A stretch of DNA of 64,000 nt, from positions 372,001 to 436,000 of the forward strand of contig NZ_JAJVKW010000007.1 in assembly GCF_024198255.1 (NCBI RefSeq), in the 5' to 3' direction. The notes below the pieces were generated by a model, which saw nothing but the letters and a program-made list of their open reading frames with translations, did not search any database and was not told the origin of the DNA. This stretch comes from Myxococcus guangdongensis (lineage in GTDB: Bacteria > Myxococcota > Myxococcia > Myxococcales > Myxococcaceae). Numbering within the stretch: the first letter of the stretch is position 1; each line of letters starts with the position of its first letter. The position numbers were made by a program, and so were the translations under genes. This document shows positions 1 to 64,000 of this stretch, one piece after another.

Positions 1-10926
<10,926 letters not shown>

Positions 10927-11078
10927 GGGGTGTGGTGCTCGTCGGGGCTGTTTTCGGCCGGCGGCTTAATAACAGGCGAGCCCGACAATCGCGGCCCACA
11001 ACGACTACCCACATGCAGCTTCATTAGCGGTGTGAAAGTGGAGCACGGGCTGATCCACTCTCAGCATGAAATCGCGCT
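10927..11078 (-). promoter_or_regulatory. Upstream region of the NRPS gene
   Basis: This 152-bp gap separates the end of the PilZ-Hsp70 gene from the NRPS start. On the minus strand it holds a TATTAA -10-like hexamer near 10966-10972 in otherwise GC-rich DNA. It also has small inverted repeats: GTGGA/TCCAC around 11039-11060 and CGCGC/GCGCG around 11073-11087, the latter reaching into the end of the Hsp70 gene. No convincing -35 box at normal spacing is visible, so a promoter is inferred from position only. Confidence 0.25.
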
Positions 11079-13355
11079 TCAGGCGCGACCGAACAAGCTT
11101 TTGAGCCACTTCATGAAGCCACGCTGTCGCGGAGGGCTCACGAGCGCAGGTACCGCTGGAGCGGCGGTTTGCTGCGCGGCTGTCGGTCGCGCCGCGGCGG
11201 CCTTCATCGGCACGGGATTGACGACGCGCGCACCCGACGTGCTCGTGGTCCGCGCGGAGGGTGCGGTGGGTTGAGGCGGCACATTCGCCGCCGCACTCTC
11301 CGTGTCGAGCTGTGCGAGCCGAGCCTTCACCGCCTCGGGTGTGTCCTTCGTGGAGAAGGTGCTCGTGACTTCGCGTCCGCTCGAGGACTCACGCGCGGTC
11401 ACCTTGAGGAGCGACTCGTTGTTCACCTCGAAGGTCACCGTCACCTGCACCGCGCCGCGCGGCAGCTTGGGCAGGCCCGCGAGCTTCAGCGTGCCCAGGT
11501 ACTCATTGTCGGACGCTCGTTCAGAGTCGCCCTGGAACACGGTGAGCTCCAGCTCCGTCTGGCCGTCACGGTGCGTGGACAGCGTGTAGCTCTTGGTGGA
11601 GGGCAGCGACGTGTTGCGCTCCAGCACGGGCTTGAAGCGCCCACCGGGCAGACCCACGCCGATGGCCATGGGCAGCACGTCGATGAGCACCACGCCCTCG
11701 AGCTGTCCCAGGCTGTGCGCCAGCAGCGCCGCGCCCAGCGCCACGGCCTCGTCCGGGTGCACACCCTTGCTCGGGGGCTTGCCGAAGAAGCGGGTGATCT
11801 TCTCGTGCACCAGCGGGAAGCGACTCTGGCCTCCGACGAGGATGACCTCGTCGATGTCCTTGGGCCCCAGGTTCTTCGCCTTGAGCACCTCGTCGCAGAC
11901 CTTCACCGTCCGGTCGACGAGCCCCTCCGTCAGCTCCACCAGCTTCTGCCGCGTGAGCGTGACGTCCAGGTCGTAGGGCTTGTCGTCGATCATCGTGACG
12001 AAGGCCACATGCACCCGCATCTCCGAACGCTCGGACAGCGCGCACTTGGCCCGCTCCGCCGCGTCGTTGATGCGCTGGAGCGCCACGCGGTCTCCCTGGA
12101 ACGTGCGGCCCGTCTTCTTCTGGAACTCCTCCAACAGGTACGTGACGATGGCGTTGTCGAAGTCGATGCCGCCCAGGAACGTGTCGCCGCCGGTGGAGAT
12201 GACCTCGTAGACGTTGTCGGCCAGCTCCAGCACGGACGCGTCGAAGGTGCCGCCGCCCAGGTCGTAGACGAGCACGCGCTGGTTGAGCTTGCGCCCGTAG
12301 CCGTACGCGAGCGCCGCCGCGGTGGGCTCGTTGAGGATGCGCTCGACGTAGAGCCCCGCGAGCTTGCCGGCCTCCCGCACCGCCTGGCGCTGGTTGTCGT
12401 TGTAGTACGCGGGCACCGTGACGACGGCGCGCGACACCGGCTGCCCCAGCTGGTTCTGCGCCACCTCGCGCACCTCGCGCAGGATGAGCGCGGAGATCTG
12501 CTGCAGCGAGTAGACCTTGTCCGCCAGCTTCACGCCCGCATCGCCGTTGGCGCCAGCGGTGATCTCGTAGTGGAACTTGTCCTTGATGTTCTCGACGATG
12601 GTCGAGTCGTACGCGCGGCCCACCAGCCGCTTGGCGCCGTACACGGTCTGTCGAGGGTTGGTGAGCATCTGCCCCTTCGCGGGGTGGCCCACCACCAGCT
12701 TGCCGCGCGTGTTGACGGCGATGATGGAGGGCACGGTGTTGTGCCCTTCACGACTGTTGAGCACGCCGGGCTTGCCGTTGCGCACATACGCGGCGCAGGA
12801 GTTCGTCGTCCCCAGGTCGATGCCGATGACCACGCCCGCGCGCTTGGGCTCCTGCGTGCTCAGGTCCAGCGCCTCGTCCGACATCATCGTCGCGGGCGCG
12901 GCGGCCACCGGCGCGCCGGTGCTCGCGGCCGGCTGCTGGGCCACCACCTGCGGGTTGGTGTGCTCGGGGGGAGGTGGGACGGTGTAGTCCGGCGCACCGA
13001 CACCCGAGGGGACGGGGGGCACGTCCGACTGGGCGTGGGGCAGGGCGGCGACCGCGGAGTCGAGGAAGCGGCGCGTCTGCGGGTCCAACGACAGGAAGCG
13101 CAGGCCCATGCCGGCCACGCCCTGGCCGCCCTGACCGGTGACGAAGTGGACCACGGCCTGGGCGTGGATCAACCGCTCGCCGCTGGCCAACCGCAGGTCC
13201 AGGGTGACGGCCGTCCCGGGCGGCTTCACCGCGCGGGCGCGCAGATAGATGCCACCGCGCGTGACGTTGCCGCCGTACTTCGCCAGGAACTCCTCTGGCG
13301 TCGCGAATGGCAGCTTCACGACCAACCCGACCGCCGCCTGATTCGATTCCGTCAA
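11079..13355 (-). CDS. PilZ-like domain fused to an Hsp70/DnaK-family protein
   Basis: 758 residues, TTG start at 13355 with an AGGA-type site about 7 nt upstream. Residues 1-115 form a PilZ-like domain of the kind duplicated in Myxococcus (TIGR02266 type, NVTRGGIYLRA). A Pro/Ala-rich linker follows to about 170. Then comes a full Hsp70 nucleotide-binding domain (VIGIDLGTTNSCAAYVRNG, YDLGGGTFDASVLE, ILVGGQSRFP) and a beta-type substrate-binding domain to about 680. The usual helical lid is replaced by a Ser/Thr/Pro/Ala-rich tail ending in the basic amphipathic stretch RGFMKWLKSLFGRA, which could contact membrane. The N-terminal RxxxR motif for c-di-GMP binding is not evident, so ligand binding is doubtful. 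No DnaJ or GrpE gene is adjacent, so this is not the housekeeping dnaK. Confidence 0.9.
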   Translation of the reverse strand: MTESNQAAVGLVVKLPFATPEEFLAKYGGNVTRGGIYLRARAVKPPGTAVTLDLRLASGERLIHAQAVVHFVTGQGGQGVAGMGLRFLSLDPQTRRFLDSAVAALPHAQSDVPPVPSGVGAPDYTVPPPPEHTNPQVVAQQPAASTGAPVAAAPATMMSDEALDLSTQEPKRAGVVIGIDLGTTNSCAAYVRNGKPGVLNSREGHNTVPSIIAVNTRGKLVVGHPAKGQMLTNPRQTVYGAKRLVGRAYDSTIVENIKDKFHYEITAGANGDAGVKLADKVYSLQQISALILREVREVAQNQLGQPVSRAVVTVPAYYNDNQRQAVREAGKLAGLYVERILNEPTAAALAYGYGRKLNQRVLVYDLGGGTFDASVLELADNVYEVISTGGDTFLGGIDFDNAIVTYLLEEFQKKTGRTFQGDRVALQRINDAAERAKCALSERSEMRVHVAFVTMIDDKPYDLDVTLTRQKLVELTEGLVDRTVKVCDEVLKAKNLGPKDIDEVILVGGQSRFPLVHEKITRFFGKPPSKGVHPDEAVALGAALLAHSLGQLEGVVLIDVLPMAIGVGLPGGRFKPVLERNTSLPSTKSYTLSTHRDGQTELELTVFQGDSERASDNEYLGTLKLAGLPKLPRGAVQVTVTFEVNNESLLKVTARESSSGREVTSTFSTKDTPEAVKARLAQLDTESAAANVPPQPTAPSARTTSTSGARVVNPVPMKAAAARPTAAQQTAAPAVPALVSPPRQRGFMKWLKSLFGRA

Positions 13356-13416
13356 AGCCCGGTTCCTGAGACGTGAGTGAATAGTCCGGTCGGATTATCG
13401 CTTGAAGTGCGAGTGA

Positions 13417-14988
<1,572 letters not shown>

Positions 14989-15010
14989 TCCTCCCCGCCG
15001 GGAACGAAAA

Positions 15011-15040
15011 GAGGGCCCGCGCCGAAAGGCACGGACCCTC
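15011..15040. terminator. Bidirectional terminator hairpin after guaB
   Basis: Thirteen-base arms (GAGGGCCCGCGCC / GGCACGGACCCTC, two G-T wobbles) close a GAAA tetraloop. It lies between the convergent guaB and lipoprotein genes. Confidence 0.75.
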
Positions 15041-15045
15041 GAAGG

Positions 15046-15070
15046 GAGCCAGCCCCTCGGGGGCCGGCTC
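15046..15070. terminator. Second terminator-like hairpin between guaB and the lipoprotein gene
   Basis: Eleven-base arms (GAGCCAGCCCC / GGGGCCGGCTC, one mismatch) around a TCG loop, just before the end of the minus-strand lipoprotein gene. There is no U-tract. Confidence 0.5.
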
Positions 15071-15081
15071 GGACGGCTTCG

Positions 15082-15696
15082 CTACTTGCGACCCTTGCGG
15101 CCACCGCCGCTGGGCTCCTCGGCGGGCGCGGCGGAGATCTTCTTCTCCGCGTTGGCCACCCGGCCCAGGAGCGAGTCCTTGTCATCCGGCTCCAGCGCCT
15201 CGATGGCCTGGCGCAGGGTGCCGAAGTCCAGGCGGGCGATGGTGACGGCGTTGCCGCCCTTGATCTCCTGCACGGTGGGCACCTCCACCAGCTCCCGCAC
15301 GTAGGTCTCGAACTCGATGCGGATGTCGGCCGTCTGCTGGATGCAGGTGTCCTTGGCGTTGACGAACTGCTGGCTGCCCTCGCGGTAGCTCAGGTCCGGG
15401 TTGCGGTTCATCGCCTCCTCGAAGGTGGCGGTGCGCTTGCGCAGCGAGGCGTACAACTCGATGTAGTCCACCAGCCGGTCCGTCTCGGGCCGGTTGACGT
15501 TGCGGGCCTTGACCAGCGCGTCGTTGGTGTCGTCACAGGTGAGCTTCTGGAGCTCGGCGACCCCTGGCGTGTCCTTCACCGCCATGTTCTGGGTCTCGCG
15601 GTCGAGCCGCTCGTCAGAGGAGATTTCCTTCACGCATCCAGTGGCGGAGAGGAACAAGAGGGTCGCAGCAGTGGAAGCGGACAGGCGGCGGAGCAT
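15082..15696 (-). CDS. Putative lipoprotein of unknown function
   Basis: About 204 residues. A short charged start (MLRRLS), a hydrophobic stretch and the lipobox LSATGC predict a lipid-anchored protein. The mature part is charged and largely helical, with a repeated acidic/basic pattern, two further cysteines (LTCDD and DTCIQ), and a Gly/Arg/Lys-rich end (SGGGRKGRK). I chose the ATG at 15696, which has GAGG five bases upstream, over an in-frame GTG at 15711. The gene sits inverted between guaB and guaA. I do not recognise the family, and nothing visible links it to purine synthesis. Confidence 0.8.
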   Translation of the reverse strand: MLRRLSASTAATLLFLSATGCVKEISSDERLDRETQNMAVKDTPGVAELQKLTCDDTNDALVKARNVNRPETDRLVDYIELYASLRKRTATFEEAMNRNPDLSYREGSQQFVNAKDTCIQQTADIRIEFETYVRELVEVPTVQEIKGGNAVTIARLDFGTLRQAIEALEPDDKDSLLGRVANAEKKISAAPAEEPSGGGRKGRK

Positions 15697-15796
15697 CCGG
15701 ACCTCGAACACTTGAGGGGACTTGGGCGTTGCTTTCCGGAAGTTTGTAGCGATAAGGGCCCCCAGCCGTCAACGACGCCCCCTTGGAGAAACTCCG

Positions 15797-17350
<1,554 letters not shown>

Positions 17351-17411
17351 GCAGGGCAGGGCGGGGCGCGCGACGGGCGGGCCCCGCTGGTACCTCCCAC
17401 TGAGCAAACGA

Positions 17412-17449
17412 AAGAGGCTGCCTGGCGCGCGATGCCCAGGCAGCCTCTT
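17412..17449. terminator. Strong terminator after guaA
   Basis: A perfect 14-bp stem (AAGAGGCTGCCTGG / CCAGGCAGCCTCTT) with a short loop, followed by CTTGCTT on the plus strand. It can also stop the convergent S46 peptidase transcript. Confidence 0.88.
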
Positions 17450-17459
17450 CTTGCTTCAG

Positions 17460-17489
17460 GGACCGGGTCTTCTGAAGGAGACCCGGTCC
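17460..17489. terminator. Second hairpin between guaA and the S46 peptidase gene
   Basis: Perfect GGACCGGGTCT / AGACCCGGTCC arms with an 8-base loop, immediately before the end of the minus-strand peptidase gene. It probably serves that gene. Confidence 0.65.
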
Positions 17490-17502
17490 ACTGGAGGGTG
17501 CA

Positions 17503-19629
17503 TCACCCCGCCGGCTTGGTGGGGACGGAGGGCACCTGGGTGCTGCCCGGGCGGAGCTCCTCGAGGACGCGGGTGGCGCCATAGATCTTCTTCAGCGACT
17601 CGATGATGGCGTCGCTGTGCACGGCCACCGTGCGGTTGACGCTCTCGTCGAAGCCGTACTCACCGCCCAGCGACTGGATGTTGCCGTCGAACACCAGGCC
17701 GATGATCTCCGCGTCCTTGTTGATGACGGGGGAGCCGGAGTTGCCGCCGATGATGTCGTTGGTGCTGACGAAGTTCATCGCCGTGGCGCCATCGAGGTTC
17801 TTCTGGTTCTTCAGCCAGGACGGCGGCAGCGCGAAGGGCTCCTCACCGGTGGCGTGCTCGAAGGTGCCCGCCATCTGGGTGACAGGCTCCACCTTCTTGC
17901 CATCCTCCATGTAGCCCTTCACCGAGCCGTACGACAGGCGCAGCGTGAACGTCGCGTCCGGGTACGTGTTGGTGCCGTAGACCTCGAACTTCGCCTTGGC
18001 CACCAGCTCCGCGTTCTTCTTGATGACGGCGTCGACGTTCTCCTCGTAGTTCTTGCGGACCGCGCGGCCATCCGCGTCGAGCGCCAGCGCCAGCTGGATC
18101 ATCGGGTCCTTGGAGGCCGCGATGGCCGCCTTGCCGCCGTCGAACAGGCTCTTGCGGGCGGACACGTCACACACCTTGGAGCCCTTGACGTCCTTGAGGA
18201 CGCACAGCTTGGAGCCCTTCACCAGGCGGGCCGCCAGCTTGTCGGGGGACTCGTTGCCCAGGACCTTCTTGACGAACGGGTGGTTGGAGCCCAGCTCCTC
18301 GCGCATCTTCGTCAGGCCGAAGCTCAGGCGGAGGATCTCCAGCTCCGGGTAGATGGGCGCCGGGCTCAAGAGCTGCGCCTGGAGCGCGGGCAGGTTGGCC
18401 TGGTTGAACTCACGCAGGCGCTGACCGTTCTCCTTGGGGAGCTCCTCGGAGGCGCGCACCAGCGTCTTGGCGATGCTGTACAGGCTGGAGGAGAGGCCCG
18501 CGCCCTGCTCGACGAAGGACATGTCCTTGCGGATGTTGACCATCTGCGCCTGGGCCTTGGCGATCTCGTCCCACGCGGCGCCGTACTTCTTCTTCATCTC
18601 CGGGTTCGCGTCGACCTTCTTGCGCAGGTCCTGCTCGGCGGCGACCTTCTGGCCGAAGAACTTCTTGTCCTGGAGCGCCTCCAGGCGGCCCTTGGTGGCC
18701 TTCAGGCCGTTCTCCACGCCGAACAGCAGGTTGTTGGAGATGCGCTTCTGCTCGGGGCCGCGCTTCTGGAACTCGGACACCATGCCGCGCAGCTCGGACA
18801 TCATGAAGAGCATCTTCGGCATGGCCACGTCGCGCTGGTATTCCAGCTCCGCGATGGTCAGCCCGCGCGAGGTGCGGCCGGGGTGGCCGGACACGAAGGT
18901 GATGTCACCCTCCTTGGCGCTCTTCTCGGACCACTTGAAGTAGTTGTCCGTCTTGGCCGGCTTGCCGTCCTGGTAGACGCGCAGGAACGTCACGTCCAGA
19001 TCCCACCGGGGGAACTCGAAGTTGTCCGGATCCCCGCCGAAGAAGGCGATGGCGTGCTCGGGCGCCATGACCAGGCGCACGTCCTGGAAGCGGCGGTACT
19101 TGTACAGGTTGTACTTGCCGCCCTGGTACAGGGTGACGGCGTCACAGCGCACCTTGGCGTCGCCCGCGGAGCAGGCCTGCTCCAGCTCGGCCATCTTCGC
19201 CTTCAGGGTGTCGGCGTACTGCTTGCCGGACAGGCCCTGGGTGGCCTGGTTCAGCGTCTCGGTGATGTCGGTGATCTGCTCGAGCTGGTTGATCTCCATC
19301 GCCGGACACTGCGTCTCTTCGGCTTCGGACTTCGCGTAGAAGCCGTTGGCGATGTAGTCCTTCTTCGCGCCGGAGAGCTGCTCGATACAGCCGCGGGCAC
19401 AGTGGTGATTGGTCATCACCAGGCCGTTGGGGGACACGAAGCTGGCCGAGCAGCCACCCGCGAGCCGCGCGGACGACAGACGGGCCTTGTCGAGCCACTG
19501 CTGCGTGGGCTCGAAGCCGTACTTCTCCTTCACCTTCGCGGACGGGAAGTTGTTGTACGTCCACATGCCTTCGTCGGCCAGGGCCGGAGCGGCGCCGACA
19601 AGGGTGGCAATCAGGAACAACCGTTTCAT
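17503..19629 (-). CDS. S46-family dipeptidyl-peptidase, DPP7-like
   Basis: 708 residues with a signal peptide (cleavage near ALADEG), so periplasmic or outer-membrane associated. S46 enzymes remove dipeptides from the N-terminus of peptides. The His of the triad is in TNHHC (75/76), the Asp region is GGDPDNFEFPR, and the nucleophile Ser is in GGNSGSPVIN. The residue 18 positions after that Ser is Gly (FDGN). In characterised enzymes Gly there marks DPP7, which prefers hydrophobic P1 residues, while Arg marks the acid-specific DPP11. The start ATG at 19629 has AAGGA about 8 nt upstream. This fits a predatory or proteolytic lifestyle. No peptide transporter is adjacent. Confidence 0.93.
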   Translation of the reverse strand: MKRLFLIATLVGAAPALADEGMWTYNNFPSAKVKEKYGFEPTQQWLDKARLSSARLAGGCSASFVSPNGLVMTNHHCARGCIEQLSGAKKDYIANGFYAKSEAEETQCPAMEINQLEQITDITETLNQATQGLSGKQYADTLKAKMAELEQACSAGDAKVRCDAVTLYQGGKYNLYKYRRFQDVRLVMAPEHAIAFFGGDPDNFEFPRWDLDVTFLRVYQDGKPAKTDNYFKWSEKSAKEGDITFVSGHPGRTSRGLTIAELEYQRDVAMPKMLFMMSELRGMVSEFQKRGPEQKRISNNLLFGVENGLKATKGRLEALQDKKFFGQKVAAEQDLRKKVDANPEMKKKYGAAWDEIAKAQAQMVNIRKDMSFVEQGAGLSSSLYSIAKTLVRASEELPKENGQRLREFNQANLPALQAQLLSPAPIYPELEILRLSFGLTKMREELGSNHPFVKKVLGNESPDKLAARLVKGSKLCVLKDVKGSKVCDVSARKSLFDGGKAAIAASKDPMIQLALALDADGRAVRKNYEENVDAVIKKNAELVAKAKFEVYGTNTYPDATFTLRLSYGSVKGYMEDGKKVEPVTQMAGTFEHATGEEPFALPPSWLKNQKNLDGATAMNFVSTNDIIGGNSGSPVINKDAEIIGLVFDGNIQSLGGEYGFDESVNRTVAVHSDAIIESLKKIYGATRVLEELRPGSTQVPSVPTKPAG

Positions 19630-19662
19630 GGACAGGTCCTTTCCAGGGCCGGGGGTGTCGCG

Positions 19663-19691
19663 GTTCTGCGGTAACCCATTGCGTGGGTCAA
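19663..19691 (-). promoter_or_regulatory. Candidate promoter of the S46 peptidase
   Basis: On the minus strand TTGACC (five of six to the -35 consensus) lies 17 bp from CAGAAC (three of six), about 35 bp before the start codon. The -35 is good and the -10 poor. Confidence 0.3.
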
Positions 19692-19839
19692 CCGGGAAAA
19701 AAGCCGGGAAGAATTCCCAACCTCCCTGAACATCCGAGCGGCCAGGGGATTCCTCTCGCTGGGGCCTTACGTAGGGGCCTGGGCTGTGATTTCCAGGGTG
19801 TTCGCGCCCGATCCTGGGATCAGCCGTGATGCGTCGCTT

Positions 19840-19878
19840 CCGGGGCCGCCCGTCGCGGTGCGTCGAGGGCGGCCTCGG
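19840..19878 (-). terminator. Terminator-like hairpin after the permease gene
   Basis: Twelve-base GC-rich arms (CCGGGGCCGCCC / GGGCGGCCTCGG, one wobble) around a 15-base loop, just downstream of the minus-strand permease stop at 19891. Confidence 0.55.
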
Positions 19879-19890
19879 GTTGGGAGGGAC

Positions 19891-22278
19891 TCAGGTCCGC
19901 ATGGCGACGAGCGGGTCCACCCGGGTGGCCCGTCGCGCGGGGAGCCAGCAGGCCAGCAGGGCGACGAGCGCGAAGAGGGTGGCCACGAAGATGAAGGTCA
20001 GCGGATCTGTCGCGGTGACGCCGTAGAGCTGGCTTTCGAGCATGCGGGTCAGCGCCAGGGCGCCCACGAGCCCCAGGGCGATGCCCACGCCCGCGAGCCT
20101 CGCCCCCTGGCCCAGGACCAGCCGGAGGACGTCGCTCGGCCGGGCGCCCAGGGCCATGCGGATGCCCAGCTCCCGGGTGCGCTGGGAGACGAGCAGCGAA
20201 ATGACGCCATAGAGCCCGTAGGTGGAGAGTACCAGCGCCAGGACCGCGAAGCCGCCGAGCAGGCCCAGCACGAGCCGGCGCAAGCCGAGCGACTCCGCGA
20301 TGACCTGGTCCATGGTGAGGGCACGGAAGACGGGCAGGCCCGGGTCGACGCGGCGCACGGCCTCGCGGACCGCGGGCAGGAGGGTCTCGGGGGGCACTGA
20401 CGTCCGGGCGACGAGGACCAGGCTGTCATCGCCCCAGGGCCGACCGTACGGGACGTGCAGCTCCGCGAGCGGCGTCTTGTCGAGCCCGGCCTGCCGCACG
20501 TCTCCGACCACGCCGATGATGGTGTGCGGCCCGGTGCCCAGGCGGAGCTGGCGCCCCAGGGCCTGGCCCTCCGGGAAGTGCCGGCGCGCGAGCGTCTCGT
20601 TGATGATGACGGTGGCGGGCTGGCCGGGGGCCGCGTCGGAGGCGGTGAAGTCGCGGCCCTGGCGCAGCGGGATGCCGACGGTGGCGAAGAACCCGGGGCT
20701 GGTGGAGCGTCGCTCGGCGCGAGGTTCGGAGCCGGGATCCGGCGGGGGCTCGCCCTCGATGACATAGCGGGCATTGTTCCAGGCGCGCTGGATGGGCAGG
20801 AGCGAGGTCATCGCCGCGGCGCTCACGCCCGGGAGGGCTCGGACCTCCTCGAGGATGGGCTCCAGGAGCGTCTGCGGGATGTGGGCGTCCAGGCCGTGTT
20901 CGTTGAAGAACCGGCTGTCGGGGATGGCGATGTGCAGCGTGAGGAGCTGCTCGGAGGCCAGTCCGGGCGAGGTCCCCAGGAGTTGGAGGAAGCCTCGGCC
21001 CAACAGGCCCGCGCCGACGAGCAGGACCAGGCAGAGGGCCAGCTCCAGGACGACCAGCGTGGAGCGGAGCCGACGGCCCGATGAAGGCATGGCGCCTCGG
21101 AGGTCGAGCCGGGAGAGCTGGAGCGCGGGAAGCAGACCGAAGACCAGGCCGCTGGTGATGGAGATGGCGGCGAGGAACAGGAACGAGGTCCCGTCGAGGG
21201 AGATGGCGGCCCGTTGAGGCATCGACTCGGGGGCCACGGCGAGCAGGCCATCCAGGCCCCAGCGCGCGAACAATCCGCCGAGCGCGCCGCCCAGGAGCGC
21301 GAGCAGGAGGCTCTCGACGAGGAGCTGCTGGATGACGCGGCCACGACTTGCCCCGAGGGCCACGCGAACGGCGAGTTCCTGGTGCCGGGCGCCGGCTCGC
21401 GCGAGCAGGATGTTCGCGACGTTGGCGCAGGCGATGAGGAGGACCAGGGCCACGGCGCCGAGCAGGAGCTTCAAGGGGCCGCTCCAGAGACGTGTCCGGG
21501 CCTCGGCAAGCGATTCGACGTGGGAGGTGCGCTCCTTGAGCACGTCGGGGCTCGCGGCGGCGATGGCGGCGGTGACGGCCGCGAGTTCCTGGTCGGCGGA
21601 CTCGACGGTGAAGCCTGGGGCCAGCCGGGCGCGGACCGAGAGCAGCGTGGAGAACCGGCCACGGGCGTCGCCGGGAGCGACCAACGGGAGCCAGACGTCC
21701 ATCTTCGGGTCGAACGACTCGGGGACCACGCCAATCACGGTGTGGGGAATGTCATCGAGGAGCACGGTGCGGCCGAGGACGGCGGGACTGGCGCCGAACC
21801 GGCGACGCCACAGGGTCTCGTTGAGGACGGCGACGGGCTCATGGCCGGGCTGGTCATCGCCGGGGACGAAGGTGCGGCCGAGCAACGGGGGTACGCCATG
21901 GACGGCGAAGTATCCGGCGGTGCCACGGGTGGCTTCGAGGCGTTCGGAGTCGTCATCGGCGCGGAGGATGGAGCCGCCGACGGTGAAGGCCGTGATGTGC
22001 TCGAAGGCCTTGGCCTGGTCGCGCCAGTCCCAGAATGTGAGCCAGGACACCGGGCCGCCGCTGCCTTGGGCCCGGAACTCGAGCAGCGAGACGATTCGCG
22101 CGGGTTCGGCGTACGGCAACGGGCGGAGGAGGACGCCGTGGACGACGCTGAAGATGACGGCGTTCGCGCCGATGCCCAGGGCGAGGCAGAGGATGGCCGC
22201 GGCGGCGAAGCCGGGCGCGCGACGGAACGTGCGGAGCGCGAAGCGTGCATCCGCGAGCAGGCTGTCGAGGACTCTCAT
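19891..22278 (-). CDS. ABC-transporter permease, MacB/FtsX type with duplicated core (ADOP-like)
   Basis: 795 residues. An N-terminal helix (about 20-45) is followed by a MacB-type periplasmic core domain. Three FtsX helices follow (LLLGAVALVLLIACANVANILLAR region), then a further helix, a second periplasmic core and a second FtsX block near the C-terminus. This doubled arrangement matches the orphan duplicated permeases described in acidobacteria and common in myxobacteria. No ATPase gene is adjacent, so the partner is unknown. Such proteins may export small molecules or sense envelope stress, but nothing here shows the substrate. The gene is followed by its own hairpin and has a long upstream region with an AT-rich palindrome. 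Confidence 0.9.
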   Translation of the reverse strand: MRVLDSLLADARFALRTFRRAPGFAAAAILCLALGIGANAVIFSVVHGVLLRPLPYAEPARIVSLLEFRAQGSGGPVSWLTFWDWRDQAKAFEHITAFTVGGSILRADDDSERLEATRGTAGYFAVHGVPPLLGRTFVPGDDQPGHEPVAVLNETLWRRRFGASPAVLGRTVLLDDIPHTVIGVVPESFDPKMDVWLPLVAPGDARGRFSTLLSVRARLAPGFTVESADQELAAVTAAIAAASPDVLKERTSHVESLAEARTRLWSGPLKLLLGAVALVLLIACANVANILLARAGARHQELAVRVALGASRGRVIQQLLVESLLLALLGGALGGLFARWGLDGLLAVAPESMPQRAAISLDGTSFLFLAAISITSGLVFGLLPALQLSRLDLRGAMPSSGRRLRSTLVVLELALCLVLLVGAGLLGRGFLQLLGTSPGLASEQLLTLHIAIPDSRFFNEHGLDAHIPQTLLEPILEEVRALPGVSAAAMTSLLPIQRAWNNARYVIEGEPPPDPGSEPRAERRSTSPGFFATVGIPLRQGRDFTASDAAPGQPATVIINETLARRHFPEGQALGRQLRLGTGPHTIIGVVGDVRQAGLDKTPLAELHVPYGRPWGDDSLVLVARTSVPPETLLPAVREAVRRVDPGLPVFRALTMDQVIAESLGLRRLVLGLLGGFAVLALVLSTYGLYGVISLLVSQRTRELGIRMALGARPSDVLRLVLGQGARLAGVGIALGLVGALALTRMLESQLYGVTATDPLTFIFVATLFALVALLACWLPARRATRVDPLVAMRT

Positions 22279-22770
22279 GGGGCCGTTCTGAGTGAAGTCG
22301 GTGGGTGGGCGGAGGCCCGCATCTTGGCGGATGGAACGGCCCGAACGACGCCCAGAAAGTGCGGGGGCAGCGGGGAAGAACCCGACGAAATCGACCCCTG
22401 GTTCCCCATGGGCTTAGTTTACATAATGCATGTTATCGGACGTTCCGACAGAGGGAGACCAGGGTGGGCGGCGGGCTCTTCTGGGCCATCCTCGGGCTTC
22501 CTGGCGTCCCGCCCCAGGCCCCACCCAGCCCTGAGTTGGCCCCGTTCGACGCCGCTGATGGCCGTGCATCCGGTGCACGAACCGAGGCCGCGCTCACGAA
22601 CCTGAAGCCGACCCGCGTTCCGGACGGCCCGCGCGTCGCGTTCGCTACGGCGTTCGCCGGTCCGCACCTGCCCGCGTGGAACCGCATTGGGGACCGTGCG
22701 CCTGTCCGGCTGAACGCTGGTCGCGACTCCTCGCTTCTCGCGGCCACGCTGGACGCGTACCGTGCCCGTC
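22279..22770. other. Divergent intergenic region with an AT-rich palindrome
   Basis: This 492-bp gap separates the minus-strand permease from the plus-strand lipoprotein, so both promoters should lie here. I see no credible gene in it. Its most distinct element is a 19-bp AT-rich patch at 22418-22436 in very GC-rich DNA, holding ACAT-AATGC-ATGT (22421-22433) with ATGCAT in the centre. This could be an operator or -10 region. No good paired -35/-10 boxes are visible. Confidence 0.4.
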
Positions 22771-23331
22771 ATGCGTTTGCTTCGACGAACCGCGCTCGCC
22801 TCCGCGTTCTGCTGCGGCCTGCTCGCCCTCACTGGCTGCCCGGACAAGACGACTCCCGGAGCCCCCGATGCGAGCGTCGCCGACGTGCCCGAGGCTCCGA
22901 AAACCCCGCCTCCGACCACGTTCGCGCTCCGCTACCAGCCCCTGGCCGATGCCGGCACGGGCGAACTCGCGGAGGTCTCCCTCGAGCCCGGCGACAAGCC
23001 GCTCATCCAGCCCACCTCGAGCCTCGAGCTCACGGCCTCGCGCGGCCTTCGCAACTACCGGATCCGCCTGTTCGACGAGGCTGAACGCGCCATGGTCTCC
23101 GACGACGTCGCCGAGGAATCCGACGACAAGCTCGTCTACCGCATCGTCCTGCCTCAGCCGCTGAAGACCGGGTTCTCGTACACGCTGGTCGTCGATGCCC
23201 AGACCGGCACGGCCTTCACGGACACCCTAGGTCGCGAGGTCGACGAGCTCCGGACCACGTTCCAGGTCGCCGGCGACAAGGAAAAGCCGGCCCCGGCCCC
23301 AGCGCCCTCGAAGAAGAAAAAACGTCGATAA
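22771..23331 (+). CDS. Putative lipoprotein with an Ig-like fold
   Basis: 186 residues from the ATG at 22771 (a GTG at 22762 would add three residues). The basic start MRLLRRT, hydrophobic core and lipobox LALTGC indicate a lipoprotein. A Pro/Asp/Ala-rich spacer (28-50) leads to a beta-rich domain of about 110 residues, whose ordering resembles bacterial Ig-like domains (FSYTLVVDAQTGTAFTDTLG is typical of such folds). The protein ends in an Ala/Pro stretch and a basic KKKKRR tail. The family is not recognised and the role is unknown. The gene converges with the DUF3014 gene across the octamer array. Confidence 0.8.
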   Translation: MRLLRRTALASAFCCGLLALTGCPDKTTPGAPDASVADVPEAPKTPPPTTFALRYQPLADAGTGELAEVSLEPGDKPLIQPTSSLELTASRGLRNYRIRLFDEAERAMVSDDVAEESDDKLVYRIVLPQPLKTGFSYTLVVDAQTGTAFTDTLGREVDELRTTFQVAGDKEKPAPAPAPSKKKKRR

Positions 23332-23342
23332 GCAGGCCCTCG

Positions 23343-23454
23343 GAACATTCCTGGGACGCGGAGAATGTTCCGCCGGCCTCAGGAATGTTCAAAGCGACCC
23401 CAAGAACATTCTCCTGGGGCCCCGGAATGTTCACGGGCGCGGACCCGAACATTC
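23343..23454. repeat. Array of six GAACATTC/GAATGTTC octamers at 20-22 bp spacing
   Basis: Exact octamers start at 23343 (GAACATTC), 23363 (GAATGTTC), 23383 (GAATGTTC), 23404 (GAACATTC), 23425 (GAATGTTC) and 23447 (GAACATTC). The two words are reverse complements of each other, and each has a GAA..TTC dyad. Start-to-start distances are 20, 20, 21, 21 and 22 bp, about two helical turns, so all sites face nearly the same side of the DNA. The sequences between them differ. The array lies wholly in the convergent gap between two genes. Confidence 0.85.
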
Positions 23455-23476
23455 ACGCCTGAGTCCCGGGCCCCCA

Positions 23477-23496
23477 ACATCTCGATCCCGAGATGT
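23477..23496. terminator. Hairpin at the end of the octamer array
   Basis: A perfect 8-bp stem (ACATCTCG / CGAGATGT) with an ATCC loop lies 19 bp before the end of the minus-strand DUF3014 gene. It could terminate either convergent transcript. There is no U-tract. Confidence 0.5.
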
Positions 23497-23514
23497 AGCG
23501 CCCTCCCAGGCCCG

Positions 23515-24336
23515 CTAACGCTCCGCCACGGGCGGCAGGTCCAGCGCCGTTTGAAGCTCCTTCAGCTTGGCCTGGATGACCCGGATGTTCTGCGGGCCCA
23601 TGCGCAGCAGGTGCTTCTGCGCCTTGCTCAAGCCCTCCAGCTCGGGCGACGCGTAGACATAGAGCCCGCCCTGCGGCTGGACCTCGAGCGCACCCTCCGG
23701 AACCGGAACCGAGAGCAGATGCTCGATGGCCCGGTTGAGCGTCGAGTCGAACGCCTGTCCCGGCGGTGCAATCTCCCGATGCGCCTGGTCGATGAGCGGC
23801 TTCAAGTCCCGGAACAGGCTCCGAGCCACCTGCGCGTCGAACGTCCCGAACACGCGCGCGATCAGGTCGTACCGGGCATGGCTGCGCGGGTCGACGGTCA
23901 TCTTCTTGTCCTTGCCCTTGCCCTCGACGACCTGGAACCCGCCCGTCGGCGCCAGGAACCCCAGCACCATCCGGGGGCTCGCGCCTTCCGCGACGTTGTT
24001 CACGGCCGCCGTCACCCGGCGCACCAGGTCCTTCTCCTGAAGCCAGCGCTGGAGCTCCGCTTCCTCCGACATCCGGCTCGCCAGCTCGCGGACCCGGCCG
24101 TCACTCTCCGGCAGCGACTCCGTGGGCGTCACGGGCGCGACCCCGGCATCGACGGGCTTCGGAGCCTCCGCCACCACGGGCACCGGCTCCGGCTGCTTGC
24201 CGCGGAACACCCCCAACGCCACGGCCACGCCCACCCCCACGGCCACCAGGGGGCCTCCAATCAGCGCGGCCTTCTTCCCAGCCGAGCTGGACGTGGGCGT
24301 CTCCGAGCTCTGCATCGGGTCCGTCGGTTCGCTCAT
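23515..24336 (-). CDS. DUF3014-domain protein
   Basis: 273 residues. A short cytoplasmic start (MSEPTDPMQSSETPT) is followed by one membrane helix (about 25-45, GGPLVAVGVGVAVALGVF). A Pro/Ala/Val linker and a helical domain with the features of DUF3014 (DLVRRVTAAVNNVAEG, YDLIARVFGTFDAQ) follow. Function is unknown; topology suggests an inner-membrane protein with a periplasmic domain. The ATG at 24336 has GGAGGGA eight bases upstream and is preferred to an in-frame start at 24405. Confidence 0.85.
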   Translation of the reverse strand: MSEPTDPMQSSETPTSSSAGKKAALIGGPLVAVGVGVAVALGVFRGKQPEPVPVVAEAPKPVDAGVAPVTPTESLPESDGRVRELASRMSEEAELQRWLQEKDLVRRVTAAVNNVAEGASPRMVLGFLAPTGGFQVVEGKGKDKKMTVDPRSHARYDLIARVFGTFDAQVARSLFRDLKPLIDQAHREIAPPGQAFDSTLNRAIEHLLSVPVPEGALEVQPQGGLYVYASPELEGLSKAQKHLLRMGPQNIRVIQAKLKELQTALDLPPVAER

Positions 24337-24479
24337 GTGCGCATCCCTCCAGGGTGAGTCACACCCTACAAACGACTCCCCGGCGCATTCCACGGCCCCG
24401 GCCACACGCCGACGCCCGGTTGTTCACCAAAAGAGACTCCAGAAGGGTGACGACACGAAACCACCCTGCCCGCTCCGGC

Positions 24480-25361
24480 TCAGGGAACCTGCTCCTCCGC
24501 GCGGACCCGGGCAAGCGTCTGCAGGTCCCGCTCAGTGGGCCCCAGCTCCAGGATGATGCGGCTCACGTCGTACAGGACATCCCCGCGCTCGAACACGGGC
24601 AGCCGGGGTACATCCTGGTTCAAGTCATCCGCGCCGCGGTTGTACGCCACGTCCATCAGCGTGCGGAGCTGGAACGAGTCATACAGGTTGTACTCCACCA
24701 GGAACCGCAGGGCCTCCACGTCGCCACGCCGCGTGTACGCGCGCCACAGCAGCACCGCGTCGTAGCCGTTCACGCCCTTCATGTGCGGCGGACGCTCGGC
24801 GCCAATCTGGCCCTCGATGTCCTTCAACCCGCCGCCCATCCCCAATCGCCGCGTGACGAAGCGCAAATCAATGTGCGCCTCCGGCACCGGGAAGCGCGCC
24901 GGCCCGAAGTAGTTCTTCAACACCGGCACGTCGAAGGTGGAGCCGTTGAACGTCACCCACAGCCGTCGGGCCGCCATCGCCTCCGGCAGCGCGTCCATGT
25001 TCCGACCCTGGATGAACACGTGCAGCCCGGTCGAGTCGAACAGGCTCACCACCGTGGGCGCCTGCGCCTCGCGGCCATCCGTCTCGATGTCGAAGTAGAC
25101 GGCGTCGTGCTGGAACTCGGGATACAGCCGCCAGTGCTCCCGCTGCGGAATCAGCTCCGCGAGCCGCCGCAAGTCCCTGCGCTCCAGCGCCTCGCGACCC
25201 TGCGCAAGCCGCTCGCGCGCGATGTCGTCCGTCTTCCGGGTGATGGCCACACCCTGGCCGGCCGCCGGAAAGTCATCCCAGCTCTTGATGCCGCGCGCCC
25301 ACAAGTCCTTCTCGCGCCAGGGCCCCACGCCGGGGATGTGCTGGAACGTCCGCTGAAGCAT
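24480..25361 (-). CDS. RNase H-like (YprB-type) 3'-5' exonuclease-fold protein
   Basis: 293 residues. A helix-hairpin-like start (FQHIPGVGPWREKDLWARGI) precedes a DEDD-type nuclease fold: YFDIETDG supplies the first Asp/Glu, then FNGSTFDVP, HIDLRF, and YNLYDSFQL with the last Asp. These match the predicted ribonuclease H-like domain family that includes B. subtilis YprB. The substrate is unknown. The ATG at 25361 overlaps the TGA of the Nudix gene (TGATG), so translation is likely coupled. A longer in-frame version to 25610 would be antifamily sequence and is rejected. Confidence 0.88.
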   Translation of the reverse strand: MLQRTFQHIPGVGPWREKDLWARGIKSWDDFPAAGQGVAITRKTDDIARERLAQGREALERRDLRRLAELIPQREHWRLYPEFQHDAVYFDIETDGREAQAPTVVSLFDSTGLHVFIQGRNMDALPEAMAARRLWVTFNGSTFDVPVLKNYFGPARFPVPEAHIDLRFVTRRLGMGGGLKDIEGQIGAERPPHMKGVNGYDAVLLWRAYTRRGDVEALRFLVEYNLYDSFQLRTLMDVAYNRGADDLNQDVPRLPVFERGDVLYDVSRIILELGPTERDLQTLARVRAEEQVP

Positions 25362-25789
25362 CAATCGAGCGCGCCCAGCCTTCCCGCCACCAGCTCGTCC
25401 AGCAGCGGGATGTCCGCCTCGCAGAACGGCAGGGCCTGCATCTCCACCGGCGTCCGGAACGCCAGCGCATGCGCACCCAGCGGCTTCGGCTCGCCCGACA
25501 CCACCCGCGCCGCGTAGAGCACCAGCTCCACCGTCAGGTCCGGGTACGTGTGCCGCCCCTCCCACAGCCGCCGGCCCACGGAGAGTTCGACGTCCAGCTC
25601 CTCGCGACACTCACGGGCGAGCGCCACCTCGTCCGTCTCCCCGGCCTCCACCTTGCCGCCAGGGAACTCCCACAGGAGCGCGCGGCTCCCACCGGGGAGC
25701 CGCTGCTGCACCAGGAAGCGCTGGGTGTCGACGGGACCGGGAATCAGCGCCGCCACCACGCGGACCGTCCGGGTCGTCACCGTCGTCAC
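25361..25789 (-). CDS. Nudix hydrolase, MutT-like
   Basis: 142 residues. The Nudix box is complete: GGKVEAGE, seven residues, then REELDVEL. The protein has the size and layout of MutT-type enzymes that hydrolyse oxidised nucleoside triphosphates such as 8-oxo-dGTP, but the substrate is not proven by sequence. The GTG at 25789 overlaps the TGA of the bamB gene (GTGA), and its stop overlaps the start of the nuclease gene, so all three genes are translationally linked. A second in-frame GTG at 25780 would remove three residues. Confidence 0.92.
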   Translation of the reverse strand: MTTVTTRTVRVVAALIPGPVDTQRFLVQQRLPGGSRALLWEFPGGKVEAGETDEVALARECREELDVELSVGRRLWEGRHTYPDLTVELVLYAARVVSGEPKPLGAHALAFRTPVEMQALPFCEADIPLLDELVAGRLGALD

Positions 25790-26949
25790 CCCTTCAATCC
25801 GTTGAAGTCCAACGCGTAGAGCCAGCCGTTGTTGGAGAGCACGAACAGCTTCGAGCCCGCCACGAAGGGCGTGGCCGAGACGCCATCCCCCGGGTTCCAC
25901 GAGACGCGCGACTGCCCCGTCTTCGGGTCCAGGAACAGCAACGCGCGCTGGATGGGGACGATCAGCATTCCCTTGGCGAACACCGGCGCCTGCGCGGCCC
26001 TTTCGCCCAGGGGGTGCGTCCACAGGAGCCGCCCGTCCTCCGCCAGGTAGGCATCCACCCGGCCGTCACCCACCGCGAAGAGCATCTTCCCCTTCGACAG
26101 CAGCGACGTCATGCCGCCCACGGAGCTCGTCCAGACCAGGTCACCGGACTCCGCCTCGAGCGCGTAGATGCCGCTCTTGTACGAGGCCACGTAGAGCTGA
26201 CCGTGCTCGTCCATCACCGGCGTCGAGTCCACGTCCAGGAACTCGTTGCCGCTGCCCGACAGCGACTTCTCCCAGTTGGCGCTGCCGTCCCGCATGGCCA
26301 GCGACACGACGTAGCCGTCGGAGAAGCCCACGTAGACGTCGCCATCGCGGACCAGCGGCGTGGAAGCGCCACGCACCGAGAAGCCCGACGGAGGATCCCT
26401 GCGGTACTGCCAGGCCCACACGCCGTCCGCGGCCTTCACCGCGAACAGGGTGTCGCTCTCGGAGGCCACCAGCACCAGGCCCTCGGAGATGACAGGCACC
26501 GTCGCCAGCGACTCGCCGGCCGCGTACTTCCACTTCTCCTCGCCCGTGGCCGCGTCCAGCGCGTACAGCGTGCCGTCACCGCCGGGGACGAAGGCGACGC
26601 CGTCGCTCACCCGGGCGCCCGCCGCGAAGCGCGTGCTGGTCTTCTTCGACCACTTGACCTTGCCATCCGAGTCGATGCCGCGGATGAACCCGTCCCGCGT
26701 CAGCGCGATGACCGTCTTGCTCAGCCCGTCGTACGCCGGCGTCGCGACCTCGCGCGGGGCGTACTCCATGAGGGTGGGCGTCACCAGCGGAGCCCACCAG
26801 GCCACGGAGAAGTAATCCAGCGGAGGGGCCTGCTCCGTCCGAGGCAGCTCCGGATTGCCGTAGCGAGGCAGGCTGCTGCAGCCGCCCAGGAGACCGAGCG
26901 CCACGGCGCTCCCCAGCCAATGCTTCCAGCTCACGAGCTGCTTCCTCAT
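25786..26949 (-). CDS. bamB: Outer-membrane assembly lipoprotein BamB-like (PQQ-type beta-propeller)
   Basis: 387 residues. A signal peptide with lipobox LLGGC (Cys24) is followed by repeated beta-propeller blades with the PQQ-like pattern, such as GTLYALDAATGEEKWKY, GIYALEAESGDLVW and LLFLDPKTGQSRVSW. BamB supports insertion of outer-membrane proteins by the BAM complex from the periplasmic face. The call rests on blade sequence, lipoprotein anchor, length and context: bamB next to yfgM and der is also found in E. coli. The upstream YfgM-like gene ends 8 nt before this ATG. Confidence 0.88.
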   Translation of the reverse strand: MRKQLVSWKHWLGSAVALGLLGGCSSLPRYGNPELPRTEQAPPLDYFSVAWWAPLVTPTLMEYAPREVATPAYDGLSKTVIALTRDGFIRGIDSDGKVKWSKKTSTRFAAGARVSDGVAFVPGGDGTLYALDAATGEEKWKYAAGESLATVPVISEGLVLVASESDTLFAVKAADGVWAWQYRRDPPSGFSVRGASTPLVRDGDVYVGFSDGYVVSLAMRDGSANWEKSLSGSGNEFLDVDSTPVMDEHGQLYVASYKSGIYALEAESGDLVWTSSVGGMTSLLSKGKMLFAVGDGRVDAYLAEDGRLLWTHPLGERAAQAPVFAKGMLIVPIQRALLFLDPKTGQSRVSWNPGDGVSATPFVAGSKLFVLSNNGWLYALDFNGLKG

Positions 26950-26957
26950 CGTCCGTG

Positions 26958-27758
26958 CTACCCCGCGTCCGGAACGGCGGCGGCGGGCTGCGCCGGGGCC
27001 GGAATCTTCACGCCCTGCGAGGCCAGCACCGCCAGCCGCTCGCTCGACAGCCGCGCCGCGGTGGTGTTCGGGTGGTCCGTCGACACCTTCGACAGGACGC
27101 TGGCCGCCTCGTCCTTCTTGTCCTGCGCGATGAGCATGCGGCCCTTGTGGTAGTCGCCCATGCCCGCCAGGAACTCACCACCGCCCGCGGCGCCCATCTG
27201 CTCGAAGGCCTTGAGGGCCTCGTCGAACTTCTTCTCCGCCTCGAAGGCGTAGCCCTGGCCCTCGAACGCACCCGCGCGCAGCGGATCATTCTGGGAGGCG
27301 CCCTTCAGGAAGTCGCCGAAGGAGGTCTGCGCGTCCGCGAAGTTGCCCAGGCGGAACTGCGCCTCGCCCAGCGACAGCGCGGCCGTGGTGGCCGAACGGG
27401 TGCCGCCGTGCTCCTTGCGGAAGTCCGACAGGGCCTTCACCAGCGCCTCGTCGCGCTCCTTCACGGTCTTGAAGGGCGTCTCGGTGTCGCCCGGCTGCGC
27501 GGGCTGCACGCCGTCGATGGGGCGGTCCAGCACGGAGAGCGCCTGGCCCAGGGCCTGGGACGCCTTCTCCTCGCCGCGCTTGGACAGCTCGCTCGCGATG
27601 GCCGCGCCCACGCCGCCGAGGATGATGACGGCCACGACGATGCCGATGAGCTTCTGCCGCTGGGCCAGCCAATCACGCGCGTCGTTGCCCACCTTCTGGA
27701 AGGTGTCCGGCTGACGAAGCTCCTGCTGGCGAATCTTCTCGGTCTTGGTTCCAGCCAC
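26958..27758 (-). CDS. YfgM-like membrane-anchored tetratricopeptide protein
   Basis: 266 residues from a GTG at 27758 (GAGAGG nine bases upstream). About 33 charged cytoplasmic residues precede one helix (LIGIVVAVIILGGVGAAIA). A periplasmic region of TPR-like helical pairs follows (LGEAQFRLGNFADAQTSF, FEAEKKFDEALKAFEQMG, GRMLIAQDKKDEAASVLSKV), with an Ala/Pro tail. This is the YfgM topology. YfgM is an ancillary SecYEG subunit linked to periplasmic chaperones. The neighbours der and bamB are the same as in E. coli, which supports the call. Confidence 0.82.
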   Translation of the reverse strand: MAGTKTEKIRQQELRQPDTFQKVGNDARDWLAQRQKLIGIVVAVIILGGVGAAIASELSKRGEEKASQALGQALSVLDRPIDGVQPAQPGDTETPFKTVKERDEALVKALSDFRKEHGGTRSATTAALSLGEAQFRLGNFADAQTSFGDFLKGASQNDPLRAGAFEGQGYAFEAEKKFDEALKAFEQMGAAGGGEFLAGMGDYHKGRMLIAQDKKDEAASVLSKVSTDHPNTTAARLSSERLAVLASQGVKIPAPAQPAAAVPDAG

Positions 27759-27861
27759 GTCGGTCAACCTCTCTCTGCGCTTCGATGCTCTACCCTGTCG
27801 GAGAGCGGGAGGGCGGCGCACTGTACGGAGCGCGCGCCGCGAGTGTCAACGCACGGACGCT

Positions 27862-29241
27862 TCAGTTCTTGCCCTGGAGGTGGGGCTTCTTTCGCGCCTC
27901 ACGCTTCGCCTTGCCGGGGCGCTCCTTGAAGACGAGCCGGATGGGCACGCGCAAGTCGAACGTCTTGCGGAGCTGATTGGTGATGTAGCGCTTGTACATG
28001 TCCGGAACGCCTTCCGGGTAGTTGCACGTGAGCGCGAACGTCGGGGGCGCCGCCGCCACCTGGGTGATGTAGTACAGGCGCAGGGGCTTGCCCCGGGCGA
28101 TGGGCGCCGGGTGGTTGTCCACCATGTGCTCCAACAGGCGATTGAGCTGGGGCGTGGGCGCCCGGAACCGGAACTGCTCGGCCAGCTCCACCGCCACGTC
28201 CACCACCTTCTCCACCTTGGAGCCCGTCAGCGCGGAGGTGAACAGGATGGGCGCGTAGCCCACGAACTTCAGCGCGTGCTTGAGCGACTCGCGGAAGGCC
28301 TCCTGGCGACGCTGGTCCTGGTCCACCAGGTCCCACTTGTTCACCACGATGACCAGCGCCCGGCCCCGCTCCTCGGCCAGGCCCGCAAGCTTCGCGTCCT
28401 GATCCACCGCGGGCTCGGTGGCGTCCATCAACAGCACCGCCACGTCGCTGCGCTCCATCACCTTCAGCGCCGCGATGACCGAGTACTTCTCGATCTGGTG
28501 GGCAATCGTCTTCTTGCGCCGGATGCCCGCGGTGTCCGTGAGCAACAGCTTCTTGCCCTTGTACTCGAGCGGCGAGTCGATGGGATCCCGCGTGGTCCCC
28601 GGCACGTCGCTGGCCACCACCCGCTTCTCCTTCAGGATGGCGTTGACCAGGGTGCTCTTGCCCACGTTGGGCCGGCCGATGATGGCCACGCGGATGACGC
28701 CGTCGTCCGGGGGCGCGGTGTCGTCCTCGCCCTCTTCCTTGGGCGGCAGCTTCTCCACCACCTCGTCGAACAGCCCGTTGACGCCCAGGTTGTGCTCGGC
28801 GGACAGCGGGTGCACCTCACCCAGGCCCAGCTTGTAGAAGTCCGCGGCCAGGGCCTGCATCGTGCCCGTGGTGTTGTCCAGCTTGTTGGCCGCGACGATG
28901 ACGGGCTTGCCGCTCTTGCGCAGGTAGCTGGCCACCGCCACGTCCGCGGGCGTGACGCCGTCGCGTCCGTCCACGACGAAGACGATGACGTCGCACTCCT
29001 CCACGGCCAGCTGCGCCTGCTCGCGCACCTGCTGCAGCAGGGAGTCCTTCTCACCGGGGACGAAGCCGCCCGTGTCGATGAAGGTGAACGAGCGGCCTCC
29101 CCACACCGCGTCCGCGTAGTGGCGATCCCGCGTCACGCCCGGCTGATCCTCCACCAGCGCGAGGCGCCTGCCGATGAGGCGGTTGAACAGCGTGCTCTTG
29201 CCCACGTTGGGGCGTCCGACAATGGCGACCAGGGGCTTCAT
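27862..29241 (-). CDS. der: Ribosome-assembly GTPase Der (EngA)
   Basis: 459 residues with the family's two tandem GTPase domains. The first P-loop is in VAIVGRPNVGKSTLFNRL at the N-terminus, and the second is in VAIIGRPNVGKSTLVNAI near 185. Both have DTxG and NKxD motifs (DTGGFVPGEKD, ANKLDN; DTAGIRRKKTI, VNKWDL). A KH-like domain and a basic tail (KAKREARKKPHLQGKN) follow. Der acts in 50S subunit assembly. The ATG at 29241 is one base after the Era stop (TGAGATG), so Era and Der are co-translated. Confidence 0.98.
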   Translation of the reverse strand: MKPLVAIVGRPNVGKSTLFNRLIGRRLALVEDQPGVTRDRHYADAVWGGRSFTFIDTGGFVPGEKDSLLQQVREQAQLAVEECDVIVFVVDGRDGVTPADVAVASYLRKSGKPVIVAANKLDNTTGTMQALAADFYKLGLGEVHPLSAEHNLGVNGLFDEVVEKLPPKEEGEDDTAPPDDGVIRVAIIGRPNVGKSTLVNAILKEKRVVASDVPGTTRDPIDSPLEYKGKKLLLTDTAGIRRKKTIAHQIEKYSVIAALKVMERSDVAVLLMDATEPAVDQDAKLAGLAEERGRALVIVVNKWDLVDQDQRRQEAFRESLKHALKFVGYAPILFTSALTGSKVEKVVDVAVELAEQFRFRAPTPQLNRLLEHMVDNHPAPIARGKPLRLYYITQVAAAPPTFALTCNYPEGVPDMYKRYITNQLRKTFDLRVPIRLVFKERPGKAKREARKKPHLQGKN

Positions 29242-29242
29242 C

Positions 29243-30187
29243 TCAGTCGTATCCCAGCTTCTTGAGGCCTTCGGGGCGCTCGCTCCAGCGCGGCTCCACC
29301 CGGACACGCAGGTCCAGGTAGACATGCGCGCCCAGCAGCCGCTGCACGGACTTGCGCGCGTCGGTGCCAATCGTTTTCAACATCTGACCCTGCTTGCCGA
29401 TGATGATGGCCTTCTGGCTGTCGCGCTCCACGTAGATGGACGCGGCGATGCGGATGAGTCCGCCCAGCTGGCCCGGCGGCGTGCCCGGACGGGGCTCGCG
29501 CTCGGATTCATCGAAGATGTCCACCAGCACCGCCGTGGAGTACGGAATCTCCTGACGGCAGTGCCGCAGCACCTGCTCGCGGATGTACTCCGCCACCAGC
29601 GTGCGCTCCTGCTGGTCGGTGAGCATGTCCTCGTCGAACAGGCGCTCGCCCTCCGGCAGGTGGCCCAGCACCGCCTGGAACAGCCGCTCCACGCCGTCCT
29701 TCTCCCGGGCGGAGATGGGCACCACCTCTGCGAACGGGAACTCCTGCCGGTACAAATCAATCAGCGGCAGCAGCGCCGCCTTGGGCAGCGAGTCGATCTT
29801 GTTGATGACCAGGAAGGTGGGCTTGCCCAGCTTCTGCAGCCGCTCGAGGATGGTGCGGTTGCCCGGGCTCACCTCGAGCTTCTCGCCGGCGGGCGGCTCG
29901 ATGAGGAAGAGGACCAGGTCCACCTCCTCCGCGGCCTGCAGCGCCGTCTCCACCATGTAGCGGTTGAGCTCCCCCTTGGCCTGGTGGATGCCGGGGGTGT
30001 CGATGAAGGCGACCTGCCCCTCGGGGCGCGTCACCACGCCGAGGATGCGGTTGCGGGTCGTCTGCGGCTTGCCGGAGACGATGGCGATCTTCTCACCGGT
30101 GAGCGCGTTGAGCAGGGTGCTCTTGCCCACGTTGGGGCGTCCGATGAGCGCGGCGAAGCCGCTGCGGTGGTTCTTGGGAGAGGCCAT
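29243..30187 (-). CDS. era: GTPase Era
   Basis: 314 residues. The GTPase domain has ALIGRPNVGKSTLLNALTG, the switch with DTPGIHQAKGELN and NKIDSLPK. The C-terminal KH domain includes IIIGKQGQMLKTIG, which binds the 3' end of 16S rRNA during 30S maturation. The ATG at 30187 is the family start; the in-frame TTG at 30247 adds 20 unrelated residues. A TATAGG -10-like hexamer lies about 70 bp upstream (30256-30261) without a clear -35. In many bacteria era follows rnc directly; here a cyclophilin gene lies between them. Confidence 0.98.
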   Translation of the reverse strand: MASPKNHRSGFAALIGRPNVGKSTLLNALTGEKIAIVSGKPQTTRNRILGVVTRPEGQVAFIDTPGIHQAKGELNRYMVETALQAAEEVDLVLFLIEPPAGEKLEVSPGNRTILERLQKLGKPTFLVINKIDSLPKAALLPLIDLYRQEFPFAEVVPISAREKDGVERLFQAVLGHLPEGERLFDEDMLTDQQERTLVAEYIREQVLRHCRQEIPYSTAVLVDIFDESEREPRPGTPPGQLGGLIRIAASIYVERDSQKAIIIGKQGQMLKTIGTDARKSVQRLLGAHVYLDLRVRVEPRWSERPEGLKKLGYD

Positions 30188-30427
30188 TGCTTCGAAGGTG
30201 GTCTGGGAGTCCCGCGATGCCGGGAGCCCCTGAGGGGAGACTTCCAAATGAACGCCCTATAACAGACCCTCGTCCCTGGCTTCTGCCGGGGAGCGACGGG
30301 CGGGCGGGCGACCTACGGCTGGGACGTCAGGCGGCTCACCGTCCGCGGTGCGTCCTCCATGTCAACGTCACGACACTCCTCCCATCTACCAGAGCCCCGC
30401 CGAAGGCGCAGGCCCGTCTTTCACGTC

Positions 30428-31147
<720 letters not shown>

Positions 31148-31191
31148 GGGGGCGGCACCTTATTCCCCACCCCTCTCCCCTCCAAGGGGTT

Positions 31192-32016
31192 TCACGTCGG
31201 GGTGTCGTCCGGTGGCACTTCCGGCGTCACCGGCGCGGGGGTGGCTGTCCCCTCCTCGGGGGTGGGGGCCTGGCCCTCCTCGGGGCCCGGAGGCGGACTG
31301 GCGGCGGCCTCGCGCTTGAGGCGCTCCAGGGTGACCTGGGCCGCGCACTGCTCCGCCTCCTTCTTGCTGCGCCCCGAGGCGCGGGCGAAGGGCGCCTCCC
31401 CCAGCGACACCTCCACCTCGAACACCTTCGAGTGCTCCGGGCCCGCCTCGGACACCACGCGGTAGCGCGGCGACACCTTCAGCTTCTCGTGGGCCATCTC
31501 CTGCAGCAGCGTCTTGTAGTCCAGGCGCCCCTGGCCGCTGGAGACCTCGTCCAGCAGCTCCGCGAAGCACTTGTCCACCAGCTGCGCGGCGGTCTCCAGG
31601 CCCGCGCACAGGTAGATGGCGCCGAAGACGGCCTCGAGCGCGTCCGCCAGCACGGAGTTCTTCTCGCGCCCGCCCGACAGGCTCTCGCCCCGGCCCAGGA
31701 GCAGCAAGTCACCCAGGGGGACGCTCCGGGCCACGCGGGCCAGGCCGTCCTCGTTGACGATGCGCGCGCGCAGCTTGGTGAGGTCGCCCTCGGGCATGCC
31801 CGGGAAGCGGTCCATCAGCCGGTGGCTCACGGCCAGGTTCACCACCGAGTCCCCCAGGAACTCCAACCGTTGGTTGTCCTTGAGGTCCTTGTCCCGCGTC
31901 TCGTTGACGTAGGTCTTGTGGGTGAGCGCCTCGAGCGCGACCTCCCTGCGCGAGAACACGAACCCCAGCCGCTTCTCCAGGGCCTCCACCCGCTCCGACG
32001 GACTGAGCTTCTCCAC
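31192..32016 (-). CDS. rnc: Ribonuclease III
   Basis: 274 residues with a GTG start at 32016. The catalytic domain has the signature RLEFLGDSVVNLAVS and a downstream acidic site (ADALEAVFGAIYL). A double-stranded RNA-binding domain follows at about 160-230 (DYKTLLQEMAHEKLKVSPRY, GRSKKEAEQCAAQ). The enzyme cuts double-stranded rRNA precursors. The last 40 residues are Pro/Glu/Thr-rich and absent from shorter homologues. It is followed by the cyclophilin gene and preceded by a hypothetical gene ending 9 nt upstream. Confidence 0.97.
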   Translation of the reverse strand: MEKLSPSERVEALEKRLGFVFSRREVALEALTHKTYVNETRDKDLKDNQRLEFLGDSVVNLAVSHRLMDRFPGMPEGDLTKLRARIVNEDGLARVARSVPLGDLLLLGRGESLSGGREKNSVLADALEAVFGAIYLCAGLETAAQLVDKCFAELLDEVSSGQGRLDYKTLLQEMAHEKLKVSPRYRVVSEAGPEHSKVFEVEVSLGEAPFARASGRSKKEAEQCAAQVTLERLKREAAASPPPGPEEGQAPTPEEGTATPAPVTPEVPPDDTPT

Positions 32017-32025
32017 GGACGTCTC

Positions 32026-32889
32026 TCACTCCTGCGGCGCGTCAGGGCCCACCAGCCTCACGGCCTCGGGACGCACCTTCAACAACGACGCCACCATCCG
32101 GACGATGCCGGGGAACTCATCCAGCTCGAACCGCCCCGCCCACACCTTGCCCTGGGCCCCCGCCAAGAGGCCCCGGAAGGTGCGCCCCGCGATCCTCGCG
32201 GCGGCGAAGCGGTACGGCCGGCCCTCCACCTGCAACTGCGCCAGCAACTCCAGGCTGCTCCGGGGCGGAACCAACGACTCCGCGCCGAACTTCTCCACGA
32301 TGTCCGAGAAGCGCACCAGCCCCGCGCCCGTGGGCGTCGGTGGGGGACGGCTCGCCGGCTCGCCCAACAGGGCCGCCAGGTAGCCCGTCAGCGCCGCCCG
32401 CTCCCGGAACTCCGACAGCTCCAGCGTGTGGCCCGCACCGCCGGCCACGTCCACCTTCTCCCGCTGCACCCGGGCGATGCGGAAGTTGCCCAGCCGGTCC
32501 GCCGCGAGCAGGACCGACAGGTCCCCCTCCACCACGTCCGTCGTCAGCTCCAGCGTGTCCGGGTCCACCTTGGGCGACAGGCCCAGGACCTGGAGCTCCG
32601 CGGAGCGGCGCTGCACGTGGAAGATGTGCTCGTTGAACGCGTCCGACAGCAGCGCCTCGATGTCCGCCACGTCGCTCAGCGCGCCGATGAGGATGGGCGC
32701 GAGCCCCACCACCGCCGCCGGGGAGATGGGGATGAGCCGGTCCCCCATCACCTGGAAGGTCACCTCGGCGATGAACGCCTTGGTCACGGGATTGACGAGC
32801 GGCGACGACTCCAGATCCAGCACCGCCTCGGTGCCGGCCACGTCCTCACGGACTTGCAGCCCGAGTCCCTCCAGCCGTGCGGTGTCCAT
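32026..32889 (-). CDS. Conserved hypothetical protein
   Basis: 287 residues, not recognised. No signal peptide or membrane helix is clear (the segment VVGLAPILIGALSDV is only moderately hydrophobic). The N-terminal half is rich in beta-like stretches and the C-terminal part holds a Pro-rich linker (ASRPPPTPTGAG). The ATG at 32889 overlaps the stop of the acyl-CoA dehydrogenase gene (TGATG), so the two are translationally coupled, and rnc follows within 9 nt. Context does not show its function. Confidence 0.8.
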   Translation of the reverse strand: MDTARLEGLGLQVREDVAGTEAVLDLESSPLVNPVTKAFIAEVTFQVMGDRLIPISPAAVVGLAPILIGALSDVADIEALLSDAFNEHIFHVQRRSAELQVLGLSPKVDPDTLELTTDVVEGDLSVLLAADRLGNFRIARVQREKVDVAGGAGHTLELSEFRERAALTGYLAALLGEPASRPPPTPTGAGLVRFSDIVEKFGAESLVPPRSSLELLAQLQVEGRPYRFAAARIAGRTFRGLLAGAQGKVWAGRFELDEFPGIVRMVASLLKVRPEAVRLVGPDAPQE

Positions 32890-34034
32890 CAAGCCCCTTT
32901 GAAGGTCTCTCTCGCGATGATGGTGCGTTGGATCTCGCTGGTACCTTCGCCAATTTCACACAGTTTGGCGTCGCGGAGGTAGCGTTCAACCGGGAATTCA
33001 CGGGTGTAGCCATAGCCCCCGTGGATCTGCACGGCCTTGGCGGCGGAGCGGGTGGCCGTCTCGGAGGCGAAGAGCTTCGCCATGGAGGCCTCCCGGGAGT
33101 ACGGCTGGCCCGCATCGGCGAGCCTCGCGGCCCGGTGGACGAGCAGCCGCGCGGCGTCCGTCTCCGTCTTCATGTCCGCCATCATCCAGCGCAGGGCCTG
33201 GAAGTCGGCGATGGGCTGACCGAAGGCGGTGCGGTCCTTGGAGTAGCGCGCGGACTCCTCCAGCGCGCCCCGGGCCAGTCCCACCGCCAGCGCGCCGATG
33301 GTGATGCGGCCCTTGTCGAGGATCTGCATCGTGTCGATGAAGCCGTGGTCCACCTCGCCCACGCGGTTCGCGTCGGGGACCTCCACGTTCTCCAGCACCA
33401 GCTCCGCGGTGTCCGAGGAGCGCATGCCCAGCTTGCCGTGGATGGCGCGCTGGCTGAACCCGGGCATCCCCTTCTCCAGGAGGAACGCGGTGATGCCCTT
33501 CTGGCGCTTCTGGGGGGACGTCATCGCGAGCACCACGAACACGTCGCCCACGGTGCCCTGGGTGATGAACATCTTGGCGCCGTTGAGCACCCAGCCGTCG
33601 CCCTTGCGCACCGCCGTGGTCTTCATGCCCGACGCGTCCGAGCCGGAGCCCGGCTCCGTCAGGCCCCAGGCGCCCAGGAACTCGGCGGAGGCCAGCTTCG
33701 GCAGGTACTTCTCGTGCTGGGCCGGGGTGCCGAAGACCCGCAGGTGGCTGGTGCCCAGGCCGTTGTGGCTGGCCACGGTGAGGGCGAGCGAACCGTCGTA
33801 GCGGGCGATCTCCTCCACGGCCACCGCCACGGCGAGCGAGTCCATGTCCGCCCCGCCGTACTTCTCCGACACCAGGATGCCCATGACGCCGAGCTGTCCC
33901 AGCTCCCGCACCACGTCCATGGGGAACTTCTCCTCGCGGTCCCAATGGGCGGCGTACGGCTTCACGCGGGCCTCGCAGAAGTCGCGAAGCGAGGACTGGA
34001 GGGCGCGGTGACTGTCGGGAAGTTCGAAGTCCAT
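32889..34034 (-). CDS. Acyl-CoA dehydrogenase
   Basis: 381 residues, the normal length. Signatures include [17 protein letters not shown], the FAD/substrate region, [18 protein letters not shown] and [10 protein letters not shown], whose Glu is the usual catalytic base of short/medium-chain members. It oxidises an acyl-CoA to the 2-enoyl-CoA, passing electrons to ETF. Chain-length preference cannot be read safely. The ATG at 34034 gives the canonical start [10 protein letters not shown]; the open frame upstream to 34223 is not family-like. An enoyl-CoA hydratase gene is 0.8 kb away and an HMG-CoA lyase gene 4 kb away, so branched-chain acyl-CoA breakdown is possible. Confidence 0.96.
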
Positions 34035-34308
34035 GGGGGGCGGATCTATCGCAAAGGGTCCCCGCGCGGCGACCTTCTCGCACCGCCTGGAGGCCCGGGA
34101 AGCGCCCGGCGACATACCAGAAAGAGCCAGGGCTGGCTGCTCCCTCTCCGAGGGGGTGGGCCTGGGAGTGCGTCCAAACGGCGACGCGACGAACGACCCC
34201 CAGGGCGCGGGGGGTGGCGGCACGGGCTCCCCTGCCTACCTTCAAAGCACCAAGGGGTCTCGGCGCGCCCGCGACGCGGCCCCGACCACACTGGCCCTGG
34301 AGGGATGC

Positions 34309-34668
34309 ATGTTCGCGAAGAAGAAGGCGAAGTGGACGGCGAAGGGATTGGCCAAGAGCGAGCTGTACCGCAAGTGGGTGGCCCACAAGCTCCTCGACGA
34401 GCTTCCCCGCGTGGCCAAGGACCGCTGGGATGACTTCGAGCCGGATGATGCGCTGCGCCACATCGGCCTGACGACGTACAAGCCGGCGCGCTCCGGCCTG
34501 GGCGGCCTGGGGCTGTTCCTCATCGGCGCGGTGGCCGGCGGCGTGGCGGCGCTGCTGCTCACGCCCAAGACGGGGGATGACCTGCGCACCACCGTCAAGG
34601 ACAAGGCCATGGGCTACATGAACAAGCAGAACATCGGCCTGGCGCCCGAGAAGAGCGCCAGCGCCTGA
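34309..34668 (+). CDS. Small YtxH-type membrane protein
   Basis: 119 residues. A basic start (MFAKKKAKWTAKG), a charged helical region, and one Gly/Ala-rich helix near 65-83 (GLFLIGAVAGGVAALLL) followed by TPKTGDDLRTTVKDKAMGYM. The helix followed by a PxxGxxLR motif is the YtxH pattern, seen in stress-associated membrane proteins of unknown action. GGAGGG lies about 5 nt before the ATG at 34309. The divergent acyl-CoA dehydrogenase gene starts 274 bp away. Confidence 0.82.
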   Translation: MFAKKKAKWTAKGLAKSELYRKWVAHKLLDELPRVAKDRWDDFEPDDALRHIGLTTYKPARSGLGGLGLFLIGAVAGGVAALLLTPKTGDDLRTTVKDKAMGYMNKQNIGLAPEKSASA

Positions 34669-34681
34669 GCCGGTGGCCGCG

Positions 34682-34703
34682 GGCCCCTCGCGAGCGGGGG
34701 GCC
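34682..34703. terminator. Hairpin between the YtxH and enoyl-CoA hydratase genes
   Basis: GGCCCC / GGGGCC arms around a 10-base loop, in the convergent gap. It is short but GC-rich and has no U-tract. Confidence 0.35.
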
Positions 34704-34856
34704 GGCAGCGGCCCGGCACTTCATGGGGCGGGGTCCGCGGACAACACGCGGGCCGCCGCCCTTCGTGCGTCCCGGCGGGCGTTGGCTGAGCGGGCGCGCC
34801 TCGCGTGGGGCCCGGCGCCGTGCGGGGCGGAGCGCGCGGGGGCCCTTCGCGCGCCG

Positions 34857-37823
<2,967 letters not shown>

Positions 37824-37872
37824 TCACTCAGAGTGAATCGCCTGCTCGCGCCGCTCCGGTGAACGCGGATCA

Positions 37873-37925
37873 CCCCGGCCGTCGCATCAGGCACTGGAGC
37901 GAGAGCTCACCCGAGACGGCCGGGG
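37873..37925. repeat. Perfect 11-bp inverted repeat
   Basis: CCCCGGCCGTC (37873-37883) and GACGGCCGGGG (37915-37925) are exact inverse complements separated by 31 bases. This could be a terminator for the minus-strand HMG-CoA lyase gene or the stem of a small structured RNA. Confidence 0.5.
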
Positions 37926-38023
37926 CGGCCCGAACAGGCGCCTGTCCGCACGCTGACCCACACCCCGATCAATGATTACTGAGAGTGAAGTCCTCGACCC
38001 CGGACCCTACCTGCGGGAGCGCC

Positions 38024-38998
38024 TCAGGTCTGCGCGCGGCGAGACGCCTTCTTCTCGCGCTCGCCGAGGGCGGCCTGGAGGAACTTGCCGGCCAGCTTCC
38101 GGCCGATCAGCTCCTGGGCAATCTCCCCAGCCTCCACCAGCCGGTCCAGGTTGATGCCGGTCTCCACGCCCATGCCATGGAACATGAAGACGGCGTCCTC
38201 GGTCGCGAGGTTGCCCGCGGCGCCCGGCGCATAGGGGCAGCCCCCCAGCCCGCCGATGCTCGCGTCGAAGGTCGTCACGCCCGCGGACAAGCCGACGAGC
38301 GAGTTGGCCAGCGCCGTGCCCCGCGTGTCGTGCAGGTGCAGCGCCAGCTTCTCCACGGGGATGTGCTTGAGCAGCGCGTCGAGGATCTCCTCGGTCTGCC
38401 TCGGCGTGCCCACGCCAATCGTGTCCCCCAGGCTGAGCTGGTAGATGCCCGCGTCCACCAGGTGCCGGCAGATGTCCACCACGCGCTCCACCGGGACGTG
38501 GCCCTCGTAGGGACAGCCCCACACGGTGGAGAGGTAGCCGCGCACGCGCATGCCGGCCTGGAGCGCCGCCGAGGTGACCTCGCGCGCGCCGGCCATCGCC
38601 TCCGCGATGCTCTTGTTGATGTTCTTCTTGGAGTGGGCCTCGGACGCGGAGATGAACACCGCGGCCTCCTCCAGCCCGGCCTCCTTCGCGCGCTCCAGTC
38701 CCTTGAGGTTGGGCACCAGCGCGGAGAACACCACGCCCTCGCGACGCCCCACCAGGCGCAGCAGCTCCTCGGCGTCGGCGAGCTGGGGAATCCACTTGGG
38801 CGAGACGAACGAGGTCACCTCGATGCGCTTCTCGCCCGCGTCCACCAGGGCATTGATGAGCCGCGCCTTGTCCCGCGTGGGCAGCGTGCGCAGCTCGTTC
38901 TGCAGGCCGTCGCGAGGACCGACCTCGTACACGTCCACCCGCTTCGGCAGCTGGCCCAGCAGGTTCCCGCGCGCTCGTGAATGGGAGGTCTCAGGCAT
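38024..38998 (-). CDS. mvaB: Hydroxymethylglutaryl-CoA lyase
   Basis: 324 residues. TIM-barrel motifs of the HMG-CoA lyase family are clear: YEVGPRDGLQNE with the catalytic Arg/Asp, LGDTIGVGTP, LHLHDTRGTALAN and the signature GLGGCPYAPGAAGNLATED with the active-site Cys. It cleaves HMG-CoA to acetyl-CoA and acetoacetate, the last step of leucine breakdown. In myxobacteria the same intermediates also feed an alternative route to isovaleryl-CoA. The ATG at 38998 lies inside the end of the upstream methyltransferase gene (8-bp overlap), so the two are coupled. Confidence 0.96.
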   Translation of the reverse strand: MPETSHSRARGNLLGQLPKRVDVYEVGPRDGLQNELRTLPTRDKARLINALVDAGEKRIEVTSFVSPKWIPQLADAEELLRLVGRREGVVFSALVPNLKGLERAKEAGLEEAAVFISASEAHSKKNINKSIAEAMAGAREVTSAALQAGMRVRGYLSTVWGCPYEGHVPVERVVDICRHLVDAGIYQLSLGDTIGVGTPRQTEEILDALLKHIPVEKLALHLHDTRGTALANSLVGLSAGVTTFDASIGGLGGCPYAPGAAGNLATEDAVFMFHGMGVETGINLDRLVEAGEIAQELIGRKLAGKFLQAALGEREKKASRRAQT

Positions 38999-39746
38999 CT
39001 CGCAGCACCGCTCCAACAATCAGGTCGGCCGACAGTCGCGTCAGCGGCTCGCCATCGAGTCCGCCATGCACCCAGGAGATCGAAAACCCGGTGCTTTCCA
39101 ACAGCGCGGTCAGTTCCGCAAGGGGATAGTAACGAATGGCGTAGGACGCAGACAGGACACGGCCGTCTCTCAAGGTGAGGGTCCGCCGCCCCTCGTCGCG
39201 CCCCGTCGCCACATCGAAGCGACTCTCCTCCGCCAACACGCCCCCGTCCGGAAGGGTCCGCTGGAACGCGGCGCCCGGTGACGCGGCCAGTCGCTCGTGC
39301 GGCACCGTGTGGAACACCAGGAGCCCTCCCCGCCTCAACGCCCGCGCCACCTGCCGGAGGATGTGCACATGCTCCTCGTCCGTGAAGGCGAACAGCGTGG
39401 AGTACCACGCATACGCCCCCGCCAGAGAACCCTCCCGGAAGGGCAGTGCCCGGAGGTCGCCGCGCACCACGGGGAAGCCCGGACGTCGCATCGCCAGCGA
39501 CAACGCATCCCGCTCCAGCCCGATGACGCGCCCCGCCAGGGGGCCCGAGGCCTGGAGTCGCGCGGCATGGCGGCCATGGCCACAGCCCAGGTCCACCACG
39601 GGCTCGGGGCCGGGCACGTCGGCGAACACGCGCGCCAGGTAATCCGCCTCCCTCGCCGTCACGCTCTCGGACAGGAAGGGCAACGTGCTGCGCAGGTACA
39701 GCTCGCCGAAGAAGTCCACGCGCGCACGTCGGCGGCCGGGAAGCAC
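38991..39746 (-). CDS. Class I SAM-dependent methyltransferase
   Basis: 251 residues. Motif I is VVDLGCGHGRHAARL, followed by an acidic residue in GLERDAL and PVVRGDLRALPF, typical of small-molecule methyltransferases. The substrate is unknown. AGGAGG lies about 8 nt before the GTG at 39746, which I take as the start; the open frame further upstream to 40061 is not family-like. It overlaps mvaB by 8 bp and follows the aminotransferase gene after 70 bp. Confidence 0.87.
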   Translation of the reverse strand: MLPGRRRARVDFFGELYLRSTLPFLSESVTAREADYLARVFADVPGPEPVVDLGCGHGRHAARLQASGPLAGRVIGLERDALSLAMRRPGFPVVRGDLRALPFREGSLAGAYAWYSTLFAFTDEEHVHILRQVARALRRGGLLVFHTVPHERLAASPGAAFQRTLPDGGVLAEESRFDVATGRDEGRRTLTLRDGRVLSASYAIRYYPLAELTALLESTGFSISWVHGGLDGEPLTRLSADLIVGAVLRDA

Positions 39747-39816
39747 GGCACCGCCCTCCTCTGCCGGGGGATGTAGCAACCCCGTCCCGCCGTCGCAACG
39801 CGGGGCGCCCGCCCTT

Positions 39817-41010
39817 TCAGCGCCCGGGCCCGAGCTTCGCGCGCAGCCGGCGCACGGCCTCGTCCAGCACCGCGTCCGTCTTGCAGAACGCGAAGCGAGC
39901 GAGCCCATGGCCCAGGTGGCGGTGCTCGGGGCCGTAGAAGACGCTCGGAGGGATGGCCGCCACGCCGACCTCCGACACCAGGTGCCGACAGAAGGCCACG
40001 TCGTCCGCGAAGCCCCGGCCGGAGATGTCCGTGAGGATGAAGTAGCTGCCCTCCGGGACATGCGCCTTCAGGCCCGCGTCGCGCAGCCCGGACAACAGCC
40101 GCTCCCGCCGGGCGGCATAGGCCGCCGACAGCCCGTCGAAGTACGTGTCCGGCAGACGGAGCGCCGCCGCCATGGCCGCCTGGAAGGGGGACGCGGTGGC
40201 GAAGGTGACGAACTGATGCGCGCGCTGGATGGCGTCCCGCAGCGCGGGCGGGGCAATCACCCAGCCCACCTTCCAGCCCGTGAGGCTGAACGTCTTGCCG
40301 CCGCTGCTCACCGTCACCGTGCGGTCCGCCAGCGAGGGCACGGTGGCCGGGCGCACGTGGCGCGCGGGGGCGAAGGTGATGTGCTCGTAGACCTCGTCGG
40401 ACAGCACCTTCACGTCATGCTCGGCGCACAGCGCGCCGATGCGCTCGAGCTCCTCGCGCGTGAAGACCTTGCCCGTCGGATTGTGGGGCGTGTTGAGGAT
40501 GAGCAGCCGCGTGCGCGGGGTGAAGGCCGCGCGCAGCTCGTCCCAGTCGAACCACCACTGCGCATGCGCCGCGTCCGGCGGCCTCAGGGGGACCCAGCGC
40601 GCCGTGGCGCCGACGAAGGTGATGTTCGCGTCGTACGAGTCGTAGAACGGCTCGAACGCGATGACCTCGTCCCCCGGGTCCACCAGGCCGAGGATGACGT
40701 CGAGGATGGCCTCCGTGGCCCCGCTCGTCACCGTCACCATGGTGTCCGGGTCCACCGTCTGGCCGTAGAAGCGGGCCGAGTGCTCGGCGATGGCCACGCG
40801 CAAGTCCCGCGCGCCGGTGCTCATGGCGTACTGGTTGACGCCGTCGTGGATGGCCCGCCGCGCGGCCTCCTTCACGGCCTCCGGCCCGTCGAAGTCGGGG
40901 AACCCCTGCCCCAGGTTCACCGCGCCGTGCTTCTGGGCCAGCGCGCTGAACTCGGAGAAGACGGTGGTGCCGAACCGCGACACGCGCTGCGACGACACGG
41001 ACCTGGACAT
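39817..41010 (-). CDS. Class I/II pyridoxal-phosphate aminotransferase
   Basis: 397 residues with the full fold-type I pattern: NLGQGFPDFDGPEAV, TVTSGATEAI, NTPHNPTGKVF, SDEVYEH and the PLP lysine in SSGGKTFSLTGWKVGW. Sequence style matches the subgroup of methionine (YbdL) and kynurenine/glutamine transaminases, so an aromatic or sulphur amino acid substrate is likely but not shown. It is preceded by the PAP2 gene (42-bp gap) on the same strand. Confidence 0.94.
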   Translation of the reverse strand: MSRSVSSQRVSRFGTTVFSEFSALAQKHGAVNLGQGFPDFDGPEAVKEAARRAIHDGVNQYAMSTGARDLRVAIAEHSARFYGQTVDPDTMVTVTSGATEAILDVILGLVDPGDEVIAFEPFYDSYDANITFVGATARWVPLRPPDAAHAQWWFDWDELRAAFTPRTRLLILNTPHNPTGKVFTREELERIGALCAEHDVKVLSDEVYEHITFAPARHVRPATVPSLADRTVTVSSGGKTFSLTGWKVGWVIAPPALRDAIQRAHQFVTFATASPFQAAMAAALRLPDTYFDGLSAAYAARRERLLSGLRDAGLKAHVPEGSYFILTDISGRGFADDVAFCRHLVSEVGVAAIPPSVFYGPEHRHLGHGLARFAFCKTDAVLDEAVRRLRAKLGPGR

Positions 41011-41052
41011 GGAGCGCTCCCGACGCGGCCGGCCTCGAGGGCCGGAACGTGC

Positions 41053-42027
41053 TCAGGGGCGCAGGATAGCGTCCACCGGGACGGAGCGCGCGGCCCTCTC
41101 GCTCTCGCGCTGCCGCGCCGCCCGCGTGAGCGCCGTGGCCATGCCCACCACCACCATCACCAGCGGCACCGCGCACAGCAGGTCCGTGGCGTAGTGGAAG
41201 CGCCCCGCGAGCGTCGCGAAGATGAGCCCCATGCCCGGCAGCAACATCACCCAGAACACCTTCCGGGAGAACCGCCACGCATAGAAGAGGACCAGCAGCG
41301 TGGTGCCGGTGTGGCCCGACGGGAAGCAGTCCCGCGCGAAGACGGGCCGGCGCATGATCGAATCCAGCCACGGCGTCAGCGTGCCCTGCAGCGGCCCATC
41401 GAACGCGTCGATGAAGAAGTAGCGCGGCCCCACGGCCGGCACCAACGAGTACGCCGAGTAGTTCAGGATGAACAACAGCCCCAGTCCCAGCAGGTACTCG
41501 TCGAACTCCGGCGAGGCCCCATGCGCGCGGCGGTACAGGCCGATGCCCAGCACCAGCGGCCACACGAAGTGGCCGTAGTAGCAGAGGAGCAGCACGTCGT
41601 TGAGCCAGCCGGGGATGACGTTCGCCAGCACCACGGAGGCCTGGAACCCGAAGATGCGCTGGTCCGCGGCCACCAACTGCGCGTCCCGCAGGAACGGGTT
41701 GAGCGTGTCCACCACGGGGGTGAGCCAACCGTGCGTGAGCACCGCCGCGGGCAGCAGCCAGAAGTCCGCCAGGATGGTCAGCCACCGCTGATGCGGGAAG
41801 CGGGACTCGAGCGTGCGCAGCACCAGGGGACCCGCCGCCATGGAGGCGAACAGCCAGACATGGTGCAGCGAGCCCAGCGTCCACCGCCCGGGGCCGAGCA
41901 GCACCAGCGCCGCGAGCGAACAGGCGATGACGATGATGAGGTCCACGGGCCCCAGACGGACCTGTGCCTCACGGGAACCCTTCACCGGGGCGGCGCCACG
42001 CAGCCCCTGGGCATTCGAGAGACTCAC
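41053..42027 (-). CDS. PAP2-superfamily membrane phosphatase
   Basis: 324 residues, about six membrane helices. The phosphatase motifs are RRPVFARDCFPSGHTG (second motif PSGH) and AGRFHYATDLLCA (third motif, His and Asp). PAP2 enzymes remove phosphate from lipid phosphates such as undecaprenyl or phosphatidyl phosphates, or transfer lipid headgroups. The GTG at 42027 overlaps the TGA of the RND transporter gene (GTGA). Translational coupling to a lipid-type transporter suggests a shared lipid substrate. Confidence 0.9.
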   Translation of the reverse strand: MSLSNAQGLRGAAPVKGSREAQVRLGPVDLIIVIACSLAALVLLGPGRWTLGSLHHVWLFASMAAGPLVLRTLESRFPHQRWLTILADFWLLPAAVLTHGWLTPVVDTLNPFLRDAQLVAADQRIFGFQASVVLANVIPGWLNDVLLLCYYGHFVWPLVLGIGLYRRAHGASPEFDEYLLGLGLLFILNYSAYSLVPAVGPRYFFIDAFDGPLQGTLTPWLDSIMRRPVFARDCFPSGHTGTTLLVLFYAWRFSRKVFWVMLLPGMGLIFATLAGRFHYATDLLCAVPLVMVVVGMATALTRAARQRESERAARSVPVDAILRP

Positions 42028-44531
42028 GCCGATTTCCGCTCCCCCGACGACCCAGCCTCGGACTCGGCCGCGTCGAGATCGAGACTCCGGACGACCGCGC
42101 CCTCCCGCGTGACGAGCAAGCCCTTGCGCTCCTTCCAGCGCTCCAGGAGGGCAAGCAGCGCGGGGAAGAAGACCGTGGTCCCCAGAAAGGTGCACACGAC
42201 CCCGAGGAGCGCAATCTGTCCGATGCTCCGCAAGCCCTGGTGGTTGGCGATGAGCAGCGCGCCGTACCCGGCCGCGTTCGACAGCGTGGCGACCACGGCC
42301 GCCAGCCCCGTGTGCCGCACCACCTTGCCGAGCGAGCCGGGGCCCTCCTCCTCGTACCGGTGATACAGGTGCACGGAGTTGTCCACCGCGATGGCGAGCA
42401 GGTTCGGCAGCACCACCGCGTTGATGAAGTTGAGCTGCACGTCGAACAGGTACATGCCGCCCGCCAGGCACGTCATGCCCAGGAACAGCGGCCCCGTCAC
42501 CAGCAGCGTCCGCTTCAGGCTGCGCAGGCTCACCAGGATGACCAGGAACACCGCCGCCGCGGCCGCCCAGAGGATGAGCGGACCGTCCGCGCTCACCAGC
42601 GCGAAGATGCGCGAGGCGATGCGGTTGCTGTCCAGCACCGACATCTCCACGCCCACCGCCTTCGCGCCCTCCACCACCTGGTCGATCTGCGCCGCCCAGC
42701 GCGTGAGGTCCTTGGTGTCGTAGTTCGACACGGAGGGGAACAGCAGCAGGAAGGTGCCCTTCCCGTCCGTCGCCTCGAAGCGGCGGCGCACCTCCACGGG
42801 CAGCGCGTCCAGGCCGTACGGCTTCGCCTCCACCATCCCCTGGAACTCCTTCAGCCGCGGGTCCTCGTACGCCGCCTCGGGCAGGCCGCGCAGCAGCGTG
42901 CGGATGCCGGTGATTTCGACGCCCCGCCGCTCCACGTCTCCGGGCACCAGGTCGTTCAGGGAGGTGGTGCGCAGGAACACGGAGTCCGCGCCGTTCTTCT
43001 GCTTCACCTCGGCGATGATCTGCTCGACCTTCGCCGCCTGCCCCAGGTCATCCACCAGGAAGATGGCGGGGTTGAGCGGCTGCCCCAGCTGCTCGGTGAC
43101 GTGGTCATCCAGCCGCGACGCCGGGGAGTCGCCCTTCAGCTTGCGCATGTCCGTCTCGAAGCCCAGCCGGGGCGCGATGGAGACGGAGAACGCGGCGAAG
43201 CCCACCACGGCGAGCGCAATCAAAACCAGGACCGACGTGGGCCACCGGCGCCACTCCCGCTCGGGCTTCGGCGGGGCGACGGGGGCCGCCTCCGACGCGG
43301 GCGCCGCGTCCACGCGGGCTGGCCGCAGCCGCTCCGCGATGGCCAGCAGCGACGGCCCCAGCGCATAGGCCGCCAGCACCGCGAGCAGCACGCCCAGCCC
43401 CGCCAGGAAGCCGAACTGATTGAAGGCGTGGAACTGCGCCAGCATCAGCACGAAGAAGGCCGCCGCGTTCGTCACCGCGGACGTCATCGCGCCGCTGAAG
43501 GTGCCACCCACGGCCGTGGCCAGCGCCTCGCGCGCGGACCGGGTGCGCCGCTCCTCCCAGTAGCGCATGCACAGGTGCACGCCGTACTCGATGCCCAGGC
43601 CGATGAGGATGGCAACCAGGAAGCCCGTCACCACGTTCAGGTGGCCGATGGCCAGCCACGCAATGCCGAACGTCAGCAGGATGCCCACGACGACGGGCAG
43701 GCCCACCACCGCCAGCGCCGCGATGCGCCGGGTGGCCAGGAGGATGAGGCCGATGGCGATGAGCGCGGACAGCGTGCCGGCGCGCGACAAGTCGCCGCGC
43801 ATCACCGCGTCCTCTTCGATGCGGTTCTGGAAGTTGCCCGTCGCCTCCAGCGTCACCGCCGGATAGCGCTCCGACGAAAGCGTGCGACCCGTGCCCAGCG
43901 CCAGCTCCACGAAGCGGCGCGCGAAGTCCAGGTCACCCGCGGTGCCCATGGGCTTGAGCATCAGGTAGACCTCGGTGCCGTCCGCGTTCGCCAGGGACTC
44001 GTGCACCGGCGCGTTCGGCGAGTGCTTCTGTGCGATCTCCTCGAACGTGGGCGGCGGAGGCGTGGCCCCCAGGTCGATATAGAAGGGGTTGGCCTGCTGT
44101 CGCTCGTAGCGCACGCGCGCCGTCAGATCCGCGCGCAGCTCCGCCAGCGTCTCCGCGGGCAACAGCCACAACGCGTGCCGCTTGAAGAACTCCACGTCGT
44201 AGCTGTGCTCGACGTAGCGCACCTCGGGCAGGGCCTCCAGCCGCCCCTTCAGCTCGCGCGCGTAAGCCTTCAGCCGCTCGGGTGTGTCTCCCTTCGCGAC
44301 GATGACCAGGTACCCGTCCCCACCCGCCTTCTGCGACACGCGTGTCAGGTCCTGGACTTCGCGGGCACCCTGGGGCAGCAGCTCCACGAATGAACCACGG
44401 AACTCCAACCGCGACGCCAGTGCCATACCGCCGGCGGCCAGCAATGCAGAGATCAGCAGCACGTACCAGGGCCGGGAGACCGCCGTCTGGATGAACCCCT
44501 CGAACCACCGTTGCCGCAGAGACCTGGCCAC
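42024..44531 (-). CDS. RND/MMPL-family transporter
   Basis: 835 residues from a GTG at 44531 (GAGGAG six bases upstream). Layout: one helix (about 20), a large periplasmic domain, five or so helices including GFLVAILIGLGIEYGVHLCMRYW, a loop, a second first-helix (VLVLIALAVVGFAAFSV), a second periplasmic domain, and a second helical bundle with LLAIAVDNSVHLYHRY. This duplicated MMPL arrangement resembles the HpnN-type lipid/hopanoid transporters. No membrane-fusion or outer-membrane partner gene is next to it. The substrate is inferred to be a lipid only from family and from the coupled PAP2 gene. Confidence 0.92.
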   Translation of the reverse strand: MARSLRQRWFEGFIQTAVSRPWYVLLISALLAAGGMALASRLEFRGSFVELLPQGAREVQDLTRVSQKAGGDGYLVIVAKGDTPERLKAYARELKGRLEALPEVRYVEHSYDVEFFKRHALWLLPAETLAELRADLTARVRYERQQANPFYIDLGATPPPPTFEEIAQKHSPNAPVHESLANADGTEVYLMLKPMGTAGDLDFARRFVELALGTGRTLSSERYPAVTLEATGNFQNRIEEDAVMRGDLSRAGTLSALIAIGLILLATRRIAALAVVGLPVVVGILLTFGIAWLAIGHLNVVTGFLVAILIGLGIEYGVHLCMRYWEERRTRSAREALATAVGGTFSGAMTSAVTNAAAFFVLMLAQFHAFNQFGFLAGLGVLLAVLAAYALGPSLLAIAERLRPARVDAAPASEAAPVAPPKPEREWRRWPTSVLVLIALAVVGFAAFSVSIAPRLGFETDMRKLKGDSPASRLDDHVTEQLGQPLNPAIFLVDDLGQAAKVEQIIAEVKQKNGADSVFLRTTSLNDLVPGDVERRGVEITGIRTLLRGLPEAAYEDPRLKEFQGMVEAKPYGLDALPVEVRRRFEATDGKGTFLLLFPSVSNYDTKDLTRWAAQIDQVVEGAKAVGVEMSVLDSNRIASRIFALVSADGPLILWAAAAAVFLVILVSLRSLKRTLLVTGPLFLGMTCLAGGMYLFDVQLNFINAVVLPNLLAIAVDNSVHLYHRYEEEGPGSLGKVVRHTGLAAVVATLSNAAGYGALLIANHQGLRSIGQIALLGVVCTFLGTTVFFPALLALLERWKERKGLLVTREGAVVRSLDLDAAESEAGSSGERKSA

Positions 44532-44966
44532 CGTCCACTCCTCGATTTTCGCCGGGCTTAGCAAATTCCCGGCCAGTCGTAGCCCCCTCAAACAACGGGC
44601 CTTCACAAAGCCTTCCGTCCCTCGGTCGACTGCTCACGCACGGAGGCGGGCGAGCGGCCATGTTTCCCATTATCCACTGGAAGACGATCTGCGTCGGCGG
44701 GGTGCCACCAATGCAACGGTGCTGTCAAGCCAAGGGGGCTTCGGGCCCCTCTCGCAAGGGTTCCAAGCAACGGTCCGCGCCTTGACACTGCCCCTCGGCC
44801 TCTTTATTCACGGCCCCGCGTCCCCCGAGGGAGGTCGACGGGCGCATGGTTGCCCCCGGCTCGGGAACGAGCCCTGCAAGGTGAGTGGCGACCGGCAGTG
44901 CCGCAAAACGCCTCTCTTGAAGAGGCCCCAAACCCTCCCCCGACGCAGACCTACAGAAAGAGCACC
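44532..44966. other. Divergent intergenic region between the RND transporter and the ceramide operon
   Basis: 435 bp without a credible gene. It should hold the promoters of both transcripts. The clearest element is a TTGACA box on the plus strand (see separate entry). AT-richer patches occur near 44660-44675 and 44801-44810. Confidence 0.4.
44782..44810 (+). promoter_or_regulatory. Candidate promoter of the ceramide operon
   Basis: TTGACA (44782-44787, perfect -35) is 17 bp from TATTCA (44805-44810, first three bases match the -10). It is about 150 bp before the first start codon, which would leave a leader of roughly 150 nt. Confidence 0.45.
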
Positions 44967-46514
44967 ATGAGCGACGTCTTCGACAAGTGCAGCAATTGGA
45001 AGGACTACCGCATCGCGAAGGCCACCGGCCTCTACCCCTATTTCCGCGTCATCGAGGCGTCGCACGGCGCCACCGAGGTGGAGATCGAGGGCAAGCGGGT
45101 GATCATGGTCGGCTCCAACAACTATCTGGGCCTGTCCGCGGACCCGCGCGTCAAGGAAGCGGCCATCAAGGCGACGGAGAAGTTCGGCACCACGTGCTCG
45201 GGCTCGCGTCTGCTCAATGGCACGCTGGCGCTGCACGAGGAGCTCGAGGGACGGCTGGCGAAGTTCCTCAACCGCGAGGCCGCGGTGGTCATCTCCACCG
45301 GCTTCCAGACGAACCTGGCGCTGTCCTCCATCCTGGGCCGCCACGACATCGTCTTCAGTGATCGCCAGAACCACGCGTCGCTGGTGGACGGCATCCGGCT
45401 GTCGTTCTCGACGGAGCGCAAGTTCCGCCACAACGACATGGACCACCTGGAGCAGCTGTTGTCCCAGGCCGACCCCAACGCCGGGAAGATCATCATCACC
45501 GACGGCGTCTTCTCCATGGAGGGAGACGTCTGCAACCTGCCGCGAATCGTCGAGCTGGCGAAGCAGTACAACGCGCGCGTGATGACGGATGACGCCCACG
45601 CCATGGGCGTGCTGGGCGAGAAGGGCCGGGGCACCTCCGAGTACTTCGGCCTGGAGAAGGAGACGGACCTGGTGATGGGGACGTTCTCCAAGAGCTTCGC
45701 GTCGCTGGGCGGCGTGCTGGCCGGCCCCTTCGACGTCATCAACTACATCAAGCACAAGTCGCGCTCGGTCATCTTCTCCGCGTCCATGACGCCGGCGTCC
45801 ATCGCGTCCGCGCTCAAGTCGCTGGAGATCATCGAGGCGGAGCCCCAGCGCCGCGCGCGCCTGCTCGACATCGCGGAGAAGATGCACAACGGCTTCCGCG
45901 CCATGGGCTTCGACACCGGCGTGTCCGTGACGCCCGTCGTTCCGGTGCACATCGGCGACCAGACGAAGTGTTTCCGCTTCTGGCGCGCGCTGCACGAGGC
46001 GGGCGTCTTCGCCAACCCGGTGATTCCGCCGGCGGTGGAGGCGGGCCACGCGCTCATCCGCACCTCGTTCATGGCCACGCACACGGACGCGCAGCTGGAT
46101 CGCGTGCTGGACACCTTCGAGACCATCGGCCGCAAGCTGGGCGTGATTCCGCAGACGCGCCCCACCGTGTACGAGCCGGTGCAGATCGCCCGCCCGGGCA
46201 CGTCCGTGCGCTCCAACAAGGCGAGCGAGAAGTGGGCGGCGGGCTCCGCGGGCATGCTGGCGGACAAGGGCGGCATCACCCTGGACCAGCTGTCGCGGAT
46301 GTCGTCGCGCGAGGTGGCCGGGAAGATCTTCGACGCGGTGGAGCAGCTCACCTGGCGCGCGGCGAACCTGCAGCCGGAGGACCTGCGCCAGCTGCGCGCG
46401 GCGCCCATGAAGCTCTGGGAGAAGCGCGGCGAGCTGCCCGGCTTCCTGTTGGAGAAGGGCGCGCACTTCTTCCTGAAGAACGGCACCGACGGCAACTCCG
46501 CCGAGAGGACCTGA
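44967..46514 (+). CDS. spt: Serine palmitoyltransferase (alpha-oxoamine synthase)
   Basis: 515 residues. The PLP core is of the alpha-oxoamine synthase family: SNNYLGLSADPRVKEAAI, GSRLLNGTLALHEELE, DDAHAMGVLGEKGRGT and the PLP Lys242 in GTFSKSFASLGG. Serine palmitoyltransferase joins serine and an acyl-CoA/acyl-ACP to give 3-ketosphinganine. The family also contains KBL, BioF and HemA; the identification as Spt rests on the next two genes, which match the other two enzymes of bacterial ceramide synthesis. About 100 residues beyond the catalytic core form an unusual C-terminal extension. The ATG at 44967 begins MSDVFDKCSNWKDYRIAKA. Confidence 0.88.
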   Translation: MSDVFDKCSNWKDYRIAKATGLYPYFRVIEASHGATEVEIEGKRVIMVGSNNYLGLSADPRVKEAAIKATEKFGTTCSGSRLLNGTLALHEELEGRLAKFLNREAAVVISTGFQTNLALSSILGRHDIVFSDRQNHASLVDGIRLSFSTERKFRHNDMDHLEQLLSQADPNAGKIIITDGVFSMEGDVCNLPRIVELAKQYNARVMTDDAHAMGVLGEKGRGTSEYFGLEKETDLVMGTFSKSFASLGGVLAGPFDVINYIKHKSRSVIFSASMTPASIASALKSLEIIEAEPQRRARLLDIAEKMHNGFRAMGFDTGVSVTPVVPVHIGDQTKCFRFWRALHEAGVFANPVIPPAVEAGHALIRTSFMATHTDAQLDRVLDTFETIGRKLGVIPQTRPTVYEPVQIARPGTSVRSNKASEKWAAGSAGMLADKGGITLDQLSRMSSREVAGKIFDAVEQLTWRAANLQPEDLRQLRAAPMKLWEKRGELPGFLLEKGAHFFLKNGTDGNSAERT

Positions 46515-46521
46515 TTCCACC

Positions 46522-47703
46522 ATGGCCCTGCCCGCCGAGCCGCCCGCAGTACAGCCCGCCCTTCCTCCCCTCCCCTCGGACGTCCTGGTGACGCCCGTGC
46601 GGGACGCCGCGGCGCGGATGACGTTCATCCGCTTCCCGTTCTCGCTCTACACGGGCGACCCGAACTGGGTTCCTCCGCTGGAGATGGAGCGCAAGGACTT
46701 CCTGGACCCGAAGAAGAACCCCTTCTTCGAGTACGGCGAGGTGGAGCTGTTCCTCGCGTGGCGAGGCCAGGACGTGGTGGGCCGCATCGCCGCCATCCGC
46801 AACCCCCGGCACCAGGAGATCCACGGCACGAAGGAGGGCTTCTTCGGCCTCTTCGAGTGCGTGAACGACGCGGGCATCGCGCGGCTGCTGCTGGACGCCG
46901 CCGCGTCGTGGCTGAAGGAGCGCGGGCTGGACAGCATGATCGGTCCGGCCAACTTCTCGTCCAACCAGGACTGGGGTCTGCTGGTCGAGGGCTACGAAGT
47001 CCCTCCGGCCATCATGATGCCGTACAACCCGCCCTTCTTCTCCACGCTGATGGAGGCGTGCGGGTTGGTGAAGGCGAAGGACCTGCTCGCCTTCGATTTG
47101 TCCTCGTCCGCGGAGCCGCCGGAGAAGGTGGTGCGCATCGCGGAGAAGATGCGGCAGCGCGAGGGCATCACCGTGCGCCCGGTGAACCTCAAGGACTTCC
47201 CCGCGGAGGTCGAGCGCATCCGGGAGATCTACAACTCCGCCTGGGAGAAGAACTGGGGCTTCGTGCCCTTCACCGACAAGGAGTTCGACCACCTGGCCAA
47301 GGAGATGAAGACCATCGTCCGGCCGGAGCTGGTGCTCATCGCCGAGGTGAAGGGCGAGCCGGTGGCCTTCTCCATGACGCTGCCGGACGCCAACGTGGCC
47401 CTCAAGGCCGCCAACGGGCGCCTCACCACCTTCGGCCTGCCCATCGGCCTGACGAAGATGCTGCTGGCCTCGCGCCGCATCCATCGGCTGCGCCTCATCA
47501 CCCTCGGCATCAAGGAGGGCTACCGGCGCCGGGGCCTGGACGCCATCCTGTACCTGGACACGCTGCGCACCGCGCACCAGTTGGGTTACTCGGGTGGAGA
47601 GATCTCCTGGACGCTCGAGGACAACCACCTCGTCAACCGCGCCATCGAGTCGATGGGCGGCAAGCGCTCGAAGACGTACCGCCTCTACCAGCGTTCGCTG
47701 TAG
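46522..47703 (+). CDS. GNAT-fold acyltransferase, probable bacterial ceramide synthase
   Basis: 393 residues, 7 nt after spt. It is a long GNAT-related protein (FPFSLYTGDPNWVPPL, GLLVEGYEVPPAIMMPYNPPF, RGLDAILYLDTLRTA), of the size and type of the bacterial ceramide synthase described in Caulobacter. That enzyme N-acylates 3-ketosphinganine. This is the annotation I favour because it sits between an Spt gene and an epimerase-type reductase gene. By sequence alone it would be only a GNAT-family protein of unknown substrate. Confidence 0.8.
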   Translation: MALPAEPPAVQPALPPLPSDVLVTPVRDAAARMTFIRFPFSLYTGDPNWVPPLEMERKDFLDPKKNPFFEYGEVELFLAWRGQDVVGRIAAIRNPRHQEIHGTKEGFFGLFECVNDAGIARLLLDAAASWLKERGLDSMIGPANFSSNQDWGLLVEGYEVPPAIMMPYNPPFFSTLMEACGLVKAKDLLAFDLSSSAEPPEKVVRIAEKMRQREGITVRPVNLKDFPAEVERIREIYNSAWEKNWGFVPFTDKEFDHLAKEMKTIVRPELVLIAEVKGEPVAFSMTLPDANVALKAANGRLTTFGLPIGLTKMLLASRRIHRLRLITLGIKEGYRRRGLDAILYLDTLRTAHQLGYSGGEISWTLEDNHLVNRAIESMGGKRSKTYRLYQRSL

Positions 47704-47722
47704 CGCCCAGGGAGTCCTCGCC

Positions 47723-48730
47723 GTGCGTTTCCTGCTCACCGGTGGCACCGGGTTCATCGGCCAGCGGCTCGCGAGCCGCATCATCGAGCGAGGCGACTCG
47801 CTCACCGTGCTCGTGCGTCCCAGCTCTCGCCGCGAAGCCCTGGCGGCGCTCGGCGCCCACTTCGCCGTGGGGGATTTGACCACGGGCGAGGGGCTCACCC
47901 AGGCCGTGCGCGACGTCGACTGTGTGCTGCACCTGGCCGGCGTCACCAAGGCCCGCGAGCCCGCGGGCTACTTCGAGGGCAACGCCAACGGCACCCGCCG
48001 CCTCGCGGAGGCGATGGCCGCCCTGCCCCACCCGCCCCGGCTGGTGTACTGCTCTTCGCTCGCCGCCGCGGGCCCGTCCACGCCCGAGCGTCCTCGTCGC
48101 GAGGAGGACCCACCGGCCCCCGTCTCCACCTACGGCCGCAGCAAGCTGGGGGGCGAGGAGGCCGTCCGCGAGCTCGCGGACAAGGTGCCGTCCGTCATCG
48201 TCCGTCCGCCCATGGTCTACGGCCCGGGCGACGTGGAGTTCATCCCCTCCGTCATCCCCATGGCGAAGCGCGGCGTCGCGCTCAAGAGCGGCTTCGGCCC
48301 CAAGCGCTACTCGCTCATCCACGTGGATGACCTGAACACCGCGCTGCTCGCCGCCGCCGAGCGCGGCCCGACGCTCGACAAGGCCGACGCGGCGCGGGGG
48401 GTGTACACCGTGTCCGACGGGCACGAGTACACGTGGGAGGAGGTCTGCGCCGCGGTGGCCCGGGCCCTGGGCCGCGCGCCCCCCACCGTGCTGCCCGTGC
48501 CCGACACCCTCGGCTATTTCCTGGGCCTGGGCTCCGAGGCCATGGCCCGCCTGCGCGGCACCGTCCCCATCCTCAACCGCGACAAGGTTCGCGAGATGAC
48601 GTGCGCCGCGTGGACATGCACCACGGAGCGCGCCTCGAAGGAGCTGGGCTTCGCGCCCACCATCCCCCTGGACCAGGGACTCGTCGGGACGCTCCAGTCC
48701 TACGGCCACCCGGCCGCCGCCCGCTCCTGA
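47723..48730 (+). CDS. NAD(P)-dependent epimerase/reductase, probable ceramide reductase
   Basis: 335 residues from a GTG at 47723 (AGGGAG about 9 nt upstream). Extended short-chain dehydrogenase fold: FLLTGGTGFIG at the N-terminus, YCSSLAAAGPS with the active Ser, and the YGRSK catalytic Tyr/Lys pair. In Caulobacter an epimerase-like enzyme (CerR) reduces the 3-keto group after N-acylation; this gene has the matching type and position, 19 nt after the acyltransferase gene. Otherwise it could be a sugar-nucleotide epimerase. Operon context decides. Confidence 0.82.
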   Translation: MRFLLTGGTGFIGQRLASRIIERGDSLTVLVRPSSRREALAALGAHFAVGDLTTGEGLTQAVRDVDCVLHLAGVTKAREPAGYFEGNANGTRRLAEAMAALPHPPRLVYCSSLAAAGPSTPERPRREEDPPAPVSTYGRSKLGGEEAVRELADKVPSVIVRPPMVYGPGDVEFIPSVIPMAKRGVALKSGFGPKRYSLIHVDDLNTALLAAAERGPTLDKADAARGVYTVSDGHEYTWEEVCAAVARALGRAPPTVLPVPDTLGYFLGLGSEAMARLRGTVPILNRDKVREMTCAAWTCTTERASKELGFAPTIPLDQGLVGTLQSYGHPAAARS

Positions 48731-48746
48731 GCCCTGGAACGACGAA

Positions 48747-48777
48747 GGCCGAGGCCCTCTCTCGAGGAGCCCCGGCC
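48747..48777. terminator. Terminator-like hairpin after the ceramide operon
   Basis: GGCCGAGGC / GCCCCGGCC arms (one mismatch) close a CT/GA-rich loop in the 73-bp convergent gap to the MlaC-like gene. It can serve both directions. Confidence 0.55.
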
Positions 48778-48803
48778 CGAAGCCACGTCGGCGTGGGTTC
48801 AGC

Positions 48804-49409
48804 TCACTTCGCGGGCGCCGCGGAGCCGCCGGTGCCCTTGGCGGACTGGGCCGCGTTCTCCTTCTCCAGCTGAGCCCGCTTGGTCTTCAGCGTGGAGAGC
48901 AGGCCATCGAACCCCTTGGTGCTCAGCAGCTTCTGGAACTGGCCCTTGTACGTGTCCACGAGGGACACCTCGTCGGTGACGACGTCGTAGATGCGCCACT
49001 CGCTCTTCGCCTTGTAGAGGCGGTAGTCGACGGGAATCTGGTCCTTCTTGAGGGTGAGCGTCGTGTCGACGGTGGCCTCGGAGTCCTTGATGGTCTCCTT
49101 GCCGTACTTCACGTCCGCCTGCGCCTGGCCGATGGCCTTCTGGGCGTAGGAGGCGCGCAAGAGGCCCGTCATCGTGTCGGAGAACTCCTTGCGCTGGGCG
49201 GGCGTGAGCGAGTCCCACGTCTTGTCACCCAGGGCGCGCCTGGCGAGCTCCTGGAAGTCGACGAACTTCTCGACGACGGTGGCGAGCGACTCGACGGTGG
49301 CGCCGGGAGCGTTGGCGGCCTTCTGGACATCCGCGTTCCCGGACTTGACGACGGTGAGGGGCGTGGGCGCCGCGGCCAGCAGGGTTGCGGCGAGCAGGGA
49401 AGCAATCAT
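48804..49409 (-). CDS. MlaC/Ttg2D-like phospholipid-binding periplasmic protein
   Basis: 201 residues with a short signal peptide (IASLLAATLLAAAPTPL). The sequence follows the MlaC family: FVDFQELARRALGDKTWDSL, QRKEFSDTMTGLLRASY, and a C-terminal beta region with SEWRIYDVVTDEVSLVDTYK. MlaC shuttles phospholipids between inner and outer membranes. The other mla genes are not here. It follows the TolC-like gene by 53 bp and is convergent with the ceramide operon. Confidence 0.9.
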   Translation of the reverse strand: MIASLLAATLLAAAPTPLTVVKSGNADVQKAANAPGATVESLATVVEKFVDFQELARRALGDKTWDSLTPAQRKEFSDTMTGLLRASYAQKAIGQAQADVKYGKETIKDSEATVDTTLTLKKDQIPVDYRLYKAKSEWRIYDVVTDEVSLVDTYKGQFQKLLSTKGFDGLLSTLKTKRAQLEKENAAQSAKGTGGSAAPAK

Positions 49410-49462
49410 GGTTTTCGGCTCCGTGCAGAAGGTCGGTACAGCGGACAGGCGCGTGGCCCCGA

Positions 49463-51220
49463 TTATTCACCCAGGGCCGGGGGCGTCCCGGTGACACGTG
49501 AGAGGGCCGCCATTCCCAACCGGACGTCGAACCAGCTCTTCGCCCGGTCGCCTGTAACCTGCGCATAGGCGGTGAAGGCGTCCACCAGGTCCCTCGTTTC
49601 GCCGGTGCCCAGGTCGAAGGCGGCGAAGGCGGAGGTCACCCAGCGACGGGCGCTCTTCTCCGCGTCGGTGAAGGCCTTGGCCTTGGCCCACGCGGCCACC
49701 AGCTCGCCGTGGACCTTGGTCACCTCCAGGCGGATGGCGGCGTGGATCTGCTTCTCCTGGGCGCGCAGCTTGTCGAGCTCCGCGCGCGCCTGATCCAGCT
49801 GCGCGTCCTTGATGGGGATGTCGAACGTCCCCCGCATCACCAGGCCGATGCCCGCCGTCCTGTCGTTGTACGGGTCATAAGCGAAGGGGCTGCGCTGCCG
49901 CGTCGCGCTGGTCGTGAAGCGGAAGTCGTAGAAGCCCGCGAGGCCGAAGTCCGGGAAGTAGCTCCGCTCGCGAATCAACACTTCGGACTCGCGCGCGACG
50001 ATGCCCGCGGCGACCGCGGTGAGCTCGGGGCGGTACTGCTCGGCCAGCTCCAGCGCGCGCTCCAGCGAGGGGGGCTGCACCTCGTCCTCGAGCGGCAGGT
50101 CCTCCTCGACGACGGCGACCTCCTCGCCCGGCGGCGCGTTGGCGAGCAGGCCGATGGCCGTCATCGCGAGCGCGCGTCCCTGGATGACGTCCGCCTTGCG
50201 CGCCTCCACCACCTGCCGGAAGAAGCGGACCTTGTACGTGTCCACCTGGGATACCTGCGGCGACTCCTCCTTCAGGAGCGCGGCGATCTTCTCGGCGGCG
50301 TCCTCCAGGCGCTTGGACACGTCCTCCATCTGCTGGAGACCGGAGCGCGCCAGCTGATAGCTGAAGTACGCCTGCGCGGCCTGGAAGCCGACCTCGTCGC
50401 GCACGCGCTCACGCAGCGCCGCGCCGAGGATGGGCCCCTGGGCCCCGGCCTTCTCCAGCGCGGACAGCTTGCCGAAGGTGTAGAGGGGCAACACCGCGTT
50501 GCCGTTGGAGAACACCGTCACGCCCACCTTGCCGAAGTCGAGGTCTCCCTCGAGCGAGGCCTTGGTGGTGGGCGGACCGCCGAGGCCGTCGTTGCGCGCC
50601 TCGGGGATGGGGCCGCCCATGCCCACGGTGATTTCGAACTTGGGGAACCAGGCCCACCGCGCCTGCTTGTAGAGCGCCTCGAACTTGCGCAGCTCCGCGG
50701 AGGCCTCCTCCACCCGCAGGTCCGACGTGCGCGCGCGCTCCACCAGCTGCGCCAGCGTCAGCGGACCGGCCTTCTGCGGGGCCTGCGTGTCGGGTGCGTT
50801 GGCGACGTCCTGCTTCACCTGCTGCGCCTCGCGCGCGGGCTCCTTCATGGGAGCCGGAGACACCGTCCGTCCACCCGAGGGCGTCGTCGACGAGTCCACC
50901 GACTCGGGAGCAATCGTCGGAGGCCCGGGGGGAAGCGTGCCACCTCCGGAGCCCGTCGTCGGCGCGGGCGACTGCGGCCCCGAGACTCCAGACGTCGAGG
51001 AGCCAGGCCCCGGCGCCGGTGTCGAGCTCCCCGTGGTCGGCGTTCCGGACGTGCCACCGGCGGTCCCCGTGCCGGAGGTCCCGGATGTCGTTCCGGTCCC
51101 CGTGGTCCCTGGCGTCGAACCGCCACCCTGCCCCGCTGAGCCCGGTGTGAACTGCGCGGCCGACATCCCGGCCGCGAGCACCAGCGCCACTGTCACGCCT
51201 CGATCCAGGTGTCTGCGCAT
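49463..51220 (-). CDS. TolC-family outer-membrane efflux protein with a low-complexity N-terminal extension
   Basis: 585 residues. Signal peptide (MRRHLDRGVTVALVLAAGMSAAQ), then about 110 residues of Gly/Thr/Ser/Pro-rich repeats (35-140), then the TolC-like fold. The fold shows LTLAQLVERARTSDLRVEEAS, beta-strand/helix repeats, QAAQAYFSYQLARSG, and the second half with SLERALELAEQYRPEL and helical VHGELVAAWAKAKAFTDAEKSA. TolC proteins are outer-membrane ducts for efflux or type I secretion. The low-complexity region after the signal is unusual for the family and may be a flexible periplasmic or surface spacer. The partner is not adjacent apart from the MlaC-like protein. Confidence 0.9.
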   Translation of the reverse strand: MRRHLDRGVTVALVLAAGMSAAQFTPGSAGQGGGSTPGTTGTGTTSGTSGTGTAGGTSGTPTTGSSTPAPGPGSSTSGVSGPQSPAPTTGSGGGTLPPGPPTIAPESVDSSTTPSGGRTVSPAPMKEPAREAQQVKQDVANAPDTQAPQKAGPLTLAQLVERARTSDLRVEEASAELRKFEALYKQARWAWFPKFEITVGMGGPIPEARNDGLGGPPTTKASLEGDLDFGKVGVTVFSNGNAVLPLYTFGKLSALEKAGAQGPILGAALRERVRDEVGFQAAQAYFSYQLARSGLQQMEDVSKRLEDAAEKIAALLKEESPQVSQVDTYKVRFFRQVVEARKADVIQGRALAMTAIGLLANAPPGEEVAVVEEDLPLEDEVQPPSLERALELAEQYRPELTAVAAGIVARESEVLIRERSYFPDFGLAGFYDFRFTTSATRQRSPFAYDPYNDRTAGIGLVMRGTFDIPIKDAQLDQARAELDKLRAQEKQIHAAIRLEVTKVHGELVAAWAKAKAFTDAEKSARRWVTSAFAAFDLGTGETRDLVDAFTAYAQVTGDRAKSWFDVRLGMAALSRVTGTPPALGE

Positions 51221-51605
51221 CACTCGGCCTCGTGCGGGCCCCATATCCGAGAACCCGGCGACGGCGCAGCATCTTCGTTCGCCGACGCACAGTCATTGAC
51301 CAACTTCGTTCGCTGTCGAGAGTCGTCCGGCACACGCATCCCTGTCCCGCACCACGCCGTCGCACCGACAGATGCGTGATGCAGAAAAACGCAGCGGCGA
51401 TTTCTTCAGGAGCTCCGGACCGCGGAGACACGAACGGACCGGAGGTCTCGGCGAGGTCCGGGGCCTCGAAAACGAAGGGCCCGCGGATCCGCGTCGCGTG
51501 ACGGGAGGGACTCCAGCGCGCGCGCCGTCGACGGCGCCTCGTGACACCCGCCGGAAAAGCAGAAGGCCCGCCGGGTTTCCCAGGCGGGCCTTCCTTACTT
51601 CAGAG
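51221..51605. other. Intergenic region between the TolC-like gene and tRNA-Ala
   Basis: 385 bp. It should contain the TolC promoter near its left end, but no good -35/-10 pair is visible. It holds a 12-bp palindrome CGCGGATCCGCG at 51482-51493 and, at the right end, the tRNA terminator. I see no gene. Confidence 0.35.
51562..51593 (-). terminator. Terminator of tRNA-Ala
   Basis: Long perfect arms GAAGGCCCGCC / GGCGGGCCTTC with a nested GGG-TTT-CCC stem, followed on the minus strand by TGCTTTTCC. It begins 13 bp beyond the tRNA 3' end. Confidence 0.85.
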
Positions 51606-51678
<73 letters not shown>

Positions 51679-51733
51679 GTCTTTTGCTACCGGCCACCTT
51701 GGGGAGCGGCCCGACGTCGAAAGTGGGTGCCTT

Positions 51734-52135
51734 CTACCGCCTCTTGTTCCCAGGGCCAAGAACTGTTTGCGGCTTCGGTGCGTTTTTTCCAACCTTCAAC
51801 CGCTCAGCGACTTCTTCCCCTTCCCGGAGGATGTCCGTCAGCTCGCGCGCGTGCGCCTCGGCCGCCTGCTCAGCAGCCTCGATGGCCTTGAGCGCGGACG
51901 CGAAGCTGGCCGGCAGCTCCAGCCTGCCCTTCTGGATCTGCCGGTAGACGAGCTCACCCAGCTCCTTGAGGGCGCGCTCCTTCTGGTCCTTCAACACGGT
52001 GGCCTTGGCGTTCGCCCGGGCCAGGTCCGAGTTGCGCTCCACCGCCTCACGGAGCTGCGCCAGACGGGCCTGCGCCGCCTGGAAGGCCTCGTTGATCTGC
52101 TTCACCACGTCGGACTGCTTCGGGTCGGCCGGCAC
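51734..52135 (-). CDS. Small coiled-coil hypothetical protein
   Basis: 133 residues, almost entirely helical and charged, with heptad-like stretches (FQAAQARLAQLREAVERN, KAIEAAEQAAEAHARELTDI) and a basic Lys/Pro-rich end (KNAPKPQTVLGPGNKRR). No signal or membrane helix. I chose the GTG at 52135, which has AAGGGGTG about 9 nt upstream. The in-frame TTG at 52195 is part of a TTGACA promoter box and so is probably not translated. Function not recognised. Confidence 0.7.
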   Translation of the reverse strand: MPADPKQSDVVKQINEAFQAAQARLAQLREAVERNSDLARANAKATVLKDQKERALKELGELVYRQIQKGRLELPASFASALKAIEAAEQAAEAHARELTDILREGEEVAERLKVGKNAPKPQTVLGPGNKRR

Positions 52136-52166
52136 GTCGGTGACACCCCTTGAAGAACCTACGGTG

Positions 52167-52195
52167 GCGTAGCGTGTGGCCTCGTGGACTGTCAA
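52167..52195 (-). promoter_or_regulatory. Candidate promoter of the coiled-coil gene
   Basis: Minus strand TTGACA (52190-52195) with a weak -10, CTACGC or TACGCC, 17-18 bp on. It overlaps the stop of the RsmB-like gene and lies about 30-60 bp before the GTG start. Confidence 0.4.
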
Positions 52196-53577
52196 CCCTG
52201 CCCGGTCCGCCGGAGCCTCGCCGCGAAGAAGCCGCCACCGGGAACGCGCGGAGGCAGCGCCTTGAGGTACGGCCCCTGCGCCGCGAGCGCCGCCCGTTCC
52301 GCTCCGAGCACGTCCGCCACCGGCTCCAGCGTGAACTCCGGGTGCTTCGCGAGGAAGCCCTCGACGACCGCTTCATCCTCGTCCGGCAGCACCGAGCACG
52401 TGGCGTAGACCACCAGCGCCCCGTGCTTCGCCTGCCGGCTCACCTCGTCGAGCAGCTCCGACTGGGTCGTCTGGTACTTGGCGATCTCCGCCGCGTTCAG
52501 CTTCCACTTCTGATCCGGCTCGCGCGCCAGCGAGCCTGTCCCGCTGCACGGCGCGTCGATGAGCAGCACGTCCGCCTCGGACAGCGGCAGCGGATGCGGG
52601 AAGGCCACCTGTCTCAAGGAGAAGTGACGCACGCGCTCCCGGGCCTCGGCCAGCCGGCGACGGGAGCGATCTCCCGCGAGCACCCGCCCCGAGGGGCCGA
52701 CGAAGTCCGCCAGCGCCAGCGTCTTGCCGCCCGCGCCCGCGCAGACATCCGCCACGGTGAGCCCCTGCAGCGAGCCCCCCACCGGACGACACACCTCCGA
52801 GATGAGCTGGCTGCCCACGTCCTGGACCTGAAGACGCCCGGTCTTCATCATCCGCGTCTCGAAGATGCGGTGGCTCGCGTCCACCACCCGCACCGCGTCC
52901 GGCGACGCGAGCACCGCCTCCACGGCGACGCCTTCCTCCTGGAGCGCGGCCAGCACCGCGTCGCGAGTCCCCGGCGGCCGCACCCGGAAGTGCAACCCGG
53001 GCTCCTCGTCGAGCGAGGACAACAGCCCCTCGAGCACCGACTCCGGATAGGCCTGCGCCAGCTTCTGCACCAGCCAGTTGGGGAACGAGTAGCGCACCGC
53101 CAGCCGCTCCGCGTGGGTGTCCGGCAGCGGCGCCTCGGGCAGCGCGGACTCCACCACCTTCTGGAGGACCTCGTCCTTGAGGGTGCGCGGCCTCACCGGC
53201 CCGGGGAGCCGGACCTCCGGACCGATGCGCGTCCAGCCCTCACCACAGAAGATGCGCCGCCAGAGCGCGTACCGGACCAGCGCCTGGTCCTCGGTGAGCA
53301 CCAGCTTCCCCGGGGGATGGCCCAACAGCTTCGCCGCCAGGTCCAGCAAACGTTGATGCCGGGACAGCTCGCGCACCACGAGCGCGGCGAACCGGCGCTC
53401 CTGGCCTCCGAGCCCGTCCGCGTCGCGCAGCGCATTGGCCAGCGCGGCCTTCAAGGGTTCGCCGCGCAACACCGCGATGTGCGCCTCGAGCGCCGCCGTC
53501 GCTCCCCGCCTCGAAGGACGACCGAGTCGCGCCGCCTCCAGCGGATGTGTGGGCCAGACAGTGTCCACGGATGCCAA
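52192..53577 (-). CDS. rsmB: RsmB/NOP2-type rRNA (cytosine-5) methyltransferase
   Basis: 461 residues. The N-terminal half is a NusB-like RNA-binding region (residues 25-150). The C-terminal half is the methyltransferase: VADVCAGAGGKTLALADF binds SAM, IDAPCSGTGSLAREPD carries motif IV with one catalytic Cys, and YATCSVLPDEDE carries motif VI with the nucleophile Cys. RsmB methylates C967 of 16S rRNA; domain order supports that assignment, but related enzymes exist. The start is a TTG at 53577 or the GTG nine bases later. The gene follows the REC-cupin gene by 9 nt. Confidence 0.9.
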   Translation of the reverse strand: MASVDTVWPTHPLEAARLGRPSRRGATAALEAHIAVLRGEPLKAALANALRDADGLGGQERRFAALVVRELSRHQRLLDLAAKLLGHPPGKLVLTEDQALVRYALWRRIFCGEGWTRIGPEVRLPGPVRPRTLKDEVLQKVVESALPEAPLPDTHAERLAVRYSFPNWLVQKLAQAYPESVLEGLLSSLDEEPGLHFRVRPPGTRDAVLAALQEEGVAVEAVLASPDAVRVVDASHRIFETRMMKTGRLQVQDVGSQLISEVCRPVGGSLQGLTVADVCAGAGGKTLALADFVGPSGRVLAGDRSRRRLAEARERVRHFSLRQVAFPHPLPLSEADVLLIDAPCSGTGSLAREPDQKWKLNAAEIAKYQTTQSELLDEVSRQAKHGALVVYATCSVLPDEDEAVVEGFLAKHPEFTLEPVADVLGAERAALAAQGPYLKALPPRVPGGGFFAARLRRTGQG

Positions 53578-53586
53578 CCTGCCCTT

Positions 53587-54258
53587 TCAACCGTCCAGGC
53601 CGAGCGTGATGACCAGACACCCGGTGCTCGTACGCACCTCGGGAGAGTCCTCCGCGCCCACGAAGAATGCCGCCGGGGCCACGAACCGCGTCCCCTCGAC
53701 GTCCAGCTCGCCCTCGAGCAACAGCGCCGCCTCGCGTCCCCTCGGCCGCGCCGCCCAGGCCCACTGGCCGCCCGCCACCAGCCGCACCCAGATGGCGCCA
53801 CCCGCTCCGCCACCCGGCGACGCCAGGTGCACGCCGGGCGAGCACTCCACCCAATCACCCTCCGAGGGAACCGTCGTTCCCCGGGAGGCCGCCTCCACGC
53901 CCCGGTGCACGGCGAGGAAGCGCTCCACCAGTCCGAGGATGTCCTCGATCTGGAAGGGCTTCACCAGGATGCCGTCGGGCACATAAGGACGCAGCGCCCG
54001 CGCCACTTCCTCCGGGGACGCCGCGCTGACGATGGCCACCGCCTGGCGCCCCTTCCGAGCCGCCTCCAGCACGGCCCGCCCGCCCGCCTCGCTGCCGCCG
54101 ATGCGCAGGTCCGTGAGCACCAGCTCGAAGCGCTCCTGGGAGAGGACCTCCAACGCCTGGGCCACGTCACCCACCGAGCGGACCTCCGCCAGGTCGGCGA
54201 TCAACTCGCCCATTCCTTCCCGGAGGCTCGCGTCGTCCTCGACCAGCAGAACCTTCAT
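53587..54258 (-). CDS. Response regulator with receiver domain and cupin-like output
   Basis: 223 residues. Receiver domain 1-115: acidic pair D8/D9, phospho-acceptor D50 (LVLTDLR), S78 and K100 (ILVKPFQ), all canonical. The C-terminal 90 residues have the cupin pattern, with short beta strands such as WVECSPGVHLASPGGG, RPRGREAALLLEGELDVEGTRFVAPAAFFV and STGCLVITLGL. There is no DNA-binding or enzyme domain. The cupin label is from strand pattern and ChrR-like appearance. ATG at 54258. It precedes the RsmB-like gene by 9 nt; no histidine kinase is nearby. Confidence 0.82.
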   Translation of the reverse strand: MKVLLVEDDASLREGMGELIADLAEVRSVGDVAQALEVLSQERFELVLTDLRIGGSEAGGRAVLEAARKGRQAVAIVSAASPEEVARALRPYVPDGILVKPFQIEDILGLVERFLAVHRGVEAASRGTTVPSEGDWVECSPGVHLASPGGGAGGAIWVRLVAGGQWAWAARPRGREAALLLEGELDVEGTRFVAPAAFFVGAEDSPEVRTSTGCLVITLGLDG

Positions 54259-54357
54259 CTCGGGGTTTCTCCGACGCCCCTGACGGGAGCACGTCCTCCA
54301 CACTCCCGGGCAGGGGGGCCGCCCAGCGGATGCTGGCAGCCCGCCCCTCGCGGGAAG

Positions 54358-54443
54358 TGGCCCTCCCCGGACTCGAACCGGGACGCGGGGTCAGCCGCAG
54401 CGGATTTTGAGTCCGCCTCGTCTACCAATTTCGACAGAGGGCC
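54358..54443 (-). tRNA. tRNA-Leu (anticodon CAA)
   Basis: 86 nt on the minus strand. Acceptor GGCCCTC / GAGGGCC, D arm with GTAGACG, anticodon stem GCGGA/TCCGC with loop CTCAAAA (anticodon CAA, reads UUG). It has the long variable arm typical of leucine tRNA (TGCGGCTGACCCCGC) and the T arm CCGGTTCGAGTCCGG. CCA is not encoded. Confidence 0.97.
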
Positions 54444-54539
54444 GTTTGTTGCTGAAGCGGCCAGACGTATACCGCGATGGCCGCGCGGATGCATCCGAAG
54501 ATTGCGGTGCTGCACGTACATCGCTATGAGGGCCCCCGC

Positions 54540-55289
54540 ATGTACAACCTTCTTATCTCGCTGGCAGTGGGAATCGTGGTCGCGCTGCTGGTGAAGCTCG
54601 CCAACTTCTCCATCTGGGCCGGGCTCGTCCCGGGCCTCATCGCGGCCGTCGTCACCTTCTTCTTCCTGGGTCGCCGGGTCGCCGGGCAGATCCAGGCGCT
54701 CATGACGACGGTGCAGGCGGACCTCCAGTCCCAGCCCACGAGCAAGAAGGACGCCGAGGGCCGGGTGGATCGCGCGGTGAAGACGCTGGAGAAGGGCCTC
54801 GCCTTCGACAAGTGGCAGTTCATGGTGGGGCCGGAGATCCACGCGCAGATTGGAATGTTGAAGTACATGGTGAAGGACCTGGACGGCGCGCTGGTCCACT
54901 TCAAGAAGGGCAGCTCGCGCAACTACATGGCCAAGGCCATGGAGGGCGCCCTGTACTTCCAGCGCAATGACACCCCGGCCATGAAGGCGGCCTTCGAGGC
55001 GGCGGCCAAGAGCGGGAAGAAGGAGGCCATCGTCTGGGCGGTGTACGCCTGGTGCCTCCTGCAGAAGAAGGAGAAGGACGAGGCCCTCCGGGTGCTCGGC
55101 CGCGGGGTGGAGGAGAACCCCAAGGACGAGAAGCTCAAGGCCAGCCTCGCCCAGCTCCAGAACGACAAGCGCCTGAAGATGAAGCCCTACGAGCCCATGT
55201 GGTGGCAGTTCGGCCTGGAGACCCCGCCGATGATGCCCCCCATGGGTGGCGGTGGCGGCCGGCGCATGCAGTTCGTTACCCGACGTTGA
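54540..55289 (+). CDS. Two-helix membrane protein with a helical, TPR-like cytoplasmic region
   Basis: 249 residues. Two adjacent N-terminal helices (LLISLAVGIVVALLVKLA and IWAGLVPGLIAAVVTFFFLG) are followed by a charged helical region with repeat-like helix pairs (YMVKDLDGALVHFKKG, YAWCLLQKKEKDEALRVLGRG). The end is Met/Pro/Gly-rich (PPMMPPMGGGGG). The ATG at 54540 has GAGGG eight bases upstream; an in-frame ATG at 54477 adds an unlikely extension. Family unknown; probably a scaffold. Confidence 0.8.
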   Translation: MYNLLISLAVGIVVALLVKLANFSIWAGLVPGLIAAVVTFFFLGRRVAGQIQALMTTVQADLQSQPTSKKDAEGRVDRAVKTLEKGLAFDKWQFMVGPEIHAQIGMLKYMVKDLDGALVHFKKGSSRNYMAKAMEGALYFQRNDTPAMKAAFEAAAKSGKKEAIVWAVYAWCLLQKKEKDEALRVLGRGVEENPKDEKLKASLAQLQNDKRLKMKPYEPMWWQFGLETPPMMPPMGGGGGRRMQFVTRR

Positions 55290-55696
55290 TCCGCGGCGAC
55301 CGGACAGGAGTGGAGGGTGCTCCCACCCTCCTCCGTCCGGGAATTCCTACCGGTTCTCCACGACGCACGCTGGAACGACTTCCGCCCTCCTCCCCCTGGC
55401 GGCGCCGCGCGCGCGTGCAACCCCCTGAAATGACGTCCGCTCGGATGCCCTCCCCGAGGGCATGCAGCTTGCTCCTCGCCCACGCGCGTCGATGGGGGTG
55501 ACTCCCCGTCGGCCAGGGCGATGGGCTTGGCGGCCGGAGGTCTCGGGTGAAGGTTGCGGGAGGCGGTGGGTGCTCGCGGGACCGGGAGGCGGCGGATGCG
55601 CCCGGGGCGCAAGGGCGGCGGGAGCACCTGGTGGGGCGTGGCGGCCGGGACCTCGGGTCCGCCAATCATCAGGAGCGCAACGAAGCGGAGAGGTTC
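55290..55696. other. Gap between the TPR-like and GGDEF genes
   Basis: 407 bp without a credible gene. It begins with a terminator hairpin, and the right part should hold the promoter of the GGDEF operon, though no clear boxes are seen. Confidence 0.35.
55300..55340 (+). terminator. Terminator hairpin after the TPR-like gene
   Basis: Long arms CCGGACAGGAGTGGAGGGTG / CACCCTCCTCCGTCCGG with two small bulges, 11 bp after the stop codon. Confidence 0.7.
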
Positions 55697-56653
55697 ATGC
55701 AACGGCGAGGGCGCACCTCGGAGCGGTCCCTCCTCCTGGTCATCGAGGACGACGCGAGCGTGCTGGAGAGCCTGTCGGACCTGCTCGCCTCGCGTTTCGA
55801 CGTGCTGGGAGCGGCGGACGCGGGCGTGGGGTTGGAGCTGGCGAGGGAACATCGGCCGGACCTGGTCCTGCTGGACAGGTTCCTGCCCAGCGGGGATGGG
55901 CTGGCGGTCCTGGAGGCGCTGCAGGAGGACTCCCGGACGGAGTCCACCCCGGTCATCTTCCTGACCGGGGACGCGGACGAGGCCACCCTGGAGCGCTGCC
56001 TGGAGATGGGCGCCGTGGACTTCATCCACAAGCCGGCGAGCGCGAGGGAGCTCATGGCACGGATCGACCGGGCGCTGCGGCAGAGTGAACAGCAGCGGCG
56101 GCTGCAGATCCTCGCCCAGACGGATGCCCTCACGGGGCTGGCGAACTTCCGGGCGCTCACCGTGCGGCTGGAGGAGGAGCTCCGGCGGGCCCAGCGCTAC
56201 GGCTATCCGTTGAGCGTGGTGGTCATCGACCTGGACCACCTGAAGGCCATCAACGACGGCATGGGCCACGACGTGGGCAACCGGGCCATCCTCGCGCTGG
56301 CCAACCAGCTCAAGGGCAACCTGCGCGAGTCGGACTTCGCGGCGCGCTTCGGCGGCGACGAGTTCGTGGCGCTCCTCCCCCACCAGACGGCGTTGGAGGC
56401 GGCGGTGTTCGCCGAGCGCATCCGCGCCGGGCTGCGCTCCGTGGGCGTGCAGAAGAGCGACGGCCGCCCCGCCTCCTTCGGGTTGAGCGTGAGCGTGGGC
56501 ATCGCGGACCACACATTGGAAACACCCCGGGACGACACCGAGGGGCTGATGAAGGCCGCCGACGCGGCCCTCTACGAGGCCAAGCGCGAGGGGCGCGACC
56601 GGGTGGTGGTGTTCGGCCGTCCGGCCATGGCGCCTTCCGTGCAACGACACTGA
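55697..56653 (+). CDS. Diguanylate cyclase response regulator (REC-GGDEF)
   Basis: 318 residues. The receiver has the acidic pair in VIEDDA, phospho-acceptor D60 (LVLLDRF), T90 and K112. The GGDEF domain has an intact active site FGGDEF (219-223) and an inhibitory I-site RESD (210-213). It should make c-di-GMP when phosphorylated, with product inhibition. The ATG at 55697 has GGAGAGG upstream. The next gene, also carrying a receiver, starts 47 bp downstream, so they probably form one operon. Confidence 0.93.
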   Translation: MQRRGRTSERSLLLVIEDDASVLESLSDLLASRFDVLGAADAGVGLELAREHRPDLVLLDRFLPSGDGLAVLEALQEDSRTESTPVIFLTGDADEATLERCLEMGAVDFIHKPASARELMARIDRALRQSEQQRRLQILAQTDALTGLANFRALTVRLEEELRRAQRYGYPLSVVVIDLDHLKAINDGMGHDVGNRAILALANQLKGNLRESDFAARFGGDEFVALLPHQTALEAAVFAERIRAGLRSVGVQKSDGRPASFGLSVSVGIADHTLETPRDDTEGLMKAADAALYEAKREGRDRVVVFGRPAMAPSVQRH

Positions 56654-56700
56654 GCGCGGGCACGACGCAGCAGGCGACGGCGGGAAGCAAGAGGGCGCGG

Positions 56701-58440
56701 ATGATTCTGGGCAACAGGCTGACGAGCGGTTCGAGGGTTGCGGTCGTCGGAGGCGGTATCGCGGGTGCGGGGCTGGCGGCCTCGCTGCTCTTCAATGGCA
56801 GGGCGCGGGGGCTGACGCTCGATGTGCGCGTCTACTCGGGTGGCCTGTCGGAGCGCACCGCGCCGCCCGCCGTGCTGACGCCGGAGTGTCGCTCGCGGCT
56901 GGCCGCGCTGGGCTGTCGCATCCCCACCGAGTGGCGCGCCCACGAGCTGCGCGGCGTGGAGATCATCTCCGAGGGGCGGCGCGAGCTGCTCCCCTCCGCT
57001 CCCGGTGGCCTCTGGGTGGTGGACGGCTGGCCGCAAGGACAAGGCGGCCTGGCGCAGGTGCGGGACGTGCTGGCCACGGCGGCCAGCGCCCAGGGCGCGC
57101 GCTTCCTCGAGCGGCACGTGGACCGGGTGGAGCGTCAGCCCGCGGCCCCCGATGCGCCGGCGTCCGTGCGAGGCGCGGGCCCCCTGGTGGTCCGAGCCCA
57201 GGGAGGCGGCGAGCGCTTCCACGCGGTGGCCCTGGCGGGGGGCGCGGGTCCCCTGATGGGCGACAACTTCTTCCCGGGCTTCCGGCCGGCGCCGATGATG
57301 CCCGCGGTGCAGGCGCGGCTGCGGCATGCGTCGTCGCGGCTGGAGATTGCTCCGGTGGCGCGCCTCTGGGTGGCGCCGCTTCCCACGGTGGATGGGTTGT
57401 TCCTCCTGCCGGGCGCGGACTCCGTCTATGCGCTGGCCTTCGGGCCCGCGGTGACGCCCGCCGACCTGTGCCAGGCGCTGATGATGGCCTCGCGGGATGG
57501 GCTGCTCGAGGAGGGCTTCGAGCTGGCGGCGCTGGAGACCACGCGGCTGCCCTTCGGGCCCGGGCGCACGCTGGTGGCCCCGGGACAGATTGCCGTGGGT
57601 CCGGCGGCCTTCGGGCATCCGCTGCAGGTGGGGCTGTCGGAGACGCTGGCCTCGTGCAGCCGGGCCGCGGTGGCGCTGCTGGACGGCGGGCTGGATGCGG
57701 GGGCCCTGGAGCGCCGGTATGTGCGCGAGGGCCTGTGCGAGTTGATGGAGGACGCGTCGGCCGGAGCCCGCGCGGTGGGCTGGCTGCGACGCGCCGGCAA
57801 GCGGGCGCCCTCCGCCTTCGTGGCGGCGAAGGGGCGGCGCACGTCGGTGGGTGTCTATGGCGGTGGCGTGCTGGGATTGAACGCGCCCACGCCGCTGGCC
57901 CTGTTGGGCGCCGTGCGCTGGGCGGGCCTGCGCGAGACGATGAGCAACTGGCTGCGGATGTCGCTGGAGCCGGTGCCGCTGGCCATCCCGGAGCTGGAGC
58001 CGGACCTGTACTACGTGGTGGATGACGACGCGGATGCGCGCGAGGCGCTCACCGCGCTCCTGGAGAGCACGGGGGCCAAGGTCGTCTCCTTCGCGGATGA
58101 GCTCGCGTTGTTCTGCGCGGTGGCGCGGAGGCCTCCGACGGCCATCGTCCTCGACGTGGTGCTGCACTGGGTGGATGGGCTGCGCCTGTGCGAGGGCTTG
58201 AAGCAGCATCCCCTCACGCGCAACACGCGGGTGGTGGTGATGAGCGGGTTGAACCGGCCGCACGTGCGTCAGCGCGCGCTCGACGCGGGGGCGGAGGCCT
58301 TCCTGCCCAAGCCCGTGGACCCGGAGCTGCTGCTGCGCATCCTCACGGGCCGCCTCACGTCGTCCACCAGCGCGAACGAGGTGCTCACGCCCCTGCCCCC
58401 GAGCGACACGGGCGCATCGGACCGCTACGCCGCTTATTAG
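56701..58440 (+). CDS. FAD-dependent oxidoreductase-like protein fused to a C-terminal receiver domain
   Basis: 579 residues. Residues 1-430 look like a flavoprotein: dinucleotide-binding VAVVGGGIAGAGLAASLL (13-30), further Gly-rich elements and a C-terminal GVYGGGVLGLNAPTPLALL region where FAD-binding folds close. Residues 438-560 are a receiver domain: D441-D443 acidic cluster, phospho-acceptor D485 (IVLDVVL), S515 (VMSG) and K537 (LPKPVD), so phosphorylation should be possible. The end is Ser/Thr-rich and not obviously functional. The substrate of the flavoprotein part is unknown. It follows the REC-GGDEF gene closely. Confidence 0.85.
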   Translation: MILGNRLTSGSRVAVVGGGIAGAGLAASLLFNGRARGLTLDVRVYSGGLSERTAPPAVLTPECRSRLAALGCRIPTEWRAHELRGVEIISEGRRELLPSAPGGLWVVDGWPQGQGGLAQVRDVLATAASAQGARFLERHVDRVERQPAAPDAPASVRGAGPLVVRAQGGGERFHAVALAGGAGPLMGDNFFPGFRPAPMMPAVQARLRHASSRLEIAPVARLWVAPLPTVDGLFLLPGADSVYALAFGPAVTPADLCQALMMASRDGLLEEGFELAALETTRLPFGPGRTLVAPGQIAVGPAAFGHPLQVGLSETLASCSRAAVALLDGGLDAGALERRYVREGLCELMEDASAGARAVGWLRRAGKRAPSAFVAAKGRRTSVGVYGGGVLGLNAPTPLALLGAVRWAGLRETMSNWLRMSLEPVPLAIPELEPDLYYVVDDDADAREALTALLESTGAKVVSFADELALFCAVARRPPTAIVLDVVLHWVDGLRLCEGLKQHPLTRNTRVVVMSGLNRPHVRQRALDAGAEAFLPKPVDPELLLRILTGRLTSSTSANEVLTPLPPSDTGASDRYAAY

Positions 58441-58467
58441 TCACGCGAGGCGTCGGCGCGAAACAAG

Positions 58468-58499
58468 AGGGCACGGCGACCGGGAGGTCACCGTGCCCT
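58468..58499. terminator. Terminator after the flavoprotein-REC gene
   Basis: Arms AGGGCACGGCGACC / GGTCACCGTGCCCT (one mismatch) with a GGGA loop, followed by TTTCG. It also serves the convergent HdeD-like gene. Confidence 0.8.
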
Positions 58500-58526
58500 T
58501 TCGATTGAGATTCGGCGTGTCGGGTC

Positions 58527-59117
58527 TCAGGACGAGACGGTGGCGCCGCGCATCGCGCGACGCAGTTCCAGGGAGCCCGCCATGAGCGCGATGCCGCGCA
58601 TGAGGATGGAGATTCCCACCAGGGTGCCCACCAGCCACACCGCGGAGATGGGCCACTGGGCCATCACGATGACGCCCAGCGCGATGGAGATGGCGCCATA
58701 GGCGAAGTCCCAGCCCCACCTCGGATAGCGGTCCATCAGCGACGTCACCACGTGGAAGATGCCGCTCGCGAAGAAGTACCCCGCGAGCAGGAGCGTCAGC
58801 GCCCCCAGGCCCGCGGCGGGTTTCATCAGGACGAAGATGCCGACCACGGTGGAGAGCACACCGTTGAGCAGGTAGAGCCAGAACGGTCCGCCCGACTTCC
58901 GCACGCGGAAGGACGAGACGATCTCCGCGATGCCAGTCCCCGCGAGCAGCGCGCCGAAGAGGATGACGGAGACCAGGCTGGTGATGAACGAGGACCCCAG
59001 CGCCACCAGGCCCAGAATCGCCATCAGCACGCCGAGGACGAAGGGAGGACCCCAAGCCGCCGAGGCAGCTCTTCCCCCTTCGCCTGAGAGGGTGTCACGT
59101 CTGAACTGTGTCTCCAT
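58527..59117 (-). CDS. HdeD-family membrane protein
   Basis: 196 residues with about six helices in pairs (FVLGVLMAILGLVALGSSF, LVSVILFGALLAGTGIAEIV, WLYLLNGVLSTVVGIFVLM, FASGIFHVVTSLMDRYP). This is the HdeD fold, linked to acid resistance in E. coli and otherwise of unknown mechanism. ATG at 59117 after GGAGCGGAG; the open frame further upstream to 59240 is not family-like. Confidence 0.88.
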   Translation of the reverse strand: METQFRRDTLSGEGGRAASAAWGPPFVLGVLMAILGLVALGSSFITSLVSVILFGALLAGTGIAEIVSSFRVRKSGGPFWLYLLNGVLSTVVGIFVLMKPAAGLGALTLLLAGYFFASGIFHVVTSLMDRYPRWGWDFAYGAISIALGVIVMAQWPISAVWLVGTLVGISILMRGIALMAGSLELRRAMRGATVSS

Positions 59118-59265
59118 GTCGCTCCGCTCCCGCGTCGAGAAAGGATTCAGCGGCGAACATGGGTGCCTCACGTCATGGGGACAACATCGCGCCTTCCCGT
59201 CCCCTCCCCTCCTCGTCTCTCCCTTGGAGGCAGGCTCCACCTACAGGGTCCGAGACACCGAGGCC

Positions 59266-60180
59266 TCACCCGGGTGACCGCGGCGCGAAGTCGCGGAGCG
59301 CGGCATACGGAGGCTGGACGAAGACGGCGCCCACCTCCTTCCGGAACCAGGTGAGCTGACGCTTGGCGTACCGGCGGGTCTCCTGCGCCGTGTCGTGAAT
59401 GGCCTCCGCGACGCTCATGCGTCCCTCCACCACCGCGCGCGCCTGCACGTAGCCCACGCTGCGCATGGGGGCCGCCTCCGCGTAACCCCGCTCCATCAAC
59501 GCGCGCGCCTCGTCCACCAACCCCGCGGCGAACATGGCCTCGGTGCGTGCGTTGATGCGCGTGTACAGGTCCTCGCGAGGAGGCTCCAGGACGAACAGGC
59601 GGAAGGGATATCGGTCCGGGAGGAAGGCGTGGGCCTTGCGGAACTCCGAGGCGGGCACGCCCGTCTGCGCGTGGATCTCCAGCGCCCTGACGACTCGCAC
59701 CAGGTCCTGGGCCGGTAGCTTCGCGGCCGTCTCCGGGTCCACCGCCGCCAGCCTTCGGTGAACGGCCTCCCGTCCCTGCTCGGCCGCGAGCGCCTCCATC
59801 TCGGCACGCAGCGCGGGGAGCGCCCCCGGAGCCTCCACCACGCCATGCAGCAGGATGCGCAGGTACAGCCCCGTCCCGCCCACGACGACGACAGGCCGCC
59901 CACGGTCCGTGATGTCCGCGATGGCCGCGTCCGCGCGGCGCTGGTACTCGGCGGCCGAGAACGACTCCTGAGGGTCCACCACGGACAGCAGGTGGTGCGG
60001 CACCGCCGCGAGCTCCTCCACGGAGGGCTTCGCGGTGCCGATGTCGAAGTGCCGGTACACCTGCTGCGAGTCGGCGCTGACAATCTCCGCACCCAGGCGG
60101 CGCGCCAGCTCGATGCCCAGCGCCGTCTTCCCAGATGCCGTCGGCCCCGCGACCACCGTCAACACCGGCCCCTCACCCAT
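59266..60180 (-). CDS. miaA: tRNA dimethylallyltransferase
   Basis: 304 residues. P-loop AGPTASGKTALGIELA, then VSADSQQVYRHFDIGTAKPS, DPQESFSAAEYQRRAD, GGTGLYLRILLHG and the DRYPFRLFVLEPPREDLY region, all typical. It adds an isopentenyl group to A37 of tRNAs reading UNN codons. Its ATG lies within the last codons of the HprK-like gene (8-bp overlap), so it is translated with that gene. Confidence 0.97.
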   Translation of the reverse strand: MGEGPVLTVVAGPTASGKTALGIELARRLGAEIVSADSQQVYRHFDIGTAKPSVEELAAVPHHLLSVVDPQESFSAAEYQRRADAAIADITDRGRPVVVVGGTGLYLRILLHGVVEAPGALPALRAEMEALAAEQGREAVHRRLAAVDPETAAKLPAQDLVRVVRALEIHAQTGVPASEFRKAHAFLPDRYPFRLFVLEPPREDLYTRINARTEAMFAAGLVDEARALMERGYAEAAPMRSVGYVQARAVVEGRMSVAEAIHDTAQETRRYAKRQLTWFRKEVGAVFVQPPYAALRDFAPRSPG

Positions 60181-61069
60181 GTCGCGATGCTCCCAACGCA
60201 GCCCTCACCACGGTGACAGCGGAGTCGTCCCGCGAGAACACCAACCGCGCGGACTCTACCTCGGACAACAACCGTCCCGCGGACGCCAGCATCGCGGCCC
60301 TGCCCGCCGGGGAAGCCTCGGGCAGCAACACATTGTGCACCAGCATCCGCCCCGTCTCTCCCCCACCCTGACGCTCCCACCGTGAGCTCGAATCCCACGC
60401 CAGCGTCCCCACCGCCCCCAGCCTCGCCTCACCAGGGAAGCCCACGTTCCACGGCGTCCCGGCGGCCCGCCACGTCCCAGGGGACTCCGGCCATATCGCG
60501 ACCAGCTCGTCCGAGAGCAGTGACTCCCCCGCCCCCATCCACAGCCCCCCCAGCGTGCTCTTGCCAGCGCCCGAGTGCCCCGTGAACAGCGCCGCGACCC
60601 CGTCATGGACGAGCCCCACGCCGTGCACCAACAGGCCTCCACGCCGGGCAAGCTCCGCCGCCAGCATCACGCGAAGGACCACCTCCACGGGGAACCGCCC
60701 CGCGCCCACCACCGTGCCTCGCGCGCCACTCGCATCGATGCGGGCCGAGTAGTCCTCACCCTCGAGCACCAGCACGCCATCCTCCGCGCGCCAGGGTCTG
60801 GGAATCTCGCGCGTCACCGGCTCCGCGGACGGCACTTCGGGCGGACGCACCTCCAACCGGGAGGCGCGAGCCCCCACCGGAGGCTCGTCGACGATGAAGC
60901 CCGCGAGCGAGCGCCGGAGCAGCTCCTGGACGCGGGCTTCTGGAACATGAAGTCCCACCGTCCAGCCCGCCAGCGTGAGCCAGGGGCCGGACGTCTCCTG
61001 CGAATCATTGAGGCGGCCCGAGCGCCGGGGACCGGACGGGCCGGCTCCCGACGAGCTCAGGGCGTGCAC
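60173..61069 (-). CDS. HprK-like serine kinase domain protein
   Basis: 298 residues from a GTG at 61069, which overlaps the end of the preceding small gene by 13 bp. The P-loop GHSGAGKST (164-172) and LLSDELVAI (about 184-192) match the HprK/PEP carboxykinase-like fold. The N-terminal 160 residues do not look like the usual HprK N-terminal domain. No HPr, EIIA or PTS genes are nearby, so the classical HPr kinase role is unlikely. In lasso-peptide and related clusters such stand-alone kinases modify peptides, and the neighbouring 57-residue peptide is a candidate target. That is inference from context. Confidence 0.82.
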   Translation of the reverse strand: MHALSSSGAGPSGPRRSGRLNDSQETSGPWLTLAGWTVGLHVPEARVQELLRRSLAGFIVDEPPVGARASRLEVRPPEVPSAEPVTREIPRPWRAEDGVLVLEGEDYSARIDASGARGTVVGAGRFPVEVVLRVMLAAELARRGGLLVHGVGLVHDGVAALFTGHSGAGKSTLGGLWMGAGESLLSDELVAIWPESPGTWRAAGTPWNVGFPGEARLGAVGTLAWDSSSRWERQGGGETGRMLVHNVLLPEASPAGRAAMLASAGRLLSEVESARLVFSRDDSAVTVVRAALGASRHG

Positions 61070-61230
61070 TCCGACTCGCCGGGGATGTTGCACTGGGACA
61101 TCGCCGCGAGCGCGACGAAGGGCTGCTCCCACAGGATGGCGGGCGCCTCGTAGCGAGGCGTGGCAGCGGACGCCGAAGACGTCTCCACCGCCGGGGACTG
61201 CGTGGCCGAGGGGGTCGAGGGATTGTTCAC
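61057..61230 (-). CDS. 57-residue peptide with YxxP leader-like motif, candidate precursor peptide
   Basis: 57 residues, GTG start overlapping the stop of the large upstream gene (GTGA) and ending inside the start of the kinase gene. After a Ser/Thr/Ala/Pro-rich 25-residue start come RYEAPAILWEQPF, then a short spacer and SQCNIPGESECTP at the C-terminus, with two Cys and two Ser/Thr. A YxxP element in the leader is typical of precursor peptides recognised by RRE domains, as in lasso peptides. No lasso cyclase, protease or RRE gene is seen, so the biosynthetic class is open. Both ends are translationally coupled to neighbours. Confidence 0.6.
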   Translation of the reverse strand: MNNPSTPSATQSPAVETSSASAATPRYEAPAILWEQPFVALAAMSQCNIPGESECTP

Positions 61231-64000
61231 GGGAACGGTACCGGGAAGGCGCAGATGCGGCCGTCCTGAGAGCCGACGTGCAGTCGGGAGACAGTGGTGT
61301 CGATGGTCGGCGTGCCGATGAGCTGCGTGCCACCGATAGCAACCTGGCCGGAGTCCACGCCAGCAATCATCTCGAGCTGGTGCACGCGGCCATCGGAGCT
61401 GCCCGCGTAGATGCGGACCACGCCGGCCTGGTTGAGGGTGAACGTCCCGGACGGGTTCGCGATGGGCGTGGTCCACACGCGCGTGGGCGACGGCGCGCCG
61501 GGCGCCGAGTAGTCCCAGAACTCCACCGCGCCACTGGCCAGACTCGCCACGAAGCCGCCGCCGAGCGGGCGCACGAAGCTGGTGAACGCGGGCGTGCTCG
61601 GCGAGGGCCGGGTCCCCACACTCACATTCCACACGGCTTGCAGGGTGTTGCCGTCGACGGCATGCACCACGCCGTCGCTGTTCGTCGCGAAGATCTGATT
61701 CGCCACGCCGTTGCGCACCAGGCTGTGCTCCAGATCCCCCAGCGACAGGCGCCCCACCTCGGCGCCGTTGAGCGTGTTGAGCACGCGGAACGTGGCCGCG
61801 GCGCCGTTCGCCTTCGCGCCGATGAACAGCCGGTTGGTGGTGTAGTCGACCACCATGCCGCCGCTCACCATGCCCAGGTCTCCCGGCTGGTACGTGAAGA
61901 CAGGCACGCCCGTCCGCGCGTTGAGCGCGACCACGCGGTTCTGCGCGGCGTTCGCCAGCCGCGTCGCGAAGAACGCCAGGTCCGTGTTCGGACGCGCGGC
62001 CTTGTACGCCGCGTTCGCGTAGTCGTGGAGCTGCGTCACCGGGAACGACTGGATGGTGCCGATGGGCGAGCCGTTGTTGTTCCAGCGCCACAGCACCGTG
62101 CCCGTGGTGGCGTTGAGCGCATAGGCCACGCCGCTCTGGTCCGCCGTGAGGATGTACTGACCCGCCAGGCCGTTGAGCGGCACCACCGGGAAGCGGCTGC
62201 CGATGAGCCCCGACAGGGGCAGCGGACGCCAGCGCTCCGCGCCATCCTCGGAGGGGTTCGTGACGTTCGTCAGGTTGGCGACGACCGAGTCATTGAAGGA
62301 GCTGAAGATGCCCACGCCCAGCTCGGTGATCGGCTGGAGCCGCGCGTCCAGGCCCACCGAGTAGCACCACAGAGGCGCAGAGCCCACGGGAGCCCGGGGC
62401 GTGGCCAGCAGCGCCACCGAGGCCGTGGGGCGATTGCCCGCCGAGTACAGCCCCACGTCATCCGAGTTGTAGACGCGGTAGTAGTACGTCGTGCCGTTGA
62501 CGACGCTCGTGTCCGTGAAGGACGTCGCCGCACTGAACGACTCCGACAAGACGACGGTGGCGTTGCCCAGCGTCGCACCCGCCGCATACGTCCGGCCCGC
62601 GACGGGCGCCGTGTTGGGCGCGGCCCCCACCGAGCGCAGGATGAGCACCCCGTTGTGCACCGAGGGGTTGTCCCATGTCACCGTCACGCTGGCATCACGA
62701 GCCACCGCGGTGAGGCGCTCGACCTCCGGCGCCAGGCCCGTGGCGAGCACCATCGGCGTCTCGATGCGAGCGGAGGCGTCCGACGCGTAGGCCCCCGGGA
62801 GGTGCACGCGGTGACGGAACGCGGTGGGCGCGGTGACGTTGCCCACCGCGGAGTACGTCACCGTGAAGGTGCGCTCCTGGTTGGGCATGATGCGAACGGA
62901 GTTCAGCAGCGCCAGCCACGTGTAGCTCGCCGAGGCCGTGTCGTAATAGACCATCCACCCAGAGGGCGCGGGCGGGTTGCCATTGATGGCGAAGAAGTTC
63001 ACCGGCGGCCGGAGCAGCTTGACCTCGTCGAGCGGCATCGTGCCCCGGTTCTGCACGGTGTACGTCACCGTCTGGTTGCCCTGTCCGGGCACCAGCACCG
63101 ACGGGCTGGCAATCACCCGGTGCCTGACGACACGGCCCTCGGCCGAGCGCACCACCGGCGTCGAGACCGTGGCGCCGTTCAGCGTCGCGTCCGCCTGGAC
63201 ATCGAACGCATAGGAGGAGAACTCCTCGCCGGTGACGGTGTAGCTCCAGATGAAGTGCGCGGAGGCCCCCGGCGCCAGCCGCGCCACGCTGGCCGGGCTG
63301 GGACCCGACGCGAGCACCGCCTGCGCCGAGCCGACCAGCACCGGCGCCCGAGGCGTCACGTTCAGATACGAGCTCGTGGGCGACGAGTTGGTGACGCTCA
63401 GGCGGACCTTGACCGTGTCCCCCGTGAAGGCCTGGGTGCTGTCCACGTCGCCCGCGGCGGCCAGCGGCCCCACGTTCACCATGGGCGTGTCCGCGACGTT
63501 CGACGTGACGGAGGCCGAGCCGTTGCGCCCGCGGACGCTCGCCACCATGGTTCCAGCCGTCAGCGTCGTGGCCCTCGCGACGAGGATTCCCGCCCCGCGC
63601 TGGGGGATGGTCACCGCGAAGTTCCCGGGCTGCACCTCGACGACCTGGTACGTCACGCCACCCGCGCCCGCGCTCGGGCCCTCGGCCGTGATGTTGGTCT
63701 GGTTCGCGGTGGAGGTGCGGTTCTCGATGACCAGGCGCGCGGTGAGGTCCTCCCCCACTCCCATCGCGCGCGGGGTGATGTCCACGCGGGTCGACAGGCC
63801 CACGCGCTGCCACTCCGCGGCGTCCGCGGTGCGATTGGTGCCGAACGACAGGTTGCCGCACGCCTCGTGCGCGGAGAGCGCCGTCGTGAACTGCTGCCCC
63901 GTGGCGTTCGTCGCGCTGATGTTCGGAATCATCCGCAGCGTGAAGGTCGCCGTCTCGTTGTACATCAACCCGGCATCCGCGCCCGCGCAGTTGACCGGGA
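61227..64000 (-). CDS. Large surface-type protein with CARDB-like, FN3-like and PQQ-type propeller domains (start beyond the right edge)
   Basis: At least 924 residues, open at the right edge; no true start is in the window. The N-terminal visible half has beta-sandwich repeats like CARDB/DUF11 adhesin domains (GDTVKVRLSVTNSSP and NQTVTYTVQNRGTMPLDEVK). It is followed by an FN3-like domain (TAVARDASVTVTWDNPS, GTTYYYRVYNSDDVG). The C-terminal half is a PQQ-type beta-propeller (GVAYALNATTGTVLWRW, NRVVALNARTGVPVFTY, HAVDGNTLQAVWNV, DGRVHQLE). This suggests a secreted or surface-bound sensor or adhesin. Its stop overlaps the start of the small peptide gene, which makes the peptide gene part of its operon. 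Confidence 0.8.
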   Translation of the reverse strand, partial: PVNCAGADAGLMYNETATFTLRMIPNISATNATGQQFTTALSAHEACGNLSFGTNRTADAAEWQRVGLSTRVDITPRAMGVGEDLTARLVIENRTSTANQTNITAEGPSAGAGGVTYQVVEVQPGNFAVTIPQRGAGILVARATTLTAGTMVASVRGRNGSASVTSNVADTPMVNVGPLAAAGDVDSTQAFTGDTVKVRLSVTNSSPTSSYLNVTPRAPVLVGSAQAVLASGPSPASVARLAPGASAHFIWSYTVTGEEFSSYAFDVQADATLNGATVSTPVVRSAEGRVVRHRVIASPSVLVPGQGNQTVTYTVQNRGTMPLDEVKLLRPPVNFFAINGNPPAPSGWMVYYDTASASYTWLALLNSVRIMPNQERTFTVTYSAVGNVTAPTAFRHRVHLPGAYASDASARIETPMVLATGLAPEVERLTAVARDASVTVTWDNPSVHNGVLILRSVGAAPNTAPVAGRTYAAGATLGNATVVLSESFSAATSFTDTSVVNGTTYYYRVYNSDDVGLYSAGNRPTASVALLATPRAPVGSAPLWCYSVGLDARLQPITELGVGIFSSFNDSVVANLTNVTNPSEDGAERWRPLPLSGLIGSRFPVVPLNGLAGQYILTADQSGVAYALNATTGTVLWRWNNNGSPIGTIQSFPVTQLHDYANAAYKAARPNTDLAFFATRLANAAQNRVVALNARTGVPVFTYQPGDLGMVSGGMVVDYTTNRLFIGAKANGAAATFRVLNTLNGAEVGRLSLGDLEHSLVRNGVANQIFATNSDGVVHAVDGNTLQAVWNVSVGTRPSPSTPAFTSFVRPLGGGFVASLASGAVEFWDYSAPGAPSPTRVWTTPIANPSGTFTLNQAGVVRIYAGSSDGRVHQLEMIAGVDSGQVAIGGTQLIGTPTIDTTVSRLHVGSQDGRICAFPVPFP

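Follow-up and report, generated by a model that had tools for sequence, protein, structure and literature searches.

Paeninodin-type lasso peptide clusters contain an RRE and an HprK-like kinase. According to the part of PMC8498205 that deals with them, the kinases of this type act on a C-terminal Ser. The linear polyphosphorylated peptides (LPPs), encoded by lppA-K-B-S-D-N, were characterised in Paenibacillus (Nat Commun, May 2026; PMC13381572); their kinase leaves a phosphate on Ser3 of LppA, and their precursors share the motif YxxPxVLxHQxIxFETxxS, in which Y, P and T occupy positions –16, –13 and –1. In the same study, LPPs were described as mobile, with a patchy distribution confined to Bacillota, and their final product and function were left open.

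We analyzed a 64,000-nucleotide stretch of the Myxococcus guangdongensis genome (hereafter the window), for which an initial annotation had described a short peptide gene with overlapping starts and stops between a propeller gene and an HprK-like kinase gene. The gene order S24-RRE-lipoprotein-propeller-peptide-kinase forms a tight operon (Table 1). As had been described, the start of the peptide gene overlaps the propeller stop (61227) by 4 nt, its end overlaps the GTG start of the kinase gene (61069) by 13 nt, and the kinase ORF overlaps miaA by 8 nt. The RRE and peptidase genes both lie within 1.7 kb of the window end, and they were invisible to the initial annotation because the window stops inside the propeller gene. 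It had proposed looking past the right edge for RRE/PqqD, protease or cyclase genes; an RRE and a protease are there, but no cyclase was found in the operon or the ten neighbours scanned. With the RRE and peptidase directly adjoining, its suggestion that the system may be incomplete is not supported. An Mla-type ABC system is located farther upstream of the cassette, and no capsule or lasso genes were found among the neighbours scanned.

Table 1. Features of the cassette, in coordinates of the window
Feature	Position	Strand	Remarks
miaA (IPP transferase)	59266..60180	(-)	Downstream housekeeping gene overlapping the kinase gene; locus marker, outside the pathway
HprK-like kinase gene, 298 aa	60173..61069	(-)	GTG start; proposed to act like LppK
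Kinase Asp-Glu pair D187 E188	60506..60511	(-)	Corresponds in position to the catalytic Asp of HprK; invariant in 16 sequences
Kinase Walker A, GHSGAGKST	60554..60580	(-)	G169, K170 and T172 invariant in 16 sequences
Peptide gene, 57 aa	61057..61230	(-)	GTG start; ends SQCNIPGESECTP
Predicted core, residues 43-57	61060..61104	(-)	C47 and C55 conserved; placed from the register
Ser45 codon, predicted phosphosite	61096..61098	(-)	Core position 3; in register with LppA Ser3 (PMC13381572)
Conserved leader segment Y27-A42	61105..61152	(-)	AxA at –3/–1 of the predicted cleavage site
Predicted RRE-binding YxxP motif, as YEAP	61141-61152	(-)	Register from PMC13381572
Secreted Ig-array and BamB-like beta-propeller gene, 1036 aa	61227..64000	(-)	Continues to ~64337, past the window
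Lipoprotein gene	~64339-64872		Beyond the right edge of the window
PqqD/RRE gene, 98 aa	~64869-65165		Beyond the right edge of the window
S24 peptidase gene	~65162-65656		Beyond the right edge of the window

Judged from the published motif and descriptions alone, the locus resembles LPP clusters in having a discrete RRE, an HprK-like kinase and an SpI/S24-type serine peptidase, a YxxPx[VI]L..Q leader in register and a Ser at core position 3, all without a macrolactam cyclase. However, whereas LPPs come from Bacillota and have variable cores, the myxobacterial cassette occupies one locus in the genus and has a near-invariant two-Cys core, carries AxA at the predicted cleavage site and adds a lipoprotein and a secreted propeller. 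The NTP transferase (LppN) and the MsbA-like transporter, which are core LPP genes, were absent among the operon proteins and ten neighbours. NTP_transf_5 had five matches in the genome (four above the cut-off), all on other contigs, the best of them in what we read as a polysaccharide-type locus; neither a cassette kinase nor an S24 was found at the NTP_transf_5 spot on C2. The initial annotation had called the system uncharacterised, which was partly right: a similar set was characterised in Paenibacillus (PMC13381572). Among the papers listed by our searches of the open-access (PMC) literature, none describes such a cassette from Myxococcota.

Other described systems were also compared. The cassette shares with paeninodin-type lasso clusters an RRE with a [Y/W]xxP leader and an HprK-like kinase, but has no cyclase, B2 peptidase or C-terminal Ser. 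The HPr-rel-A system places the same superfamilies side by side, but on its models the cassette kinase scored 23.6 bits, far under the cut-off of 200 (HprK_rel_A, NCBIfam TIGR04352), and the RRE 15.7 bits, under the cut-off of 35 (PqqD-like, TIGR04353). SynChlorMet (ScmC, ScmD, ScmE/F) likewise combines HprK-like and PqqD-like proteins, but the window cassette contains no radical SAM and reached 12.9 of 125 bits for ScmC and 15.7 of 100 for ScmD; relatives of the cassette that carry a radical SAM are closer to SynChlorMet. The PTS HPr kinase/phosphorylase has the same kinase fold and active-site motifs, but no HPr was seen at our locus. The earlier statement that PTS/HPr genes are lacking referred to the window; an HPr kinase domain (230.7 bits) lies on another contig.

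The 57-residue precursor consists of a variable N-terminus of 26 residues, a conserved leader (YEAPAILWEQPFVALA) and a predicted core (AMSQCNIPGESECTP), and the YxxP element named in the initial annotation is present. Window-type peptides matched the LPP register at Y-16, P-13, I/V-11, mostly L-10, Q-7 and S3. In the window peptide, Y, P, L, Q and S were identical to the published motif in register, I replaced V and F replaced I at –5 (similar residues), and His-8, Phe-3, Glu-2 and Thr-1 were not matched. Among 29 distinct window-type sequences, the position of Ser45 was occupied by Ser or Thr in 28, the core contained two Cys, near Ser/Thr, in all 29, and Ala was found in 27 at –3 and in 27 at –1 (otherwise Gly, Pro or Thr). 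The C-terminal residue was Pro, Val, Glu or Asp in these peptides and never Ser. At motif position 19, the peptide of relative L052 has Val, followed by Ser at 20, and radical-SAM-type relatives often have Gly.

Our analysis points to cleavage after the AxA motif, between VALA and AMSQC..., and to Ser45 rather than Ser53 as the phosphosite. The C-terminal Ser considered in the initial annotation was dropped as the main phosphosite because S53 is non-terminal and several relatives from other genera have a different residue there; Ser45 (or Thr), by contrast, is retained in 28/29 sequences. A small lipoprotein or Sec peptide was also considered and rejected by eye, as the stretches before the first Cys (ISQC, VSEPPC, ISNPC) make no lipobox and the N-terminus is rich in Ser, Thr and Pro.

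We further examined the three putative processing proteins. The AF2 model of the kinase (pLDDT 90.7) has a PEPCK/HprK fold, and structural comparison matched it, at low TM-scores, to members of the PEPCK/HprK superfamily (PEPCK, Z 14.8). A sequence search of the PDB gave weak matches only (HprK, E 0.092), and the scores for TIGR00679 (14.9 bits, cut-off 240) and Hpr_kinase_C (14.4 bits, cut-off 33.3) were both under the cut-offs. The catalytic motifs are retained in the alignment, with H149 also invariant in 16 sequences. The RRE scored 45.4 bits on Pfam PqqD (cut-off 23.4) and retains an Asn and an Asp that we tentatively took for LppB N33 and D70. The peptidase scored 42.5 bits on Pfam Peptidase_S24 (cut-off 23.3), and the stretches GDSMWP (Ser), LHR (His) and RGD (Gly-Asp) are retained in the window-type rows; it scored 24.4 bits on sigpep_I_arch (cut-off 51.85) and 30.2 on sod_Ni_protease (63.25). 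None of the kinase, RRE and peptidase reached an NCBIfam cut-off, and NCBIfam and Pfam scans of the operon proteins found no lyase or cyclase.

The pairing of peptide and kinase suspected in the initial annotation is conserved: each of the 27 same-genus genomes has both, and a profile search detected the peptide frame in 54/92 genomes of the family. Neither outcome that the initial annotation had named as refuting, a kinase conserved without the peptide or a kinase lacking its catalytic residues, was therefore observed. The C-terminal half of the peptide is almost invariant across the genus, and pN/pS over the conserved part was 0.14 (24 distinct DNA sequences from 26/27 same-genus loci, with L097 left out and the last six codons excluded, as they overlap the kinase start). 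At 17 same-genus loci, the last 33 residues were 84-100% conserved, compared with 52-94% for the kinase. The six genes occurred in the same order at 19 of 20 relative loci, the remaining one (L052) having no clear S24 adjoining the RRE, and the peptide and propeller genes were adjacent at all 20. The set is stable across genera, and a search of 21 window-type loci gave no radical SAM match.

To place the cassette within the phylum, we chose 60 further kinase loci across Myxococcota. A YxxP peptide stood directly before the kinase at 40 of them, compared with 1/60 in the antisense control. Of these loci, 41 have a same-strand RRE, and 36 of the 41 showed the peptide (38 if a W variant and one peptide outside the distance limit are included), against 10/537 in other windows; no YxxP peptide was found at five of the 41 loci, three of which (L064, L065, L124) are without explanation. 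Many of the further loci also encode a giant secreted Ig/FG-GAP protein, and a radical SAM enzyme is present at others. At 26/41 RRE loci, a frame of 900-2,400 codons stays open to a point at most ~1 kb before the kinase domain, but relatives in which a radical SAM gene comes first have no giant frame. One kinase, RRE and peptidase chassis is seen phylum-wide, coupled either to surface proteins or to radical SAM enzymes. Beyond the phylum, the kinase query returned at least four loci (Anaerolineales, a gammaproteobacterium, Halalkalibacter and Marmoricola).

The peptide is near-invariant, its enzymes are encoded in a tight operon and similar cassettes occur phylum-wide; the locus therefore looks like that of a phosphorylated RiPP. 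We consider it probable (roughly 0.6) that this is an LPP-like cassette maturing a Ser45 phosphopeptide coupled to the surface propeller. The PqqD-type RRE would bind the YEAP leader and present the precursor to the HprK-like kinase, which would phosphorylate Ser45, perhaps repeatedly, and the S24/archaeal-SpI-like peptidase would cut after VALA (A42/A43). The predicted product is a 15-residue two-Cys phosphopeptide, AM(pS)QCNIPGESECTP, which probably exits the cytoplasm, where its Cys residues could then form a disulfide, and which may act at the cell envelope with the co-encoded secreted Ig/BamB-like propeller and the small lipoprotein.

An unlikely alternative is an RRE-dependent RiPP whose HprK/PEPCK-like enzyme does not stably phosphorylate Ser, for example one using activating phosphorylation towards dehydration or a crosslink of the conserved Cys, so that the product is not a phosphopeptide. 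The fold shared with both PEPCK and HprK, the exactly two Cys near Ser/Thr in every core read and the radical SAM enzymes of related cassettes agree with such chemistry, but the operon proteins include no lyase or cyclase, and of the characterised enzymes that have similar partners, the closest leaves phosphate on Ser3 (PMC13381572). Somewhat less probable still is that the cassette mainly serves the biogenesis or control of the giant propeller. The peptide would then act as a chaperone, plug or sensor, its phosphorylation state deciding whether the propeller is made or displayed, and no natural product would be released. The constant adjacency of peptide and propeller genes, their overlap in the window, the giant frames at most RRE loci (26/41) and a nearly invariant product at one locus in the genus would all fit such a role; however, the presence of a peptidase and an RRE suggests that the peptide is matured, and the radical-SAM-first relatives do without a giant frame.

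We regard an incomplete or degenerate paeninodin-type lasso cluster as very improbable. The RRE and HprK-like kinase are found in clusters of that type, and the same kinase query retrieved the Halalkalibacter locus L109, which we read as containing cyclase-like, kinase, RRE and B2-like ORFs. An enzyme acting in trans is conceivable, as the genome has five matches to Asn_synthase and one to Transglut_core3 (27 bits, cut-off 26), but all are on other contigs. One Asn_synthase, on C22, has a weak PqqD match nearby and adjoins a glycosyltransferase-like gene; neither a cassette kinase nor an S24 was found there in 12 kb. At the cassette itself the lasso reading was rejected, as neither a macrolactam cyclase nor a B2 peptidase was detected in the operon or the ten neighbouring proteins scanned; moreover, the 29 distinct peptides never end in Ser, and the gene set is stable across genera. 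That the peptide ORF is no gene at all, but a chance frame or a translational-coupling leader, as its shortness, GTG start and overlaps at both ends might suggest, is practically refuted: its presence throughout the genus and in much of the family is beyond chance, its pN/pS within the genus is 0.14, conservation over its last 33 residues exceeds that of the kinase, and YxxP peptides occupy the equivalent place in distant cassettes.

In contrast to the published LPPs, a similar enzyme set here stands at one chromosomal locus genus-wide; its product hardly varies, and its secreted partner is constant. Relatives are presumably genetically tractable, which would allow the function of a linear phospho-RiPP to be tested by deleting genes, starting from a definite predicted product. 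More generally, we tentatively suggest, as a possibility well short of even odds, that across Myxococcota a common chassis of RRE, HprK-like kinase and SpI-like peptidase processes short (phospho)peptides, many of them with Cys, whose dedicated partners are giant secreted Ig/propeller surface proteins from the same operon. On this reading, the peptide would serve the surface propeller as a phosphorylated ligand, plug or anchor, and its maturation would support cell-surface display instead of yielding a diffusible natural product. Variants of the set were also observed: genomes G036, G110 and G117 each have a window-type cassette without S24 and a second cassette with S24, and at locus L134 a radical SAM gene accompanies a window-like peptide, with no S24 present.

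In the 11.2-Mb source genome (G000), where the window spans C7:372001-436000, the genes of the cassette are tightly packed: the stop of the propeller gene overlaps the 57-aa peptide gene by 4 nt, the last 13 nt of the peptide gene also form the beginning of the kinase gene (GTG start), and miaA overlaps the kinase gene by 8 nt. The right edge of the window falls within the propeller gene, and the remaining genes were found by extending along the same contig; the propeller, lipoprotein, RRE and S24 peptidase genes each overlap or almost abut their neighbor. Past the S24 gene lie genes for histidyl-tRNA synthetase, phosphatidylserine decarboxylase and others, with no evident RiPP role among them, and, further out, an Mla-type ABC system. 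Outside the cassette, the window also encodes a response regulator with a GGDEF domain (55547-56653) and a protein whose C-terminal domain is of the response-regulator type (56701-58440).

Genes of the cassette, in window numbering
Feature	Position	Strand	Remarks
57-aa peptide gene	61057-61230	minus	GTG start
Propeller protein		same direction, upstream of peptide gene	1036 aa; signal peptide by eye
Lipoprotein	~64339-64872 (outside window)	same direction	177 aa; LLLAAC lipobox by eye
PqqD-type RRE	~64869-65165 (outside window)	same direction	98 aa
S24 peptidase	~65162-65656 (outside window)	same direction	164 aa

Pfam assigned the RRE to PqqD (45.4 bits) and the peptidase to Peptidase_S24 (42.5 bits), both above the cut-off; the kinase matched Hpr_kinase_C at 14.4 bits, under the cut-off of 33.3, and the 57-aa peptide had no credible Pfam family. 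The top NCBIfam models were HprK_rel_A for the kinase (23.6 of 200 bits), PqqD for the RRE (23.8 of 46 bits) and, for the peptidase, Ni-SOD protease (30.2 of 63.25), ahead of archaeal signal peptidase I at 24.4 bits against a cut-off of 51.85. These scores place the cassette proteins in known superfamilies but under every NCBIfam cut-off. The kinase was modelled with AlphaFold2 from 16 aligned sequences (mean pLDDT 90.7). Foldseek matched the model to PEPCK and HPr kinases, with best E values of 5.5e-7 and 1.2e-5, respectively, and further structure comparison gave Z values of up to 14.8 with PEPCK. Residues unchanged in all 16 sequences were His149, D187/E188 and, in Walker A, G169, K170 and T172. 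The propeller protein model was beta-rich (mean pLDDT 77.3), and its best compact matches were BamB propellers (e.g. 3q7m, 315 columns, rmsd 3.5), beside Ig-like arrays. Elsewhere in the genome, a separate HPr kinase domain (230.7 bits) is located at G000:C3:603661-604164, and a stretch near a contig end (G000:C22:386-5955, locus L172) encodes Asn_synthase-type and glycosyltransferase-like proteins, while a third frame there matches PqqD weakly; this set is unrelated to the cassette kinase.

We compared the cassette with the linear polyphosphorylated peptides (LPPs), whose clusters, as described by Popov et al. (PMC13381572; Nat Commun, May 2026), comprise an SpI-like peptidase (LppS), a discrete RRE (LppB), an HprK-like kinase (LppK), an NTP transferase and a transporter. 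That paper gives the precursor motif as YxxPxVLxHQxIxFETxxS, with a leader cut after T-1 and phosphate on Ser3, and describes LPPs as 'restricted' to Bacillota and the main SpI cluster as 'predominantly' Bacillota; 'Myxococc' is absent from the main text. In the same register, Y-16, P-13 and Q-7 are identical in the window peptide, V-11/L-10 corresponds to I-11/L-10, and Ser45 falls on Ser3. On this register, the leader of the window peptide would be cut after VALA, a site of the AxA kind at which signal peptidases typically cut. By motif reading, with no LPP protein aligned, the window RRE keeps Asn and Asp at the presumed places of LppB N33 and D70; the Ser, His and Gly-Asp stretches are retained in the peptidase. 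These matches do not prove LPP membership: four motif residues differ, and the cassette contains neither the NTP transferase nor the transporter of the LPP clusters so described. NTP_transf_5 has five matches elsewhere in the genome, four of them above the cut-off, and the two best read as part of a polysaccharide locus.

The kinase query matched 45 of the 61 relatives. With E values of up to 1 allowed, the peptide matched 34 of them, a count including three chance-level matches (genomes G042, G044 and G049; E 0.2-0.4); both matched all 27 same-genus relatives. With a profile, the peptide was present in 54 of 92 family genomes. The RRE, lipoprotein, propeller, peptide and kinase genes retain the same order in all 20 relative loci, with a clear S24 gene in 19 (exception, L052) and miaA next in 19 (exception, L048). 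Locus L052, from genome G036, also carries a second relative of the cassette lipoprotein upstream of the RRE (7079-7729). Across the 17 same-genus loci among these 20, identity to the window was 84-100% for the last 33 peptide residues versus 52-94% for the kinase, and the conserved part of the peptide had a pN/pS of 0.14.

Fifty-three locus entries, some representing one place fetched twice, yielded 29 distinct motif-to-end peptide sequences (27 from 51 entries, plus those of L097 and L166). Position 19, counted from Y27 of YxxP and corresponding to Ser45, carries a hydroxyl residue (Ser or Thr) in 28 of the 29 sequences; the exception is L052, with Val followed by Ser. Ala occupies -3 and -1 in 27 sequences each (otherwise Gly, Pro or Thr), and every core contains exactly two Cys. 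The initial annotation had considered the C-terminal Ser (ESEC) as a possible phosphosite, an idea that we abandoned, as this Ser is substituted in several relatives (PGACEDVP, PGQDPRCTP). The phosphorylation of lasso peptides at a C-terminal Ser, as described in PMC8498205, is inapplicable to the window peptide because its end is not Ser.

We consider the window cassette to be a phosphopeptide RiPP system with a probability of roughly 0.6. That the same enzymes perform an alternative chemistry appears unlikely, and a role centred on the propeller appears somewhat less likely still; little weight falls to the remaining explanations. The best clue to what the putative product might do is the propeller protein, its constant partner.

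In the phylum, a kinase profile matched 101 of 145 genomes (E up to 1e-6). We searched 60 extra kinase loci, a non-random sample of 20 weaker matches of the first kinase search and 40 hand-picked across genera from the profile matches, in which some stretches stop at contig ends, for a short ORF with YxxPx[VILM] ending -420 to +130 nt from the kinase domain start. Such ORFs were found at 40/60 loci, compared with 1/60 in the antisense control and 10/537 in other windows of the same loci, and at 36/41 loci with a same-strand RRE versus 4/19 without. Among the five RRE loci lacking a scored peptide, L116 has a WxxP peptide and L060 a YxxP peptide farther from the domain start; L064, L065 and L124 (same-strand RRE) showed no YxxP peptide in the scored range and are unexplained. 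Position 19 varies in these wider types, so Ser phosphorylation is not implied for them.

One wider layout consists of RRE, giant secreted protein, peptide, kinase and S24 genes. FG-GAP repeats were detected in all four giants scanned (L054, L055, L063 and L072) and Ig-like domains above the cut-off in three. An EamA-type permease, which could be an exporter, is often next (15/60 loci; profile built on three of them, with EamA confirmed by Pfam); the series of giant protein, YxxP/WxxP peptide, kinase, S24 and then permease was seen in L053-L055, L057, L067, L072, L112, L113, L116, L119, L121, L123, L149 and L150. The S24 peptidases of this type (L053, L054, L055, L116, L119, L121, L149) keep Ser and His and are without the window-type Gly-Asp stretch, so their catalytic Asp may differ; that of L054 has a weak, under-cut-off GNAT match later in the same protein. 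Three window-type cassettes are without S24, namely L052 (G036), L117 (G110; the contig stops soon past the kinase) and L120 (G117), and each of these genomes carries another cassette that includes S24 (L055, L116 and L119), as if the peptidase were common to both.

Another wider layout consists of RRE, radical SAM, peptide and kinase genes, with S24 mostly after the kinase; in L130 and L145 it instead precedes radical SAM, and none was seen in L138. A same-strand radical SAM match was found at 24/60 loci (profile from two genes, Pfam-confirmed), and the profile search of the 21 window-type loci (L033-L052, L002) gave no radical SAM or permease match. Radical SAM versions include L070, L129-L131, L133, L138, L140, L143 and L145, several with peptides containing EALM[SG]ICKGG. 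Locus L107 (Anaerolineales) has a similar radical SAM set with no S24 match, followed by a large open frame. Elsewhere in the phylum, L134 (G070) pairs a window-like peptide, YEAPAVAWEEDFEPAGQVTGC, with a kinase and has radical SAM and RRE genes downstream, with no S24 seen; it is a possible intermediate between the window and radical SAM types.
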